DNA of 64,000 bases, from assembly GCA_910574895.1 (NCBI GenBank), contig CAJTDQ010000007.1, forward strand, positions 1 to 64,000, in the 5' to 3' direction. Shown piece by piece: positions 1 through 64,000 of this stretch (the stretch's first letter is position 1; every line of letters starts with the position of its first letter). Origin of the DNA: Eubacteriaceae bacterium (GTDB lineage Bacteria; Bacillota; Clostridia; Lachnospirales; Lachnospiraceae). A model generated the notes under the pieces. It had not been told where the DNA came from, ran no database searches, and saw only the letters and a program-made list of their open reading frames with translations. The position numbers were made by a program, and so were the translations under genes.

Positions 1-23
1 TGTATTTTTGTGGTATAACCATG

Positions 24-272
24 TCAGACCACATTCATACAATGGAGGGCTGACTCCGTTCGAAGCAAGGCACAGGCAGAAATAAGTCCGTCCCAAGTGT
101 AGCAATTTTGCTTGACCACTACATAAATGTTTCTCAAAATCATCTTATCCATCTTATCTTTAAGACCTGCCTTAATCAGTTCCGTTTCGTCCTTATGACC
201 ATATATAAAATACTGATATATCATTCGAAATAAATCCTCATCTATTTTTATCTGCTTAATCTTTTCAACCAT
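24..272 (-). CDS. Small mobile-element protein (complexin-like), hypothetical
   Basis: 82 residues. The first ~50 (MVEKIKQIKIDEDLF..., then ...LKDKMDKMILRNIY) resemble the short conserved proteins, often mislabelled complexin-2, found in Firmicutes conjugative and integrative elements. No catalytic motif is visible and the function is unknown. A GGAG ribosome-binding site lies 6 nt before the ATG. The last ~25 residues (from NCYTWDG on) do not look like that family, whose usual end is a basic helix plus short tail, so the 3' end may be recombined or frameshifted. It lies downstream of the iteron-like array and the VapE gene on the same strand, consistent with an element module that continues off the left edge. 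Confidence 0.5.
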   Translation of the reverse strand: MVEKIKQIKIDEDLFRMIYQYFIYGHKDETELIKAGLKDKMDKMILRNIYVVVKQNCYTWDGLISACALLRTESALHCMNVV

Positions 273-287
273 ACAAATCTCCTTTCC

Positions 288-520
288 GTAAATTGAAAAT
301 GTAAATCGGCTTTAAAAAACCTTATTTTTTTAGTTTTATTTAGCCAATTTACAATTTACAATTTACAAATTTAAAAACATCCCATAAATAAAGGGATTGA
401 AGTCATTCAGATGTAAATTGGCTCTTTTTTTTACGTCATTTCCAATTTACAAATTTATCTTTCTGTTTTACAAACCAGCCAATTTACATAACAAATTTAC
501 ATTTTTAAAAGTAAATGACA
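288..520. repeat. Iteron-like repeat array (GTAAATTGGCT / AATTTAC)
   Basis: AT-rich spacer with at least ten copies of the core GTAAAT(T) in both orientations. The full 11-mer occurs as GTAAATCGGCT (301-311), AGCCAATTTAC (342-352), GTAAATTGGCT (413-423) and AGCCAATTTAC (477-487), giving two inverted pairs. Three AATTTAC copies run head to tail at 346-366. Position beside a VapE-type helicase gene suggests a replication origin or Rep-binding region of the integrative element; that role is inferred. Confidence 0.6.
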
Positions 521-529
521 TCATGTCAC

Positions 530-1927
530 TTACTTTTTCTCCAGCATTTCATCAGATTCAGTTTTAAGATTTTCCAACGTTTCCTGCTTAAAAGGAATGT
601 CATCATCCTTCTCTATTTTCTCAAAATCATTTTCCTTTTTTCTCCTCCATGCAAGCTGGGTTCCATATCCTTCCTTAATGAATCTGTGACTTTTCACCTC
701 TTCCCACTGCTCTGCGAATTTAAGCCTCATGATACTCGTAATCTCTCTGGATTCGTACTGTTTCGGCTTGCAATTTTCGTGGTGCAGTGCCCTCTCATAA
801 ATCATCTGAACGCACACAAACTCCTCATCCGTCATTTCAAGAAACATTTCAATGATTCCCACAAGAGTATCCTGGGGCATGCATTCCTTCTGAAATTCAA
901 TAAGTTCCTTTTCCAAATTCTTATTAAATACAAGCTTTGTATTAATGCCCTTTTTATACATGTTCATAATTTCAGCCCAGCACTGTTCTATGTATGCCCT
1001 TGTTTTTTCCTCATCCTCCAACGGATGATGCAATGCTTTTTCCTTATTTACCATTACCGGTACAAATCTTCTGTTACCTGTACGGTCAAATGGCAGGAAA
1101 TCAGCATTATTGGATGAACCTACAAATATGCATTGTCTTGGTCTGTCTTCAGGATGTGTTTCATAAGGAACCTTATAGGTTTCACTTTGACGGCTTAAAA
1201 ATGACTTAATGTCTTCAACGCTTCTTGCGTTACAGGTTGCAAGCATTTCTGCCATTTCAATAATCCAATGTCCCTGAATCTTACGAAACACATTGTCATC
1301 ATCAAGTTTTCTTAAGTCATCCGAAAACCACTCATTTTCCATTGCAAGAAGTCTTAGAAAACTTGACTTGCCTGCTCCCTGCCCACCTACCAGACAGACC
1401 ATGTATTCAAACTTGCATCCGGGATTATAAACTCTGTGCACTGCTCCCATCATCATTATTCTTGTTGCTTCAAATATGTAATTACTTTCATCTGTTCCAA
1501 GGTATCTCGGTAGCAGATACCTAAGCCTTGAGTTTCCATCCCACTCCAGACTTTCCAACTTGTCTATAATGGGATGATAATGGTTGTTGTTGCCTACAAT
1601 GTCAATTGCACGCTTAATGTTTTTATCTCTTGTAATACCGTAAAACTTTTCCATTCTAAGCATTATGTTGTTAAAATCCGTATCTGTAAAAGTCTTTGAA
1701 CGTCTCCTCCAGTCCATTTTCTTAACAATGTCCGTCTTACATGAAAGTTCATTACGTCTTATTGCATCCTTTAACATTGGGTCCTTATTTAAAATCTCAA
1801 TGACATTTTCAATGGTTTGTCTCGGACTTCCATCAGGACGTTTTTTTAGGCTATCCCTTATAACCTCTATTTCTTTATTATCTGTGTCCTCCACATTGGA
1901 GGATTTATTTATTGTATTGCCATTCAT
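530..1927 (-). CDS. VapE-family (virulence-associated E) helicase of a mobile element
   Basis: 465 residues. The N-terminal ~110 residues are charged and resemble the linker region that precedes the VapE domain in phage and satellite replication proteins. The ATPase core follows, with Walker A GGQGAGKSS (Lys187), a Walker B-like segment in WIIEMAEM, and the downstream motif FVGSSNNADFLPFDRTGNRRF typical of the VapE/SF3-like replicative helicase family. In staphylococcal pathogenicity islands and prophages such proteins unwind the element's own origin. No primase domain is visible, so a primase may lie outside the window or be absent. The gene is followed by the iteron-like array and preceded (136 bp) by the integrase gene on the same strand. 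Confidence 0.85.
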   Translation of the reverse strand: MNGNTINKSSNVEDTDNKEIEVIRDSLKKRPDGSPRQTIENVIEILNKDPMLKDAIRRNELSCKTDIVKKMDWRRRSKTFTDTDFNNIMLRMEKFYGITRDKNIKRAIDIVGNNNHYHPIIDKLESLEWDGNSRLRYLLPRYLGTDESNYIFEATRIMMMGAVHRVYNPGCKFEYMVCLVGGQGAGKSSFLRLLAMENEWFSDDLRKLDDDNVFRKIQGHWIIEMAEMLATCNARSVEDIKSFLSRQSETYKVPYETHPEDRPRQCIFVGSSNNADFLPFDRTGNRRFVPVMVNKEKALHHPLEDEEKTRAYIEQCWAEIMNMYKKGINTKLVFNKNLEKELIEFQKECMPQDTLVGIIEMFLEMTDEEFVCVQMIYERALHHENCKPKQYESREITSIMRLKFAEQWEEVKSHRFIKEGYGTQLAWRRKKENDFEKIEKDDDIPFKQETLENLKTESDEMLEKK

Positions 1928-2035
1928 TTTTTTGTTTTCCTCCTATCAAACAAATTCTTCTTGTTAGTGGAAGAAACTCTTGCTATAATTCAATTGTCAG
2001 TTAAATGTAGCAAGGGAATCTTCCCGGTTACAACC

Positions 2036-2065
2036 AGCCCTTGGCTTTATGCCTTGGGCTTTTTA
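2036..2065 (+). terminator. Hairpin with T-tract beside the integrase stop
   Basis: AGCCC and GGGCT pair around an inner GGC/GCC, followed on the plus strand by TTTTT. It overlaps the integrase stop codon. No plus-strand gene is upstream, so it may act only as a hairpin at the 3' end of the integrase message. Confidence 0.35.
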
Positions 2066-3115
2066 ATTATGATTATTGTCAATTAAATCTGCAACGCTTC
2101 TTGCTTTGTTAGGATATAAATGACCATAAGTATTTAACGTAATTCTTATATCCTTATGACCCAGCCTTTCCTTAATAAGCAATGGCTCGACACCTTTATC
2201 AATAAGATAGGCAACGTGACTATGTCTCAAATCATGAACTCTTATTTTCTTAACATTAGCCTTTTCGATTTGTCTTCTCATTTTGTTTTGTAATGCACGA
2301 CATCCTATAGGAAATAACCTTATATTGTCAGGTAATCCATATTGTCTGTCACACCATTCTTTTATTTCTTCTTTAAGAAAAATAGGAATTTCAACAACTC
2401 TTACTGACTGCTCTGTTTTAGGTGTAGTAACAATATCTTTACCATTTGCTCTATAGTACGTTTTCGTGATACTGATTCTGTTGTTATAAAAATCAATATC
2501 CGACTTAGATAAAGCCAGCAGTTCTCCTTCTCTTATTCCTGTCCAAAATAAAATTTCAAACATTATGTAATATCTATCTGACTTATCAACCGTACTTATA
2601 AACTGCTTGTACTCATCTACTGTCCAGAACGTTAAGCTGCACTTATCATCTTTTCCCATTCTCTTTACTTTTTTACATGGATTATTAGCCAAATCATATA
2701 TTTTCGTTGCATGTGTAAATAAAGCCGTTAACTGATTTTGAATCATTCTCATATATGATTCTGACAGATTTTTCTTATAGATTTCATTCTGCCATGCTAT
2801 AATCTGTGCCGGTTTTATATCAGACATTTTCATATCTCCAAAATATGGTATAAGATAACTGTCAATCATATATCTCTTGTTTTGCTTTGTTCTTTGCTTT
2901 AGTTCATTTTCCTTATCCTGAAAATACTGTTCAACAAAAACTTTCATAGTCATTTCCAGATTTCCGTGTTTCTTCAGATTTCTCTCACACTCATACTGTT
3001 TAGCTTCACGTTGTGTTTTAAATCCACGCTTTTTCTTTTGCTTATTTACACCATAAACGTCCGGTTCATACCATTGTGCAATCCACTTTCCTGTGCCTCT
3101 GTCTTTGAATGCCAT
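2063..3115 (-). CDS. int: Tyrosine-family site-specific integrase
   Basis: 350 residues, the usual length for ICE and phage integrases. Residues 1-50 look like an arm-type DNA-binding domain (MAFKDRGTGKWIAQW... basic stretch), residues ~60-165 like the SAM-like core-binding domain, and the rest is the catalytic domain. Catalytic residues are visible: Arg195 in TGIREGE, His294 and Arg297 in HDLRH, and nucleophile Tyr330 in NTYGHLY. The enzyme integrates and excises the element at att sites. It is 3 bp downstream of the excisionase-like gene and evidently co-transcribed from the leftward promoter at 3366-3394. The target site cannot be seen because only one end of the element lies in the window. 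Confidence 0.95.
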   Translation of the reverse strand: MAFKDRGTGKWIAQWYEPDVYGVNKQKKKRGFKTQREAKQYECERNLKKHGNLEMTMKVFVEQYFQDKENELKQRTKQNKRYMIDSYLIPYFGDMKMSDIKPAQIIAWQNEIYKKNLSESYMRMIQNQLTALFTHATKIYDLANNPCKKVKRMGKDDKCSLTFWTVDEYKQFISTVDKSDRYYIMFEILFWTGIREGELLALSKSDIDFYNNRISITKTYYRANGKDIVTTPKTEQSVRVVEIPIFLKEEIKEWCDRQYGLPDNIRLFPIGCRALQNKMRRQIEKANVKKIRVHDLRHSHVAYLIDKGVEPLLIKERLGHKDIRITLNTYGHLYPNKARSVADLIDNNHN

Positions 3116-3118
3116 AAC

Positions 3119-3319
3119 TTAATTCTCCTTTTCTGATTCTTTTAATCCAAATAATTTCTGTTCTAAATAGGCTTTAGGTATTTTACCTGAAACTACAAGA
3201 TATCCACCTTTAGCCAATTCTTTATTTAAATCTCTAATAACTCTATATGCATGACTACTGGAACAATGAAGTAGTGTTCCAACATCATTTACATCTAATA
3301 AATATTTTTCGTATATCAT
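3119..3319 (-). CDS. xis: Excisionase-like small HTH protein
   Basis: 66 residues. It contains a MerR/excisionase-like helix-turn-helix (YLLDVNDVGTLLHCSSSHAYRVIRDLN) and a short basic tail. Size, fold and position directly before int match recombination directionality factors of integrative elements, which bend DNA at the att site to favour excision. Start chosen at the ATG at 3319, preceded by a strong GAGGAGG site (3327-3333). It is the first gene of the leftward xis-int transcript. The name rests on context and fold; it could instead be an accessory regulator. Confidence 0.75.
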   Translation of the reverse strand: MIYEKYLLDVNDVGTLLHCSSSHAYRVIRDLNKELAKGGYLVVSGKIPKAYLEQKLFGLKESEKEN

Positions 3320-3365
3320 ACACTCGCCTCCTCTCTATTTACGTTTTTCGTACGGTTGTTATAGT

Positions 3366-3394
3366 ATTGTAATGTACGAATTTCGTAATGTCAA
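3366..3394 (-). promoter_or_regulatory. Leftward promoter for xis-int
   Basis: On the minus strand, a consensus -35 TTGACA (3394-3389) is followed after exactly 17 bp by -10 TACAAT (3371-3366). The perfect palindromic operator 3375-3387 fills the spacer, so repressor binding should block this promoter. Confidence 0.8.
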
Positions 3395-3443
3395 GTATTT
3401 TTCGTATATAAAATTATTTATTGTGTACTTTTTTCGTACATCA

Positions 3444-3452
3444 TGTTATACT
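3444..3452 (+). promoter_or_regulatory. Extended -10 promoter of the repressor gene
   Basis: TGTTATACT matches the extended -10 pattern TGnTATAAT except one base; there is no good -35. Operator 3426-3438 lies just upstream and half-site 3454-3459 overlaps the expected start, suggesting autoregulation. Confidence 0.6.
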
Positions 3453-3484
3453 ATACGAAAATATAGAAAGGTTGGTATCAATAA

Positions 3485-3976
3485 ATGGGTGACGGCAAAA
3501 AACTAAAAAAAATACTGGATGCGCAACAAAAAAGTGTGCGATGGTTGTCTAAAGAAACAACCATTAGTCCAACTACGTTATATTCAATTATTCAGAAAGA
3601 CACAGCCATTCGATTTGATTTTGCTCTACGAATAGCCAATGTTCTTAATGTGGAAGTATCTGACATATGTTCAGATTCAGCTTTACAGGCTGAGGATTGG
3701 TCTGATGAAAGCAGAATAACATTACCTGAACTTCCACATGGTTTTGACAAAGTATTAGATGAAAATCGCATCAAAACTTACTTAAAAAATTCACTTTATC
3801 CACTAATGGAAATGTTTGGAAAAAATAATCTACCTAAACTTGATGAGCACCTGACTAATTACTATCAGTTAACAGATGAAGGCAGACGCGATGTTGACCA
3901 GTTTATCAATGCTCAACTTCAAATAAAGAAAGACCCTAAAAGGGCAAAAGATGTTAAAACTATCAAAAAATGGTAA
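3485..3976 (+). CDS. XRE/Cro-CI-type transcriptional repressor of the integrative element
   Basis: 163 residues. Residues ~5-60 form a Cro/CI helix-turn-helix (WLSKETTISPTTLYSIIQKDTAIRFDFALRIANVLNV). The C-terminal ~100 residues are acidic then basic, with no visible LexA-like Ser-Lys protease, so derepression by RecA autocleavage is not supported. It is divergent from xis-int and preceded by operator repeats covering both promoters, the layout of a lysogeny-type switch. ATG at 3485 is the first Met; AGAAAGG 12 nt upstream is a usable but distant ribosome-binding site. A terminator follows directly. Inferred role: keep xis-int silent while the element is integrated. Confidence 0.85.
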   Translation: MGDGKKLKKILDAQQKSVRWLSKETTISPTTLYSIIQKDTAIRFDFALRIANVLNVEVSDICSDSALQAEDWSDESRITLPELPHGFDKVLDENRIKTYLKNSLYPLMEMFGKNNLPKLDEHLTNYYQLTDEGRRDVDQFINAQLQIKKDPKRAKDVKTIKKW

Positions 3977-3980
3977 TGCA

Positions 3981-4007
3981 GACTCCGAGCAAATCGGAGT
4001 CTTTTTT
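3981..4007 (+). terminator. Rho-independent terminator of the repressor gene
   Basis: Perfect 8-bp stem GACTCCGA/TCGGAGTC with a 5-nt loop, then six T. The T-tract is where the ISL3-family unit has inserted: the 8-bp duplication begins at the last stem base. Confidence 0.9.
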
Positions 4008-4008
4008 C
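4001..4008. repeat. Left 8-bp target duplication of the ISL3-family unit
   Basis: CTTTTTTC, repeated exactly at 10681-10688 immediately outside the outer right terminal repeat. Confidence 0.7.
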
Positions 4009-4033
4009 GGTTCTAAACTTTACTTGGGGGTAA
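4009..4033 (+). repeat. Left terminal inverted repeat of the ISL3 unit
   Basis: 25 bp. Best match to the right end is the outer GG.TCT and the inner TGGGGGTAA; the middle diverges. It is followed by GTTTAGAGCC, so the first 15 nt also pair locally into a hairpin. Confidence 0.65.
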
Positions 4034-5256
4034 GGTTTAGAGCCATTTTTATATTATGTGATTTTTTAGATAAAAAAAATAGGCATAGATCAAATAATCT
4101 CTTATAATAGAATCACCACAAAACCACAAAGGAGATTTTTTACTATGCTTAATAATGATTATATTTCAAATTTACTGGAAATTAAAGACCTTTTTATTAC
4201 TAAATTGGAATCTACACCTGATGAACATCACATTTATTTTAAATTAAAACGTAAAGACTGCCAATGTCCTCACTGTGGCACATTGACTAACAAGGTTCAT
4301 GATTACAGAACGTCCGTTATAAAAGATTCTCCAATCATGGGAAAATTAACTTTATTATATTATTGCAAAAGACGATATCACTGCGATATCTGTAACAGAC
4401 ACTTTACTGAACCTTTTTCACTTTTACCTAAAAATTGTAGGCTTACAACACGTTTATGCTTTGAGGCAATTCACTTATTAAAAAGTTCATTAAATGTTTC
4501 AAATGTTGCAAATCAACTTGGAATATCTGCTTCATCAATCTTTAGGAGACTTAATGACATTAAATATGATACACCCAAAACTCTTCCTCTTGTCCTTTCA
4601 ATTGATGAATTTAAGGGGAATTCGGGCGGAAACAAATTTCATTCAATTCTTACTTCACCTAATGAACACAGGGTTTTTGACATTCTTCCAACACGAACCC
4701 AATACCGGCTCGAAGATTATCTTATGAAATTTAAAAACCGAAAGGATGTAAGATATTTTGTCATGGATATGTACAAGGTTTACAAGGATATTGCCAAACG
4801 ATTATTGCCAAATGCTACAATAGTTATTGATAAATTTCATGTGGTAAAGCAGGTGACGGGTGCCACCGAAAGAGTCAGAGTCCGGGTTCAAAGGAACATG
4901 CATCCTAGTAAAAGGAAATATTTTAAACGCAGTCGTAAACTTATTCTGGCTCACAAAAGCAAGTTGAAGGAAGAAAGTCTTGATGCGCTTGAAGTTATGT
5001 TACAGCAGTCAAATGATCTTGCTCAGGCTTATTATTTAAAAGAACTTTTTTATGACTTTATGGACTCCAAAAGTAGTTCTGAAGCCAAACCCAAACTTCG
5101 TAAATTTATTAATGCTGCATCTGTCAGTGAACTGGATGAATTTAACTCAGTGCTTACCACTCTTGCCAATTGGGCAAAATACATACTTAACAGTTTTGAT
5201 TGCCCATACACAAACGGGTATACTGAAGGAATGAACAATAAGATTAAAGTGATTAA

Positions 5257-5264
5257 ACGAAATG
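5257..5264. repeat. Left 8-bp target duplication of the IS256-family element
   Basis: ACGAAATG; the identical partner is at 6774-6781. Confidence 0.95.
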
Positions 5265-5369
5265 GAGTCTGTGAAATAAAGTCTGTAAATAGACATTCTA
5301 TGATAAGTGATGGAGCTGTAAGTTCATGAAATGAGCTTGCAGCTCTTGTTTATATAACTAGCATATAAA

Positions 5370-5436
5370 AATACCCATGTCAAGGACGCCCGTTTTATAA
5401 CGGGCGTATATTTATCCTTGATATTGGGTATTTTTT
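5370..5436 (-). terminator. Long hairpin terminator at the 3' end of the IS256 transposase
   Basis: Outer stem AATACCCATGTCAAGGA with TCCTTGATATTGGGTATT, inner stem GCCCG/CGGGC. It lies just past the transposase stop; the plus strand also has a T6 run, so it may stop transcription from both sides. Confidence 0.7.
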
Positions 5437-5439
5437 ATG

Positions 5440-6682
5440 CTATTCAGGCAAACGGCCTTCGTACATAATGCTCAGTTCTCCATACACCTGAGCCCAGTTT
5501 CTTAAGGTCGTTGTCCATTTCCTCGTTGCTTCAAAGGTTGAAAGGTACAGTGCTTTCAATAATGCCTTATCACTTGGAAATACACTTCTCTGACGATTAA
5601 GTTTCCTGTATGTTGAATTTAAACTTTCAATGGCGTTGGTTGTATATATTACTTTTCGTACAGTATCTGAAAATTTAAAAATAGGCGATATCACATCCCA
5701 GTTGTCCTTCCATCTTTTCATCGAGTTTGGATATTTTGGAGTCCATTTTTCAGTTACTCTGTCTGGGGCTTCAAGAGCTTTTTCTTCGTTAACTGCCTGA
5801 TATATTGTCTTAAGGTCTTTTGCAAAGGCTTTTCTGTCTTTGTCAGGTACATATTTAAGAGTATTTCTCACCTGATGAACTATGCATCTTTGATATTCTG
5901 TGTTTGGGAAAGCTGCCGATATGGCTTCCTTTATGCCACTTAAACCATCGGCACATATAACAAGAATGTCCTTTACGCCTCGGTTTTTTAATTCATTCAA
6001 TACAGACAACCAGTATTTAGAGCTTTCATTATCTTCAACACTTATGCTTAATACATCCTTTTTCCCGTCCACTGTAATGCCGAGAATTACATAGGCCGCA
6101 AGCTTTCTTATTATTCCATCATCCCTTACAGAATAATGGATGGCATCTATGTAAACAACAGGATAAATTTCATCTAACGGTCGGTTTTGCCAGTCCTCGA
6201 TTTGTGGCATTATTTTATCAGTCACATCGGAAATAAATCCTTCTGATGTTTCAAATCCATAAATATCTTCAATTGTGTCGGAAATCTGCCTTGTTGTCAT
6301 TCCCTTTGCGTACATTGAGATTATTTTTCCGGTCAATGTCTGAAATGTCTTTCTGACGTTTTTTTACAATCTGTGGTTCAAAAGTAGAACGACGGTCCTG
6401 TGGAACATCGATTTTCATGGAACCATAACTGCTGTTGACACGTTTTGACTTGTAACCATTTCGATAATCATCGGATTCTGAACGTTGTGATTTTGAATAA
6501 CCCAAATGGTCATCCATTTCAGCTTCCATCATTTCCTTGATTGTGCCTCCAAGAAGATCTTTTAATGCATCCTGGATGTCTTCAGCTGTCTGAATGTCAT
6601 ATTCATCCAATAGCTGGTGGATGATGGCACGTTTGCCATCAGTCATTTGTACCTTGTGTACTTTTTTTCTTTCTCTTGCCAT
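5440..6682 (-). pseudogene. IS256-family (Mutator-type) transposase, frameshifted
   Basis: Two overlapping frames make up one ~414-residue transposase. Residues 1-~112 are read from ATG 6682 (MARERKKVHKVQMTDG...DISDIDRK); the rest continues in the +1 frame as IISMYAKGMTTRQIS... to the stop at 5440. The break is at a run of five A on the coding strand (plus-strand T5 at 6324-6328); four A would restore the frame. Family motifs are present: VVYIDAIHYSVRDDG, ICADGLSG, RCIVHQVRNTLKYV and NAIESLNSTYRKLN, which hold the catalytic acidic residues. Programmed frameshifting is not typical of IS256, so a real mutation or a homopolymer sequencing error is more likely. Confidence 0.9.
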
Positions 6683-6773
6683 AATTAAGGCCTCCTATAA
6701 TAATAAATTTTATCATAGAAGGCCTATTAATTATATTTAAATATTTAATTTACAGAAAAAATTTCACACTCTC

Positions 6774-6781
6774 ACGAAATG
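6774..6781. repeat. Right 8-bp target duplication of the IS256-family element
   Basis: ACGAAATG, identical to 5257-5264. The ISL3 transposase reading frame resumes right after it. Confidence 0.95.
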
Positions 6782-6848
6782 CTTATGGATATAGGAATTT
6801 TGATAATTTTAGAAACAGAATAATGTTATCTTGTGATACTATTTAAAA

Positions 6849-6877
6849 ATCGTGTGTGATTACAAATCACACACGAT
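6849..6877 (+). terminator. Hairpin after the ISL3 transposase stop
   Basis: Perfect 12-bp stem ATCGTGTGTGAT/ATCACACACGAT starting 3 nt after the stop codon. No T-run follows, so it may only protect the message or block read-through partly. Confidence 0.5.
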
Positions 6878-6889
6878 ATATATAAGGGA

Positions 6890-6914
6890 TTACCCCCATG
6901 CTTGACAAAGAGCC
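6890..6914. repeat. Internal copy of the ISL3 right terminal repeat
   Basis: 25 bp identical to 10656-10680 and in the same orientation. It lies ~40 bp after the ISL3 transposase stop, where the right end of a simple ISL3 element would be (size about 1.39 kb without the IS256 insertion). No matching duplication flanks it. Confidence 0.8.
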
Positions 6915-6945
6915 TTATTTTTTTACTAACATATATACCAAAATC

Positions 6946-6980
6946 AGGCTGTTTGCATATATAGTCCACGCAAACAGCCT
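6946..6980 (-). terminator. Terminator hairpin of the GH5 gene
   Basis: Perfect 11-bp stem AGGCTGTTTGC/GCAAACAGCCT with a 13-nt loop, 31 bp after the GH5 stop; only a weak T stretch follows on the minus strand. Confidence 0.6.
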
Positions 6981-7011
6981 TTGAATTGTTTAATTATTAT
7001 GAATTTTAACT

Positions 7012-10000
7012 TTAATTTCTGTTAATGTCAAATACTTCCCATGCTCCGGCAACAGCTTCACTTGTAGCAAAAAGTTTACCACCGTCGTTTAAGTTTGCCT
7101 GAACATATTTTCCATTTGCCAATGAGTAAAGTGCATACTCTCCATCTGAAATCTTTTCAATAATGAATTTCTCCCATGTACCTACACTTTCACTTCTTGG
7201 CAATAACTGATTGTTTTCATCAATTACAGCACATACATATTTTCCATTTGCAATTGATTTCAATGAAACTGTTCCATCATCGTTATTTACAATCTGGAAT
7301 GTTTCCCATGCACCTCCACATGATGAACGGTTTGCCACTATTGTTTCACTTCCACCATTTTCTGCACAAACTACCTGTCCGTTTGCTATGGATGTAATAT
7401 ATGCATTTGAATTATTAAAATCTGCCTTTTCTACTTTTTCAATTACGATCGCTGAAGTTTTATCATTAAAATCTCCAAGGCCTGATGCATCTGTGAATAA
7501 TGTTTTTTTACTTCCTGCAAATCCTGCATCGTTGTACAATGTAACCTTGTAGCCATCTGCTACCTTAACTGAAGAAATCTGATCATTTTTAATTCCCTTA
7601 GAAACCATTGTGCCATAATCATATCTTCCTTCACTTAATGCTACAGACCAACCACTGTAATTTGAATTTTCATAAAATGTTGCTTTTGCAGAAGATGTCT
7701 CATCTCCCAACTTTTCAATATTAAATGCTTCCCAAGCTCCTGCTATGGAATCACTTCCTGCTATTAATTTGCCTCCATTATCCAAGTCGGCCTTTACATA
7801 TTTTCCGTTTTCTGCACTCTTAAGACCGTATTCTGTATCGCTTATTTTGTAGATTTGGAATTTCTCCCATGTTCCTACGCTTTCGCTTCTTGGAACAAGT
7901 TGATTTTCTTCATCTAATACTGCACATACATATTTGTTATTTGCATCTGCTTTTAAACTTACTGTTCCGTCATCATTATTTATCAGATAAAATGTTTCCC
8001 ATGAACCGCCGTAACTGTCTCTGTTTGCTACTATTGGATCACTTCCACCATTTTCTGCTACAACATATTTTTCATTTGCAACAGATTTGATACTGTATTT
8101 TCCATTTGATAATTTAACAGTATTATATGTAACACTTGATGAACCATCCCACTTTTCAATTTTAATGGATGATGTTTTGTCATTTATCTCATTTCCTACA
8201 TATGATGCATCACCTGTAAATTCCTTTGATGTTCCTTTAAATCCTGCATTATCATACAATGTAACCTTGTAACCAGAACTTACTTTCAGTGATGATATTG
8301 CATCATTTTTAATACCTTTTGCAATGATATCACTATAATCATATGTACCTTCCGGTAATGAAACTGACCATCCACTATAGTTTGAATTTTCATAGAATGT
8401 TGCTACATTATCATTTGTTGTTGTTTCACCGACTTTTTCAATGTTAAAAGCTTCCCAGGCTCCAGCTATTGAATCACTTCCAGCTATTAATTTGCCTCCG
8501 TTATCCAAGTCAGCTTTTACATATTTTCCGTTTTCTGCACTTCTAATGCCGTATTCACTGTCATTTATTTTGTAAATCTTAAATTTTTCCCATGTACCAA
8601 TGCTGTCACTTCTAGGTGTCAGCTGATTTTCTTCGTCTAATACTGCACATATGTATTTATTATTTGCATCTGATTTTATGCTTACTGTTCCGTCATCATT
8701 ATTAACAATATAGAATGTCTCCCCTGAGCCGCCATAGCTGTCTCTGTTTGCTACTATCGGATCACTTCCACCATTTTCTGCCACAACATATTTTTCATTT
8801 GCAACAGATTTGATGCTATATTTTCCATCTGATAATTTAACTGTGTCATATGATGTTGTAGTTGATGTCTGATTGTTAATCTTTTCTATTTTAATTGATG
8901 AAGTTTTGTCATTCATTTCATTACCAACATATGACGCATCACTGGTAAACTCTTTTGATGTTCCATTAAATCCCTGGTTGTCATATATTGTAACTTTGTA
9001 TCCATCACTTACTCTAAGTGATGAAATCTGATCATTTACAATTCCTTTTGCTAAAATATCTTTGTAGTCATATGAACCTTCTTCCAATGAAACTGCCCAT
9101 CCACCATAATTTGAATGTTCATAAAATGTTGCCACACCTGATGTACTGTTGTTGTCGCTGTCATCTGTTGCACTTCCACCTGTAGATGTTACTGTTCCTG
9201 GAAGGTATGCTTTTACCAAATTGTAAATCTTATCATTTTTCCATCCGTTTGCTGTTCCTACAGTTGACCATTTATTTTTAATTGTGTCAGCTGAGTCGTT
9301 ATAAATATCAACTTTTTCAGGGTTGTGATTATAAATACCCCATGAGCTGTTTCCTGTAACTTTGTATGACCATGTTGTCCAATGCCATCCCTGACCGTTG
9401 AAAGTTGACATTGCTGCCTTCCAACCTTCTTCCTGTTCGAAGCATGTAAACTCACCTACAAATGTTGGCACTCCATAATTGTGATTTGCAATGTCTGATA
9501 CTTTACCTGAAAAGTATGACTTCTGTGCATCACTGCTATTTTGTGCATTCCATGGATAGTAATGGTATTCATATGCTACATTTGTCCATCCATACTGTGA
9601 AGATTTTGGCAAATTGTCTGCATCCCAACATGATTCCATTATAATAATATGATTGCTGTCCTTTGAACGGATTGCCTTGTAAATTTCATTGTAGAAATCC
9701 CAATGTAAACTATATGTTGCAGCTGCTTTAATTCCCGGTTCATTTAAAATATCATAAGCTGCAACTGCCGGATTTCCTTTAAAATGTTCTGCTATCTGTT
9801 TCCACAAATTTAAAGTTTTATCTTTATTGCTCTGATTATAATATAGCTGTTTTCCATCATTAATCTCTCCTGAATGGTCCATACCATTTTGAGAACCAAA
9901 TGCTCCGTGCATGTCTAAAATTACATACATACCTCTCTGGCTACAGTTTTGTACAAACCAATCTAATCTGTCAAAAGCATTAGATTTAAGGTTTCCATTG

Positions 10001-10425
10001 TCATCACAAAGATTCATATATGTAAATGGTAATCTTATAACACTCATTCCCATTTCTGCACAATTATCAAAATCCTGTGTTGTCCAATAATTATTTTCAT
10101 ATGTTGAAACCAACTCATCTCTCTTTGATGCTCCAAATCTATTTGCCAATGTGGTCATCATTGTTTTCTGGTCAGATGCATTGGTTGGATTCATCCAGTC
10201 TTCCTGAACAAGCCATCCACCTGCATTTGTACCTCTTAGATAAACAATATCTCCTGTTCCTTTTTGTTTTCTTATCTGTGTTCCGTTAACCTTCAAAAAA
10301 TCATTGCTTCCAAGAGCCTCTCTGGCACTAACCTGGGTAATGCCTGTAATTTTTCCTGAAATAGCCACACTAAATGTCATTGCAAATACCAATAACATAC
10401 TGACCAGTTTTTTAACTTTTTTCAT
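7012..10425 (-). CDS. Secreted GH5 glycoside hydrolase with three (beta-gamma-crystallin + fascin-like trefoil) repeats
   Basis: 1137 residues. A signal peptide (MKKVKKLVSMLLVFAMTFSV..., likely cut near residue 35) precedes a GH5 TIM barrel at ~40-410. The acid/base is probably Glu229 in DILNEPG and the nucleophile Glu325 in FVGEFTCF. The sequence style (YLRGTNAGGWL) is close to exo-beta-1,3-glucanase/cellulase-type GH5, but the substrate is not proven. A Ser/Thr/Asp linker leads to three tandem units of ~240 residues starting near 431, 674 and 914. Each has a two-Greek-key beta-gamma-crystallin domain with NDxxSS calcium-clamp motifs (NDAISS, NDKTSS), then a fascin/ricin-like beta-trefoil (KYVVAENGGSDPIVANRDS). 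These are probable glycan- or wall-binding modules. No sortase or S-layer anchor is visible. GGAGG precedes the ATG; the gene is cargo of the ISL3 unit. Confidence 0.85.
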   Translation of the reverse strand: MKKVKKLVSMLLVFAMTFSVAISGKITGITQVSAREALGSNDFLKVNGTQIRKQKGTGDIVYLRGTNAGGWLVQEDWMNPTNASDQKTMMTTLANRFGASKRDELVSTYENNYWTTQDFDNCAEMGMSVIRLPFTYMNLCDDNGNLKSNAFDRLDWFVQNCSQRGMYVILDMHGAFGSQNGMDHSGEINDGKQLYYNQSNKDKTLNLWKQIAEHFKGNPAVAAYDILNEPGIKAAATYSLHWDFYNEIYKAIRSKDSNHIIIMESCWDADNLPKSSQYGWTNVAYEYHYYPWNAQNSSDAQKSYFSGKVSDIANHNYGVPTFVGEFTCFEQEEGWKAAMSTFNGQGWHWTTWSYKVTGNSSWGIYNHNPEKVDIYNDSADTIKNKWSTVGTANGWKNDKIYNLVKAYLPGTVTSTGGSATDDSDNNSTSGVATFYEHSNYGGWAVSLEEGSYDYKDILAKGIVNDQISSLRVSDGYKVTIYDNQGFNGTSKEFTSDASYVGNEMNDKTSSIKIEKINNQTSTTTSYDTVKLSDGKYSIKSVANEKYVVAENGGSDPIVANRDSYGGSGETFYIVNNDDGTVSIKSDANNKYICAVLDEENQLTPRSDSIGTWEKFKIYKINDSEYGIRSAENGKYVKADLDNGGKLIAGSDSIAGAWEAFNIEKVGETTTNDNVATFYENSNYSGWSVSLPEGTYDYSDIIAKGIKNDAISSLKVSSGYKVTLYDNAGFKGTSKEFTGDASYVGNEINDKTSSIKIEKWDGSSSVTYNTVKLSNGKYSIKSVANEKYVVAENGGSDPIVANRDSYGGSWETFYLINNDDGTVSLKADANNKYVCAVLDEENQLVPRSESVGTWEKFQIYKISDTEYGLKSAENGKYVKADLDNGGKLIAGSDSIAGAWEAFNIEKLGDETSSAKATFYENSNYSGWSVALSEGRYDYGTMVSKGIKNDQISSVKVADGYKVTLYNDAGFAGSKKTLFTDASGLGDFNDKTSAIVIEKVEKADFNNSNAYITSIANGQVVCAENGGSETIVANRSSCGGAWETFQIVNNDDGTVSLKSIANGKYVCAVIDENNQLLPRSESVGTWEKFIIEKISDGEYALYSLANGKYVQANLNDGGKLFATSEAVAGAWEVFDINRN

Positions 10426-10478
10426 AAATACCTCCTTATTAATACTATAAAAAAATTTCCGTCTATTATGTTATCAAT

Positions 10479-10507
10479 ACAATACCACATAATGTTAACG
10501 GTATCAA
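10479..10507 (-). promoter_or_regulatory. Promoter of the GH5 gene with overlapping cre site
   Basis: On the minus strand, -35 TTGATA (10507-10502), 17-bp spacer, -10 TATTGT (10484-10479). Plus-strand ATGTTAACGGTATCA (10492-10506) fits the CcpA cre consensus WTGNAANCGNWNNCW at all but one fixed position and overlaps the -35, predicting catabolite repression by preferred sugars. Confidence 0.65.
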
Positions 10508-10593
10508 CTCTCCAAATTTTAGGAAAATCGTTTTCTTTTTTTTTCTAAAAAAAATATACCTTTTTTATGATAATAGTATGTTGTTTATACATT

Positions 10594-10622
10594 TTCTAAA
10601 AAATGTATAAATAAAAAATATC
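10594..10622. other. Hairpin upstream of the GH5 promoter
   Basis: TTTATACATTTT and AAAAATGTATAAA form a long AT stem. With the outer ISL3 end it fills the stretch between the GH5 promoter and the border of the unit; no coding region is seen here. Confidence 0.4.
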
Positions 10623-10655
10623 CCTATACCTGACAAAGAACATTATAAACTTGGG

Positions 10656-10680
10656 TTACCCCCATGCTTGACAAAGAGCC
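10656..10680. repeat. Outer right terminal repeat of the ISL3 unit
   Basis: Identical over 25 bp to the internal copy at 6890-6914, followed immediately by CTTTTTTC (10681-10688), the partner of the duplication left of 4009. A partial extra copy, TGACAAAGAA, sits at 10631-10640. Confidence 0.75.
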
Positions 10681-10688
10681 CTTTTTTC
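10681..10688. repeat. Right 8-bp target duplication of the ISL3-family unit
   Basis: CTTTTTTC, identical to 4001-4008; low complexity, so the match alone is not conclusive. Confidence 0.7.
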
Positions 10689-10738
10689 TTATGTAAAATC
10701 CTATAATAAGTCCTCTTTCTTACTTTTAGGTGAATTTT

Positions 10739-10762
10739 GACGACACTTATGACGACACTTTT
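10739..10762. repeat. Tandem 12-bp repeat near the element end
   Basis: GACGACACTTAT then GACGACACTTTT. Once the ISL3 unit is removed it lies ~70 bp from the repressor terminator, so it could be an arm-type integrase-binding site near attR; that is inference only. Confidence 0.35.
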
Positions 10763-10792
10763 ACAAAAAAATCTTTCAAAAGCACGAAAAAA

Positions 10793-10829
10793 AGGCATCC
10801 CCGAAAATTTCGGGAATGCTTATATTTTT
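10793..10829. terminator. Bidirectional terminator-like hairpin
   Basis: GCATCCCCGAAA pairs with TTTCGGGAATGC, flanked by an A7 run on the left and TTATATTTTT on the right. It could insulate the integrative element from the str operon. Confidence 0.55.
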
Positions 10830-10910
10830 GCACAAGCCTAGCTTATTGATTACTCCGTAATCAATAAGCTAGCGGCATTCATAGAATGCCTGCGAGCCCC
10901 ATAAACAAAG

Positions 10911-10948
10911 GAAGACCGCAGTTTCGTGTAAACACGACTGCGGTCTTC
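10911..10948 (-). terminator. Terminator of the tuf gene
   Basis: 12-bp stem GAAGACCGCAGT/ACTGCGGTCTTC with an inner CGTGT/ACACG pairing, 44 bp after the tuf stop. Two further hairpins (AGCTTATTGATTAC/GTAATCAATAAGCT near 10848-10880, GCATTC/GAATGC at 10875-10889) follow downstream. Confidence 0.8.
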
Positions 10949-10991
10949 TTTATTTATGTCGAGCTTGCGCTCTACTCATTGATAACGTTAA

Positions 10992-12179
10992 TTATTCAAT
11001 AATTGTAGCAACCTTACCTGAACCTACTGTTCTACCACCTTCACGGATAGCGAATCCAAGACCCTGCTCCATAGCGATTGGGTGAATAAGTTCAACTGTA
11101 ATTTCTACGTTATCACCAGGCATACACATTTCTGTACCTGCTGGTAAGTTACAAACACCAGTTACGTCAGTTGTTCTGAAGTAGAACTGTGGTCTGTAGT
11201 TGTTGAAGAAAGGAGTATGACGTCCACCTTCATCCTTTGTTAATACGTAAACCTGTGCAGTAAATTTCTTATGGCATGTTACTGAACCTGGTTTAGCAAG
11301 AACCTGACCTCTTTCGATCTGGTCTCTGTTAACACCTCTTAAAAGTGCTCCGATGTTATCACCAGCCTGAGCTTCATCAAGAAGCTTTCTGAACATTTCG
11401 ATACCTGTGATAACTGTCTTCTGTGTTTCTTCCTTAACACCAACGATTTCAACTTCGTCATTTAAGTGAAGTGTTCCTCTTTCTACTCTACCTGTAGCAA
11501 CAGTACCACGACCTGTGATTGTGAATACGTCTTCTACCGGCATTAAGAAAGGCTTATCTGTATCTCTTTCTGGGTTAGGGAAATATTCATCAACTGCAGC
11601 CATAAGTTCCATAACCTTGTCACCCCACTCTGATGTAGGATCTTCAAGAGCCTTAAGAGCTGAACCTTTGATGATTGGAGTATCTTCAAATCCATATTCT
11701 TCAAGGATTTCTGTAACGTCCATTTCTACTAATTCTAATAATTCTTCATCATCTACCATGTCACATTTGTTCATGAATACAACGATTTTTGGAACACCTA
11801 CCTGACGTGAAAGTAAGATGTGCTCTTTTGTCTGGGCCATAACACCGTCAGTAGCAGCAACAACAAGGATAGCACCGTCCATCTGAGCAGCACCAGTGAT
11901 CATGTTCTTTACATAGTCAGCATGACCTGGGCAGTCAACGTGAGCGTAATGTCTGTTGTCTGTTTCGTATTCAACGTGAGCTGTAGAGATTGTGATACCT
12001 CTTTCTCTTTCTTCTGGAGCCTTATCGATATTAGCGAAATCTACAGCATCGTTACCAGCAACTCTCTCTGATAATACTTTAGTGATAGCAGCTGTTAAAG
12101 TAGTTTTACCATGATCGACATGTCCGATTGTACCAATATTACAATGTGGTTTTGTTCTTTCAAACTTAGCTTTTGCCAT
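10992..12179 (-). CDS. tuf: Translation elongation factor Tu
   Basis: 395 residues, full length. EF-Tu delivers aminoacyl-tRNA to the ribosome as a GTP complex. The G1 loop [10 protein letters not shown]3 DCPGH and G4 NKCD are present, followed by domains 2 and 3 (TGRVERG..., [21 protein letters not shown]). Start ATG at 12179 with AGGAGG 9 nt upstream. It is the last gene of the str cluster but is separated from fusA by 301 bp with its own promoter, allowing extra expression. Immediately downstream lie its terminator and the right end of the integrative element, so tuf is the chromosomal neighbour of the insertion. Confidence 0.99.
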
Positions 12180-12219
12180 TTTTGTAATCCTCCTAATAAA
12201 ATTATATAATATGATTTTT

Positions 12220-12270
12220 TGACCTCTTGGTCTATTTCAATTTTAGAAAACTGCCTCGTCAGTTTTCCAT
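12220..12270 (-). other. Structured tuf leader hairpins
   Basis: In the tuf 5' leader, GAAAACTG/CAGTTTTC and GACC/GGTC pair into two short hairpins ahead of the ribosome-binding site. A regulatory role is possible but not shown. Confidence 0.35.
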
Positions 12271-12345
12271 CTTTATCGCGATGTCGTGCGAATGCGTGTA
12301 AAAACACAGCATTCCCCTGACAATTCGCTTTAAAAGGCTATCCTC

Positions 12346-12374
12346 ATTATATTTTATAATGGGAATATTTTCAA
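12346..12374 (-). promoter_or_regulatory. tuf promoter
   Basis: Minus-strand -35 TTGAAA (12374-12369), 17-bp spacer, perfect -10 TATAAT (12351-12346); leader of ~160 nt to the tuf ATG. Confidence 0.75.
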
Positions 12375-12480
12375 GCCTTATTTTTATCTATCGTTCGAAA
12401 ATATCGTAATACTTCAGCCATCAGTTCGAAAATCTTTCAGATTTTCCTAACTGTGGTTGTTCACTATATTTTCTCACAGA

Positions 12481-14598
12481 CTATTTTGCGTTTGCAGCAA
12501 CAACCTTTTCCATTACTGACTTAGGTGCCTGCTCATATCTCTCGAAGAACATTGAGTAGTTACCACGTCCCTGTGTAGATGAACGAAGTTCTGTTGAGTA
12601 ACCAAACATTTCTGACAATGGAACATATGCTCTAACGATCTTTCCACCGCCTAAGTCATCCATTCCTTCAATCTGTCCACGTTTAGCGTTCAGACTTCCG
12701 ATAACATCACCCATGTATTCTTCAGGCATTGTAACTTCAACCTTCATGATAGGCTCAAGTAATACCGCATCACCTTTCTTCATAGCATCCTTAAACGCCA
12801 TAGAACCGGCGATATGGAATGCCATTTCTGATGAATCGACTTCATGGTATGATCCATCATAAACTGTTGCATGAACACCAAGTACTGGGAATCCTGCAAC
12901 AATACCTGTCTGTGCAGCTTCTTCGATACCTGCTCCAACAGCCGGGATATATTCCTTAGGAATGTTACCACCAACTACTGTAGATTCAAACTTGAATGTC
13001 TCTTCACCGTTTGGATCCATAGGCTCGAATTTAACCTTACAGTGACCGTACTGTCCACGACCACCAGACTGCTTAGCATATTTACTGTCAATATCAACTG
13101 CTTTTGTAAATGTTTCCTTGTATGCAACCTGAGGTGCACCAACATTTGCTTCTACCTTATATTCACGAAGAAGTCTGTCTACGATAACTTCCAAATGTAA
13201 CTCACCCATACCGGCGATAATTGTCTGTCCTGTTTCCTGGTTTGTATGAGCTCTGAATGTAGGATCTTCTTCTGCAAGTTTTGCTAAAGCTTCACCCATC
13301 TTACCCTGTCCGGCTTTTGTCTTAGGCTCAATAGCAAGCTCGATAACCGGCTCTGGGAATTCCATAGATTCAAGAATAACCGGATGCTGTTCATCACAAA
13401 TTGTATCACCAGTACCTGTCACCTTGAGACCTACTGCTGCAGCGATATCACCAGAGTAAACCTTGTCTAACTCTGTTCTTGAATTCGCATGCATCTGAAG
13501 AATACGACCAACACGTTCCTTCTTACCCTTTGTTGCATTTAATACATAAGAACCTGAGTTCAATGTACCAGAGTAAACTCTGAAGAATGCAAGTTTTCCT
13601 ACGAATGGATCAGCCATAATCTTAAATGCTAAAGCTGAGAATGGTTCCTCATCAGAAGACTTTCTTGTAACATCATTTCCTGCTTCATCTGTACCTGTAA
13701 TATCAGGAATATCAGTTGGAGCCGGCATAAATTCAATAACACCATCTAACATCTTCTGAACACCTTTGTTCTTATATGCAGATCCCAGATATACCGGAAC
13801 TGCTTCACAAGCGATAGTTGCTTTTCTAAGAACAGCTTTTAATTCATCAATAGAAGGTTCTTCCCCTTCTAAATACTGCATCATAAGGTCATCATCTAAT
13901 TCACAAATCTTCTCAACAAGATTCTCATGCCATTCATTAGCAAGATCTTTCAAATCATCTGGAATTTCTGTGATTTCAATATCTTCACCCTTATCATCTT
14001 TATAATAGTATGCTTCCATTTCAAACAAATCAACCAATCCGATAAAACTATCTTCTTTACCGATTGGAATCTGAACTGGGATAGCATTCTTACCCAGACG
14101 ATCAATAATAGTCTGAACTGAATAAAAGAAATCTGCACCCATTTTATCCATCTTATTGATGAATGCCATACGTGGTACATTGTATGTGTCTGCCTGACGC
14201 CATACGTTTTCTGACTGTGGCTCAACACCTGCTTTTGCATCAAATACACCTACTGCACCATCTAATACACGAAGAGAACGCTCAACTTCTACTGTAAAGT
14301 CAACGTGACCCGGTGTATCGATAATGTTAACACGATGCTCTAAAGCACCAGCTTTTGGTTTATGATGATCCTCTAATGTCCAATGACATGTTGTAGCCGC
14401 AGATGTAATCGTGATACCTCTTTCCTGTTCCTGCTCCATCCAGTCCATGGTAGCATTACCGTCATGAGTATCACCAATCTTGTAGTTAACACCAGTATAA
14501 TATAAGATACGCTCTGTTAATGTTGTCTTACCAGCATCGATATGAGCCATAATACCTATATTTCTGGTTCTCTCTAATGGATATTCTCTTCCAGCCAA
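12481..14598 (-). CDS. fusA: Translation elongation factor G
   Basis: 705 residues, standard length. EF-G drives GTP-dependent ribosomal translocation and, with RRF, recycling. Start region [32 protein letters not shown] carries the P-loop; DTPGHVDF and NKMD follow, and domain IV includes [19 protein letters not shown] at 14598 is preceded by GAGGAGG. It lies between rpsG (105 bp upstream) and tuf. No unusual substitutions were noticed. Confidence 0.99.
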
Positions 14599-14703
14599 GA
14601 TTTTTTCCTCCTCTTTTTAGTCTTAAGGCTTACGCCTTTATTATGTCATGCATTACTGCATATTAATCAATTAATATTAAATATTCACATCGCCCTAGCT
14701 CGA

Positions 14704-15174
14704 TTAGAAGCGGTAGTGTGCGAAAGCCTTATTAGCCTCAGCCATCTTATGCATGTCTTCACGCTTCTTAACTGATGAACCAGTATTATTAGCGGCATCC
14801 ATAATCTCGTTAGCTAATCTTTCTACCATTGTCTTTTCACTTCTCTGACGTGAATACAATGTGATCCAACGAAGTCCTAAAGCCTGTCTTCTTTCAGGTC
14901 TTACCTCGATAGGTACCTGATAAGTAGCACCACCGATACGTCTAGCCTTTACTTCTAAAGCCGGCATAACGTTATTCATAGCTTCTTCAAATACTTCAGT
15001 AGCATCTTTTCCTGTTTCAGCTGCAATCTTTTCAAATGCACCGTACACGATTTTCTGAGCTACACCTTTCTTACCATCTAACATAATGTTATTGATAAGT
15101 TTTGTAACTACGATGCTACCATACATAGGATCTGCTAAAATTTCTCTCTTCTGAGTATGTCCTTTACGTGGCAT
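14704..15174 (-). CDS. rpsG: Ribosomal protein S7
   Basis: 156 residues from [16 protein letters not shown], the normal S7 start. A longer frame begins at 15219, but its first 15 residues ([15 protein letters not shown]) are spacer translated through the AAGGAGG site 7 nt before the ATG at 15174. S7 nucleates assembly of the 30S head and contacts tRNA at the E site; [19 protein letters not shown] is the signature. Second gene of the str operon. The 152-bp gap from rpsL is longer than usual and contains no obvious terminator. Confidence 0.98.
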
Positions 15175-15326
15175 ATTGCTTCCCTCCTTAATTATTTTAA
15201 TTAAATCATAGGTACTCACTAAAGTTGTGTCTTGCTCACGGCTTAAGATATCTATAAAACATAACCCTAATAACCGTTACAAATCATTCAACCTGTGATT
15301 GACTATATAGTCGTTCCTATTTAGAC

Positions 15327-15740
15327 CTAGTTTTTAGGTCTCTTAGCACCGTACTTAGAACGTGCCTGGCGTCTGTTTGCAACACCTGCAGTATCTAAAG
15401 TACCTCTAATGATATGATATCTTGTACCTGGTAAATCTTTTACTCTACCACCACGGATAAGAACAACACTATGCTCCTGAAGGTTGTGACCTTCACCTGG
15501 AATGTAGCTTGTTACTTCGATACCATTAGATAAACGTACTCTGGCGATTTTTCTAAGAGCTGAGTTTGGCTTCTTAGGTGTAGCAGTCTTAACAGCTGTA
15601 CATACACCACGCTTCTGTGGAGAAGCAGTGTCATTCATCTTCTTGTTTAAAGAGTTGTATGTCTTTAACAAAGCTGGTGCTGTTGACTTTTTAACCGCTG
15701 ACTTACGTCCTTTTCTTACTAACTGGTTAAATGTTGGCAT
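15327..15740 (-). CDS. rpsL: Ribosomal protein S12
   Basis: 137 residues. S12 sits at the decoding centre. [14 protein letters not shown] start, [11 protein letters not shown] (the lysine whose change gives streptomycin resistance is wild-type), and [11 protein letters not shown]-type segment [25 protein letters not shown] lies before the ATG at 15740. It opens the str operon under its own promoter at 15832-15860, fitting its separation from rpoBC in this genome. Confidence 0.99.
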
Positions 15741-15795
15741 TCCTTTTTCACCTCCTGTTATTAGAATTATGTGTCAAATCATTACACATGCATGC

Positions 15796-15817
15796 AAAAG
15801 GGCACACTATTCCCTTT
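15796..15817 (-). promoter_or_regulatory. rpsL leader hairpin shared with rpoB
   Basis: On the minus strand AAAGGG AATAGTGTG CCCTTT forms a 6-bp stem followed by T. The same design (AAAAAGGG, loop GAGTAGTGCG, CCCTTTTT) is in the rpoB leader at 50369-50394. In rpsL an outer GGGCAC/GTGCCC pairing is an alternative fold. Confidence 0.55.
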
Positions 15818-15831
15818 AAGCGTGCCCTACC

Positions 15832-15860
15832 ATTATATCGTTGTACTTTTTTAAAGTCAA
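15832..15860 (-). promoter_or_regulatory. rpsL (str operon) promoter
   Basis: Minus-strand -35 TTGACT (15860-15855), 17-bp spacer, -10 TATAAT (15837-15832). The -35 contains the TGA stop codon of the upstream histidine kinase gene. Confidence 0.85.
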
Positions 15861-17944
15861 CCCCTCTTCTTTAATTTCATCTCAACCTTAAACAAATCAC
15901 CATCTAACGTAATCTTAAGTTCTCCATTCTGTCTTTCCAAAATACTTCTGGCAATGGACAATCCAAGTCCGCTCCCTTCTGTCGTTCTGGAAACATCCCC
16001 TCTGACAAACCGCTCCATCAATTCATCCGCACTAAAATTTAATGCTCCGGCAGATATATTTTTAATAGAAACGACTGCACCATTTTCTTCATCAATAATA
16101 TCAATATAAACGCGGGTACCTGGCATTGCATATTTGCATACGTTACTGTAAAGATTATCTAAAGCTCTCCATGTCTTTCTTCCATCAGCCCGAACAATAA
16201 TGGTATCTCTTGTAATATTTTTAATCACATGCAGTCCACTTTGTTCAAAACGTTCGCTATACTCTGCAAGACTTTGATTTACTAACTGAACAATATCAAT
16301 ATTTTCTATATTCAGTTCAATTACACCGGAATTTAATTTCGATGCTTCCACTAAGTCCTCTGTGAGATTTTTCAATCTCTGTGACTTTCTATCCAATATT
16401 TCCAAATACTCAGAAGCTTTCTCACTGTCCAGTCCATCCGTCTTAAGTAAATCTACATAATTTATAATAGAAGTAAGTGGTGTTTTTAAATCATGGGAAA
16501 CATTTGTAATCAATTCTGTCTTCATGCGTTCATTCTTCAAACTCGAAGCAACTGCCTTACTGATCCCATCTCCAATCCCATTAATAGATTCTGTCAGTTT
16601 CTGATTAGATTTAAATTTCATTGGAGCATCAATTTTATTATCCACTTCTCCTTCTGCTATTTTTTTTGTTTCTTCTATTATAATCTCTTTTTCTTTAAAA
16701 TAATTCCAGAGATATATGCATCCTGCGGCAACCGGAATTCCCATCCAGAAAAATACACCAAACCAATCCATGGCATACATTCCTGTAAAAGCAATATAAA
16801 ACAGTCCTCCTATCATTCCTGACATACCGTATAACACAACCTTCGTCGTCAGTTTCGTATTATCAGCCATCTTCTTTATGGCTCTTTTTATCTTAAGAAA
16901 AACCTTGCCGGTAAATGTAGTCTGTAGCAAAGTTTTTGTCTTAAGTCTTCTGGCCAGACTTTCGAAAAACTGCAATGCAAGTTCCACCCAGATAAAACTT
17001 ACGACAGCTATTGGAACAATCAGCATATAAATATTTTGTCCTTCATCCCATGTCTTATCTTTAATAATAGAAACAACCATACAATATACAAAAATAAGTG
17101 CTGCACATGCCGCATCCAGCCAGAACTTATCTATTTTGTGTAATACAACATCTGTATCTTTTTCTTTTCTTCCTGCTATAACCAAAAGAATAATAAATGG
17201 TATTACTGATAACAAAATAATCAAACCACATATAAGCACATATGTTAATACTCTGTTCCTGCAAGCCTCAATATCTTTTTGTGTTATATTTTTTTCAATG
17301 GTCTGCTTTAACTGTCCTAAATAAGTGTTCGTATAATCATCATTTGTCTGTATAATAAAAGTTAATTGATTCTCTTTACAGAATTTTTTCAATTCATCAT
17401 ACGAAACTACTATTCTTTTTGTATCGATGATTGTCCCTTCAGCATTCGTTATGTCTGCGTAATAATAAAAACTTGAAATATTATCAAACGCTCTGCTTTT
17501 CATTGCCTCAAAACTCTGAATATCTAATTTACCTTTATCCTCACCATATAATCCAAGTCCGTTTTCACCAAAAGAAGCAGCAACACCTTTTATGCTGTCC
17601 GGGTTATCCATATTGGTAACAACATTTTCTATCTCATTTTCCTTTGTCACACAATACAAAAGCCCTGTTTCTTCAAAGTTCCAATTCACATTTTCATTAA
17701 ATGAAACTTCCTGAAACCTGGCATTCCGGCTTTCTCCTAATAGTTTTTTTCCATTCATCTCTACATAAAACTTACCTAAAATTTCCTGAATTCCAGAAGC
17801 ATAATGTTCTATATAAATATTTTTTGCTTCATCAGAAGTCATTCCATGGTATTCAATTTCTTCAATAACAGTTGCTTTCCCGGCACAGACCATACTTACA
17901 ACTGCCATTATCAGAATAATAACATGCAGCGCGATTCTCTTCAT
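15857..17944 (-). CDS. Large sensor histidine kinase (VanS/PhoR-like)
   Basis: 695 residues, larger than most of its kind. N-terminal membrane anchor (residues ~5-25), extracellular domain ~26-230, four to five membrane segments at ~235-255, ~275-295, ~305-325 and ~365-410, then a HAMP-like linker. The HisKA domain has His484 in NVSHDLKTPLTSI; HATPase motifs are RALDNLYSNVCKYA (N box) and GSGLGLSIA (G2). It phosphorylates the response regulator encoded 3 bp upstream. The signal is unknown; a neighbouring VanY-type carboxypeptidase hints at cell-wall sensing. Its stop codon lies inside the rpsL promoter and no terminator intervenes, so read-through into the str operon is possible. Confidence 0.9.
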   Translation of the reverse strand: MKRIALHVIILIMAVVSMVCAGKATVIEEIEYHGMTSDEAKNIYIEHYASGIQEILGKFYVEMNGKKLLGESRNARFQEVSFNENVNWNFEETGLLYCVTKENEIENVVTNMDNPDSIKGVAASFGENGLGLYGEDKGKLDIQSFEAMKSRAFDNISSFYYYADITNAEGTIIDTKRIVVSYDELKKFCKENQLTFIIQTNDDYTNTYLGQLKQTIEKNITQKDIEACRNRVLTYVLICGLIILLSVIPFIILLVIAGRKEKDTDVVLHKIDKFWLDAACAALIFVYCMVVSIIKDKTWDEGQNIYMLIVPIAVVSFIWVELALQFFESLARRLKTKTLLQTTFTGKVFLKIKRAIKKMADNTKLTTKVVLYGMSGMIGGLFYIAFTGMYAMDWFGVFFWMGIPVAAGCIYLWNYFKEKEIIIEETKKIAEGEVDNKIDAPMKFKSNQKLTESINGIGDGISKAVASSLKNERMKTELITNVSHDLKTPLTSIINYVDLLKTDGLDSEKASEYLEILDRKSQRLKNLTEDLVEASKLNSGVIELNIENIDIVQLVNQSLAEYSERFEQSGLHVIKNITRDTIIVRADGRKTWRALDNLYSNVCKYAMPGTRVYIDIIDEENGAVVSIKNISAGALNFSADELMERFVRGDVSRTTEGSGLGLSIARSILERQNGELKITLDGDLFKVEMKLKKRG

Positions 17945-17947
17945 AAA

Positions 17948-18652
17948 TCATATCCTCCCTACATTTTTTTCAAGCTTATATCCAATTCCCCATACTACCT
18001 TCAAATATCTTGGTTCCTTTGGATTAATTTCAATTTTCTCGCGGATATGTCTGATATGTACAGCTACAGTATTATCTGCCGCCACAGCTTCTTCATTCCA
18101 TACATTCTCATAAATCTGTTCGATGGTATACACGCGCCCCGGATTTTTCACTAATAATAGTAAAATGTTATATTCCACAGGTGTAAGTTTCACACTTTCC
18201 CCATCTACCGTAACCTGCTTTGTCTCGTCATTTACTTCCAATCCTCCAACAGTATATACCTTCTCCCCCTGCTGTGTCATGCTTCCCAGTTTTGTGTAAC
18301 GTCTTAGCTGTGATTTCACTCTGGCAATCAGCTCTAATGGATTAAACGGTTTTGTGACATAATCATCCGCCCCTACATCCAATCCTATCACCTTGTCTGA
18401 ATCTTCTGACTTTGCTGACAAAATAATAATCGGAATACAACTCTCCTCTCTTATCTTCAAGGTCGCTCTGATTCCATCAAGTCTTGGCATCATTACATCA
18501 ATCAGTAACAAATGAATATCTTCACTTTTAAGTTTTTCGATTGCTTCTATTCCATCATAAGCCTTTATAACTTTGTAACCTTCTTTTGTCAGATAAATGT
18601 CAATCGCCTCTACAATCTCTTTGTCATCATCACACACTAAAATATTGTACAT
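17948..18652 (-). CDS. OmpR-family response regulator (VanR-like)
   Basis: 234 residues. Receiver domain with acidic pocket CDDD (8-10), phosphorylation site Asp52 in LLIDVMMPRLDG and Lys in VTKPFNPLE. A C-terminal winged helix (YNILLLLVKNPGRVYTIEQIYENVWNEEAVAADNTVAVHIRHIREKI) completes the OmpR/PhoB layout. It is 3 bp from the kinase gene, its evident partner. Upstream, two copies of TTAAGAAAT on the coding strand 23 bp apart (18708-18739) could be its operator. The VanR-like label rests on sequence style and the nearby carboxypeptidase, not on a complete van cluster. Confidence 0.92.
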   Translation of the reverse strand: MYNILVCDDDKEIVEAIDIYLTKEGYKVIKAYDGIEAIEKLKSEDIHLLLIDVMMPRLDGIRATLKIREESCIPIIILSAKSEDSDKVIGLDVGADDYVTKPFNPLELIARVKSQLRRYTKLGSMTQQGEKVYTVGGLEVNDETKQVTVDGESVKLTPVEYNILLLLVKNPGRVYTIEQIYENVWNEEAVAADNTVAVHIRHIREKIEINPKEPRYLKVVWGIGYKLEKNVGRI

Positions 18653-18707
18653 ACCAGTTCCTCCGCTCCCCGCAATCTTCCGATTACTTATTTATAGGAT
18701 ACAATTT

Positions 18708-18739
18708 ATTTCTTAATAGAAACAAAATAAATTTCTTAA
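18708..18739 (-). promoter_or_regulatory. Direct repeat TTAAGAAAT upstream of the response regulator
   Basis: Two exact copies (18716-18708 and 18739-18731 on the minus strand), about two helical turns apart, ahead of the ATG at 18652; typical placing for an OmpR-family regulator site. Confidence 0.45.
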
Positions 18740-18767
18740 GATTTTATGAATCTCTCTTCCTGCTATT

Positions 18768-19544
18768 TTACAATATTTCGTAAAATTCTTCCAGTGTCAG
18801 ACTATTATCCCACATAAACTTTGCTGCTTGTTTCCCAACATACCGAAAATGCCATGACTCATATTTAATCAATGTAATATTTTCTTTCTTTTTCGGATAT
18901 CTTAAAACAAATCCATACTTATGTGCATTTCTCCTGAGCCATTTATTTCCGGCAAGTTTCGCCTGCGCCCAGTTCTCCATGGTTAAATTATCTGAACATA
19001 AAATATCCAACGCCAATCCCGTTTCATGTTCGCTATGCCCTGGTAACTGCTGGTATTTGTAAGTTTGTTTTTTTGCCTTTAACTCATCCATGCCTTGTGC
19101 CATCAGATCAGATATATTTTTTTGTACCAGATATTCCTGTTTTTCCCTGCTTCTATATGCAGATGCAATAAAATATAAATGCCCATTTCTGTCTGCTGCA
19201 GTAAGCATTTCTCTTAAGTCTTTTACAATTCTTTCATCCGCCTCCAGACGCCCTTCACATATAGCTGTTAATTGACGAATATATGTATCCGGCATTTCAT
19301 TTGTTCGATTTACCAAAAGTAATAAATCCTTATTATTTTTATAAATTCTATTTGCTTCATCCTGTAATACACTACTTTTTTGTCTTTTTTCTTCTTGATA
19401 AAGAAACTGAGTTTCTCTTTTGCTCTCAGGCATTTTTGTAGGCATTACCTGCCTTGCCCCAATAATAACTAATGCAATTGAGACAAGAAACATAATACCT
19501 ATAACTTTCACATTCCTTTTCAATACTCTTTTTCTCTTTTTCAT
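18768..19544 (-). CDS. D-alanyl-D-alanine carboxypeptidase, M15B (VanY/DacB-like)
   Basis: 258 residues. N-terminal membrane anchor at ~12-30 places the enzyme outside the membrane. The M15B peptidase domain follows: SAYRSREKQEYLV, then the zinc-binding motif HSEHETGLALDIL and WHFRYVG with the second zinc histidine. Such enzymes trim the terminal D-Ala from peptidoglycan precursors or act as L,D/D,D-carboxypeptidases; in van clusters this lowers glycopeptide targets. It is upstream of the VanRS-like pair on the same strand (115-bp gap containing the regulator's direct repeats), so it may belong to the same regulon. Confidence 0.88.
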   Translation of the reverse strand: MKKRKRVLKRNVKVIGIMFLVSIALVIIGARQVMPTKMPESKRETQFLYQEEKRQKSSVLQDEANRIYKNNKDLLLLVNRTNEMPDTYIRQLTAICEGRLEADERIVKDLREMLTAADRNGHLYFIASAYRSREKQEYLVQKNISDLMAQGMDELKAKKQTYKYQQLPGHSEHETGLALDILCSDNLTMENWAQAKLAGNKWLRRNAHKYGFVLRYPKKKENITLIKYESWHFRYVGKQAAKFMWDNSLTLEEFYEIL

Positions 19545-19623
19545 ATCTGCAACCTACCTTTCGAAATATAAGTTACAGCAATCTTGTATCACCTATGCAT
19601 AAAACTTGTATCTTTTCTGTATA

Positions 19624-20442
19624 TTAATTAATCCACGTCATAGAACCGTCATCAAAATATCCGTCAGTAACATACTCTACCGTTCTGATACCAATTCCAA
19701 TTCCTGCTGTTGATGTTTCCCAAATATCCCAATCGAGTTTTTTAAATATCTTTGCAATATAAATACCATTTTTCTCACGATTAAATGCTTCCTCCGGTAT
19801 ATGATAATAGTTTTTAAGAAATTCATCTATATTTTTTTCTTCATTCTGACCTAATTTATATTTATCATACTTATTCTGATCATTGTCTTCCCAAAATTTC
19901 ATTACTTTTTGGGCTAATTTCTCATTATCAATCTTCATATAGAGTATTTTATATGTCTCCTTGTCTATAAACATTGTAATCATATATTTCTGCTTTTTCA
20001 CATATTCTCCTGCCACAGTTCTGCACACATAAAAAGAAACATCACTTTCATAATCCCAATATAATGCAACATTATCATACGTTGTAATGTCCCTGCTTAA
20101 AAGCATATCAATTCCAAATATATTAATATTTTTATTAATAAATTTTCGCCACTCTCTGTATTCACTTATAATTCTGTTAAAAAGTACATCATTCATATAT
20201 ATTGGAATTCTTGTAAATGCCTTACCATTCTCCATTCCACTCGCAGCAATTTCTTCCATTCTCTTCATAACAGATTTTTCTTCGCTGCCGGCAATATCAT
20301 ATTTCCCATCCTCAATATATTGAACCTGCTGATTTATTCCTCCGTCAAATACCTTATTAAATACAAAAGGCACTATCACGGCAATGAAAATCAACAAAAC
20401 AATAGTTATCATTGCCATTATATTTTTCATTTCTGTTCTCAT
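19624..20442 (-). CDS. Membrane-anchored protein of a two-component cassette, unknown function
   Basis: 272 residues. One N-terminal membrane segment (~8-30, ITIVLLIFIAVIVPFVF), the rest extracellular. The segment KYMITMFIDKETYKILYMKI parallels YQLKGQKERLELRWDSDRKRLLYLKY in the protein at 32275-32997. Both follow a histidine kinase in the same RR-HK-anchored-protein order. That resembles the WalRK-YycHI arrangement, in which anchored proteins tune the kinase; this is an analogy, not a family assignment. It begins 19 bp after the kinase stop and is the last gene of its operon. Confidence 0.7.
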   Translation of the reverse strand: MRTEMKNIMAMITIVLLIFIAVIVPFVFNKVFDGGINQQVQYIEDGKYDIAGSEEKSVMKRMEEIAASGMENGKAFTRIPIYMNDVLFNRIISEYREWRKFINKNINIFGIDMLLSRDITTYDNVALYWDYESDVSFYVCRTVAGEYVKKQKYMITMFIDKETYKILYMKIDNEKLAQKVMKFWEDNDQNKYDKYKLGQNEEKNIDEFLKNYYHIPEEAFNREKNGIYIAKIFKKLDWDIWETSTAGIGIGIRTVEYVTDGYFDDGSMTWIN

Positions 20443-20461
20443 TTTATTACCACTTTGTCAT

Positions 20462-21868
20462 TTAATTTTCTTTACAATGAAATGTAACGATTATTTCTGT
20501 TCCCTTTCCCAATTCACTATTGATCTTCCATGTCGCATTATGAATTGCCACAATCTTTTCACATAATGCCATTCCTATTCCTGCCCCTCCTTCTTTTCTG
20601 GCACGGGATTTATCAATCATATAGAAGGCCTCTGTTATTTTTTTTAGTTCAGACTGCTCCATACCACATCCATTATCTCTTATACTAACTGAATATGTAT
20701 TCCCTCTCCTTTTTCCTTCCACCATAACAATACCATCTCCTGTAACAGCCTTTCTACTATTATCAATAATATTTGTAAACAGTGAAATCAACAGTTCCTG
20801 ATTAGCATTAATCTTTGCATCTTCAATAGAACTTTTATAAATAATACCTTTCTTCTTTAGCAGCGGAGCCATCATGTTTTTTACTGTCTTCATCAGCACT
20901 GCCATATGAATCTCATAAAAATCTATATTCTGCTTATCCATTGAAATCAAATCCATCATACTGTAAGAAAGCTTTTCCAGCCTTTTTCCCTGCATAAAAA
21001 TATAATTGGAATACTCTACAATATCCTTCTTTTCCAGTTCCATAGAACGTAACATATCTGAATAACCTACGATTGCCGTTAACGGTGTTTTCAGTTCATG
21101 CGCAAAACTTGCAGTAAAATCTTCCTTTTCTCTTGCAGCATCTTCTAATTGAATAATCTTATCCTCCAGATTATCTGCCATAACGTTAAAGTTCTTTGTC
21201 AATATTCCAATCTCGCCACCGTCTTTAACATCTGCTCTCATACTGTAATTCCCCATAGCCATATTTTTTGTAGTTCTGGTTAATTTTGCAAGAGGCTGTG
21301 CCATCCTCTTTGCTGTAAAATACGATAATATGGCTGATACAATCAACTGGGTAAAAAAGATACCCATATACTGCCACTTCATATTATCTCTCTGCTCATA
21401 AACAAATTCTATATCCTTAACAATACTGACATAATATCGCTGAGAATCCACTTCGATAACATAAACCGCCTCCAGACAATGCTTTCCTGATACATTGTCA
21501 ATCACATAAGCTCCCTTGTTTTCCGTTAATCGTTCTCTGTTCACCGCAGTTTTAATGCCATTGCTTCCATATATCTTTTTATTCTTCTCATTATATAAAA
21601 TTATTTGAAACTTTTCGTTTCCCATATTTTTTTCCAGCGATTTGACACTCTCAATAATGTATGTCTGGGTACTCCCCTCGTCTGATATATTTGCTTCAAT
21701 CGTATTTTTTAATGTAAGCATCAACAATTTATTTTCACTTAACACTCTGTCTTTTTCACTATTCAGAGAATTCTTAAAGGATGCATACATTAATGTTCCG
21801 CCAAGTACCACATACATCGCAATAACAATACTAAGTATAGATAAAAAAATCTTCCAAAATATTTTCAT
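20462..21868 (-). CDS. Sensor histidine kinase
   Basis: 468 residues. Two membrane segments (~5-30 and ~165-185) enclose an extracellular sensor domain of ~135 residues; a HAMP domain follows (RMAQPLAKLTRTTKNMAMGNYSMRADVKDGGEIG). HisKA has His257 in FAHELKTPLTAIVGYSDML, with N box TNIIDNSRKA and G boxes DNGCGM and GAGIGMALC. It is a clear paralogue of the kinase at 32978-34429, whose phospho-acceptor is also residue 257. It starts 2 bp after the response regulator stop. Input signal unknown. Confidence 0.93.
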   Translation of the reverse strand: MKIFWKIFLSILSIVIAMYVVLGGTLMYASFKNSLNSEKDRVLSENKLLMLTLKNTIEANISDEGSTQTYIIESVKSLEKNMGNEKFQIILYNEKNKKIYGSNGIKTAVNRERLTENKGAYVIDNVSGKHCLEAVYVIEVDSQRYYVSIVKDIEFVYEQRDNMKWQYMGIFFTQLIVSAILSYFTAKRMAQPLAKLTRTTKNMAMGNYSMRADVKDGGEIGILTKNFNVMADNLEDKIIQLEDAAREKEDFTASFAHELKTPLTAIVGYSDMLRSMELEKKDIVEYSNYIFMQGKRLEKLSYSMMDLISMDKQNIDFYEIHMAVLMKTVKNMMAPLLKKKGIIYKSSIEDAKINANQELLISLFTNIIDNSRKAVTGDGIVMVEGKRRGNTYSVSIRDNGCGMEQSELKKITEAFYMIDKSRARKEGGAGIGMALCEKIVAIHNATWKINSELGKGTEIIVTFHCKEN

Positions 21869-21870
21869 TC

Positions 21871-22524
21871 TTATCCCTTCAATCTGTATCCGACTTTATA
21901 TACAGACTCTATCTTTTCTTCCCATTTCAATTTTCTTCTGAGACGTTGAATATGAAGATCTACAGTTCTGCTGTTTCCCATATAATCGCTTTCCCATACA
22001 TTTTCATAAATAACCTCTCTGTACAACGCAACATTCTTATTATTTAAGAGAAGAACAAGTAACTGAAACTCCTTTAGTGTCAAATCAATACAGTCATTCC
22101 CTTTCGTCACCTGCATAGAAGAAAGATTAATTGTGACATCATCCTCTATGATAATGTCCTTTGTTTTTTTGTATCTTCTAAGAACATTCTCTACCCGTGC
22201 CAGCATTTCTACAATTTCAAACGGTTTTGTAATATAATCATCTGCCCCGGATCTCAATCCCTTAACCTTATCATTCGTTGTACCCATTGCAGTAATAAAA
22301 ATAACAGGATATTCCATCGTTTTGGCATAATCAAGCAGTTCATAACCATCAATCTTAGGAAGCATAATATCAAAAAGACACAAATCAAACTGCTTTTCAT
22401 CCATTAATTTCGCTGCCTGTACACCATCATCTGCCACACTCACCAGATATCCCGCTTTTTCTAAATTTATCTTAATCAAATTCTGAATTATTTCATCATC
22501 CTCTGCAACCAATATTTCTATCAT
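21871..22524 (-). CDS. OmpR-family response regulator
   Basis: 217 residues from MIEILVAEDDEII; the upstream in-frame start at 22593 is rejected because AGGAGT lies 8 nt before 22524 and the receiver fold starts here. Phospho-acceptor Asp52 in LFDIMLPKIDG, switch Lys in ITKPFEIVE, and winged helix LTLKEFQLLVLLLNNKNVALYREVIYENVW with TVDLHIQRLRRKL. Partner of the kinase 2 bp downstream. Three contiguous 11-bp repeats just upstream (22556-22588) are likely its own operator. Paralogue of the regulator at 34431-35087. Confidence 0.93.
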   Translation of the reverse strand: MIEILVAEDDEIIQNLIKINLEKAGYLVSVADDGVQAAKLMDEKQFDLCLFDIMLPKIDGYELLDYAKTMEYPVIFITAMGTTNDKVKGLRSGADDYITKPFEIVEMLARVENVLRRYKKTKDIIIEDDVTINLSSMQVTKGNDCIDLTLKEFQLLVLLLNNKNVALYREVIYENVWESDYMGNSRTVDLHIQRLRRKLKWEEKIESVYKVGYRLKG

Positions 22525-22555
22525 AAATAAACTCCTTACATAATTCCTGATAGCT

Positions 22556-22588
22556 CTATTTTGTAACATTATTGTATCATTTTTGTAT
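22556..22588 (-). promoter_or_regulatory. Three tandem 11-bp repeats, probable response regulator operator
   Basis: Contiguous minus-strand units ATACAAAAATG, ATACAATAATG and TTACAAAATAG, 32 bp upstream of the regulator ATG. An 11-bp period is what PhoB/OmpR-type winged helices use in head-to-tail binding. Confidence 0.6.
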
Positions 22589-22604
22589 CTCAAATAATAG
22601 TAAA

Positions 22605-22910
22605 AATTCCGGTTTGTAGTGGTAGTGATATTTCACTGCTGGAAGCAAATATAAAGAGAATACAGGAACTTGAATTACTTGATTACATTTATAAAAGAAA
22701 ACATAGAATCAATATCAAGTTAAGATTTGATTTTCAAAATCAAATCTTAAGACTTACCTGAGAAAAAATCATCAAGATTTTTTCGAAGATGAAGTCGGTA
22801 CTTGAGATATTAATTCTATGTTTTCTTTTATAAATGTTCAAGTAATGAGGTGAATGTATTCTCTCTATATTTACTTCAGCAGGAAAGTCACTCCCCTATA
22901 ACCCGGAATT
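22605..22910. repeat. Large palindromic element, copy 1 (structured core)
   Basis: About 306 bp filling the gap between asnS and the regulator. Arms 22605-22719 and 22801-22910 are inverted near-copies (for example TTTATAAAAGAAAACATAGA with its complement). The core holds a perfect 14-bp hairpin (22721-22749), a GACTT/AAGTC stem (22751-22755, 22792-22796) and an AT hairpin inside it (22762-22784). The core resembles, in opposite orientation, that of the element at 25900-26158. Confidence 0.8.
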
Positions 22911-24295
22911 TATAATTCGCAATTGTTCACAGTTCTTGGAAATGGTATGACATCTCTGATATTTGCCATACCTGTAAGATACATAATCATTCTTTCAAAC
23001 CCTAATCCAAATCCTGCGTGCTTTGCCGTACCATACTTTCTCAAATCCAGATAAAATTCATAATCTTTCTCATTTAACCCCAGTTCTTTCATACGTTCCC
23101 GTAACACTTCGAGATTTTCTTCTCTCTGGCTTCCACCGATAATTTCTCCAATTCCCGGCACTAAGCAATCCATAGCCGCCACTGTCTTTCCATCTTCATT
23201 CAGTTTCATATAAAACGCCTTAATTTCCTTTGGATAATCTGTAACAAAAACCGGACGCTTAAAAATCTCTTCTGTTAAATACCTTTCATGCTCTGTCTGC
23301 AAATCTGCTCCCCAACTCACTTTATATTCAAACTTATCATTATGTTTTTCTAATATTTCAATTGCTTCTGTGTATGTTACACGCCCAAACTCAGAATTCA
23401 TTACATGATTTAATCTTTCAAGCAGCCCTTTATCCACAAAGGAATTAAAGAAATTCATTTCTTCCGGTGCCTGTTCCAAAACATATTGAATAATATACTT
23501 AATCATTGCTTCTGCGAGTTCCATATCATCCATCAAATCCGCAAATGCAATCTCCGGTTCAATCATCCAGAATTCCGCTGCATGTCTTGTAGTATTAGAT
23601 TTTTCCGCTCTAAATGTAGGACCAAAAGTATATATTTTTTTAAACGCCATGGCATATGTTTCCCCATTTAACTGCCCGGATACCGTAAGATTCGTTGGTT
23701 TACTGAAAAAATCCTGCCCAAAATCAACATCCCCCTCTGCTGTCTTTGGTATTTCACTAAGGTCCATGGTGGTTACCTGAAACATCTCTCCTGCTCCTTC
23801 GCAATCACTTCCCGTAATCAATGGCGTGTGCACATACACAAATCCCTGCTCCTGAAAAAATTTGTGAATCGCATAAGCACACAACGAACGCACCCGAAAC
23901 ACTGCCTGAAAGGTATTTGTTCTTGGTCTTAAATGAGAAATAGTTCTCAGATATTCAAAAGAATGACGTTTTTTCTGCAATGGATAATCCGGTGTGCTTT
24001 CTCCCTCTATCTCCACTTTCAAAGCCTGTATTTCAAAAGGCTGTTTTGCATTCGGTGTGGCAACCAGAGTTCCAGTAACAATCAATGACGCTCCAATATT
24101 CATCTTTGAAATTTGCGTAAAATTTTCCATTTCATTATTATAAACAATCTGTATCGGTTGAAAATAGGTTCCGTCATTTAAAACAATAAATCCAAAAGTC
24201 TTTGAATCTCTGATACTGCGAATCCAACCACCAACACTTACTTCCTTATTTAAATACTTTTCTGTATTCTGAAACAACTCTCTAATCTCAATCAT
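22910..24295 (-). CDS. asnS: Asparaginyl-tRNA synthetase
   Basis: 461 residues, class IIb synthetase charging tRNA-Asn. OB-fold anticodon-binding domain at ~1-105 ([24 protein letters not shown]), then the catalytic core with motif 1 near [25 protein letters not shown], motif 2 [21 protein letters not shown] and motif 3 [15 protein letters not shown]. The asparagine type is supported by family length and the RHAAEFWM form. No T-box leader is recognised in the 170 bp upstream. It ends directly on the arm of the large palindrome, and no terminator other than that element is visible. Confidence 0.97.
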
Positions 24296-24513
24296 ATAAT
24301 ACTATTCCTTTCTTTTTTCTGTATATTATTTATAACCAAATATCTTTATTTATCACATTTCAATCATACCCGATTTTGATTTTTAAGTAAACACATCCTT
24401 TATTTCATTTTATAAACCTTTATACTTAATTTTATTTTGATGTTTCTTTTCTTTATTAGATATTGTATAATTCATACATAATTATTCTTAACGATAACAT
24501 GGAGGTAACTATT

Positions 24514-25869
24514 ATGGAAAAGAGAGGTAACTTCTCAAACAAAATAGGGTTTGTACTGGCTGCCGCCGGTTCTGCCGTTGGTTTAGGAAACATTTGGAGA
24601 TTTCCTTATCTGGCTGCCCAATATGGAGGGGGAACATTTTTATTCATTTATTTAATTTTAGCTGTCACATTCGGTTTTTCACTGATGATTGCTGAAATTG
24701 CAATTGGTAGAAAAACAGGATTAAGTGCCATCGGAGCATTTAAAGTATTAGACAAACGCTTTAGTTTTGTAGGCGTATTAGCAGCTGTTATTCCTATCAT
24801 TATTTTCCCATATTATTCAGTAATCGGCGGATGGGTTATTAAGTATTTTGTAGCATTTATCAGCGGTAATGCCGCTGCTTCTGCAGGTGACAGCTATTTC
24901 AACACGTTCATCTCCGGAACTTACGAACCTTTAGGCTGGTTTTTCCTGTTTATGGCATTAACTACTCTTGTCGTATGGTTTGGTGTTGAAAAAGGTATTG
25001 AAAAAGTCAGTAAATTCATGATGCCTGTCCTAGTTGTACTGACACTGTTTATTGCCATCTATGGTCTCACGGTAGACGGTGCTATGAAAGGTCTCATTTA
25101 TTATCTGAAGCCACATATGGCTGATGTTTCTGTAAAAACCATTCTGGCTGCCTTAGGACAGCTGTTTTATTCCATGTCTTTGGCCATGGGCATTATGATT
25201 ACGTATGGTTCTTATATGAAAAAAAGTGATAATTTGGAAAGTTCTGTAAGACAGATTGAAATTTTCGATACTGCTATAGCTTTCCTTGCAGGATTAATGA
25301 TTATACCAGCAGTATTTGCTTTTTCCGGTGGAGACCAGTCAGCACTCTCTCAAGGTCCGGGATTAATGTTTGTAACATTACCAAAAGTTTTCAACAGCAT
25401 GAAAATAGGCAGTGTTGTAGGAACTGTATTCTTTATTTTAGTATTTTTTGCAGCTTTAACTTCTGCAATATCTCTAATGGAAACTATTGTTTCTATCTTC
25501 CGTGATAAATTCAAATGGAGCAGGCATGTCGCATGTGGCGTTGTTTTTGCCTTTTCACTGCTTCTTGGAATACCATCCTGCTTAGGTTTTGGACCACTTT
25601 CATTTATTTCATGGATGGACAAGTCCATTCTCGATATTATGGACTTTATCAGTAACAGTGTATTAATGCCGATATGTGCATTGTTAACATGTATCTTTGT
25701 CGGATTTATTATTAAACCACAGACCATTATTGACGAAGCAACACATGGTGGTGCTAAATTTAAATCTAAAAATATGTTTGTAGTTATGATTAAATATATT
25801 GCTCCTATATTCTTAATTTTAATCTTAGTAAGTTCCATCGCAAACGCTTTAGGAATTATTAAATTATAA
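24514..25869 (+). CDS. Neurotransmitter:sodium symporter (SNF) family transporter
   Basis: 451 residues, one of few plus-strand genes here. Start set at MEKRGNFSNKIGF, with GGAGG 8 nt before the ATG; an upstream frame from 24463 adds 17 residues without a ribosome-binding site. Contains the family motif GSAVGLGNIWRFPYL (Na+ and substrate site in helix 1) and about 11 membrane helices, typical of bacterial homologues such as TnaT and MhsT. It imports an amino acid with Na+; substrate not deducible. It is convergent with the AGCS gene, with the second large palindrome between them. Confidence 0.92.
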   Translation: MEKRGNFSNKIGFVLAAAGSAVGLGNIWRFPYLAAQYGGGTFLFIYLILAVTFGFSLMIAEIAIGRKTGLSAIGAFKVLDKRFSFVGVLAAVIPIIIFPYYSVIGGWVIKYFVAFISGNAAASAGDSYFNTFISGTYEPLGWFFLFMALTTLVVWFGVEKGIEKVSKFMMPVLVVLTLFIAIYGLTVDGAMKGLIYYLKPHMADVSVKTILAALGQLFYSMSLAMGIMITYGSYMKKSDNLESSVRQIEIFDTAIAFLAGLMIIPAVFAFSGGDQSALSQGPGLMFVTLPKVFNSMKIGSVVGTVFFILVFFAALTSAISLMETIVSIFRDKFKWSRHVACGVVFAFSLLLGIPSCLGFGPLSFISWMDKSILDIMDFISNSVLMPICALLTCIFVGFIIKPQTIIDEATHGGAKFKSKNMFVVMIKYIAPIFLILILVSSIANALGIIKL

Positions 25870-25899
25870 AAAGCAAAATGTTCTATTGTATTGTTTAGA

Positions 25900-26158
25900 A
25901 CTTATACAGAGCAGAAAATACACGATACAATTTGAAAACTTCATAATTTAAATATTTGTGTTGACAAAAAGAAGTAACAAATACAAAAGCACCGGATACA
26001 ACTTCGGAGAAAATTTATATTTTCTCCTCCGTGAATCCTTAAAATTTGATTCGGAAATCAAATTTTAGCTTTTATTTGTTACTTCTTTTTATCTACAAAT
26101 AAATTAAATTATTCAATGTTTTCAAATTGTATCGTGTATTCTCTGCCCTATATAACTT
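25900..26158. repeat. Large palindromic element, copy 2 (structured core)
   Basis: About 259 bp between two convergent genes (stops at 25869 and 26187). Arms 25900-25990 and 26069-26158 share long matches such as AATACACGATACAATTTGAA and AAAGAAGTAACAAATA with their complements. On the minus strand the core has the AAAATTTGATT hairpin, a GGAT/ATCC stem (26035-26038, 25994-25997) and an inner GGAGAAAAT/ATTTTCTCC hairpin, the same order as copy 1. Confidence 0.8.
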
Positions 26159-26186
26159 TAAAAATTAATAATAAAACATCTCATGC

Positions 26187-27602
26187 TTATTTTTTGTTAA
26201 GTCGGTTTGCCTTTTTCTCCTTCTCCAAGATTGGCTGAAATCGTTCTACTTCTTTTGCTATCACTTTGCTCATCGCCAAAAGACAGATGAGATTGGGGAT
26301 TGCCATCAGTGCATTTGCAATATCTGAAAAGTTCCATACAATCTGCAATGTTGTTGTTGCCCCCACAAATACAATGAGCGAGAAGAATATTCTATAAATC
26401 ATGTTGTATTTATATGTACCAAATATGTATTCAAAAGCTTTTTCACCATGATACTCCCATCCTAAAATTGTAGAAAATGCAAACAATGTTATACCTATCG
26501 TTACTAAACCAGCTCCTACATCTCCTAATGCCGACTGAAAGGCAAGAATCGTCAATGCCGCTCCCTGTATTAGTTTTCCGTCTGCTCCTACCGTTCCTAG
26601 TACGCCGGAAGATGCAATACAAAGACCTGTAACTGTACATACTACAATCGTATCCCAGAATGTACCTGTCATATTAATATATCCCTGACGAACCGGGTCG
26701 TCTGTAGTGGCTGCCGCCGCTGTAATAGCAGCTGACCCCATCCCTGCTTCATTAGAAAAAACACCACGTGCAACGCCAAACCTTATGGCATTCATAACAC
26801 TGATTGTCATTGTCCCCGTCACACCACCTGCAACAGATTCCGGTGCAAATGCCATTTTAAAAATCATAACAATACCGGATGGAAGATTATGTATATTGAC
26901 AAATATTACACTGACTCCTGCAAAAACATAGAAAATTGCCATAATGGGAACTACGACAGATGATACCTTGGAAATAGACTGAATACCTCCCACAATTATT
27001 ATGAATACTAGTATTGTCAATACTAACCCTACAATTTTTTCATTGAAATAAAATGTACTTTTCAACGATTCTACAATAGAATTTGACTGTGTCATATTTC
27101 CAATTCCAAAGGATGCCATGACCGCAGACACTGCAAAGAACATTCCAAGTACTGCTCCTGCCTTTTTGTTTTTAAACCCTCTTTTCATGGTGTACATCGG
27201 TCCACCGGCCATTTCACCCTTTTCATTTACTTCCCTATATTTGATAGCAAGCATGCATTCACTAAACTTAGAAGACATACCAAAACACGCTGACAACCAC
27301 ATCCACACCAACGCTCCGGGCCCGCCTGCTGCCATAGCTGTGGCAACACCTACAATATTACCTGTTCCGATTGTTGCGGCAAGCGCTGTTGTCAATGCAG
27401 AAAAAGGTGAAACATCACCATGGCCTCTTTTGGTGCTTCTTGCTTCTTTACTCAACGTACTCTTTAATGCATAGCCTAAATTTCTCCAAGGTCTGAATTT
27501 TAACCTAAATGTCAAAAACACACCGGTTCCAACCAGAAGCACCAACATTACAGGTCCCCAGACAAAATCATCAACAGCCGAAATAATTTCTGAAAAACTC
27601 AT
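26187..27602 (-). CDS. Alanine/glycine:cation symporter (AGCS) family protein
   Basis: 471 residues, about 11 membrane helices. Family markers are TTALAATIGTGNIVGVATA, MGSAAITAAAATTDDPVRQG and GWEYHGEKAFEYIFG. AGCS carriers import alanine or glycine with Na+ or H+. Paralogous to the symporter at 52784-54190, but its leader has no glycine riboswitch. ATG at 27602 follows a weak AAAGGGAAA site. It sits just downstream of the ABC permease gene (61 bp), so co-transcription is possible. Confidence 0.93.
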   Translation of the reverse strand: MSFSEIISAVDDFVWGPVMLVLLVGTGVFLTFRLKFRPWRNLGYALKSTLSKEARSTKRGHGDVSPFSALTTALAATIGTGNIVGVATAMAAGGPGALVWMWLSACFGMSSKFSECMLAIKYREVNEKGEMAGGPMYTMKRGFKNKKAGAVLGMFFAVSAVMASFGIGNMTQSNSIVESLKSTFYFNEKIVGLVLTILVFIIIVGGIQSISKVSSVVVPIMAIFYVFAGVSVIFVNIHNLPSGIVMIFKMAFAPESVAGGVTGTMTISVMNAIRFGVARGVFSNEAGMGSAAITAAAATTDDPVRQGYINMTGTFWDTIVVCTVTGLCIASSGVLGTVGADGKLIQGAALTILAFQSALGDVGAGLVTIGITLFAFSTILGWEYHGEKAFEYIFGTYKYNMIYRIFFSLIVFVGATTTLQIVWNFSDIANALMAIPNLICLLAMSKVIAKEVERFQPILEKEKKANRLNKK

Positions 27603-27663
27603 ATAAATTTTCCCTTTTTAATATATCTTATTGCCATGATGATGGAATCATTAACGCTTTTTA

Positions 27664-29940
27664 TTATGTCATGTGTTCAGAATAGTATAAAACATATATC
27701 CCAACCAATACTACCAGTTGTATAACAATTGCCCAGACTGCACTGCCTATCTTTTTTGAAACAAACATGACTAATACAGAAAATGCAGTCACAATCAGAA
27801 GCTGTACCATTCCAAACAATGCAATGCATAAAACAATCGGCAGAAACTCCGGCAATGTTTCAAATCCCTTTAAATTAGAGATAGAAACACTCCATAAACC
27901 AAGTCCGTAAAATTTGTTTGCAACATAAATATTACGACACATAAAACTAAAAATCAGTACTGCTGCATTAATTATCCCAATTGCAACTTTATAAAAACTA
28001 CTGTTCTTCCTCCCCTTTGGCGTTGCCCTGATAAGACCTTCCATTCCACGCTCTCTATCCAAAGTAAAAATAGTAGACTGCATAATAACAAGCACGATAG
28101 CAATAATAAGTGTAAAATCAATATACCAGTCGTCCATTTTTCCAATCATTTTATTGTAGCCATCCTCATAAACAAACCGGGCATTCTTATGACTCTTTAC
28201 ATACTCATATCTTTCCTGCACCCGTAAAAATGCGGGATATAATGCCAGCTTTGATTCCAAACTCAGTTTTCTATTTTCATATGACTCCTGTGCAACTTTT
28301 CCTTCTTCATATTTCTCTTCTAAGATTTTTAACTGCTCAAGTACATCATCATAATATTGTTTCTTCTCTAAAACAATCTTTTCCTTTTCATCTGTCATTT
28401 TTCCTTCCAGCGCTTTCATCTGAATACGATAACTCTCCTGGTTCGGTGACAGATAACAACTGCTTTTTGCACTGCTAAATACCATTCCCAATACAAACAA
28501 TACTACCATAACAGCACATCCACTGATTCTATAAATCTTACAGGCTTCATAACTTATCAATTTTTTTGATATTTTTCCCCTTCTGTAAAACCTGCTGATT
28601 GGAATATTTAATTTTATTTTTTTAGAATATTCCGGCATTTGTCTTACTTTCACAAAAACAAATATGTTTGCCAAAATAAGCACTGCCAGAAGCATCACTA
28701 TCAAAAAATTTGCCATAAAGGCTGATGACACCGGTATCCCTACAATATTCAGAAGAGAATAATTACCTATCAGGTTTTCTGATTTTATAAAACTCCAAAT
28801 ATTTAAATAATGAAATACATTGTATTTTCCAACACTTGCAAACATTTCGTATAATAATACATTTCCCATCACCAACAGCATGCCCGCCCCAAAAGGGATC
28901 ATATAGTTTGCCGACAGCATACTGATAAGAAAAATAAACAACGCGATAATAACGAATGCTGCACCTTTCATAAAAATACTTATCAGAAGGAACTGCCATA
29001 CTCTGAAATGATACGGGCATGCAATAAACGCACCTGCAGACTGAATGGATTCATGAATCCCTGCAAGTCCAAAATTACATCCGATATATATCAGCATAGA
29101 CAAGTAAATGATAAATGTAACAAATACAGTACTGACAGCCAATGTAAAAAGTTTTGCCATTATACATCTGCTTCTTCCGCAAGGTGTTGCTTTCATGATA
29201 GAAAAAAGATTTTTCTTTTTATCTTCAAACACCAGATACATCGCAATAATAAAAATAACTAATACAATCAGAATATCCGTCATTTTATTTTCACTGATTT
29301 TTTCCAGCCATTGGAAAGAATAAAAGGTTGTCTTCGTTCCTTTCATCCCCCGATATTTTTCAGAAGTTTTCCGTATCATCTTTTCTGAAAAACTATCTCT
29401 TACATTATCTGCAAATATAGAAACTCCCAGTTTTTCCTCTTCCTGCTCAAAAATCTCATCGAGATAGGCATTGTAATCCTTCTCCAGAGAATATTTCTTA
29501 TAAATCTTCTCTGCAAAAATACTTTCTGTTACCAGATTGTCTGTATAGAGATGATATTCTTTATTTTTCCATTTCGAGAAATATTTGTTATATTCCTCTT
29601 TCCTTTCTTTTAGCATTCCTTCTGCCATTTTTAATGCCAATTCGCTATCCGATGCCTTATAATTCTGAATCTGCTCTACTAACAGTAATCCCTGAATTTC
29701 AGTATTATAGTCTTCTATAAATTGACACCTGTCTTTCGCTTTCGCCAGCTGCTTATCAAAGTTTTTATATGCAAAAGAGGGCGCTTCTTCACTTATTTCC
29801 TGTTCCCCTGATAAACCAATGGATATCTGCTCAGAAAACTGCATATAGCATAAATTAATTACTATGGCAATGGCAATCATTATCCAGAAAGATTTCCCCT
29901 GCCATACTTTTCTCAATTCTCCTATAATAATTCTAATCAT
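27664..29940 (-). CDS. ABC-2-type permease with duplicated halves and a large extracellular domain
   Basis: 758 residues from MIRIIIGELRKVW; the frame opens at 29967 but this ATG overlaps the ATPase stop by 8 nt (ATGATTAG), the usual coupled start. Helix 1 at ~17-35 is followed by a ~190-residue charged extracellular region, then a block of helices at ~225-440. A second half repeats the pattern (helix at ~470, coiled charged region ~490-590, helices ~605-755). Both halves carry EDKKKNLFSIMKATPCGRSRC / DRERGMEGLIRATPKGRKN after the second helix, pointing to internal duplication. Exports or extracts a peptide or lipid-like substrate, unknown. Confidence 0.85.
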   Translation of the reverse strand: MIRIIIGELRKVWQGKSFWIMIAIAIVINLCYMQFSEQISIGLSGEQEISEEAPSFAYKNFDKQLAKAKDRCQFIEDYNTEIQGLLLVEQIQNYKASDSELALKMAEGMLKERKEEYNKYFSKWKNKEYHLYTDNLVTESIFAEKIYKKYSLEKDYNAYLDEIFEQEEEKLGVSIFADNVRDSFSEKMIRKTSEKYRGMKGTKTTFYSFQWLEKISENKMTDILIVLVIFIIAMYLVFEDKKKNLFSIMKATPCGRSRCIMAKLFTLAVSTVFVTFIIYLSMLIYIGCNFGLAGIHESIQSAGAFIACPYHFRVWQFLLISIFMKGAAFVIIALFIFLISMLSANYMIPFGAGMLLVMGNVLLYEMFASVGKYNVFHYLNIWSFIKSENLIGNYSLLNIVGIPVSSAFMANFLIVMLLAVLILANIFVFVKVRQMPEYSKKIKLNIPISRFYRRGKISKKLISYEACKIYRISGCAVMVVLFVLGMVFSSAKSSCYLSPNQESYRIQMKALEGKMTDEKEKIVLEKKQYYDDVLEQLKILEEKYEEGKVAQESYENRKLSLESKLALYPAFLRVQERYEYVKSHKNARFVYEDGYNKMIGKMDDWYIDFTLIIAIVLVIMQSTIFTLDRERGMEGLIRATPKGRKNSSFYKVAIGIINAAVLIFSFMCRNIYVANKFYGLGLWSVSISNLKGFETLPEFLPIVLCIALFGMVQLLIVTAFSVLVMFVSKKIGSAVWAIVIQLVVLVGIYVLYYSEHMT

Positions 29941-30670
29941 ATGATGCCTCTTCCCCGTTTTCTCCAAAGATATTCATATAGACCTGTTCTAAATCCTCAT
30001 CTTTTGCAAACCTTTCAATCAAATTTACCGGACTGTCCATTGCTACAAGACTTCCCTCTTTTAATATAATAATTTCCTTTGCAATAGACTCAATATCAGA
30101 TACCACATGCGTTGCCACAAGAATAATTTTATCTCCTGAAATTTCTTCCAGTGTTTCTCTGACTCTGACTCTCTCTTTTGGGTCTAATCCTGCTGTCGGC
30201 TCATCCAATATCAACAATTGAGGCTGTCCCATCAGCGCCTGTGCCACTAACAAACGCTGTTTCATTCCACCGGAATAATTCTTAATTTTATCATCCAGCC
30301 GCTCTGTCAGATTTACTCTTCCTGCTGACATTTCTATTTCTTCCACAACCTGATTCTTAGAAATGTCTTTTAAGGCCGCCATATACCCTAAAAACTTCCG
30401 CCCCGTGAAATTATCATACAGTCCCTGCTGCTGTGGTGCATATCCTAATATTTTTCTGTATGCCTGATTTTTCTTAAAAATAGACTTTCCATTCCACAAC
30501 ACTTCTCCCTTATCCGGCATCAGATTATCTGTAATAATCTTCATCAACGTGGACTTTCCTGCACCATTTGGACCTAGCAGTCCATAAACCCCCGGTTCCA
30601 TTTTTATATGAATATCATTCAGGGCTGGCTTTTTCCCATAGCTTTTATAAACTCCAATAATTTCTAACAT
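29933..30670 (-). CDS. ABC transporter ATP-binding protein
   Basis: 245 residues. Walker A GPNGAGKSTLM, Q-loop GYAPQQQGLYDNF, signature YSGGMKQR, Walker B LLILDEPTAGLD and the H-loop in LVATHVV are all present. It is the CcmA/NatA-like type that pairs with ABC-2 permeases and powers the permease encoded by the overlapping downstream gene. It starts 17 bp after the lipoprotein gene, so lipoprotein, ATPase and permease form one operon under the response-regulator-type promoter at 32239-32270. Confidence 0.96.
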   Translation of the reverse strand: MLEIIGVYKSYGKKPALNDIHIKMEPGVYGLLGPNGAGKSTLMKIITDNLMPDKGEVLWNGKSIFKKNQAYRKILGYAPQQQGLYDNFTGRKFLGYMAALKDISKNQVVEEIEMSAGRVNLTERLDDKIKNYSGGMKQRLLVAQALMGQPQLLILDEPTAGLDPKERVRVRETLEEISGDKIILVATHVVSDIESIAKEIIILKEGSLVAMDSPVNLIERFAKDEDLEQVYMNIFGENGEEASYD

Positions 30671-30687
30671 TTTTCTTTACCTCATTT

Positions 30688-32130
30688 TTATTGTTTTTTA
30701 TTACTCATTCCTATCATCTTTATCTTTTTATAATCGGCCTTGTTATTGATATAATTCTCTTTTGAAATCAAACTATATTCCATCTCTCCAATCACTGTCT
30801 GATTTACGCCTACCCACGGCACATATTCTGTTACATTTTTGTAGTTACTGTTCACTAACAGTTTATCGCTCGTTTGTGCTACAATTTCTACCGGTGTATT
30901 TTCATTATTTTTTAATTTTCCATTGGTTATTTTACCTGTTTTTGTATTGAGCAGGTAATAATCCCATCCTTTATCATCATCGGCGTATGAGTCATACCCA
31001 ACACAATACAATATATCTGTGCCTTCTTTGTCCTGTATCACCTCATCGACAGACAGCGGTTCAGCTGTTTTAATTATTTTTGTTTGTCCTGTAATACAAT
31101 TAATTACTTCAATTTTATTAGATTTATCCTTGGAAATATAAATATTGTTTCCAACGACTTTTTCCCCATGGATATTTTTTTCTTTTAAAGTCTTTAACGT
31201 AACTGATTCCCCGCTGTCCAAATCAATACTTTTTATTACATAGTCTGCCTGTTTATATAAATCATCATCACGATGTTTCTCTTCTGTTGTGACCTTCTTT
31301 CCATAGTCTCTTGTTCCTGTTACAACCTTTCTTTCGGCACATCCCAGAATCGTCTCTTCCTCATCTAACTCTAAAACCTTTTCTGTTTTTTTGTTTTTCA
31401 TATCAACCTTTACCAAAAATTTGTCATATCCTGTATTATATGTATCTGCACCTTTTGACTCAGATTTCACTTTTTTACGGATTGTATATAAATTGTCTCC
31501 ATCTCCTAAAAAGACACCTTCTAACACTGTTCCACTTTCTAAATCCATTACCTTCTCACGTTCTGTTCCATCCAGTTTCATACGGTAGATTGCCGGGATA
31601 CAAGGTTCTTTTTCTTGTGCCTGTGGTTCGCCATTTTCTCCTTCTCCAATAAACATCTGTCCCGAAGACATGGAACCGGATGAATCATACTCCGATGTTG
31701 CAATATACAAATATTCTTCCTGTCCAAATAGTACTTTTTCACCTTCCATTTCTTTGGGGAGAACTGCATTGCAATCATATGATTTATGTTTACAGTTGAC
31801 TTTATTACATAAGTACATTCCTCTTCCTGTCTTATAGTCTACATACATAATCGCCGGCAGTCTGTCATCATCCTCTTCTATATCATATTGGTCATTAAAA
31901 TAATACCAGCCCTGTTCCGTTCCATAAGATGCATGTAATGAATGATCTGTCAGCATTTTCAGTTCTCCTTTCTCCTGATGACTTACAATTGCTTTTTGAT
32001 TTTTTTCTGCCTGTATTGCCTTTGCCTGTTCCCTGCTCTCCCCCGTCTCCTTTGGACTATCTTTACCACATCCTGTAAGAACAGCAAAAACCACAATCAA
32101 GCAGACCAACACGTTTCCTTTTTTCCTCAT
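30688..32130 (-). CDS. Lipoprotein with probable beta-propeller domain
   Basis: 480 residues. Signal peptide MRKKGNVLVCLIVVFAVLTGC with lipobox LTGC places Cys21 as the lipidated residue on the outer membrane face. The mature protein has repeated short blade-like segments (YYFNDQYDI..., YLYIATSEYDSSGS, NNIYISKDKSNKIEV, DILYCVGYDSYADD), as in TolB/DUF5050-like propellers, and a CNKVNCKH cysteine cluster. It is followed by the ABC ATPase and permease genes, so it probably acts as a surface partner of that exporter or as a sensor. Substrate unknown. Confidence 0.75.
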   Translation of the reverse strand: MRKKGNVLVCLIVVFAVLTGCGKDSPKETGESREQAKAIQAEKNQKAIVSHQEKGELKMLTDHSLHASYGTEQGWYYFNDQYDIEEDDDRLPAIMYVDYKTGRGMYLCNKVNCKHKSYDCNAVLPKEMEGEKVLFGQEEYLYIATSEYDSSGSMSSGQMFIGEGENGEPQAQEKEPCIPAIYRMKLDGTEREKVMDLESGTVLEGVFLGDGDNLYTIRKKVKSESKGADTYNTGYDKFLVKVDMKNKKTEKVLELDEEETILGCAERKVVTGTRDYGKKVTTEEKHRDDDLYKQADYVIKSIDLDSGESVTLKTLKEKNIHGEKVVGNNIYISKDKSNKIEVINCITGQTKIIKTAEPLSVDEVIQDKEGTDILYCVGYDSYADDDKGWDYYLLNTKTGKITNGKLKNNENTPVEIVAQTSDKLLVNSNYKNVTEYVPWVGVNQTVIGEMEYSLISKENYINNKADYKKIKMIGMSNKKQ

Positions 32131-32183
32131 TTCAATCCTCCTGCTAATAAAATAATTTTTTCTTCTATGCTCTTATGTAATGA

Positions 32184-32236
32184 AAAAGAGCATCCCAAAC
32201 CTATGACATTTTAAAACGTCTAATTTGGATATGCCC
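32184..32236 (-). terminator. Terminator or attenuator between the sensory and transporter operons
   Basis: GGCATATCCAAA pairs with TTTGGGATGC, with an inner GACGTTTT/AAAATGTC, then CTCTTTTTC. It lies after the anchored-protein gene. The lipoprotein promoter fires at about its first base, so transcripts from that promoter begin with this hairpin. Confidence 0.65.
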
Positions 32237-32238
32237 TC

Positions 32239-32270
32239 ATTATACTTTTTACATTTATCCGAGATGTATC
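32239..32270 (-). promoter_or_regulatory. Lipoprotein-ABC operon promoter with response-regulator box
   Basis: Minus strand GATACATCTCGG.TAAATGT box followed by -10 TATAAT (32244-32239). It matches the regulator's own promoter at 35127-35158 at 22 of 32 positions with identical spacing to the -10, and has no consensus -35, suggesting activation by the response regulator. Confidence 0.6.
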
Positions 32271-32274
32271 TGTA

Positions 32275-32997
32275 CTAATCTATAATATTCCATGAAAGTT
32301 CTAAGACACTTTTTTGCTTGTCTATTCGAAACTCCAGTGATAGATGTGCTTTTTTAGATATCATTCTTCGATTGTTATAAACCCAGTCTTCTACCAAAGA
32401 AAGATTCATGTATTCAATATATTTCTTCTGCAAATTATATATTTCTCTCTCCTCTGCCCGTCCGATATTTTCCCCATGATATTTTAGATACAATAACCTT
32501 TTCCTGTCACTGTCCCATCTTAATTCTAATCTTTCTTTCTGCCCTTTTAATTGATATTGTACAATCCCCTTATCACTTTTACTTTTTACACAAGAATAAC
32601 CCCCCTTAAAATCTTCAAACGGAATGTATTGCAAAAAACCTGCCTCTTTTAAAATAGACTTTATCTTTTTATTATTAACCGACACCTCAACCGATTCATT
32701 TTCTTCCTCACTGACATACTGAAAAAAATCTGCCTGCAGCAATAAAGTATTCTCCATATTTTCCTCGCTGTAATAACTGTTCAGCACCTCATGCAGACGT
32801 TGTACCATTGCAATGTCTTTTACATCACTGCTTAATTCAAAAGATATCTTTTCCATTTTATGCTCCTTTTCATAGGCATAATAATCCATCATGGAAAAAT
32901 ATATTTGTGGCATCATTATAACAATACATAAAACCGCTATAGTCCCTAGAATCATAACGTATCTTTTTTTATCAGCCTTACGTCTCATCTTTTTCAT
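32275..32997 (-). CDS. Membrane-anchored protein of a two-component cassette, unknown function
   Basis: 240 residues. One membrane segment (~13-33, YVMILGTIAVLCIVIMMPQI) after a basic start; the rest is extracellular. Overlaps the kinase gene by 20 bp (start ATG 32997, alternative 32988), implying coupled translation. Similar place and layout to the 272-residue protein at 19624-20442, including a SDRKRLLYLKY-like strand. Not assigned to a family. It probably modulates or reads signals for the kinase it is coupled to. Confidence 0.7.
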   Translation of the reverse strand: MKKMRRKADKKRYVMILGTIAVLCIVIMMPQIYFSMMDYYAYEKEHKMEKISFELSSDVKDIAMVQRLHEVLNSYYSEENMENTLLLQADFFQYVSEEENESVEVSVNNKKIKSILKEAGFLQYIPFEDFKGGYSCVKSKSDKGIVQYQLKGQKERLELRWDSDRKRLLYLKYHGENIGRAEEREIYNLQKKYIEYMNLSLVEDWVYNNRRMISKKAHLSLEFRIDKQKSVLELSWNIID

Positions 32998-34429
32998 CCA
33001 TTTCTTCCATACTTTCTTTATAACTTGGAATATCTAATTGTATTTGTGTCCCCTGACCAATTTCACTTCTTATGGACATTTCAATCCCTGATACATTGCA
33101 TATTTTCTGACAGATATTCAGTCCCATACCACTTCCTCCGGTACTTCTCGCCCTTGCTTTATCAATCATATAAAATGCCTGTGTAACCTTCTCTATCTCA
33201 TCTTCTTTCATACCACATCCGTTATCAGTTACAATAATCCTATACCCATCCTCTATATTTTTGCGTATTCTCTCTCCGGTCAGTTTTACCCTTCCATTTT
33301 TCACATCTTTACATGCCTTATCCCCATTTTCAATAAGATTCCTAACTAAAGTAATCAGTAAATCTGTATCAGCCAATATCTGCCCTTCTTCCATCTCTAT
33401 TGTCAACTGTGAAAACTTTATATTTTCACTGCATATTTTCTCTATGGTTTCTGCAATCAGTTCTGTATATATCCACTTATATTCAATATTTTCTTCTGAA
33501 ATACCCAGCATTTTTAATAAAGTTTTTGATAATCTTTTTAATCTTTTGCATTCTCTGTAAATATACTCTTCTGCCTTTAATCGTTCCTCCTTTGTGAGAC
33601 TGTCTCCTAAAAGCATCTTGGAATATCCCATCATAGAAGTCATTGGCGTCTTTAACTCATGAGAAAAATCAGATACAAACTGCTCTCTTGCTTCTATATC
33701 TTTTTTAAGTTTCTTTATATGTTCCTCCACAGAATCTGCCATAATATCAAAATTGCTGCTCAGTTCCCCAATTTCATCATTACTTTTAATATCCGTTCTG
33801 ATATGATATTTTCCATTGGCAATCAATGTACTGGTTTCACTTAACTTCTTGATATTTTTTGTAAGAAAAAATGACAATATCCATACCATAATGAAAGAAA
33901 CACAAATGATTCCAAAATCAATTACAAGAAATGTATTCGTCTGTCTTTCTCTTTCAGCAAATGTATCTGTCATATCAAATCGGTTTATCACAGTTATGAT
34001 ATTATCAGATATTTTTATTTTTGAACCAATCAGAAAGAACTGTTTTTTGTCCTTCTTATAAATTTCATAATAACCTTCCCTTCTCTGCTCATAATTTTTT
34101 ATTTTTCTGTCTATATTTTTAATGCTGGAAAATATAATCCTTCCTTTTTGATTTACGATAATTAATTCTCTTTTTTCATTCCCATAATTCGTCATTTTAT
34201 CTGCATATTCATTGACCAGACGATCCGAAAACTCTTTCCCTGATTCTATTGCATTTCGTATATTTGAATCTACAGAATATCTGTTGACAATATGCTGTTT
34301 TGAATAACTTTCCACCGCATTCTCATATGCCACTTGAAAATTTCTCTGTATCATAAATATTCCCCCCAGAGAAAAACACACAGCAATAATAAAACATGTA
34401 CCAAATACGATTTTAAAAGAAAACTTCAT
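32978..34429 (-). CDS. Sensor histidine kinase
   Basis: 483 residues. Membrane segments at ~8-27 and ~167-190 flank an extracellular sensor of ~140 residues (GKEFSDRLVNEYADKMTNYGNEKRELIIVN...). HAMP (KNIKKLSETSTLIANGKYHIRTDIKSNDEIG), HisKA with His257 in FSHELKTPMTSMMGYSKML, N box VRNLIENGDKA, and G boxes DNGCGM and GSGMGLNICQ. Paralogue of the kinase at 20462-21868. Follows its response regulator by 1 bp. The ligand is unknown; the downstream exporter suggests an antimicrobial or envelope-stress signal. Confidence 0.94.
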   Translation of the reverse strand: MKFSFKIVFGTCFIIAVCFSLGGIFMIQRNFQVAYENAVESYSKQHIVNRYSVDSNIRNAIESGKEFSDRLVNEYADKMTNYGNEKRELIIVNQKGRIIFSSIKNIDRKIKNYEQRREGYYEIYKKDKKQFFLIGSKIKISDNIITVINRFDMTDTFAERERQTNTFLVIDFGIICVSFIMVWILSFFLTKNIKKLSETSTLIANGKYHIRTDIKSNDEIGELSSNFDIMADSVEEHIKKLKKDIEAREQFVSDFSHELKTPMTSMMGYSKMLLGDSLTKEERLKAEEYIYRECKRLKRLSKTLLKMLGISEENIEYKWIYTELIAETIEKICSENIKFSQLTIEMEEGQILADTDLLITLVRNLIENGDKACKDVKNGRVKLTGERIRKNIEDGYRIIVTDNGCGMKEDEIEKVTQAFYMIDKARARSTGGSGMGLNICQKICNVSGIEMSIRSEIGQGTQIQLDIPSYKESMEEMDEKDET

Positions 34430-34430
34430 T

Positions 34431-35087
34431 TTATTCTCCCAGTAACTTGTAACCCATTCGAAAAACTGTCTTAATTTCCTCTTTCAAATCCAGCTTTTTC
34501 CGTAGCCTTTGAATGTGCAAATCAAGAGTTCTGCTGTTTCCTACATACTCCGTCTGCCATACCTCTTCAAACAAATCTTCCCGAAAAAGCAGCTGATTCT
34601 TATTCTGAACTAAGAATAAAAATAACTCATATTCTTTCGGTGTAAGGGAAACAATTTTTTCACCTTTTCTTACCTCTCTGGTATTTGGATCAATCACGAT
34701 ATCTTTAAATGTCAGCTTCGCACTTCCTTTTCCATATCTCCTAAGAACCATTTCCACTCTTGCCAGAACTTCTGATATATCAAAAGGCTTCACAATGTAA
34801 TCATCCGCTCCCATCTTAATTCCCTTAATTTTGTCCTTGACCGACTCCTTTGCTGAAATAAAAATCACTGGTATTCCCGTCGGCTCAATATATTCCATCA
34901 GTTCATATCCATTAATTTTAGGAAGCATAATATCTAGCAAAATCAAGTCATAAGGATTCTCTTCTATTTTTAATGCTGCCACTTCTCCATCTAACGCATA
35001 CTCACAGACAAACCCCGCCTGTTTTAAATTTATTTCTATTAATTCTGCAATTGGTACTTCATCTTCAACAATTAATATACGATACAT
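34431..35087 (-). CDS. OmpR-family response regulator
   Basis: 218 residues from MYRILIVEDEVPIAE. A start 12 nt upstream (35099) lacks a ribosome-binding site, whereas GGGGAA precedes 35087. Asp52 in LLDIMLPKING is the phospho-acceptor; IVKPFDISE and the winged helix LTPKEYELFLFLVQNKNQLLFREDLFEEVW with TLDLHIQRLRKKL follow. It pairs with the adjacent kinase. Its promoter carries an ACATTT-N5-ACATTT repeat also resembled upstream of the lipoprotein-ABC operon, so it probably controls both. Confidence 0.94.
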   Translation of the reverse strand: MYRILIVEDEVPIAELIEINLKQAGFVCEYALDGEVAALKIEENPYDLILLDIMLPKINGYELMEYIEPTGIPVIFISAKESVKDKIKGIKMGADDYIVKPFDISEVLARVEMVLRRYGKGSAKLTFKDIVIDPNTREVRKGEKIVSLTPKEYELFLFLVQNKNQLLFREDLFEEVWQTEYVGNSRTLDLHIQRLRKKLDLKEEIKTVFRMGYKLLGE

Positions 35088-35126
35088 ACAATTCCCCATT
35101 TCTCAACATTGTAAAATTCCATGTAT

Positions 35127-35158
35127 ATAGTATCATTCAAATGTAAACGAAATGTATC
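35127..35158 (-). promoter_or_regulatory. Response regulator promoter with tandem ACATTT repeat
   Basis: Minus strand ACATTTCGTTTACATTT has two ACATTT copies 11 bp apart ahead of -10 TACTAT (35132-35127). No -35 consensus. Same box and spacing as 32239-32270. Confidence 0.6.
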
Positions 35159-35159
35159 C

Positions 35160-35510
35160 GTTTTCTATTCTGTACGAAAATGCAGTTTTTGTTTATTGCT
35201 TTCTGCACGAAATTACAATTTGTAATTACTAAAGTCACGCAAGAAATCATTCTACTTCTTATATTACAGGAAAAAATATTTTACATATATGTTTTCATCC
35301 GAAACACAAATATATATGTAACTCTTTTTTTGAAATTTAAGGTAGGAAGGAATCTATAAAAATCCTCTAAAGAAAAACAAGATAATAGAACTGCTAGTTT
35401 TAATAGGAAGCCGACCTCCATGCATCAGAACCGAATTTTATTAACATTAGTAATATTCTTTATTCTAACGATGTAAGTTTCTTATATTGCTTCCCACTAA
35501 ATTCTCTATT
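35160..35510. other. Gene-free AT-rich spacer
   Basis: About 350 bp between the response regulator promoter and the stop of the next gene. No convincing coding region, RNA or repeat was recognised. A 23-codon minus-strand frame at about 35350-35421 begins after a GGAGG-like stretch, but nothing else supports it. Confidence 0.4.
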
Positions 35511-35939
35511 CTACTTTACATTCAAATCCTTCAAAAACCCTCCTATAATTGCCTTTGGCTTTGCTGCTTTCGCCACAATTACCGCCACCACGATTACAAG
35601 TATCGTCGCCACAATTCCACACAAAATCATATTTGCTGTCTGCATTTTATATGCAGACCATAGGAATCTGGCAACAATTAAAGCTGCTGCCACAATTACC
35701 ATGGTATAAAGATAAAATCCAAAAGTAAATCTGCCTTCGATTACGCAGGTATTGTCTTTCTCTGTTATCTTTCCCTTGAATGTAACAGGGACTGATTCCA
35801 CACCGGAATCAAACTTTCCCTGAGCGAGAGCCACCTCTATTCTGTCACGGCTCTCTTTCACCACAATATTTTTCTTTTTGGCTTTGCTGTCCATCACATT
35901 CAGTAATGTTTCTTTATCCCTGTTATATTCAAACTTCAT
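35511..35939 (-). CDS. Small membrane protein, unknown function
   Basis: 142 residues. The first ~70 are soluble (MKFEYNRDKETLLNVMDSKAKKKNIVVKESRDRIEVALAQGKF), then two membrane segments at ~72-90 (FYLYTMVIVAAALIVARFL) and ~101-124 (MILCGIVATILVIVVAVIVAKAA). An AGGAG site precedes the ATG. No family is recognised. It follows porB on the same strand (55 bp), so it may be the last gene of that operon, though a functional link is not apparent. Confidence 0.65.
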   Translation of the reverse strand: MKFEYNRDKETLLNVMDSKAKKKNIVVKESRDRIEVALAQGKFDSGVESVPVTFKGKITEKDNTCVIEGRFTFGFYLYTMVIVAAALIVARFLWSAYKMQTANMILCGIVATILVIVVAVIVAKAAKPKAIIGGFLKDLNVK

Positions 35940-35994
35940 ATCCTTCTCCTAATATTTTATACAAATGTACCAATATAGAAATCTGCATTTCCAA

Positions 35995-36927
35995 CTATCT
36001 GCTGCATTTAAACTGAAGGTCTTCCCAGCGTCTGTCAACTTCCTTCTGATACTTTTCAATCAAATGCTCATTTTCAGGTTTAAATAAATGTTTAAATCTT
36101 CCCTGTGTTTTTAAGAATTCTTCAATCGGAAGTCTGTTCTTTGGCTCATAGTTCAAAATCCATTTACCTTCTATGACTTCGTAAAGCGGCCAGTAATTTG
36201 TTTCTACTGCCAATTTACAAATCTCCATAATCTCATCGGTTTTATACTTCCATCCTGTAGGACACGGAGCACAGACATTTAAAAATGCCGGACCATCTGT
36301 ATAAATAGCACGCTCTGCTTTTATATGTAAGTCCTTAAATCCATTAAAGAATGTCGTCTGTGCTGCATATGGAATATCATGTGCTGCCAAAATTGCTACA
36401 AGATCTTTTCTATACTGCTCTTTACCATTGCACTGACTTCCTACCGGTGTCGTCGTCGTGTCTGCATACATTGGTGTCGCAGAAGAACGCTGTGTACCGG
36501 TATTCATGTATGCTCCATTGTCATAACACACATATGTATAATTTGTTCCACGCTCCATTGCTCCTGATAATGACTGAATACCTATATCATAAGTTCCACC
36601 ATCACCTCCAAAACAGATGAACTTGTAATCTTCTTTTACTTTTCCTTTTCTCTTCAATGCCTTATAAGCACCTTCCACACCACTCATTGTAGAGCTGGCA
36701 TTTTCAAAAGCACTGTGAATGTAACTATCTTCCCATGCCACATATGGATACTGGAATGATGATACATTCAAACATCCTGTTGCACAACCGACGACTGCCT
36801 TATCGCCTTCATGCAATCCACGAAGTACATTTCTTGCACAAATGGTTGCACCACAGCCTGCACACATTCTATGACCGGGAGCAAAACGTTCCGGCTTGTT
36901 CATTGTCTCTTTAAAGTTGTAACCCAT
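35995..36927 (-). CDS. porB: 2-oxoacid:ferredoxin oxidoreductase beta subunit (PorB type)
   Basis: 310 residues. The beta subunit binds thiamine diphosphate and a [4Fe-4S] cluster: RMCAGCGATICARNVL holds the CxxC pair, further Cys are in VVGCATGC and NVCAPCPTGW, and the TPP site is GGDGGTYDIG with NGAYMNTGTQRS. Together with the alpha, gamma and delta subunits encoded upstream it oxidises pyruvate (or another 2-oxoacid) with CoA to the acyl-CoA, CO2 and reduced ferredoxin. Pyruvate is favoured by the PorB-like TPMYADTTTTPVGSQCNGK segment; other oxoacids are not excluded. 2 bp after porA. Confidence 0.92.
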   Translation of the reverse strand: MGYNFKETMNKPERFAPGHRMCAGCGATICARNVLRGLHEGDKAVVGCATGCLNVSSFQYPYVAWEDSYIHSAFENASSTMSGVEGAYKALKRKGKVKEDYKFICFGGDGGTYDIGIQSLSGAMERGTNYTYVCYDNGAYMNTGTQRSSATPMYADTTTTPVGSQCNGKEQYRKDLVAILAAHDIPYAAQTTFFNGFKDLHIKAERAIYTDGPAFLNVCAPCPTGWKYKTDEIMEICKLAVETNYWPLYEVIEGKWILNYEPKNRLPIEEFLKTQGRFKHLFKPENEHLIEKYQKEVDRRWEDLQFKCSR

Positions 36928-36929
36928 AA

Positions 36930-38123
36930 TTATTTTGCCTCCTTATCTCTTAATCCCATATATCTGTATGTAGTACCTGTCTCGCCAGTTTTGGCAATAT
37001 CCATGAGTGTCTTATAAACGCCCTTCATATCATCTACTGTTACATCTCTACCACCAATACCATACATGATATTGATTGCCTTTGCTGTACATCCTGCTGT
37101 ATACATTGCCTGCATTGTCTCTGCACCTACAGGACCACCATTAGTTGAGAACGCCTCACTTCGGTCCATCACTGCCACTGCCTTACATTTCTTAAGAGAT
37201 GCTGCAATTTCTGCGCCAGGGAATGGTCTAAAGGAACGAATCTTAATCAGACCAACCTTTTCTCCAGCAGTTCTCATCTGGTCGATTGCTTCTTTTGCAG
37301 TACCTGCTGCAGAACCAATAATTACCATTGCATACTCTGCATCTTCCATTTTGTATTCTTCAATCAAGCCATATTTACGACCTGAAATCTTTTCAAAATC
37401 CTTTGCCACATCCAGGATAACCTGCTTTGCATTTTCCATCGCATGTGCCTGTGCTTTTCTTGATTCCATATAATAATCAGATACAGCATATGGACCAACT
37501 GCAAACTTTTCTTCCGGATTTAAAAGATAATCTACCGGCTCTCTTTCCCCTACAAAATCCTTCACAGTTTCATCATCTAATAACTCCATATTCATCATAG
37601 CATGGCTTGTAATAAAACCATCCTGACAAATCATAATCGGAAGCATAACATCCTTATGTTCCGCAATATTAAATGCCATAACCATGTTATCATAAGCTTC
37701 CTGATTGTCTTCTGCATATAACTGAATCCAGCCGGAATCTCTGGCTCCCATAGTATCAGAATGATCACAGTTAATATTCAGCGGTCCTGTCAACGCTCTA
37801 CATACTGCTGCAAGACCTACCGGAAGTCTGCTGGATGCTGCAACGCCTAATACTTCCCACATAAATGCAAGACCGGCTGATGATGTAGCAGTCAATGCTC
37901 TGGCACCTGCTGCTGACGCACCCATTGCCGCACTCATAGAACTATGTTCTGATTCTACCGTGATAAATTCTGTATCCACTAATCCGTTAGAAACATAATT
38001 TGAAAAGTACTGTGGTATTTCTGTTGATGGTGTAATCGGAAATGCCGGAAAGACATCCGGATTAATCTGTCTGAGAGCTGTTGCTACAGCCTCATTTCCT
38101 GACATTAATACTTTCTTTGGCAT
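36930..38123 (-). CDS. porA: 2-oxoacid:ferredoxin oxidoreductase alpha subunit (PorA type)
   Basis: 397 residues. Pyrimidine-binding TPP domain and dimer core: NEAVATALRQINPDVFPAFPITPSTEIPQYF, FITVESEHSSMSAAMGASAAGARALTATSSAGLAFM, and RALTGPLNINCDHSDTMGARDSGWIQLYAEDNQEAYDN, all as in PorA. The Rossmann-like C-terminal domain (YAMVIIGSAAGTAKEAIDQMR) binds CoA. It lies 2 bp after porD and 2 bp before porB, a tightly packed operon in the order gamma-delta-alpha-beta. Confidence 0.94.
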   Translation of the reverse strand: MPKKVLMSGNEAVATALRQINPDVFPAFPITPSTEIPQYFSNYVSNGLVDTEFITVESEHSSMSAAMGASAAGARALTATSSAGLAFMWEVLGVAASSRLPVGLAAVCRALTGPLNINCDHSDTMGARDSGWIQLYAEDNQEAYDNMVMAFNIAEHKDVMLPIMICQDGFITSHAMMNMELLDDETVKDFVGEREPVDYLLNPEEKFAVGPYAVSDYYMESRKAQAHAMENAKQVILDVAKDFEKISGRKYGLIEEYKMEDAEYAMVIIGSAAGTAKEAIDQMRTAGEKVGLIKIRSFRPFPGAEIAASLKKCKAVAVMDRSEAFSTNGGPVGAETMQAMYTAGCTAKAINIMYGIGGRDVTVDDMKGVYKTLMDIAKTGETGTTYRYMGLRDKEAK

Positions 38124-38125
38124 AA

Positions 38126-38428
38126 CTATTTCACCTCCATCTTAATTGCACCGAATGGACATGCTTTTACGCAGATGCCACATCCCTTACAATGATCTAA
38201 ATCTATCGCCTGTCTCTTATAGTCTTTTACAGCAATGCAGCTGTCCGGACAAACCGGTACGCATAAAAGACATTGTTTACATTTTTCTTCATCAATTACA
38301 GGAGCAACAGCTGTCCAGTCACCTGTAATAAACTCTCTGGTTGTGCCACTTCCTACAATGGTATTTCCTCTTGTGACATCCTGCCAGCACACATCCTGAC
38401 CTAATTTCGTTATATCTGACTTTGCCAT
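38126..38428 (-). CDS. porD: 2-oxoacid:ferredoxin oxidoreductase delta subunit (ferredoxin-like)
   Basis: 100 residues. Two ferredoxin motifs, CKQCLLCVPVCPDSC and CKGCGICVKACPFGA, bind two [4Fe-4S] clusters that pass electrons from the beta subunit to free ferredoxin. Its ATG overlaps the porC stop by one base (TAATG). Length and the preceding ~45-residue arm (RGNTIVGSGTTREFITGDWTAVAPVIDEEKC) are typical of PorD. Confidence 0.95.
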   Translation of the reverse strand: MAKSDITKLGQDVCWQDVTRGNTIVGSGTTREFITGDWTAVAPVIDEEKCKQCLLCVPVCPDSCIAVKDYKRQAIDLDHCKGCGICVKACPFGAIKMEVK

Positions 38429-39000
38429 TATTTTACCTCCTTTAATGCTGTTCTCAGTGCTTCCATATTTCCCTGAATCACTTCCGGTTTCTTTGCGAAC
38501 TTATGCTTGAAAGATCCTTCCATCTCATTTAGGAATGTGTCATCATCAATGACACCTGTTACCTTTACAATCGCAGCAAGCATAGGGGTATTGGGGAAGT
38601 TCTTTCCTAATGTATCCATCGCAATCTGTCTGGCATCAATTGTATATACCTTTCCTTTATAACCTTTTAAACTGGGAATGATTTCTTCCTTGCTTCTTGA
38701 TGTGTTAATCAAAATTGCTCCATCTTCCCTGAGTCCCGCTGTGACATCAACGATATCTAATAATGTCTCATCTACTACTACAACAAACTGTGGATCATAA
38801 ATGTTGGAATGAACACGAATTGGTTCATCACTGATTCTGTCATATGCTGTAATAGGTGCTCCCATTCTCTCCGGACCATATTCTGGAAATCCCTGTGCAT
38901 TCTTTCTAGTTTTAAAAGCAACCTCTGCCAAAAGCAAAGCCGCTGTCTTGGCACCCTGACCTCCACGGCCATGCCACCTGATTTCAAGAGTATTGTTCAT
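38428..39000 (-). CDS. porC: 2-oxoacid:ferredoxin oxidoreductase gamma subunit
   Basis: 190 residues. EIRWHGRGGQGAKTAALLLAEVAF is the gamma-subunit signature; PEYGPERMGAPITAYDRIS follows. First gene of the por operon, with AGGAGG upstream of ATG 39000. It lies 52 bp after the ATPase gene stop, so the operon may be read from the ATPase promoter. The four-subunit enzyme is less common in Lachnospiraceae than the single-chain pyruvate:ferredoxin oxidoreductase, and may be an additional copy specialised for another oxoacid. Confidence 0.94.
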   Translation of the reverse strand: MNNTLEIRWHGRGGQGAKTAALLLAEVAFKTRKNAQGFPEYGPERMGAPITAYDRISDEPIRVHSNIYDPQFVVVVDETLLDIVDVTAGLREDGAILINTSRSKEEIIPSLKGYKGKVYTIDARQIAMDTLGKNFPNTPMLAAIVKVTGVIDDDTFLNEMEGSFKHKFAKKPEVIQGNMEALRTALKEVK

Positions 39001-39051
39001 CTTTCTGCCTCCTTCTAACTAATTTTTCACATGTCAGTCAACAATATCTTT

Positions 39052-40656
39052 TTATAAACTCTTTAAATAGTTTTCTACATTCATATAAACAATTTTGTCA
39101 TCCTCAAAATAATCCTCTCCACGATAAAGAATATATTTTGTTGTAATCTTTCCGTAGCGTTTTTCCAATTCATTAATCTTTGCATCATCAATTAAATTCT
39201 TATAATTTTTCTGTTGAACTTCCATCTCATCAATAATTTCAAATACTGTACATTGATTCTGCTCTTTGTCATAAACTACCATGTCAAAACTGCCTTCCGG
39301 GAAATGCAGTCTAAAAGCCCGATACCGTTCAGAAACTCCCCTGCCTGTCTCAAACAGAACAATGTCTTTCAAAATACAATTTCTAATTTCTTCTAATACT
39401 CCTTCAACAATAATCTGTTTATCGTGGGCACTTAAATTACCAAATTTCAACTCCTTGAGAAACGGTTCAATCAATTCTTTACACTTAAGATACTTTCTTC
39501 CCGGCTGCAGGAACAAAAACTCCTTCACTTCCTCCACCGTGTCATTAATTCCGGCTGCAGGACATTCCTTGACAAAATCTAAATCTTTCAATAAATTAAT
39601 TGTTGTATCATTATAAATCTCAGGAACTTCCACATACTGTGGCTGCTTATCTTTCCTTCGTTCCCATATAGATACCTTAGAAGTTAATCCTAATTTTTGT
39701 TCTACGTATTCTCTGGTTAAAATTTTAGATAAAAACCTTCGGCATATTTTTTCTATTCCCTTCTGAATATCTTCCGTCAGTTCACCATTTTTTCCAATAT
39801 ATTCATCAAACTCCGGCTTTTCTTCTCCTAATACTCCACCAAATTCCATATAATTATCCAGGCTGTCATTATCCATAATAACACCGTATTCACCATAAGA
39901 AATAAATGTAGTATGAATCATTTCTGCCTTATGATACAGTTCATCATGAATTACATTCCAGAAGCTTAATGATTCCCGACTGGATAAAACAATCTTCATG
40001 CCTGTTGCCGCAAAAACATCAGACAAAACAGAGGCTGATTCTATAAAATCACTGACATTCGTAACATCTTCTATAAAAACATATCTCACCTTTTTATCAT
40101 ATAAATCTTTTAAGTCCTGTGCCAACTCTGCCATTGTATTTGACTTAATAATTTTAATATAGGCAGATCTGTCCAACTGAATCTTTGTCATCCGAAACAA
40201 AGCCTGTCGAATTAACGTTGTCTTTCCTGTTCTTTTCAGTCCATAAAGAATACATATCTTATCCACTTCCGGGCTGTCCAAATAATTAGTTAGTTCTTCA
40301 AAACAAGGTCTTGCTTCGTATCCCCTGACTGCTTCTCCCATGTCCTGCAGCGCTGTGCCAAACACCACATTAGTTTTATACCTTTCTTTATGCGGAACAT
40401 AAGAGATAACCTCAACATGTTTTTTCTCTTTCTCTTTTAAATCTTTCAATTCTTTTTCTAACTGTTTTCTTTTAGCAATCTGACCTTCAAACTGTTCCAG
40501 TTCACTTTTTTTAATATACTTACTTTTAACCTTTCCATTTTCCGTCCATTGTTGGTAATAATAAACATTACCATTAATATTTTTCTTAGAAATATAACCT
40601 ATAGGCAACATGGAAATCTGTATTTCCAAATCTTCAATCATCGCTCTGTAATCCAT
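39052..40656 (-). CDS. AAA-type ATPase with coiled-coil N-terminus and nuclease-like C-terminus
   Basis: 534 residues. The N-terminal ~85 residues (GYISKKNINGNVYYYQQWTENGKVKSKYIKK then a Lys/Glu coiled coil) resemble DUF6788-like sequence recognition modules. The P-loop ATPase has Walker A GLKRTGKTTLIRQ near residue 143 and Walker B VRYVFIEDVTN, with sensor-like VLSSRES. The C-terminal ~150 residues (ERYRAFRLHFPEGSFDMVVYDKEQNQCTVFEIID) resemble the end of ATPase/DUF4143 proteins, with a possible nuclease-like FDMVVYD...VFEI core. Function unknown; such proteins are widespread in gut Firmicutes and sometimes linked to toxin or defence-like roles. Confidence 0.7.
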   Translation of the reverse strand: MDYRAMIEDLEIQISMLPIGYISKKNINGNVYYYQQWTENGKVKSKYIKKSELEQFEGQIAKRKQLEKELKDLKEKEKKHVEVISYVPHKERYKTNVVFGTALQDMGEAVRGYEARPCFEELTNYLDSPEVDKICILYGLKRTGKTTLIRQALFRMTKIQLDRSAYIKIIKSNTMAELAQDLKDLYDKKVRYVFIEDVTNVSDFIESASVLSDVFAATGMKIVLSSRESLSFWNVIHDELYHKAEMIHTTFISYGEYGVIMDNDSLDNYMEFGGVLGEEKPEFDEYIGKNGELTEDIQKGIEKICRRFLSKILTREYVEQKLGLTSKVSIWERRKDKQPQYVEVPEIYNDTTINLLKDLDFVKECPAAGINDTVEEVKEFLFLQPGRKYLKCKELIEPFLKELKFGNLSAHDKQIIVEGVLEEIRNCILKDIVLFETGRGVSERYRAFRLHFPEGSFDMVVYDKEQNQCTVFEIIDEMEVQQKNYKNLIDDAKINELEKRYGKITTKYILYRGEDYFEDDKIVYMNVENYLKSL

Positions 40657-40690
40657 ATTATCACCTCCAAATTTATCATAAAATAATTAT

Positions 40691-40719
40691 AACCTATTGA
40701 CCGGCGAAGTCAATAGGTT
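40691..40719 (-). terminator. Hairpin terminator after the queuosine-precursor transporter
   Basis: Perfect 11-bp stem AACCTATTGAC/GTCAATAGGTT with 7-nt loop, 34 bp after the stop; the following minus-strand T content is weak. Confidence 0.6.
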
Positions 40720-40752
40720 ACCTCTTTCATTTTCAAACAGATTTCAATATTT

Positions 40753-41460
40753 TTAGTTTACCTTATTCTTTTCCTTTGTATAGATTTTTCTTGCCAAATA
40801 TACAAATGGTGTATCTGTCAGACTTGTCACAATAAATATTACATAACTGGAAATTATGATACTAAATAAAGTTCTTATATCATATACTCCTAAAAATGCT
40901 CCAAAAGTGAACAACAGATTATTTAGAAACTGTGATATTAATGTCGAACCATTATTTCTCAACCACAAAAACTTATCACGATTTCCAAATCTTTTTTCTG
41001 TAAATTCCCACCATTTATGATATGCCCACACATCAAATCGCTGTACAATTGCATATACTATCATACTTGTAAGCATCAGTCTTGGCGTATTTGAAAAGAT
41101 TGTTTTCATTGCCGGCATTGCAAAATCTGCACCTGCCGGTGTATATAAAAGCCACCACTGTGACAATACAATAAACACTACCGAAGTTGCAATACCAAGG
41201 TTTACAGCACGTTTTGCTTCCTTTTTACCATACAATTCACTCACAATATCTGTCACCAAAAATGTAGATGCAAACAAGACATTTCCCAGTGTCATTTCCA
41301 TACTGAAAGCCTTAATAACAATTAAAACCTCAATATTGGCGGCTATGGTTGCAATAGATGTAAAACAATACAAACCATACTTCCCAAATAACTTAAAAAA
41401 CAATAATTCGCTTCCATATATAATCAATATGGACAGTACTAATAAAACTTCATTTGACAT
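40753..41460 (-). CDS. Queuosine precursor transporter (YhhQ/VUT family)
   Basis: 235 residues, six to seven membrane helices. Family features are FLVTDIVSELYGKKEAKRAV and the arrangement FGNRDKFLWLRNNGSTLISQFLNNLLFTFGAF. YhhQ proteins import preQ0, preQ1 or queuine for the tRNA wobble base queuosine. Downstream of the radical SAM gene on the same strand (132 bp), supporting a queuine salvage pair. AGGAGG precedes the ATG at 41460. No preQ1 riboswitch was recognised in the leader. Confidence 0.85.
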   Translation of the reverse strand: MSNEVLLVLSILIIYGSELLFFKLFGKYGLYCFTSIATIAANIEVLIVIKAFSMEMTLGNVLFASTFLVTDIVSELYGKKEAKRAVNLGIATSVVFIVLSQWWLLYTPAGADFAMPAMKTIFSNTPRLMLTSMIVYAIVQRFDVWAYHKWWEFTEKRFGNRDKFLWLRNNGSTLISQFLNNLLFTFGAFLGVYDIRTLFSIIISSYVIFIVTSLTDTPFVYLARKIYTKEKNKVN

Positions 41461-41592
41461 AAAACTTTTCCTCCTTTTCTTCTGCTTATTACAGCCATTG
41501 CATCAATTTCTCTGCACGACCGGCTTATGTCATTTATTTTCAAATGTATCATGACCAATAACCACAATACATATTTGAACCACACTATAATA

Positions 41593-42321
41593 TTAATATT
41601 GATTTTCTCCAACCCCAAAATCTGTATTGCTCAGCAATATATCTAACCTATCATTATTTTTATAAATAGGGTAAATCTTATCCATAAATTCATTAATCAC
41701 CTTTTCATCCGGTTTTATCGGCATTCCGTTTTCTACCATTATATTAATACACACACGTTCAAAATATTTCAGTCCTATTTCTATATCATTGAGCATAGAC
41801 TCTGCACTTTGCCCTGTGATTCCCTGCAGTAAATTTATTTCATCAAAATATTCTGCAATTATTTTTGGCTTCTTTTCATCTATTCCTTTAATCAGAACTT
41901 TTTCTCTCAATTCATAATCGAAAGTTTCCAAACCTAATTTTATAAGGCATTTTATACCAATATCAAGAAATGACTTTTTAAAATTATTCACTTCATCCTT
42001 ATGCATATAATGACATTCAAAATGAATCGTGGATATTTCTTTTGTACAACATATATTTTTTATAAGCTCTATAGTTCTTTTGTCCAAATCTACAAAACTT
42101 CCCGAATTAATTACTTCTAATTCGCCATAAACCCCGGTTACATGACTTAGTGCTTCCTGATTAATCTTAAAATTTGCTGCCTCATCCGGACTGCTGTCCA
42201 AATGATAATCACAAAATCTACATTTTCTCCATTTGCATCCATTTCCTACTAGCATGACAATCTCGCGAGGATTTTTATCATGAATAACGGAGTATCTGAT
42301 CGGGTGAAATCCTTCTACCAT
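41593..42321 (-). CDS. Radical SAM protein, probably QueL-like queuosine lyase
   Basis: 242 residues. The cluster-binding cysteines are Cys29, Cys34 and Cys37 in GCKWRKCRFCDYH, giving CX4CX2C instead of the canonical CX3CX2C; the rest (VINSGSFVDLD, IHFECHYMHKDEV, IKLGLETFDYELRE) fits a small radical SAM barrel. Clostridioides difficile QueL, a radical SAM queuosine lyase that releases queuine, is encoded with queuosine transport genes. The adjacent YhhQ gene makes the same role likely here, but only by context. AGGAG site before ATG 42321. Confidence 0.55.
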   Translation of the reverse strand: MVEGFHPIRYSVIHDKNPREIVMLVGNGCKWRKCRFCDYHLDSSPDEAANFKINQEALSHVTGVYGELEVINSGSFVDLDKRTIELIKNICCTKEISTIHFECHYMHKDEVNNFKKSFLDIGIKCLIKLGLETFDYELREKVLIKGIDEKKPKIIAEYFDEINLLQGITGQSAESMLNDIEIGLKYFERVCINIMVENGMPIKPDEKVINEFMDKIYPIYKNNDRLDILLSNTDFGVGENQY

Positions 42322-42332
42322 ATTCTCCTCCT

Positions 42333-42500
42333 TAACAAAGAGTTCGCTTGCGAACTCTTTTGCGAGGCGCGGGTTCTAGGGAACAGCTACATTTCCGCGC
42401 CTCTGCAATCCTTGCGGAGCTTATTATGATATAGGAATTGCAGAGCAATTTCCTATATCATAATAAAAGGGTGCCCTCTATAGGGCACCCTTTAATAAAC
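42333..42500. terminator. Stack of hairpins between rpoC and the radical SAM gene
   Basis: Four strong hairpins in a row: AGTTCGC/GCGAACT (42343-42357), GAGGCGCGG/CCGCGCCTC (~42363-42402), TTATTATGATATAGGAA with its complement (~42421-42467) and AAAGGGTGCCC/GGGCACCCTTT (~42467-42492). The last one nearest rpoC is the likely rpoBC terminator. Confidence 0.7.
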
Positions 42501-42592
42501 CACAAATTACATGTGATTTGTCCCTAGTTTTGTTTATAGACAGGATGGTTTCGAACTGTCTGTTATTAATATTCAAGATCTACGGTCTTTGT

Positions 42593-45500
42593 TTATTCTT
42601 CTGTAACTTCTATACTCTCGTCGATGATATCAATCATCTCTACTTCCTCTGAAATCTCAAGAACATCTTCTACCGGAGTTTCCATTCTTTCTTCAGATAC
42701 AGAAATCACTTCCTCTGCAGCAGGTTTAACATCTGTACTTAACTTTACAGAACCATATCTTTCAAGACCTGTACCTGCCGGAATTAACTTACCAATCAAT
42801 ACATTTTCTTTCAGACCAACTAATGGATCTACCTTGCCGCTGATAGCAGCCTCTGTAAGAACTCTTGTAGTCTCCTGGAAAGATGCAGCTGAAAGGAATG
42901 AATTTGTAGCAAGTGATGCTTTTGTAATACCAAGCATAATCTGTGTACCGGTAGCCGGTTCCTTACCCTGTGCTACTAATTCCTCATTTACTTCATTAAA
43001 ATTCAGTACTTCAACTGTTGTTCCCGGTAAGAATTTAGAATCACCAGCTGTATCAACCTTAATCTTCTTAAGCATCTGACGAACAATAACCTCTACGTGC
43101 TTATCATTGATTTCTACACCCTGTAAGCGGTAAACTCTCTGAACTTCACGAATCATATAATCCTGAACTGCACGAAGTCCCTTAATCTTTAAGAGATCAT
43201 GAGGATTAATGCTACCTTCTGTAAGTTCGTCACCCGCCTCAAGAACTGTACCATCAAGAATCTTAATTCTTGAACCATATGGGATAAGATAAGCCTTTGA
43301 CTCACCTGTCTCATCATTGGTAATAACGATTTCACGTTTCTTTTTATTTTCTTTAATTTCAGCTCTTCCACCAAACTCAGCAATAATAGCAAGTCCCTTT
43401 GGTTTTCTAGCCTCAAATAATTCCTCTACTCTAGGAAGACCCTGTGTAATATCGTCACCGGCAACACCACCAGTATGGAAAGTTCTCATAGTAAGCTGTG
43501 TACCAGGCTCACCGATAGACTGGGCAGCGATAATACCAACAGCCTCACCTACCTGAACTCTCTGTCCCGTAGCCATGTTCGCACCGTAACATTTTGCACA
43601 TACACCCACATGTGACTTACATGTAAGAATTGTTCTAATCTTAACTCTGTCTACACCGGTTGCAACAATCGCTGCCGCTCTCTTTGGTGTAATCATATGA
43701 TTCGCCTTGACAATCATATTTCCATCTGCATCATACATAGACTCTGCAGCAGTTCTTCCTGTAATTCTTTCCTCTAAAGTTTCGATAACTTCATTGCCGT
43801 CTGTTACTGCTTCAATTTCCATGAACGGAATTGCTTTTCCTTCACAGCAGTCAACATCACGGATAATCAAATCCTGTGAAACATCTACAAGTCTTCTTGT
43901 AAGATATCCTGAATCGGCTGTACGAAGAGCTGTATCAGAAAGACCCTTTCTCGCACCATGGGCTGAAATAAAGTATTCCAAAACATCAAGACCTTCACGG
44001 AAGTTTGACTTAATAGGAAGTTCGATTGTCTTACCTGTTGTATCCGCCATCAATCCACGCATACCTGCAAGCTGCTTAATCTGCTTATCAGAACCACGGG
44101 CTCCGGAATCTGCCATCATAAAGATGTTATTATATTTGTCAAGACCTCCAAGGAGGGCACTTGTAATCTGATTATCGGCATCCTGCCATGTCTCAATAAC
44201 TTCTTTATATCTTTCTTCGTCAGTTAAGAAGCCTCTTCTAAAATGCTTTGTAATCTCATCTACTGTGCTTTCAGCATCTGCTAAAATCTGTTTCTTAGCT
44301 TCCGGTACTGTCATATCAGAAATAGAAACTGTCATAGCAGCTCTTGTTGAGTACTTGTAACCCATAGCCTTGATATTATCAAGAACTTCTGCTGTCTTAG
44401 TTGCACCATGGTTATTAATAACTTTCTCTAAGATTTGTTTCAAACCTTTTTTTCCTACATGAAAATCAATCTCAAATTTCAGATAATCTTCATCTGCTTC
44501 TCTCTTAACAAAACCTAAATCCTGTGGAAGAATCTCATTAAACAGGCAACGTCCAAGTGTCGTTTCTATAACACCTTCTACTTCTTCGCCTTTTCCGTTA
44601 AATACTTTTCTCTTAACCTTAATCTTCTGATGAAGTGAAATGTCTCCATTCTCATAAGCTAAAATCGCCTGATTTACATCACTAAAGAAACGTCCGATAA
44701 CATCTATCGGTTCGCAGACAACAACTCTGTCCTCTGCCTGATATCTAATATAATCATGTGTTCCAATTTTTCCTTCATCTAATGCATTCTTTAACTCTTC
44801 TTCTGAGTCATAGGTCTTTCTTCCTGCTTTTGCTACAATTTCTGCATCATCAGAATGGTCAACCATCTTATCCATTGTCAGATAATAAATACCAAGTACC
44901 ATATCCTGTGAAGGAACTGCTACCGGTGCACCATCAGACGGCTTCAACAAGTTGTTTGGTGAAAGCAGTAAGAATCTGCATTCCGCCTGAGCTTCTACTG
45001 AAAGTGGAAGATGAACAGCCATCTGGTCACCGTCGAAATCGGCATTAAACGCTGTACATACCAACGGATGTAACTTAATCGCTCTACCTTCAACAAGTAC
45101 CGGCTCAAATGCCTGAATACCTAATCTATGAAGAGTAGGGGCACGGTTTAACATAACCGGATGTTCTTTGATAACTTCTTCCAATACATCCCAGACCTCT
45201 GTCTGAAGTCTCTCTACCATCTTCTTTGCAGCTTTAATGTTATGAGCAGTACCCTGCTCCACTAATTCTTTCATAACAAATGGCTTAAATAATTCAATAG
45301 CCATTTCTTTCGGAAGACCACACTGATAAATCTTAAGTTCCGGTCCTACTACGATAACGGAACGTCCTGAGTAGTCAACACGCTTACCGAGCAGGTTCTG
45401 ACGGAAACGTCCCTGCTTACCTTTTAACATGTCTGAAAGCGACTTCAACGCTCTGTTACCAGGTCCTGTAACTGCTCTTCCACGTCTTCCATTATCTATC

Positions 45501-46426
45501 AATGCATCAACCGCTTCCTGAAGCATTCTCTTTTCATTTCTTACGATAATTTCCGGAGCGCCCAGTTCCAAAAGTCTCTTTAAACGGTTATTTCTATTGA
45601 TAATTCTTCTATATAAATCGTTCAGGTCAGATGTAGCAAATCTGCCACCTTCTAACTGAACCATAGGTCTGATATCCGGTGGGATAACCGGGATAACATC
45701 CATAATCATCCATTCCGGCTTATTGCCTGAACTTCTGAAAGCCTCAAAAACTTCCAGTCTCTTAACAATTTTAGCCTTCTTCTGTCCTGTTGCCTCAAAT
45801 AATTCTTCTTTTAATTCTTCTGCACCTTTATCAAGGTCAATTGCCTGAAGTAATTCTTTGATAGCTTCAGCACCCATACCTACACGGAATTTTCCTTCAA
45901 ATTCTTCGTAAGCTTCTCTAAATTCTTTCTCTGTCAATACCTGCTTGTATTCTAATGATGTATCCATTGGGTCAAGCACAATATAAGAAGCAAAGTATAA
46001 TACTTTTTCTAACACTCTTGGTGAAATATCAAGGATTAATCCCATTCTTGAAGGAATTCCTTTGAAATACCAGATATGTGATACCGGTGTTGCAAGTTCC
46101 ACACAACCCATACGCTCACGACGTACACTTGCTTTTGTAACCTCAACGCCACATCTGTCACAGACTACACCTTTATATCTGATTTTCTTATATTTTCCAC
46201 AATGACATTCCCAGTCCTTGTTAGGTCCGAAAATCTTCTCACAGAACAAACCATCTTTTTCCGGCTTTAATGTTCTGTAGTTAATTGTTTCCGGTTTTGT
46301 AACTTCACCTAATTCCTCTTTGTCGCCTACCTTTCTTGTAGCCCACTGTCTGATTTTATCCGGTGAAGCAAGACCGATTTTAATTTTATCGAATGCAAGC
46401 TGTTCACTTACGTTTACGTCTGCCAT
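42593..46426 (-). CDS. rpoC: DNA-directed RNA polymerase beta' subunit
   Basis: 1277 residues from [32 protein letters not shown] 46426 is chosen over a TTG two codons upstream; GGGAG lies 8 nt before it. N-terminal zinc ribbon [24 protein letters not shown], catalytic [16 protein letters not shown] with the Mg-binding aspartates, bridge helix and trigger loop region ([23 protein letters not shown]), and the second zinc site around [13 protein letters not shown]. It starts 18 bp after rpoB. Downstream is a hairpin stack rather than rpsL, which is 27 kb away. Confidence 0.99.
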
Positions 46427-46444
46427 GATCAAATCTCCCTTCTA

Positions 46445-49400
46445 TTAATTTTCCTGACCGTCTTCAAATACTGAACCATCAGCATTTACTGTCTGGAGTT
46501 CTTCGCCAACAAATTCCTGTGTCTGGAATCCTGCCTGTGCAAATGCCTGACTATCTTCTTTATTCTGACCAAAGGTCTTGTCATTGTTCAGGATTGCATT
46601 AAAGTTTGTTTCACCATAATCTGTGCTCTCCTTCAACTCAACAACATTATCATCTTTATCTAATACATTTACATCAAGCGCCAATGCCTGAAGTTCTTTT
46701 ACAAGTACCTTGAATGACTCAGGGATTCCCGGCTGAGGGATATTTTCACCCTTAATAATTGCTTCGTAAGTCTTAACACGTCCTACAACGTCGTCAGACT
46801 TAAATGTTAAGATTTCCTGCAATGTGTATGATGCACCATATGCCTCAAGTGCCCAAACTTCCATCTCACCAAATCTCTGTCCACCGAACTGTGCTTTACC
46901 ACCAAGTGGCTGCTGTGTTACTAAAGAGTAAGGACCTGTTGAACGTGCATGAATCTTATCATCAACCAAGTGATGGAGTTTCAAGTAATGCATGAAACCG
47001 ATTGTAACCGGACTATCGAAATAATCACCTGTTCTACCGTCTCGAAGTCTCACTTTACCATCTCTTGCAATCGGAACACCCTTCCACTCTTCCCTGTGGT
47101 CAAGATTATTTCCTAAATATTCCATAACTTCCGGTTTTAATGTATCTTTATATTTTTCTACAAAATCTTCCCATTCTGTATTAGCATAATCATTTGCAAG
47201 TTCCAAAGTATCCATGATATCAAACTCGTCTGCTCCATCAAATACCGGAGTCGCAATGTTAAATCCTAATACCTTCGCAGCAAGACTCAAATGAATCTCT
47301 AACACCTGTCCGATATTCATACGTGAAGGCACACCTAATGGATTCAATACAATATCAAGTGGTCTTCCGTTTGGTAAGAACGGCATATCTTCTACAGGGA
47401 GCACTCTGGAAACGACACCCTTGTTACCATGACGACCGGCCATCTTATCACCAACAGAAATCTTTCTCTTCTGTGCAATGTAGATTCGAACGGATTCGTT
47501 TACGCCCGGAGCCAGTTCATCTCCGTTTTCTCTCTTGAATACCTTTGCATCAACAACAATACCTGCCTCACCATGAGGAACCTTAAGTGATGTGTCTCTA
47601 ACCTCTCTTGCCTTTTCGCCAAAGATTGCACGAAGTAATCTCTCTTCCGGTGTAAGTTCTGTTTCTCCCTTTGGAGTAACCTTACCAACCAGAATATCTC
47701 CGGCTCTTACTTCTGCACCGATTCTGATAATACCTCTCTCATCAAGGTCTTTTCTCGCATCATCACCGACACCCGGAACGTCATTTGTAATCTCTTCCGG
47801 TCCAAGTTTGGTATCTCTTGCTTCTGTCTCATATTCTTCTATATGAATGGATGTATAAACATCATCCTGTACTAATCTTTCACTGAGAAGTACCGCATCC
47901 TCGTAGTTATAACCTTCCCATGTCATAAATCCGATTAATGGATTCTTACCAAGGGCAATCTCGCCGTTGGATGTTGATGCACCATCGGCAATAACTTCTC
48001 CTGCTTCAACTCTGTTACCCTTGTATACAATAGCTCTCTGGTTGTAGCAGTTACTCTGGTTACTTCTTGAGAATTTAATCAGATGGTATGTGTCTAACTG
48101 ACCGTCATCTGTTCTTACCGTTATCTCTTTTGATGTTGATTTTTCAACAACACCTGCACGTTTCGCTACCACGCACACTCCCGAGTCAACAGCTGCCTTT
48201 CCTTCCATACCTGTACCAACGACTGGAGCCTCAGTAGTCATAAGCGGTACTGCCTGACGCTGCATGTTAGATCCCATCAGAGCACGGTTCGCATCGTCAT
48301 TCTGTAAGAATGGAATCATGGATGTAGCTACTGAGAATACCATTCTCGGAGAAACGTCCATCAGGTCAATTCTCTTCTTGTCAAACTGTGATGTTTCTTC
48401 TCTATAACGTCCTGATACATTCTTATTTACAAAATATCCGTTTTCATCTAACGGCTCATTCGCCTGCGCTACTGTGTAGTTATCTTCTTCGTCAGCTGTA
48501 ATATATACAACTTCATCTGTAACACGCGGATTTTCCGGATCTGACTTATCTACAACTCTGTATGGGGCTTCAATAAATCCATACTCGTTCAATCTTGCAA
48601 AAGACGCAAACGAGTTAATCAGACCGATGTTTGGTCCTTCCGGTGTCTCAATCGGACACATTCTTCCATAATGTGTATAATGAACGTCTCGAACCTCGAA
48701 TCCGGCACGGTCTCTTGAAAGACCACCAGGTCCAAGTGCTGATAAACGTCTCTTATGTGTCAACTCACCAAGTGGGTTGTTCTGATCCATAAACTGTGAC
48801 AACTGAGAACTTCCAAAGAACTCCTTAACAGCAGCAGTCACTGGCTTTATATTAATTAATGTCTGTGGAGAAACGCCTTCCAAATCCTGTGTTGTCATTC
48901 TCTCACGAACAACTCTCTCCATTCTTGAAAGACCAATTCTGTACTGGTTCTGAAGCAATTCACCTACTGCACGGATACGTCTGTTTCCTAAGTGGTCAAT
49001 ATCATCAGATGTTCCAATACCATATTCTATATTTAATAAATAGTTAATGGATGCAAGGATATCTTCCTTTGTAATATGCTTTGGAACTAATTCATGAGCA
49101 TTTCTCTTAATTGCATCTTTTAACTCTTCTTCTGTTTCGTTTTCTGCTAAGATTTCAGCAAGTACAGGATAATAAACATCCTCTAAGATGCCTAATTCTT
49201 TGCAATCGAAATCAACGTATGCATTAATATCAACTGCCATATTAGACAATACCTTTTCATTCTTAACATCTGTCTGAATCATTACTGATGGAACAGCTGC
49301 ATTCTGAATCTGAACAGCAAGCTCCTGAGACACATTCGTTCCAGCCTCTGCCAAAACTTCACCTGTAGACATATCAATAACATCTTCTGCTAAAATGTGT

Positions 49401-50278
49401 CCTACGATTCTGCTCTTATAAGAAAGTTTTTTATTATATTTATATCTGCCGACTCTGGCAAGGTCATATCTCTTTGCATCAAAGAACATTCCTGTAATAA
49501 TAGACTCTGCACTGTCCACGCTGAGAGGCTCTCCCGGACGAATCTTCTTGTATAATTCCAAAAGACCGCTTTCGTAATCATCACTCTGGTCTTTTTCAAA
49601 TGTAGCAAGAAGTTTTTCTTCCTCACCGAACAATTCTGTAATCTCTGCATTGGTTCCTACGCCTAATGCTCTGATAAGAACTGTTACAGGAACTTTTCTT
49701 GTTCTGTCTACACGAACATAGAACACATCATTAGAGTCTGTTTCATATTCCAACCATGCTCCACGGTTTGGAATCACCTGTGATGTATATAATTCCTTTC
49801 CTACCTTATCATGGCCAATAACATAGTAGATTCCCGGTGAACGTACTAACTGACTTACAATAACACGCTCAGCACCATTGATAACAAAAGTACCTGTTTC
49901 TGTCATAAGCGGTAAATCGCCCATGAAAATATCATGCTCTGTAAATTCACCTGTCTCCTTGTTATGAAGTCTTACCTTAACCTTTAAAGGTGCAGCATAA
50001 GTTGCATCTCTTTCCTTACACTCCTCAATCGTGTACTTCTTGTCTTCTTCACACAATCTGAAGTCAATAAATTCAAGGCTTAAGTTCTGGCCATAATCCT
50101 CAATCGGGGAAATATCATCCAATACTTCTCTTAGACCTGTAGTAAGGAACCACTCATATGAATCTCTCTGCACTTCAATAAGATTTGGCATTTCAAGAAC
50201 TTCTTTCTGTCTTGAATAACTCATACGAATACCTTTTCCTGCTTTTACAGGACTGATTCTGTTCTTCTCCATTGACAT
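46445..50278 (-). CDS. rpoB: DNA-directed RNA polymerase beta subunit
   Basis: 1277 residues. Rifampicin-pocket segment [29 protein letters not shown] is wild-type at known resistance positions. Also present: [27 protein letters not shown], and the C-terminal [18 protein letters not shown]. Two possible starts (50278 and two codons later) share an AGGAGAG site; the second has better spacing. It has its own promoter (50411-50439) and a long leader with the shared hairpin. The gene upstream is a secreted-protein gene, not rplL. Confidence 0.99.
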
Positions 50279-50368
50279 TACTCTCCTTGTCTTAATATAA
50301 TTAATTAATTTAACGCTATCACTTTATTTAATTAGGTTTTTCAGTCGTTATGTCAACCAAACTCCTTT

Positions 50369-50394
50369 AAAAAGGGCGCACTACTCCCCTTTTT
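50369..50394 (-). promoter_or_regulatory. rpoB leader hairpin shared with rpsL
   Basis: Stem AAAAAGGG/CCCTTTTT around loop GAGTAGTGCG. The nearly identical loop AATAGTGTG is in the rpsL leader, and AGTAGTGCG also occurs right at the predicted rpmG transcript start (58162-58170). Confidence 0.55.
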
Positions 50395-50410
50395 ATGCAT
50401 AGCAAATTTT

Positions 50411-50439
50411 AATATACCATTTTTTAGTGGACGAGTCAA
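50411..50439 (-). promoter_or_regulatory. rpoB promoter
   Basis: Minus-strand -35 TTGACT (50439-50434), 17-bp spacer, -10 TATATT (50416-50411); leader of ~130 nt. Confidence 0.8.
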
Positions 50440-50544
50440 GAAAAATTTTAATTTTGCTATTTCATAGTTCTCTCTATAATCAAAAGAAGATTGAAATGTA
50501 TCTACATTCCAATCTTCTTCACACAATCTTTCACGCCTTATACT

Positions 50545-51165
50545 TTATTTAATTTTAAATTTTGCCGCTGCACACTTTGGTGTGCTGTCAAACTCAGTAT
50601 AACCGTCCTTCCCTGCATCTTTATCATATAAATAAATATAGTCTACTTTCTTAATTCCCTCTCCCTCTAGTTCAAACATGTAATAAACATACATTACATC
50701 TTTTTTCTGTTGAAAGCCACCGTCTTCACCTATCGTGCCCATTTTCATATCGGCATCAACAAAAAAGAAAAATCTAGCATCCTTTTTAGTTATTGAATTC
50801 TTTGATAATACAAAGCCTTGAAAATTATTAGGTTGCTCCTTTATATATACTTCTCTCATATCCAAACCTTTTTGGCGTACTGAAAATCTACAATACCCTT
50901 TATTATCTCTTTTATTATAGTAAACCTGTTCTAACACAATTGTATACCCATCAATTTGTACACTTAAGTTATCATTATACAAATCCTTTTGCTCTATTTT
51001 GTTTACATCTAAATCAAAATATTCAGTAACATTACAAGGCACTTTCTTTTTTTTATCTTTAAGAAAACTAATAAAACCATTTCCTGTATATACATATGCA
51101 CTCACATTTAACAACACAAAAACTAGAAGCATTATCAATGATATGGCTACAATTTTTTTTTTCAT
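50545..51165 (-). CDS. Membrane-anchored or secreted protein, unknown function
   Basis: 206 residues from MKKKIVAISLIMLLVFVLLN, chosen because GGAGG lies 8 nt before this ATG; two upstream in-frame Met (51192, 51171) have worse spacing. One N-terminal hydrophobic segment (~4-24) is a signal anchor, and the rest is extracellular, with beta-rich stretches (LSVQIDGYTIVLEQVYYNKRDNKGYCRFSVRQKG). AT-rich compared with the flanking core genes. It follows the 417-residue secreted protein gene by 16 bp, so the two form a small operon inserted between rplL and rpoB. No family recognised. Confidence 0.65.
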   Translation of the reverse strand: MKKKIVAISLIMLLVFVLLNVSAYVYTGNGFISFLKDKKKKVPCNVTEYFDLDVNKIEQKDLYNDNLSVQIDGYTIVLEQVYYNKRDNKGYCRFSVRQKGLDMREVYIKEQPNNFQGFVLSKNSITKKDARFFFFVDADMKMGTIGEDGGFQQKKDVMYVYYMFELEGEGIKKVDYIYLYDKDAGKDGYTEFDSTPKCAAAKFKIK

Positions 51166-51181
51166 TTTCATTTCCTCCAAT

Positions 51182-52435
51182 TTAAAAATCAAAAATAAAT
51201 CTCGAGTTAACCCCAGAATATTCCTTATCCACTTTATAACTCTTTCCTGAAGTTAAAGAATATGCTGTACTTAATCTTCCACCATCCATAACATCTAACG
51301 CAACTTGTACCAAATCAACTGTCGTTTTTGTATGTTCATAATAAGGATAAAAAATAACTTTTTTAGCACTTCTTTTTAATTGAATAATAAAACAAACTTC
51401 TTCATTATAATAATTTGTTTTTACATACCAACGCGTATTTATCGTCTTACTTATATCATTATGTAAATCTGCAGCAGCACAAATATAACCATTTCTCACA
51501 TGATACTGATTATTCTTTAGCAATGCTGGATTTGCATTATACTTCATTTTCGCAAATTCTTCTTTTTTGATATAATTTGTCTTTTTTTGTTTCTTAAACG
51601 GATAGAAATCATAATGCTCGTACACCCACTTATGATATACCTGCACATCACCAGACACATATTTTGCATTATCCCAGGATAACGAAATCGAATCCAGTTC
51701 TCTATATTTAGGCATTTCAGTCCAAATATACCTTGCAACAACAGACAATTTTTTCGTACCTGACTGTTGACTTACAATCATAATTTTTTTCAGCATCGTA
51801 GGATTGCTCTTATCATCTTTGCCACCTTTCGACTGCATACTTGCTGATACTGAAATTGGAATCACTCCTAACCCAGTTCCTATACGATAAAGCCAATTTT
51901 GTTCCTTACTAATATTATGCTTTTTGTATTTTGTCATTTTTTTGCATAATCTCGCAAATAAATCTGTCTTCTTTCCATAATATTTGTAGCCAATATAATC
52001 TTCAGTTTCTTCTTCTGTTAACTCTATCATCTCTGACTCTTCTACTTTTTTGTCCTTTAACTCCTCACTATCGTCGACAGCATAATACTGCGTATATATC
52101 TGTATCGTATCCATCTCTGCCCCATTCAGAGTATCCAGTTCATTAGTACTGCTATTATTTATCTCTTCATCAAAAATTCCATTCTCATTAAGTTTCTTCT
52201 CAATCTTGTCATTGACAATACCTGTTTTACTCTTTTTTTCTTTTTCTATTTTTTTACCAATAAAATAACTATGCTCCTTATTTGCGGCAAATCCTCGCTC
52301 CTTGCTTACCTTGCATATATCATTTCGTTCAAGCCTCCCTTTGTTCATTACACTTTCATCTGCATTTACTGGTATAGCACTCAAAACTATAACTACAGAA
52401 ATCACACATATAAATATTTTTTTAATCTTATTCAT
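51182..52435 (-). CDS. Secreted protein, unknown function
   Basis: 417 residues. Signal peptide MNKIKKIFICVISVVIVLSAIPVNADE, likely cut near Ala25. A charged, low-complexity region (~45-165, many Glu/Lys) is followed by a more structured part (IGTGLGVIPISVSASMQSKGG, SLSWDNAKYVSGDVQVYHKWVYEHYDFYP, ICAAADLHND). No anchor motif or catalytic signature is visible. AGGAGG precedes the ATG. Probably a cell-surface or exported accessory protein co-transcribed with the next gene. It is lineage-specific in look and breaks the usual rplL-rpoB linkage. Confidence 0.6.
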   Translation of the reverse strand: MNKIKKIFICVISVVIVLSAIPVNADESVMNKGRLERNDICKVSKERGFAANKEHSYFIGKKIEKEKKSKTGIVNDKIEKKLNENGIFDEEINNSSTNELDTLNGAEMDTIQIYTQYYAVDDSEELKDKKVEESEMIELTEEETEDYIGYKYYGKKTDLFARLCKKMTKYKKHNISKEQNWLYRIGTGLGVIPISVSASMQSKGGKDDKSNPTMLKKIMIVSQQSGTKKLSVVARYIWTEMPKYRELDSISLSWDNAKYVSGDVQVYHKWVYEHYDFYPFKKQKKTNYIKKEEFAKMKYNANPALLKNNQYHVRNGYICAAADLHNDISKTINTRWYVKTNYYNEEVCFIIQLKRSAKKVIFYPYYEHTKTTVDLVQVALDVMDGGRLSTAYSLTSGKSYKVDKEYSGVNSRFIFDF

Positions 52436-52730
52436 TTTTATCCTCCTACATTAAAATCACACTCAAAAAATAATAAGGGATTTTATCAAACTCAATCTAA
52501 GGTTAGAATTCAAGATAGGGCTTACAGATAACATATTTAAATGTAATAACAAACTTAAAGTATATAGACAAGTTTTTACTATCTAGTTGTTCACAACTCC
52601 CCCCAATAATTATTTAAGTATTTTTCGTTTTACAGTATAATATACAGTTATTTCCTTTTCAAGTTTTTATATTTCATCATTTTTCGAACATAATAAACCA
52701 TAAACCTAAACAACATTAATTTATCAAAGA
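52436..52730. other. AT-rich upstream region of the secreted-protein operon
   Basis: About 300 bp with no coding region recognised. Promoter-like TATA-rich stretches occur (for example near 52630-52650) but no clear -35/-10 pair could be assigned. Confidence 0.35.
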
Positions 52731-52762
52731 AAAAACCATTGCAGATTTCTACAATGGTTTTT
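52731..52762 (-). terminator. Terminator of the glycine-responsive symporter gene
   Basis: 11-bp stem AAAAACCATTG/CAATGGTTTTT, T-run on the minus strand, 22 bp after the stop codon. Confidence 0.85.
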
Positions 52763-52783
52763 ATCACAAATAAAATACTTTAT

Positions 52784-54190
52784 CTATTGTCTTTTAAAAT
52801 ACGCTCTGGTATCTTTTACAATTACTCCACTCAATGCAAACAGTGCAATAATATTTGGTATCGCCATCAATCCATTAAAGATATCAGCGATAGTCCATAC
52901 TGCTGCTACTGTCATATACGGTCCGATGAATACTGCCAGAATATACAACCATCTGTAAATCTTTACTGCAGTTGTACTTCCATTCGATAAATACTCCAAG
53001 CATCTTTCTCCATAATAATCCCAGCCAAGAATCGTTGTAAATGCAAAGAACACTAAACAAACCATCAATATCAACGATGCCACGCTAGAAGGCAGGAAAT
53101 ATAATCCTTTCTGGAAAGCTGCTGTAGTTACCTGAACTCCCTCAAGACTCTTATCTGCCCATGTTCCCATCATTACAATCGAAAGGCCTGTCATTGTACA
53201 TACAATAATTGTATCAATAAATGTTCCTGTCATTGTAACAAGTCCCTGACGTACCGGCTCTTTTGTCTGTGCGGCAGCAGCAGCAATCGGTGCGGAACCA
53301 AGACCTGCCTCATTAGAGAAAATTCCACGTGCCACACCTTTCTGCATTGCAATGGCAATAGAAGCAAAAGCACCTCCCGCAATTGGCTTTACTCCAAAAG
53401 CCCCTTTGAATATCTCACCAAAAGCTGCCGGAACTTTATCAACATTTACAAAAATCAATACTAACGCTGCTACAATATATAAAACTGCCATAAATGGAAC
53501 TACTACTTCTGAAACACCGGCAATTCTTTTGATGCCGCCGATTACCACCAGCCCAACGCACAATGTCAAAACAATAGCCGTAACAACAATAGAAATAGAA
53601 TAGTCTGCACCAAATATATTTACTGTATGAGTTTTATTCGGATCAAAGAAAGACTGTACTGCAGAAGCAATACCATTTACCTGAGTAAACGTTCCAATTC
53701 CAAATAAACCGACGCACGCTCCAAAAAACGCAAAGACTTTTGCCAGCCATTTCCATTTATGCCCCATGCCATTCTCTATATAATAAAACGGGCCACCCAG
53801 AACATGTCCGTCCGCACCAATTTTCCTATATTTCACCGCAAGAAAACCTTCCGCATACTTTGTTGCCATTCCAAGAAACGCAGCAACCCACATCCAGAAT
53901 AACGCTCCCGGACCACCTGCCAGGACGCCAATCGCTGTAGCCACACCAACGATATTTCCTGTTCCAATCGTTGCAGAAAGAGCTGTACATAACGCTCCAA
54001 AACTAGTTACTTCTCCTTCTCCCTCTTCTTCATTTTTAAACATATATTTCAACGCTTTTGGTAAATGAAAAACCTGCAGTAATCTTAAACGAAAAGTAAG
54101 GTAGATTCCTGCTGCTAATATAAGTACAATCAAAGGTACTCCCCACACCAAAGCATCTACCTGTTCTAAAAATTGAGTAAATTGTTTCAT
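52784..54190 (-). CDS. Glycine/alanine:sodium symporter (AGCS family) under a glycine riboswitch
   Basis: 468 residues from MKQFTQFLEQVDALVWG; AGGAGG lies 6 nt before ATG 54190. The longer open frame to 54352 is rejected because its extra residues (MCLLRRRRCTHIR...) translate the riboswitch. About 11 helices; AGCS motifs TALSATIGTGNIVGVATA, EAGLGSAPIAAAAAQTKEPVRQG and GWDYYGERCLEYLSNG. The riboswitch indicates that glycine is a substrate. It lies between rplL and the secreted-protein operon, breaking the usual rplL-rpoB order. Paralogous to 26187-27602. Confidence 0.95.
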   Translation of the reverse strand: MKQFTQFLEQVDALVWGVPLIVLILAAGIYLTFRLRLLQVFHLPKALKYMFKNEEEGEGEVTSFGALCTALSATIGTGNIVGVATAIGVLAGGPGALFWMWVAAFLGMATKYAEGFLAVKYRKIGADGHVLGGPFYYIENGMGHKWKWLAKVFAFFGACVGLFGIGTFTQVNGIASAVQSFFDPNKTHTVNIFGADYSISIVVTAIVLTLCVGLVVIGGIKRIAGVSEVVVPFMAVLYIVAALVLIFVNVDKVPAAFGEIFKGAFGVKPIAGGAFASIAIAMQKGVARGIFSNEAGLGSAPIAAAAAQTKEPVRQGLVTMTGTFIDTIIVCTMTGLSIVMMGTWADKSLEGVQVTTAAFQKGLYFLPSSVASLILMVCLVFFAFTTILGWDYYGERCLEYLSNGSTTAVKIYRWLYILAVFIGPYMTVAAVWTIADIFNGLMAIPNIIALFALSGVIVKDTRAYFKRQ

Positions 54191-54197
54191 TTTATCC

Positions 54198-54385
54198 TCC
54201 TGTCCTTTTGCCTGAGAGATTAACATACCATAAATCCAAGACTCGCTCGTGAGTCTTGGCGCGGGATTCGGGTCAGCTTTAGCTGACACAATACATCTCC
54301 GAATCCCTGCGCATCTGATATGCGTACACCTTCGGCGCCTGAGTAAACACAAAGTGCCATCAGACCTCTCCAGTAATTTTTACCT
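54198..54385 (-). promoter_or_regulatory. Glycine riboswitch (single aptamer)
   Basis: Minus strand shows the conserved sequence blocks in order: CTGGAGAGGTCTGATGGCAC, CAGGCGCCGAAGGTGTACGC, an extended P3 arm (CAGGGATTCGG.../...CCGAATCCC with an AAGACTC/GAGTCTT hairpin), then AATCTCTCAGGCAAAAGGAC. The ribosome-binding site AGGAGG follows the last block by only a few bases, so ligand could control translation initiation as well as transcription. A second tandem aptamer is not seen. Confidence 0.93.
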
Positions 54386-54470
54386 AATATATTATCTTTG
54401 AATAATTTGCTTAATTACAAGCCATGCTACCTCGCAGCACAGCTGCTCGGTCGCGGGCTTCGCCCTATAT

Positions 54471-54531
54471 CTGAAAACAGAAAAACACTTGCATAAGTGC
54501 AAGCACTATGCGAGTGTTTTTCTGTTTTCAG
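54471..54531 (-). terminator. Very long hairpin terminator after rplL
   Basis: About 29-bp near-perfect stem (CTGAAAACAGAAAAACACTT... with its complement), with an outer GCCATGC/GCATGGC pairing at 54421-54427 and 54534-54540. It separates the L11-L12 operon from the symporter gene. Confidence 0.8.
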
Positions 54532-54558
54532 ATGCATGGCTCATTGCCATCGCGTAGA

Positions 54559-54924
54559 TTACTTTAATGTAACTGTTGCTCCAACTTCTTCTAACTGTTT
54601 CTTAAGAGCTTCTGCTTCTTCTTTAGAAATTCCTTCTTTAACAACCTTAGGAGCTCCGTCAACTACTTCCTTAGCTTCCTTAAGTCCTAAACCAGTTGCA
54701 TCCTTAACAGCTTTGATAACCTTAACCTTCTGATCACCAACTTCTGTTAACTCTACGTCAAATTCAGTCTTTTCTTCTGCTGCTCCGCCTTCTGCTCCAG
54801 CTGCTGCAACTACAACACCTGCTGCTGCAGATACACCAAATTCTTCTTCACATGCTGTTACTAATTCGTTTAATTCTAAAACTGTTAATCCTTTGATTAC
54901 TTCAATGATTTCTGCTGTTGTCAT
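54559..54924 (-). CDS. rplL: Ribosomal protein L7/L12
   Basis: 121 residues. The N-terminal dimerisation domain ([22 protein letters not shown]), Ala/Gly hinge ([20 protein letters not shown]) and C-terminal factor-binding domain ([28 protein letters not shown]) are all present. L12 dimers form the stalk that recruits GTPases EF-Tu and EF-G. AGGAGG precedes ATG 54924; the 105-bp gap from rplJ contains a hairpin (GACAGTGT/..GCTGTC). Last gene of its operon here. Confidence 0.99.
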
Positions 54925-55029
54925 TGTTAATTCCTCCTAAATTAATTTCATATAATTTTTGTTTTACCGACAGCATATCTACACTGTCCTTTCATTCTTT
55001 TTTTGCCACATTCGAGCATTGCTCAAATC

Positions 55030-55524
55030 CTATGCAGCTTCTTCGTCTTTTTCAGCAATCTGCTTGATAACACGAGCGAAGTTTGTAATAGGTGACTGCA
55101 TAGATCCAAGTAACTTGGAAAGAAGTACTTCTCTTGACGGAATATTTGCAAGCTTCTTTAATCCTGCTTCATCATAGTAAGTACCATCTACAATTCCACC
55201 CTTAACTTCTAAAGCTTCAGCGTTCTTAGCAAATTTGTAAATAACTCTAGCTGCTGCTGTAGCATCATCTTTACAAACTGCAATAGCAGTTGGTCCTTCA
55301 AGATGCTGAGCTAAATCTTCAAATTCTGTGCCTTTGATTGCAAAGTTAATCATTGTGTTCTTGTATACCTTGTATACAACACCAGCTTCTCTTAATTCTC
55401 TACGAAGCTCTGTGTCCTGTGCAACAGTAAGTCCACGGTAATCAACTACAACTGCTGTAGCCGCACCATTGAGTAACTCTGAAATCTCTTCTACGATAGG
55501 TTTCTTTAACTCTACTTTTGCCAT
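55030..55524 (-). CDS. rplJ: Ribosomal protein L10
   Basis: 164 residues. MAKVELKKPIVEEISELLNGAATAVVVDYRGLTVAQ... is the L10 N-terminal rRNA-binding domain, and the Ala/Glu-rich C-terminal helix binds L12 dimers. Gene preceded by an L10 leader RNA (about 55540-55740), the known autoregulatory target of the L10-L12 complex. Followed by rplL. Confidence 0.99.
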   Translation of the reverse strand: MAKVELKKPIVEEISELLNGAATAVVVDYRGLTVAQDTELRRELREAGVVYKVYKNTMINFAIKGTEFEDLAQHLEGPTAIAVCKDDATAAARVIYKFAKNAEALEVKGGIVDGTYYDEAGLKKLANIPSREVLLSKLLGSMQSPITNFARVIKQIAEKDEEAA

Positions 55525-55539
55525 GAATGTTTTGCCTCC

Positions 55540-55740
55540 TTATTTTTTTATAGGTCATAACCTTCATTTCGCCGAATTTATACAATAATAAAGCCTTTCC
55601 ATCCAAAGACAGAAAGGCATAAAGTTTCTTTGTATAAAACTTAATTCCTCGGTAGGCGACGATTATCGAACTTACTTTGCATTCGCAAAACCTACTGTCT
55701 TCGGCAATTGGTTTTAAACCACTTGTGCATATTAGCACAA
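55540..55740 (-). promoter_or_regulatory. L10 leader (rplJ autoregulatory RNA)
   Basis: Minus strand: TTGCCGAAGACAGTAGGTTTT and CGCCTACCGAGG around a central stem-loop, then GCCTTTCTGTCTTTGGATGG.AAGGC. These match the known L10 leader architecture upstream of rplJ in Firmicutes. Confidence 0.85.
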
Positions 55741-55816
55741 TTAAATTGTATTGTCAACAGGTCTTTAACAGCATATCACTAAAAATAGTTATGCCGCTTC
55801 CCTCTAACAAGCGTTC

Positions 55817-56515
55817 TTACGCATTTGTAATCTTAGCAACGTTAACTTTAACACCAGGTCCCATTGTTGATGTAAGAGTAACTGTCTTAAGATAAGCACC
55901 CTTAACAGCTGCAGGTTTTACCTTCATAATAGCATCCATTAATGCATTGAAATTTTCTGTAAGCTGTTCTTCTGTAAATGAAGCCTTACCAACTGGAACA
56001 TGAACGATGTTTGCTTTATCAAGTCTGTACTCAATCTTACCTGCCTTGATATCTTCAATAGCTTTTGTAACGTCCATAGTTACTGTACCTGCTTTTGGGT
56101 TAGGCATTAAACCTTTTGGTCCAAGTACACGTCCAAGTCTACCAACAACACCCATCATATCTGGTGTAGCTACAACTACATCAAAGTCGAACCAACCATC
56201 ATTCTGAATCTTTGGTATTAATTCTTCACCGCCTACAAAATCAGCTCCTGCTGCTTCTGCTTCATCAGCCTTAGCACCCTTAGCGAAAACTAAAACCTTA
56301 ACAGTTTTACCTGTTCCGTTAGGTAATACTACAGCACCACGAATCTGCTGATCTGCGTGACGTCCATCACAACCAGTTCTGATGTGACATTCTATTGTTT
56401 CATCAAATTTTGCAACTGCTGCTTTCTTTACTAAAGAAACAGCTTCTTCTGTATCATACTGAACAGCTCTGTCAATCGTCTTAGCTGCTTCTGTATATTT
56501 CTTTCCTCTCTTCAT
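55817..56515 (-). CDS. rplA: Ribosomal protein L1
   Basis: 232 residues. [31 protein letters not shown] start, [33 protein letters not shown] is the L1 signature. L1 binds the L1 stalk of 23S rRNA and, in many bacteria, its own mRNA as repressor. A matching L1-site candidate lies just upstream at 56527-56554. GAGGAGG before ATG. Co-transcribed with rplK. Confidence 0.99.
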
Positions 56516-56526
56516 TTAAACCTCCT

Positions 56527-56554
56527 CGTGGTAATAACGGATATACCTCCCACG
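56527..56554 (-). promoter_or_regulatory. Putative L1-binding site upstream of rplA
   Basis: Minus strand CGTGGGAGG...CCGTTATTACCACG: GTGG/CCAC stem with the internal GGGAGG and AUnACC elements typical of the L1 stalk mimic. Nearly the same motif is at 57031-57059. Confidence 0.6.
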
Positions 56555-56584
56555 TTTCTCAATTCTTATTTCGATTATAACCGA

Positions 56585-57010
56585 TTAGTCTTCAACCTTG
56601 ATTCCCATGCTTCTTGCTGTACCAGCAATCATGCTCATAGCTGCTTCTACACTGGCAGCGTTTAAATCTTTCATTTTTGTTTCAGCAATCTGCTGTAAAT
56701 CTGCTTTTGAAATTGTTGCAACAGTTTCTTTTAATGAATTACCTGCACCCTTCTGAACCTTGCATGCTTTTTTCAATAATACTGCTGCCGGTGGAGTCTT
56801 TGTTACAAAACTAAAACTCTTATCCTGGTAAACAGTGATAACAACTGGAATAATCATTCCCGGCTGATCAGCTGTTCTTGCGTTGAAGTCCTTTGTGAAC
56901 TGAACGATGTTTAATCCCCATTGTCCAAGTGCTGGACCAACTGGTGGAGCTGGTGTTGCTTTTCCAGCTTCGATTTGCAATTTAATGTATCCTTCTACTT
57001 TCTTTGCCAT
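56585..57010 (-). CDS. rplK: Ribosomal protein L11
   Basis: 141 residues from [30 protein letters not shown]; the frame opens three codons earlier (57019) but GGAGG lies 8 nt before 57010. N-terminal domain with the Pro-rich thiostrepton-binding helix and C-terminal rRNA-binding domain ([23 protein letters not shown]...RSMGIKVED). L11 forms the GTPase-associated centre with 23S H43/44. Preceded by nusG, followed by rplA. Confidence 0.98.
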
Positions 57011-57030
57011 CTTCGGCACCTCCTAAATAA

Positions 57031-57059
57031 TGTGGTATTATCGGGAACCCCTCCCACTG
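57031..57059 (-). promoter_or_regulatory. Putative L1-binding site upstream of rplK
   Basis: Minus strand AGTGGGAGGGG...CCGATAATACCACA, the partner of the site at 56527-56554. Location before the L11 gene agrees with known L1-mediated control of the L11 operon. Confidence 0.6.
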
Positions 57060-57137
57060 CTTTGTGTGCACCACAAAACATTCTTCTATAAATACCATCT
57101 TAAAATAAGACAGTATTTTCATAAAACCATATAGGCT

Positions 57138-57659
57138 TTATTTCAACTTTTTCACTTCCGTAAAGTTTAACTCTACCGGAGTTTCTCTACCAAACATGTC
57201 CACACTAATTGTGACTGTCTGTCTCGCGTCATCGATACGTTTCACTTCACCGGCTGTACCAGCCCAAACGCCTGCGATAACATTAACCATTTCACCCTCT
57301 TCAAAATCAACATTGATTTTTTCATTGGTCTTAACACCAAGTGTCATCATTTCTTCTGCTGTAAGAGGGACCGGTTTTGATCCCGGACCTACGAATCCTG
57401 TAACACCTCTTGTATTTCTAACTACATACCAAGTGTCATCATTCATCACCATGTTTATAAGCACATATCCAGGAAAAAGTTTTTTCTCAGAAACTTTTCT
57501 AACACCGTTTTTCAGTTCTACCACTTCCTGTGTCGGAACTGATACTTCCAATATCTGATCATGCAGTTTTCTATTTTCAATAGACTGCTCAATATTGGTC
57601 TTAACTTTATTTTCATATCCTGAATAAGTATGCACAACATACCAATTTGCTTCTGACAT
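57138..57659 (-). CDS. nusG: Transcription termination/antitermination protein NusG
   Basis: 173 residues. NGN domain at the N-terminus (NWYVVHTYSGYENKVKTNIEQ, PGYVLINMVMNDDTWYVVRNTRGVTGFVG) and C-terminal KOW domain (FEEGEMVNVIAGVWAGTAGEVKRID). Binds RNA polymerase clamp helices and affects pausing. AGGTGA before ATG; 26 bp downstream of secE in the usual secE-nusG-rplK order. Confidence 0.98.
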   Translation of the reverse strand: MSEANWYVVHTYSGYENKVKTNIEQSIENRKLHDQILEVSVPTQEVVELKNGVRKVSEKKLFPGYVLINMVMNDDTWYVVRNTRGVTGFVGPGSKPVPLTAEEMMTLGVKTNEKINVDFEEGEMVNVIAGVWAGTAGEVKRIDDARQTVTISVDMFGRETPVELNFTEVKKLK

Positions 57660-57685
57660 ATTATCACCTCTTATTATTATTCTTA

Positions 57686-57886
57686 TTATTTCATAATATT
57701 AGTTAAACCAAACTGAACAACTTGGTCAATCATTCCAATAAGAACTCCCATAATAACTGTGACAATTACAACAACAACAGTCTGTCTGATGATTGATGCT
57801 TTTGTAGGCCATATAATTTTTGAAAACTCAGCTTTTAATCCTGTCCACCAGTTTTTTAAGCCGCCTTTTTTCTTAGCTTCTGCCAT
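57686..57886 (-). CDS. secE: Preprotein translocase subunit SecE
   Basis: 66 residues. Cytosolic N-terminus (GGLKNWWTGLKAEFSKIIWPTKASIIRQT, the conserved amphipathic part) then one membrane helix (VVVVIVTVIMGVLIGMIDQVVQFGL). SecE clamps SecY in the translocon. Located between rpmG and nusG, as expected. Short form typical of Firmicutes. Confidence 0.97.
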   Translation of the reverse strand: MAEAKKKGGLKNWWTGLKAEFSKIIWPTKASIIRQTVVVVIVTVIMGVLIGMIDQVVQFGLTNIMK

Positions 57887-57909
57887 AGTTCATTTCACCT
57901 CCAAATAGA

Positions 57910-58059
57910 CTATTTTGTCTCTTTATGCATTGTATGTTTCTTGCAGAACTTACAATATTTCTTTGTCTCAACTCTATCTGGATGAGTCTTCTTATCCTTT
58001 GTTGTATTGTAGTTTCTCTGCTTGCATTCTGTACATTCTAATGTAATTTTTGTTCTCAT
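57910..58059 (-). CDS. rpmG: Ribosomal protein L33
   Basis: 49 residues: [20 protein letters not shown]... ...[20 protein letters not shown]. Two CxxC pairs (CTEC, CKFC) mark the zinc-binding (C+) form of L33. GGAGGTGAAACTC precedes ATG 58059, and secE follows after 23 bp. First gene of the rpmG-secE-nusG-L11-L1-L10-L12 transcript; the promoter is at 58172-58200. Confidence 0.97.
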
Positions 58060-58171
58060 GAGTTTCACCTCCGCTTTATTCTCTCGTAGGGCTTTCTTCT
58101 ATATAATATAACACATTATTCCAAATAAAATTAATGCAAAAAAAAAAGACCCTCTCTTCTTACGCACTACT

Positions 58172-58200
58172 AATATAACATACCCAAAACTCTACGTCAA
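58172..58200 (-). promoter_or_regulatory. Promoter of the rpmG-secE-nusG operon
   Basis: Minus-strand -35 TTGACG (58200-58195), 17-bp spacer, -10 TATATT (58177-58172). The transcript should start at about AGTAGTGCG, the same nine bases found in the rpoB leader loop. Confidence 0.75.
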
Positions 58201-58237
58201 CAAAAACATTCGCGTAAACACAAAGTCATGCAAAATG

Positions 58238-58289
58238 CAAAAATAGAAAGACCGATTATGCTTGCATAAATCGGGACTTTCTATTTTTG
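58238..58289 (-). terminator. Terminator of the recD2-comF operon
   Basis: Stem of ~22 bp: CAAAAATAGAAAG.CCGATT.ATGC with its complement, ending in CTATTTTTG; it lies 76 bp after the comF stop. Confidence 0.85.
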
Positions 58290-58364
58290 TATTTTATAGG
58301 ACGTGAGTCCGCGACCGAGATGTAAGATGCGAAGCATCTGCAATCGAGGTTGGGCATGACTTTG

Positions 58365-59078
58365 CTATCTTCCTCCTGCCACACACATAAAATAAACCTT
58401 CTTCACTCCCGCCTTTTTCAACACCTCTGCACAGCCATCCAGTGTACTTCCTGTAGTATAAATATCATCCACCAACAAAACCGATGTCATTCCCTTTATT
58501 CTTTCTATATCAACAGCAAAGGCTTTCCTAAGATTCTGACACCTTTCTCCCTTACTCAATCCCTTCTGTGGTTTTGTATTCCGCACACGAATCAAACAAT
58601 TACAGTCCATGTCTATCCCTATATATTCTGCCAAACCCCTTCCAAACTCTTCTGCCTGGTTATATCCTCTTTTTTGTTTTTTCTTCCGATACATCGGAAC
58701 GGACAAAATTTTTTCCACGTTCCATTGTTTCAGCAGTTTCTTATATCTTTTCGCTCCTACATAACCAAATAAATCACTATAACATCTTTTGTTATTATAT
58801 TTAAATTGGTAAATTACCTTTTTCAATTCTTCTGTATATTCAAAAATACACACACCCTTGTCAAAAACATGGATACCATTCTCACAATCATGACAAAATA
58901 ATTTCTCATCCTCATCTAACTGTTTCCCACATTTCTCACATTTTGGTTCCTTTATAACTTTCACTTTTCCAATACATTCCTTACATATTTTTTCTTTTGC
59001 TCCAATGACTTTTTCACATACAGGACATACATTTGGAAAGAAAATCCTTTCCAGTGAATTTATTTTTCTTTTTAACAT
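58365..59078 (-). CDS. comF: ComF-family phosphoribosyltransferase-like protein
   Basis: 237 residues. N-terminal zinc-finger cysteines (CPVCEKVIGAKEKICKEC, CEKCGKQL, CHDC), then a type I PRTase domain with YNQAEEFGRGLA, and the PRPP-binding loop SVLLVDDIYTTGSTL. ComF is needed for natural transformation DNA uptake in Bacillus and Streptococcus, but homologues are widespread in non-competent Firmicutes. It lies 48 bp after recD2, so probably one operon. Confidence 0.92.
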   Translation of the reverse strand: MLKRKINSLERIFFPNVCPVCEKVIGAKEKICKECIGKVKVIKEPKCEKCGKQLDEDEKLFCHDCENGIHVFDKGVCIFEYTEELKKVIYQFKYNNKRCYSDLFGYVGAKRYKKLLKQWNVEKILSVPMYRKKKQKRGYNQAEEFGRGLAEYIGIDMDCNCLIRVRNTKPQKGLSKGERCQNLRKAFAVDIERIKGMTSVLLVDDIYTTGSTLDGCAEVLKKAGVKKVYFMCVAGGR

Positions 59079-59126
59079 TCTCCCCCCTTTATCCTTGATG
59101 TTATCATCATTTATACATGCATTTCT

Positions 59127-61388
59127 TTACTCTTCATAATAATTTTCAATATTCCATTTTAACCCGGAATACCTTCTATGCTGATCCTCATTTGCAATCA
59201 TTGCACCAAAAGTTTCTTTTCTACCCACGATACAGACACACTTTTTGGCTCTGGTTACACCTGTATAAAGCAAATTCCTTGTCATAAGCATAGAGACACC
59301 CGATACTAACGGCATAATTACAGCCGGATACTCACTTCCCTGCGATTTATGAATCGTAATTGCATATGCCAGTTCTAATTCCTCCGCCTGCTTGGCATCA
59401 TATGTCACATACCTGTCATCATCAAAAACAACCTCAATATAATTGGTCGAATTATTGATTTTTGTAACAATCCCCATGTCACCATTAAATATTCCTGTCC
59501 CACTGTCATAAATTCTGCCATCCATACTTTTCTGTTCCCATTCCAGCTGATAGTTATTTTTAATCTGCATAACCTTATCACCTTCACGAAACAAAGTCCC
59601 GGCAATTTCCCGCTCATTCTTATCATCCGCTTTTGGATTCATATACTTTTGCAACTGCTCATTTAAGGAATTCACTCCCAGTATCCCACCACGCATCGGT
59701 GTCAGAACCTGAATTTCTCTCTCATTCGCTCCGACATAATCCGGCAGTTTTGATTTTAGCAGTCCAATCGTTGCATTCAGGGCCATCTGGGCATTTTCTC
59801 TTTCTACATATAAGAAATCACCTTTACTGTTATCCAGTTCCACCTGCTCTCCATCATTAATTTTATGTGCATTTGTTACAATGCCGCTTTCGCCTGCTTG
59901 TCGAAATACTTTTGTTAGTCTCACTACAGAAAACTTCCCTGATTCAATCATGTCTCTCAATACATTTCCCGGACCTACACTTGCCAACTGATTGACATCT
60001 CCTACAAAAACAACACGGGTTCCAATTGTAACAGCCTTTAAGAGCGCATGCATTAAAAATGTATCTACCATAGACATCTCATCTACAATAATCACATCCG
60101 TTTCCAATGGATTCTGTTCATTTCTTCCAAATCTCGCCTCCACCTCATCTCTTCCTACATTTTCCGAGGAACCTGATATTTCCAACATTCTATGTATTGT
60201 CTTTGCATCATGACCGGTCGCTTCATTCATTCTCTTGGCTGCGCGTCCTGTTGGTGCCGCCAGACTCACATCCATCCCGTCTGCTTCAAACATCTGAATA
60301 ATTGCATTGATTGTCGTAGTCTTTCCTGTACCCGGTCCACCGGTAATAATGGACACACCATTATTCTGTGTTTCTACGACAGCCTTTCTCTGCAGTTCAT
60401 CCAGACATACCCCTGACAATTTTTCAATTGTATCCAATTTCACGTTCATAATATATTCATCTTCAGGGTTAAATATATTTAATTCTAATAACATCCGTGC
60501 TATATTTAATTCCACGTAATAAAATGTTGATAAAAATACTGCTTCTATTTCATCAATTGTCTTTAAAATCAGTTTCTTTTCCAATACCAGTTCCGTAAAA
60601 CAATTATCCAACAAATCCATATTGAAAGTTCCATCTGCGCTCATATACTGGTCACGCAATCCTAACAGATTAACCGTCGCTTCCACAAGTTTATCCTTCG
60701 GAAGATATGTATTTCCCGAATTAGATGCTTCTGATAATGCAAAACACATTCCACTTTTAATACGAATAGATGCATTTACCTCCACTCCTGCTCTTCTGGC
60801 AATTTCATCCGCCGTCTTAAATCCTATTCCCGATACATCATCAGCCAATCTGTAAGGATTAGATTTTATAATATCGTACACTTTTGTTCCATACAGCGTA
60901 AATATCTTTGTACTTAACGTAGGGCTGATTCCATATCCCTGAAGAAAAATCATTACATCCCTCATGTCTTTTTTTTCTTCAATCTGTTCACAGATACTCA
61001 TAGCCTTTCTAATGGTTATACCTCTGATTTCAGCCAGCCTTTCCGGTTCCTCTTCTACAATACGCAGCGTATCCTCACGAAACTTTTCGACAATTCTGTC
61101 CGCCAGAACAGCACCTAATCCTTTAATCGCTCCGGACCCTAAATATTTTTTCAACGACAACTCATCTGTAGCCGGAACAACTTTATAGGATATAACCTTA
61201 ATCTGTTCACCATATACGTCATGGAAAACTTCTTCTCCTTCTATTTCCACATATTCGCCTTCTGCTATGTATCCGAAATTTCCTGTGCATTTTATTTCCT
61301 TTTTACCATAAGACAATGTTAGAACGGTATAACCATTATCTTCATTTCTATAAGTTATACTTTCCACATATCCGTTAATTGATTTCAT
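59127..61388 (-). CDS. recD2: RecD2-type SF1B helicase
   Basis: 753 residues from MKSINGYVESITYRNEDNGYTVLTL; the open frame to 61433 is rejected because GGAGGGAAG sits directly before 61388. N-terminal OB-like domain (~1-80), helix-hairpin-helix region (GAIKGLGAVLADRIVEKF, EIRGITIRKAMSICEQI), then the helicase core with Walker A GGPGTGKTTT (Lys356), VDEMSMVDTFLMH, GDVNQLASVGPG, and motifs V and VI in AYAITIHKSQGSEYPAVIMPL, YTGVTRAKK. RecD2 unwinds 5'-3' and functions in repair without RecBC. Operon with comF. Confidence 0.95.
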   Translation of the reverse strand: MKSINGYVESITYRNEDNGYTVLTLSYGKKEIKCTGNFGYIAEGEYVEIEGEEVFHDVYGEQIKVISYKVVPATDELSLKKYLGSGAIKGLGAVLADRIVEKFREDTLRIVEEEPERLAEIRGITIRKAMSICEQIEEKKDMRDVMIFLQGYGISPTLSTKIFTLYGTKVYDIIKSNPYRLADDVSGIGFKTADEIARRAGVEVNASIRIKSGMCFALSEASNSGNTYLPKDKLVEATVNLLGLRDQYMSADGTFNMDLLDNCFTELVLEKKLILKTIDEIEAVFLSTFYYVELNIARMLLELNIFNPEDEYIMNVKLDTIEKLSGVCLDELQRKAVVETQNNGVSIITGGPGTGKTTTINAIIQMFEADGMDVSLAAPTGRAAKRMNEATGHDAKTIHRMLEISGSSENVGRDEVEARFGRNEQNPLETDVIIVDEMSMVDTFLMHALLKAVTIGTRVVFVGDVNQLASVGPGNVLRDMIESGKFSVVRLTKVFRQAGESGIVTNAHKINDGEQVELDNSKGDFLYVERENAQMALNATIGLLKSKLPDYVGANEREIQVLTPMRGGILGVNSLNEQLQKYMNPKADDKNEREIAGTLFREGDKVMQIKNNYQLEWEQKSMDGRIYDSGTGIFNGDMGIVTKINNSTNYIEVVFDDDRYVTYDAKQAEELELAYAITIHKSQGSEYPAVIMPLVSGVSMLMTRNLLYTGVTRAKKCVCIVGRKETFGAMIANEDQHRRYSGLKWNIENYYEE

Positions 61389-61490
61389 CTTCCCTCCTAG
61401 TATTTCAAACACGACTCTATGTATATCACTCAAAACATAACTGTATTATCACGCACCAATATTATGTCTCCCGGACTTTGGCTTTAGAAT

Positions 61491-61523
61491 AAGGCTGTCC
61501 CATTTCAATTATCGGACAGCCTT
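61491..61523 (-). terminator. Terminator of mreB/mbl
   Basis: Perfect 10-bp stem AAGGCTGTCC/GGACAGCCTT with a 13-nt loop, 57 bp past the stop. Confidence 0.85.
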
Positions 61524-61579
61524 ATATTTATTGTCATATAATGCCTGAAAATTTGTTTTAATACCAAACTCCTGTCAGG

Positions 61580-62581
61580 CTATTTTATCTTTTCGGATTC
61601 ATTTTCATCTAAATATTCCAAATACTGACCTGTACCAATCGCAACGGCTGTCATAGGATCCTCAGCCGTCATTGTATTAATACCTGTCTTTGCCTCAATC
61701 AATTCATCCAGTCCATGAAGCAAACATCCTCCACCCGTCAGAACAATACCACGTACAGCAATATCTGCCGCAAGTTCCGGCGGTGTCTGTTCCAATACTC
61801 TATGAACCGCTTCTACGATACTGCTTGTAACATCACTTAACGCTTCCTCTGTCTCCTCCGAGGTTACCTCGATTGTTTTTGGAAGACCGGTTACAAGATT
61901 TCTTCCTCTTACTTCCATCTTCTGATTTTCTGATTTGTTATAGCATGTACCAATACCGATTTTAATTTCCTCAGCTGTTCTGTCACCAATCAAAAGATTA
62001 TGTTTCTTTCTCATATATCTGACAATCGCCTCATCAAAATCATCTCCTGCAACCTTAACGGATGTACTGACAACAGTACCACCCAATGAAATGACAGCAA
62101 TATCTGTAGTTCCACCGCCAATATCAACAATCATATTTCCACATGGTTTTTTAATCTCTATTCCCGCACCTATCGCTGCTGCCAATGGCTCTTCCACTAC
62201 AAAAACCTCTCTGGCTCCTGCCTGAAATGCCGCATCCTGAACAGCCTTTGTTTCCACCTCTGTAGCCCCGCTTGGAATACAAACGCAGATACGTGGTTTC
62301 TTATAAGAGCGCTTACCCATAGACTTCTGAATAAAATATCGAATCATCTGCTCTGTCACTGAATAGTCAGAAATAACGCCCTGTTTTAACGGTCTTACCG
62401 CAACAATATTCCCAGGAGTACGTCCAATCATCAGTCTTGCTTCTTCACCAACTGCTTTAATTTTCTCTGTGTCTCTGTCAATAGCCACTACCGATGGTTC
62501 TTTTAAAACAACACCTTTTCCTTTAATATAAACAAGTATACTTGCAGTTCCCAAATCTATTCCAATATCTGTATTAAACAT
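61580..62581 (-). CDS. mreB: MreB/Mbl-family actin-like shape protein
   Basis: 333 residues. DIGIDLGTASILVYIKGKGVVLKEPSVVAID (phosphate 1), PSGATEVETKAVQDAAFQAGAREVFVVEEPLAAAIGAG, VDIGGGTTDIAVISLGG (phosphate 2), and GIVLTGGGCLLHGLDELI (adenosine motif). Filaments guide the peptidoglycan elongation machinery. Mbl is the specific paralogue next to spoIIID in Bacillus, and spoIIID is the upstream neighbour here (448-bp gap). GGAG before ATG. Confidence 0.95.
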   Translation of the reverse strand: MFNTDIGIDLGTASILVYIKGKGVVLKEPSVVAIDRDTEKIKAVGEEARLMIGRTPGNIVAVRPLKQGVISDYSVTEQMIRYFIQKSMGKRSYKKPRICVCIPSGATEVETKAVQDAAFQAGAREVFVVEEPLAAAIGAGIEIKKPCGNMIVDIGGGTTDIAVISLGGTVVSTSVKVAGDDFDEAIVRYMRKKHNLLIGDRTAEEIKIGIGTCYNKSENQKMEVRGRNLVTGLPKTIEVTSEETEEALSDVTSSIVEAVHRVLEQTPPELAADIAVRGIVLTGGGCLLHGLDELIEAKTGINTMTAEDPMTAVAIGTGQYLEYLDENESEKIK

Positions 62582-62653
62582 TTGTTACTCCTTTGGTCAT
62601 TCTTTTTTTCAAAATATAATCTTATATATTTTAGAATATCCACACTACACTAA

Positions 62654-62682
62654 AGTATAACAATTTTTTCTCATTATGTACA
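62654..62682 (-). promoter_or_regulatory. Promoter of mreB/mbl
   Basis: Minus-strand extended -10 TGTTATACT (62662-62654) with weak -35 TGTACA (62682-62677) at 17 bp; ~75-nt leader. Confidence 0.55.
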
Positions 62683-62814
62683 TGTTTAATTTTGATTTTA
62701 TTCCAAAAGATTCCTGTTATCTCTTTTACATTTTTCTAATTACATTTATTTTCGTCAATTTTCGAGTTTTTTTACAATTTGTTCATATTCTGTTAACATT
62801 TATACTATAGTATA

Positions 62815-62972
62815 CTAATTGTACTACTTAGGTAGTGCACATAGTTTGTATACGTCATACCCTATAATGGCGTATTTTAAGTTTTTCATACTCAACCTAG
62901 TGGGTGAGATTCCCACTAGGTCCCCCGAAATCAACAGCCTTGAGTGAGAATTCACCCAAGGCTTTTCTTATT
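62815..62972 (+). ncRNA. Candidate structured small RNA between spoIIID and mreB/mbl
   Basis: Successive hairpins: GTACTAC.../GTAGTGCAC at 62821-62840, ATACGTCAT/ATGGCGTAT (~62850-62876), CCTAGTGGG/CCCACTAGG (62897-62921) and GCCTTGAGTGA/TCACCCAAGGC (62938-62963), the last followed by TTTTC. Promoter-like TTGTTC-16-TATACT at 62779-62806. The two last hairpins share similar GTGAGA(A)TTC loops. No Rfam family was recognised; strand inferred from the T-run. Confidence 0.4.
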
Positions 62973-63029
62973 ATTTTGTTTTTTCATCTGATATTATTTT
63001 AGCCGGAAAAAAATAATATTCTTTACTAA

Positions 63030-63284
63030 CTATCCTCTTTTTCTTCTATATTTTTCTCTCGTAGCCATCCCCCCTCGAATATGTCTCTCACTCTTATTTT
63101 TATCCAGAACTTCTTTTACTTTAGATGCCATAACCGGACTAATCTGTGTCAAACGCTCTGAAACATCTTTATGGACTGTACTTTTACTTATTCCAAACTG
63201 CTTTGCACAGCTTCTAACTGTGGCTTTATTATTAATTATGTACTTAGCACTTTCCAGTACCCTTTCTTCGATATATGCTTTCAA
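63030..63284 (-). CDS. spoIIID: Sporulation transcriptional regulator SpoIIID
   Basis: 84 residues, the normal length. Helix-turn-helix ATVRSCAKQFGISKSTVHKDVSERL and basic C-terminal tail (HIRGGMATREKYRRKRG), both required for DNA binding in B. subtilis SpoIIID. It acts in the mother cell under sigma-E. Its presence implies that the organism can make spores. AGGCAGAGG region precedes the ATG. Upstream of mreB/mbl, as in Bacillus. Confidence 0.95.
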   Translation of the reverse strand: MKAYIEERVLESAKYIINNKATVRSCAKQFGISKSTVHKDVSERLTQISPVMASKVKEVLDKNKSERHIRGGMATREKYRRKRG

Positions 63285-63385
63285 AAAAACCTCTGCCTAA
63301 TACATACTTTGTACATCTTATGCAGAAGTTTTATAATTCATTCTAAAATTACAGCAAACTGGTAATTCTCTTCCTGTCTATACTG

Positions 63386-64000
63386 TCATTTATCTCCGTT
63401 ATTTACAACATAAATACCAATACATACCAGTCCGAGTGCAACAAGTGTCTGCCAGCCCATTTGACTTTTTTCCTGTAAAAGAAGAAAAGAGAGCAATACT
63501 CCAAATATAGGATTCATAAATTTATACGCTGAAATCTTTGAAACCGGATTATACTTCAACAAAATACTCCATAGCGTATATGCCGCCGCTGAGATAAATC
63601 CCATATACACGAGCAATATCCAACTATTATAGGAAACACTATACAATCTCCCGCCCGTGATATACCCAAGAAACGTCATGATTAGACCGCCAGCTAAAAA
63701 CTGATAACCACTCAACATTACCACATCTGCATCTTTCGAAAATTTCTTAATAAACGACGAAGAAAATGCGGACGAAAGAGTGGATATTAGTATAAATCCT
63801 TCTCCCAAAAAACTGAAACGCAAATCCATTTCACTTCCCACAAGATTAACTATGACAATACCAAAAAATCCCAATATACTTCCCAAAATCTTTTTTTCTG
63901 TTAACTTTTCCTGTCCAAACACAAGGCACGAAACAAGTATTGTCACAAACACTGCAGAGCCATTAATGATTGATGATTTCACTCCGGTAGTATGTGCCAG
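63386..64000 (-). CDS. EamA/DMT-family transporter, partial at the window edge
   Basis: At least 204 residues are visible; the gene continues past 64000 (upstream frame LAHTTGVKSSIING remains open). Visible is the second half of a ten-helix drug/metabolite exporter: helices around VFVTILVSCLVF, ILGSILGFFGIVIVNLVG, GFILISTLSSAFSSSF, MLSGYQFLAGGLIMTFLGYI, ILLVYMGFISAAAYTLWSILLKY and SKISAYKFMNPIFGVLLSFLLL. Substrate not deducible. Frame start at the GTG at 63982 is rejected, as it cuts off the first EamA repeat. Confidence 0.85.
   Translation of the reverse strand: MAHTTGVKSSIINGSAVFVTILVSCLVFGQEKLTEKKILGSILGFFGIVIVNLVGSEMDLRFSFLGEGFILISTLSSAFSSSFIKKFSKDADVVMLSGYQFLAGGLIMTFLGYITGGRLYSVSYNSWILLVYMGFISAAAYTLWSILLKYNPVSKISAYKFMNPIFGVLLSFLLLQEKSQMGWQTLVALGLVCIGIYVVNNGDK

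Follow-up and report, generated by a model that had tools for sequence, protein, structure and literature searches.

Extragenic palindromes of the REP/BIME type are described, in the sections of PMC3733652, PMC1525189 and PMC3116915 that concern them, as multicopy sequences that lie downstream of coding regions, mostly between convergent or unidirectional genes, and that often occur as inverted doublets. The corresponding section of PMC3733652 gives REPs a length of 20-40 bp and GTAG or CGTC tags, and describes GT pairing as frequent in their stems. MITEs and similar elements (Correia/NEMIS, RUP, RPE) are portrayed in the relevant part of PMC2229807 as short, non-coding, intergenic sequences with inverted ends whose insertions are polymorphic. 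In the portions of the literature on such elements that our search covered, we found no description of the palindrome family reported here. The inverted terminal repeats of parvoviruses (AAV) consist of a long stem closed by two side arms. The attC sites of integrons are recombination sites that are read as a folded single strand, and in them structure is kept while sequence varies.

We analyzed a stretch of 64,000 nucleotides from a member of the Lachnospiraceae (the window). A sequence-only reading of the window had pointed to a palindrome at 25900-26158 that lies between two stop codons, and we found that both statements hold. Inverted repeats and the predicted fold give the palindrome a slightly wider extent, 25878-26179. 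This element (T2, Table 1), a near-palindrome of 302 bp, is flanked by the convergently arranged ends of a transporter gene (25869) and of the agcS gene on the opposite strand (26187). Its outer arms, 25878-25939 and 26118-26179, are 62 nt long and 81% complementary, and there are inner arms in addition. The region 25850-26200 folded as RNA with -113.5 kcal/mol, compared with -46.3 (sd 4.8) for shuffled sequences, none of which did as well in 100 trials (z -14); folded as DNA, T2 gave a z of -15. We consider T2 to be, with fair probability, a non-autonomous, REP/MITE-like palindromic insertion element of one bacterial family that is recognized by its structure by a protein acting in trans. Elsewhere in the window, 54190-54383 and 55578-55722 are a glycine riboswitch and an L10 leader, both ordinary.

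Table 1. Features at and around the two palindromic elements of the window (strand of an element is that of its tip).
Feature	Position	Strand	Basis or remark
T1, same element type as T2, different arms, ends AATTCCGG	22605..22910	+	overlaps asnS stop codon by one base
T1 tip	22708..22813	+	model match
asnS, asparagine-tRNA ligase	22910..24295	-	stop codon adjoins T1
SNF-family sodium-dependent transporter gene	24463..25869	+	ends 8 nt before T2
Foot of T2	25871..26195	.	AAGCA 25871-25875 pairs with TGCTT 26184-26188 (fold, sequence, by eye)
T2, whole palindromic element	25878..26179	- (tip on minus strand)	inverted repeats, folds, family matches
Tip of T2, a three-way junction bearing side arms X and Y	25977..26080	-	model matches, alignments A1 and A4
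T2 tip stem P2 (25994-25997 with 26035-26038), internal loop below arm Y	25994..26038	-	alignment of 24 tips
T2 tip side arm Y	26006..26027	-	folds, covarying helices 4 and 5
Side arm X of the T2 tip, a perfect inverted repeat of 12 bp with a 4-nt loop	26040..26067	-	inverted-repeat scan, covarying helix 2
agcS-type sodium:alanine symporter gene	26187..27602	-	ends 7 nt after T2

The same reading had described T2 as the second copy, in opposite orientation, of a palindrome (T1) with unrelated arms and a similar core. The orientation was confirmed by the matches of a tip model at 22708-22813 on the plus strand and 25977-26080 on the minus strand; both tips belong to the training set of the model, so that these matches only place them. 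The cores are indeed alike on opposite strands, with a local alignment score of 51. Similar AT-rich composition of two hairpins had been named as the explanation that could undo this likeness. When we ran that comparison with 5000 random hairpins matched in composition and structure, none reached the observed score (mean 17.6, maximum 34), and chance likeness was rejected. As for the arms, the 5' arm of T1 scored 105 against its own partner but 26 and 19 against the arms of T2, where shuffled sequences gave a mean of 17.1 and a maximum of 35; the arms of the two copies are therefore unrelated, in agreement with that reading. The T1 region itself, 22590-22910, folded with a z of -18. The 8-mer CGGTRCTT, proposed as a marker of the family, did not serve: it has five matches in the window where 1.26 are expected (1 of 100 shuffles reaches five), and only two of the five lie inside elements.

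BLAST searches with each copy returned many further copies in the genome from which the window was taken. With a covariance model built from 24 distinct tips we obtained 33 matches here, and 29 of these scored above 90 bits. In merged stretches we found a composite of 1123 bp that consists of a T2-type hairpin, a middle of about 525 bp and a T1-type hairpin. It is present with 97% identity at two sites, where the flanks diverge exactly at the element ends, and with 91% identity at a third site, which also has different flanks and carries a T1-type core in the T2 position. The composite looks non-coding because its longest frame has 100 codons. It had no match in plasmid and phage collections. 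The terminal repeat AATTYCGGTTTGTNGRGG had 15 exact matches in the genome and 65 with up to three mismatches, compared with 19 for the reversed control. AATTYCGG ends were found on most copies of this genome including T1, T2 being without them, and the elements of other genomes carry different ends. No clear target-site duplication was seen at the element ends; the AATT ends are self-complementary, so that a duplication and a terminal repeat look the same there. We noticed no transposon sharing the element ends in this genome, in draft assemblies that break at repeats.

Further repeats were seen inside some copies. The middle of the composite (L018 1971-2264) contains a different intergenic repeat, whose units span about 75 bp and are based on TTACATATA ... 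TATATGTAA, and this repeat also occurs in two relatives (G002 L056, L061, L065; G022 L047, L057, L062, L066). Two copies, C2:286105-286257 and C4:166723-166804, carry an extra insertion of about 140 bp in the loop of tip arm Y, and the insertion holds a palindrome of its own.

We then surveyed other genomes. The model of 24 tips matched 12 of 23 genomes of the genus and 12 of 299 genomes of the family, the own genome being included in both counts, and a second model of 65 tips matched 32 of 397 family genomes in 26 of 334 genera; the training loci of both models (R1 and R2) came from genomes that the models later found again. Twenty of the 32 genomes were absent among the matches of the 299-genome survey, some of them lying outside that sample. 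Because few candidates were scored per genome in the two family-wide surveys, their copy counts are lower bounds. A deeper scan of six genomes, with at most 150 candidates scored in each, gave 28, 23, 15, 12, 5 and 2 tip matches. In a class-wide sample of 391 genomes, family members among them, the second model matched the own genome alone. A pattern scan returned 70 stretches in public genomes and two in viral contigs, and three of these 72 carry the tip. Each element is a long inverted repeat that ends in the conserved tip. Elements are mostly about 230-465 bp long, and by eye a total length near 290 nt clusters in several genomes.

The tip covaries. In a structure-blind alignment of 24 tips (A1), double-sided change was found at 18 of 31 pairs, and stem P2 (columns 46-49 with 94-97) shows it at two of its four pairs in 9 of the 24 sequences. 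We repeated the count on a model-based alignment of 64 different tips, which come from 11 genera (alignments A2-A4 are fitted to the model): pairing was seen in 95.8% of cells, compared with 62.5% for shuffles and no more than 49% for slid alignments, and 630 cells changed on both sides, compared with 162 in shuffles; none of 500 shuffles did as well. Double-sided change occurred somewhere in all 31 pairs, as it did in 3 of the 500 shuffles. Unpaired letters of the tip are kept as well (by eye), and a CCGTTTG ... CTAA motif was seen by eye between the varying helices of arms in one genome (G274). These data show that the tip is conserved by compensatory change.

Next to genes, the elements have an orientation bias. 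Of 72 single hairpins, 34 had a stop codon no more than 20 nt away on the 5'-sense side, compared with 12 of 67 for the other side (Fisher p 0.0003), with orthologous duplicates (L158, L176, L217, L218, L219) dropped, the own genome excluded, and ORFs called simply as the longest non-overlapping frames from ATG. Between convergent genes, the nearer stop codon was 5'-sense in 26 of 34 cases and 3'-sense in 5. Over all loci, 44 were convergent, 27 tandem and 6 divergent, and 13 lacked a gene on one side. G145 is a complete genome; there, 16 of 19 loci lay between convergent genes, whereas over 200 kb this arrangement was seen in 28 of 168 gene pairs (p 4e-9). Close pairs of elements less than 500 bp apart (377-484 bp) were tip-divergent in all 19 cases of the six-genome scan (G145, G376, G106 and G292); of the further close pairs, L152, L153 and L206 were tip-divergent and L190 (G274) was tip-parallel.

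Relatives differ in which sites are occupied. The T2 junction carries no element in G022 and G002; 95 and 138 bp separate the matched gene ends, and by eye a terminator-like hairpin is there instead. In G013 the arms are present at this site and 118 bp including the tip are gone, between 7-bp ACAAATA direct repeats. This is most simply a deletion, as expected for slippage over a hairpin, and less simply an insertion of the tip with a 7-bp duplication in the own genome. We checked seven further sites of the own genome in four relatives: three matched across the joined flanks (C1:133156 and C2:28086 in G022, C10:32517 in G002), and at a fourth, C2:94692, 133 and 126 bp lie between the flanks in G022 and G002. 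At the asnS 3' end, G019 carries a hairpin whose arms differ and which lacks the tip, G022 has only a stretch like an element end, and no element was found in G010, G004, G007, G002 or G013. The family is thus polymorphic for insertion, and its empty, shortened and altered sites show gain, shortening and rewriting of elements at preferred places. Some loci, such as the 3' ends of aroC and asnS, are kept in place across species, and a resident function fits these as well as mobility does.

Two observations concern individual loci. Where the own genome has a 303-bp element (C2:28086), G013 shows a smaller hairpin, roughly 78 bp long (L365; C3, about 19434-19512), whose termini, CCGGTTTATCG, resemble those of the element, and a mini version of the family may exist. 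At two loci of the genus (L217, L219, L221 and L218, L220) the arms seem to reach the coding ends of both convergent genes; the element there is near-identical between species and the flanking genes differ more. Recombination may have played a part.

A bidirectional transcription terminator or 3'-end boundary element, kept for ending or protecting the mRNAs of the preceding genes, would fit the placement behind stop codons, the convergent setting of the G145 loci and the terminator-like hairpins that G022 and G002 have in place of T2. A dual terminator had already been proposed for T2. In its favor, T2 has at its foot a short stem with a T-run behind it at 26190-26195 and a shorter T-run on the other strand (by eye), and in one clade (L119, L121, L157) arm Y consists of an A-tract, a stem and a T-tract; however, a terminator scan limited to loops of 3-8 found no ordinary terminator in T1 or T2, and by eye many elements outside the genus lack a T-tract after the stem. 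Termination needs far less than a stem of about 100 bp, the gene strand has no G.U excess (below), and termination does not need a conserved, oriented tip. The sequence-only reading had doubted that termination alone explains both copies. This doubt was sound, although it judged T1 by the regulator gene that T1 precedes: T1 adjoins the asnS stop codon, so that both copies fit the bias of the family, in which the hairpin lies behind a stop codon with its tip antisense to the gene. Taken together, we regard a terminator or boundary element as rather unlikely to be what the family is; termination may be a use at T2, and it leaves the conserved tip unexplained.

We also asked whether the arms pair as DNA or as RNA. 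Because a G.T read from one strand becomes an A.C when read from the opposite strand, a structure kept as RNA should give lopsided counts. In 88 non-redundant hairpins, with 14 near-duplicate loci dropped, the own genome excluded and only positions flanked by matches counted, there were 3587 Watson-Crick pairs, 94 G.T, 103 A.C, 164 other mismatches and 151 gaps; G.T and A.C on the gene-sense strand did not differ (p 0.57), and the arms are therefore not lopsided. A first, redundant count had given 55 G.T and 81 A.C. Seven tRNAs of the same loci had 14 G.U pairs, a weak control because the tool reports no A.C. The arms thus pair symmetrically as DNA, and pairing looks to be kept as DNA rather than as one RNA.

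The arms also tend to change in step, though not perfectly. Arms often have nothing in common between copies, yet each nearly complements its own partner. Identity to the own partner arm and across copies was 0.85 and 0.54 in G274, 0.80 and 0.55 in G208, and 0.87 and 0.67 in G313, compared with 0.46 for shuffled sequences, arm extents being defined by self-match, which favors own-arm identity. Between the aroC 3' elements of two clades (L157 and L220), 16 pairs differed on both sides, one via G.U and six by mismatch. The corresponding numbers were 23, 9 and 31 for L176 and L181, 24, 6 and 21 for L220 and L221, and 8, 7 and 14 for the copies of G313. Two comparisons in G057 gave no both-side change, and some close copies differ chiefly by single changes. 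By eye, the T2 site of G013 and that of the own genome differ by a paired change near the arm end, and two paralogues of G019 are two paired changes apart. Template switching in replication can create and maintain such pairing, according to the part of PMC8794818 that deals with it. We dropped the idea that the arms are freshly copied target DNA: sizes cluster near 290 nt and the arms keep letters (by eye), and the arms were therefore taken as part of the element.

A structured non-coding RNA class, acting in cis or in trans, with a three-way-junction core and transcribed from the gene strand or antisense to it, would also show strong covariation of helices, conserved loop letters in tip and arms (seen here by eye) and an orientation biased relative to the upstream gene. 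Set against this are the equal numbers of G.T and A.C mismatches in the arms, the differences between copies in the arms beyond the tip, and Rfam, which had no match on the elements of the window at the gathering score. We consider an RNA class improbable. Rfam searches of 10 loci at E 0.5 returned eukaryotic miRNA hairpins and CrcZ nearby, all below gathering, and a described RNA family was rejected. Least probable by our estimate is a decaying MITE of a conventional transposon with a merely inherited, non-functional likeness of tips, which has the inverted ends, the non-coding sequence and the empty sites in relatives on its side and against it the compensatory change throughout the tip across 11 genera, unexpected under decay, and the fact that no transposon with the same ends was noticed in the own genome.

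If T2 is an insertion element recognized by its structure, a protein acting in trans would recognize the folded tip as DNA, in a hairpin or a cruciform, and would copy or move the element. Matching of the arms would be maintained by template switching across the hairpin or by selection on folding, either of which would keep rewriting one arm from the other. Insertions would survive mainly at the 3' ends of genes, and some may also stop or insulate transcription. We looked for the partner protein among the neighbors of the elements (123 of 136 ORFs, of 100-700 aa) and did not find it: among the 25 of 192 neighbor families listed, none occurred in more than 4 of the 123 proteins, and the commonest had ordinary host functions. 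Because 25 of 192 families are covered by this statement, a rare transposase could be hidden. Transposases of the Y1 type (PF01797) were found in 10 of 15 carriers and in 7 of 15 non-carriers and thus do not track the element. The carriers G002, G013 (65% complete), G019, G208 and G292 gave no PF01797 match, and a Y1 (IS200/RAYT) gene was rejected as a requirement because it was not found in these 5 of 15 carriers.

A further possibility, which we put forward tentatively and with considerable doubt, is that the family represents a new class of structure-recognized hairpin mobile DNA, in which the tip, recognized as a three-way junction in single-stranded or cruciform DNA, is the address for the protein and every round of movement or replication through the hairpin regenerates matching arms. 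If this were true, arms would drift freely between copies and yet always pair, and each inverted pair would form one complete unit that ends in a T-shaped hairpin on both sides, as in parvovirus telomeres. Bacteria normally do not maintain long palindromes stably; in this family, as many as about 30 copies are kept in one genome, and their arms largely change in step. The family raises two testable questions, namely how palindromes stay matched, by selection or by template switching, and by what means extragenic palindromes move when they do not track a RAYT-type gene. Within a large bacterial family it can also serve to mark how gene ends are built.

Compared with the known systems, the family resembles REP/BIME/REPIN elements in its location at gene ends, its enrichment between convergent genes and the presence of inverted doublets. 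Unlike REPs, its elements are mostly 230-465 bp long, outside the 20-40 bp range, and have a two-armed tip; the arms show no G.T excess as REP stems do. By eye, no GTAG or CGTC tag was seen at the element ends listed. The family also differs from REPIN-RAYT systems in that a Y1 transposase gene was not found in 5 of 15 carriers. Like MITEs, the elements are non-coding and intergenic, with inverted ends and with empty sites in relatives; unlike MITEs, the whole unit is palindromic with a conserved folded core, the arms vary by copy, and no parent transposon was noticed among the neighbor families listed or in the own genome. The two-armed tip of the palindrome and the inverted hairpins at the ends of the 1123-bp composite recall parvovirus terminal repeats in shape only: these elements sit in a bacterial chromosome, and the likeness is one of architecture, not of descent. 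Finally, attC sites are much smaller than the elements described here, but conservation of structure over sequence is common to both.
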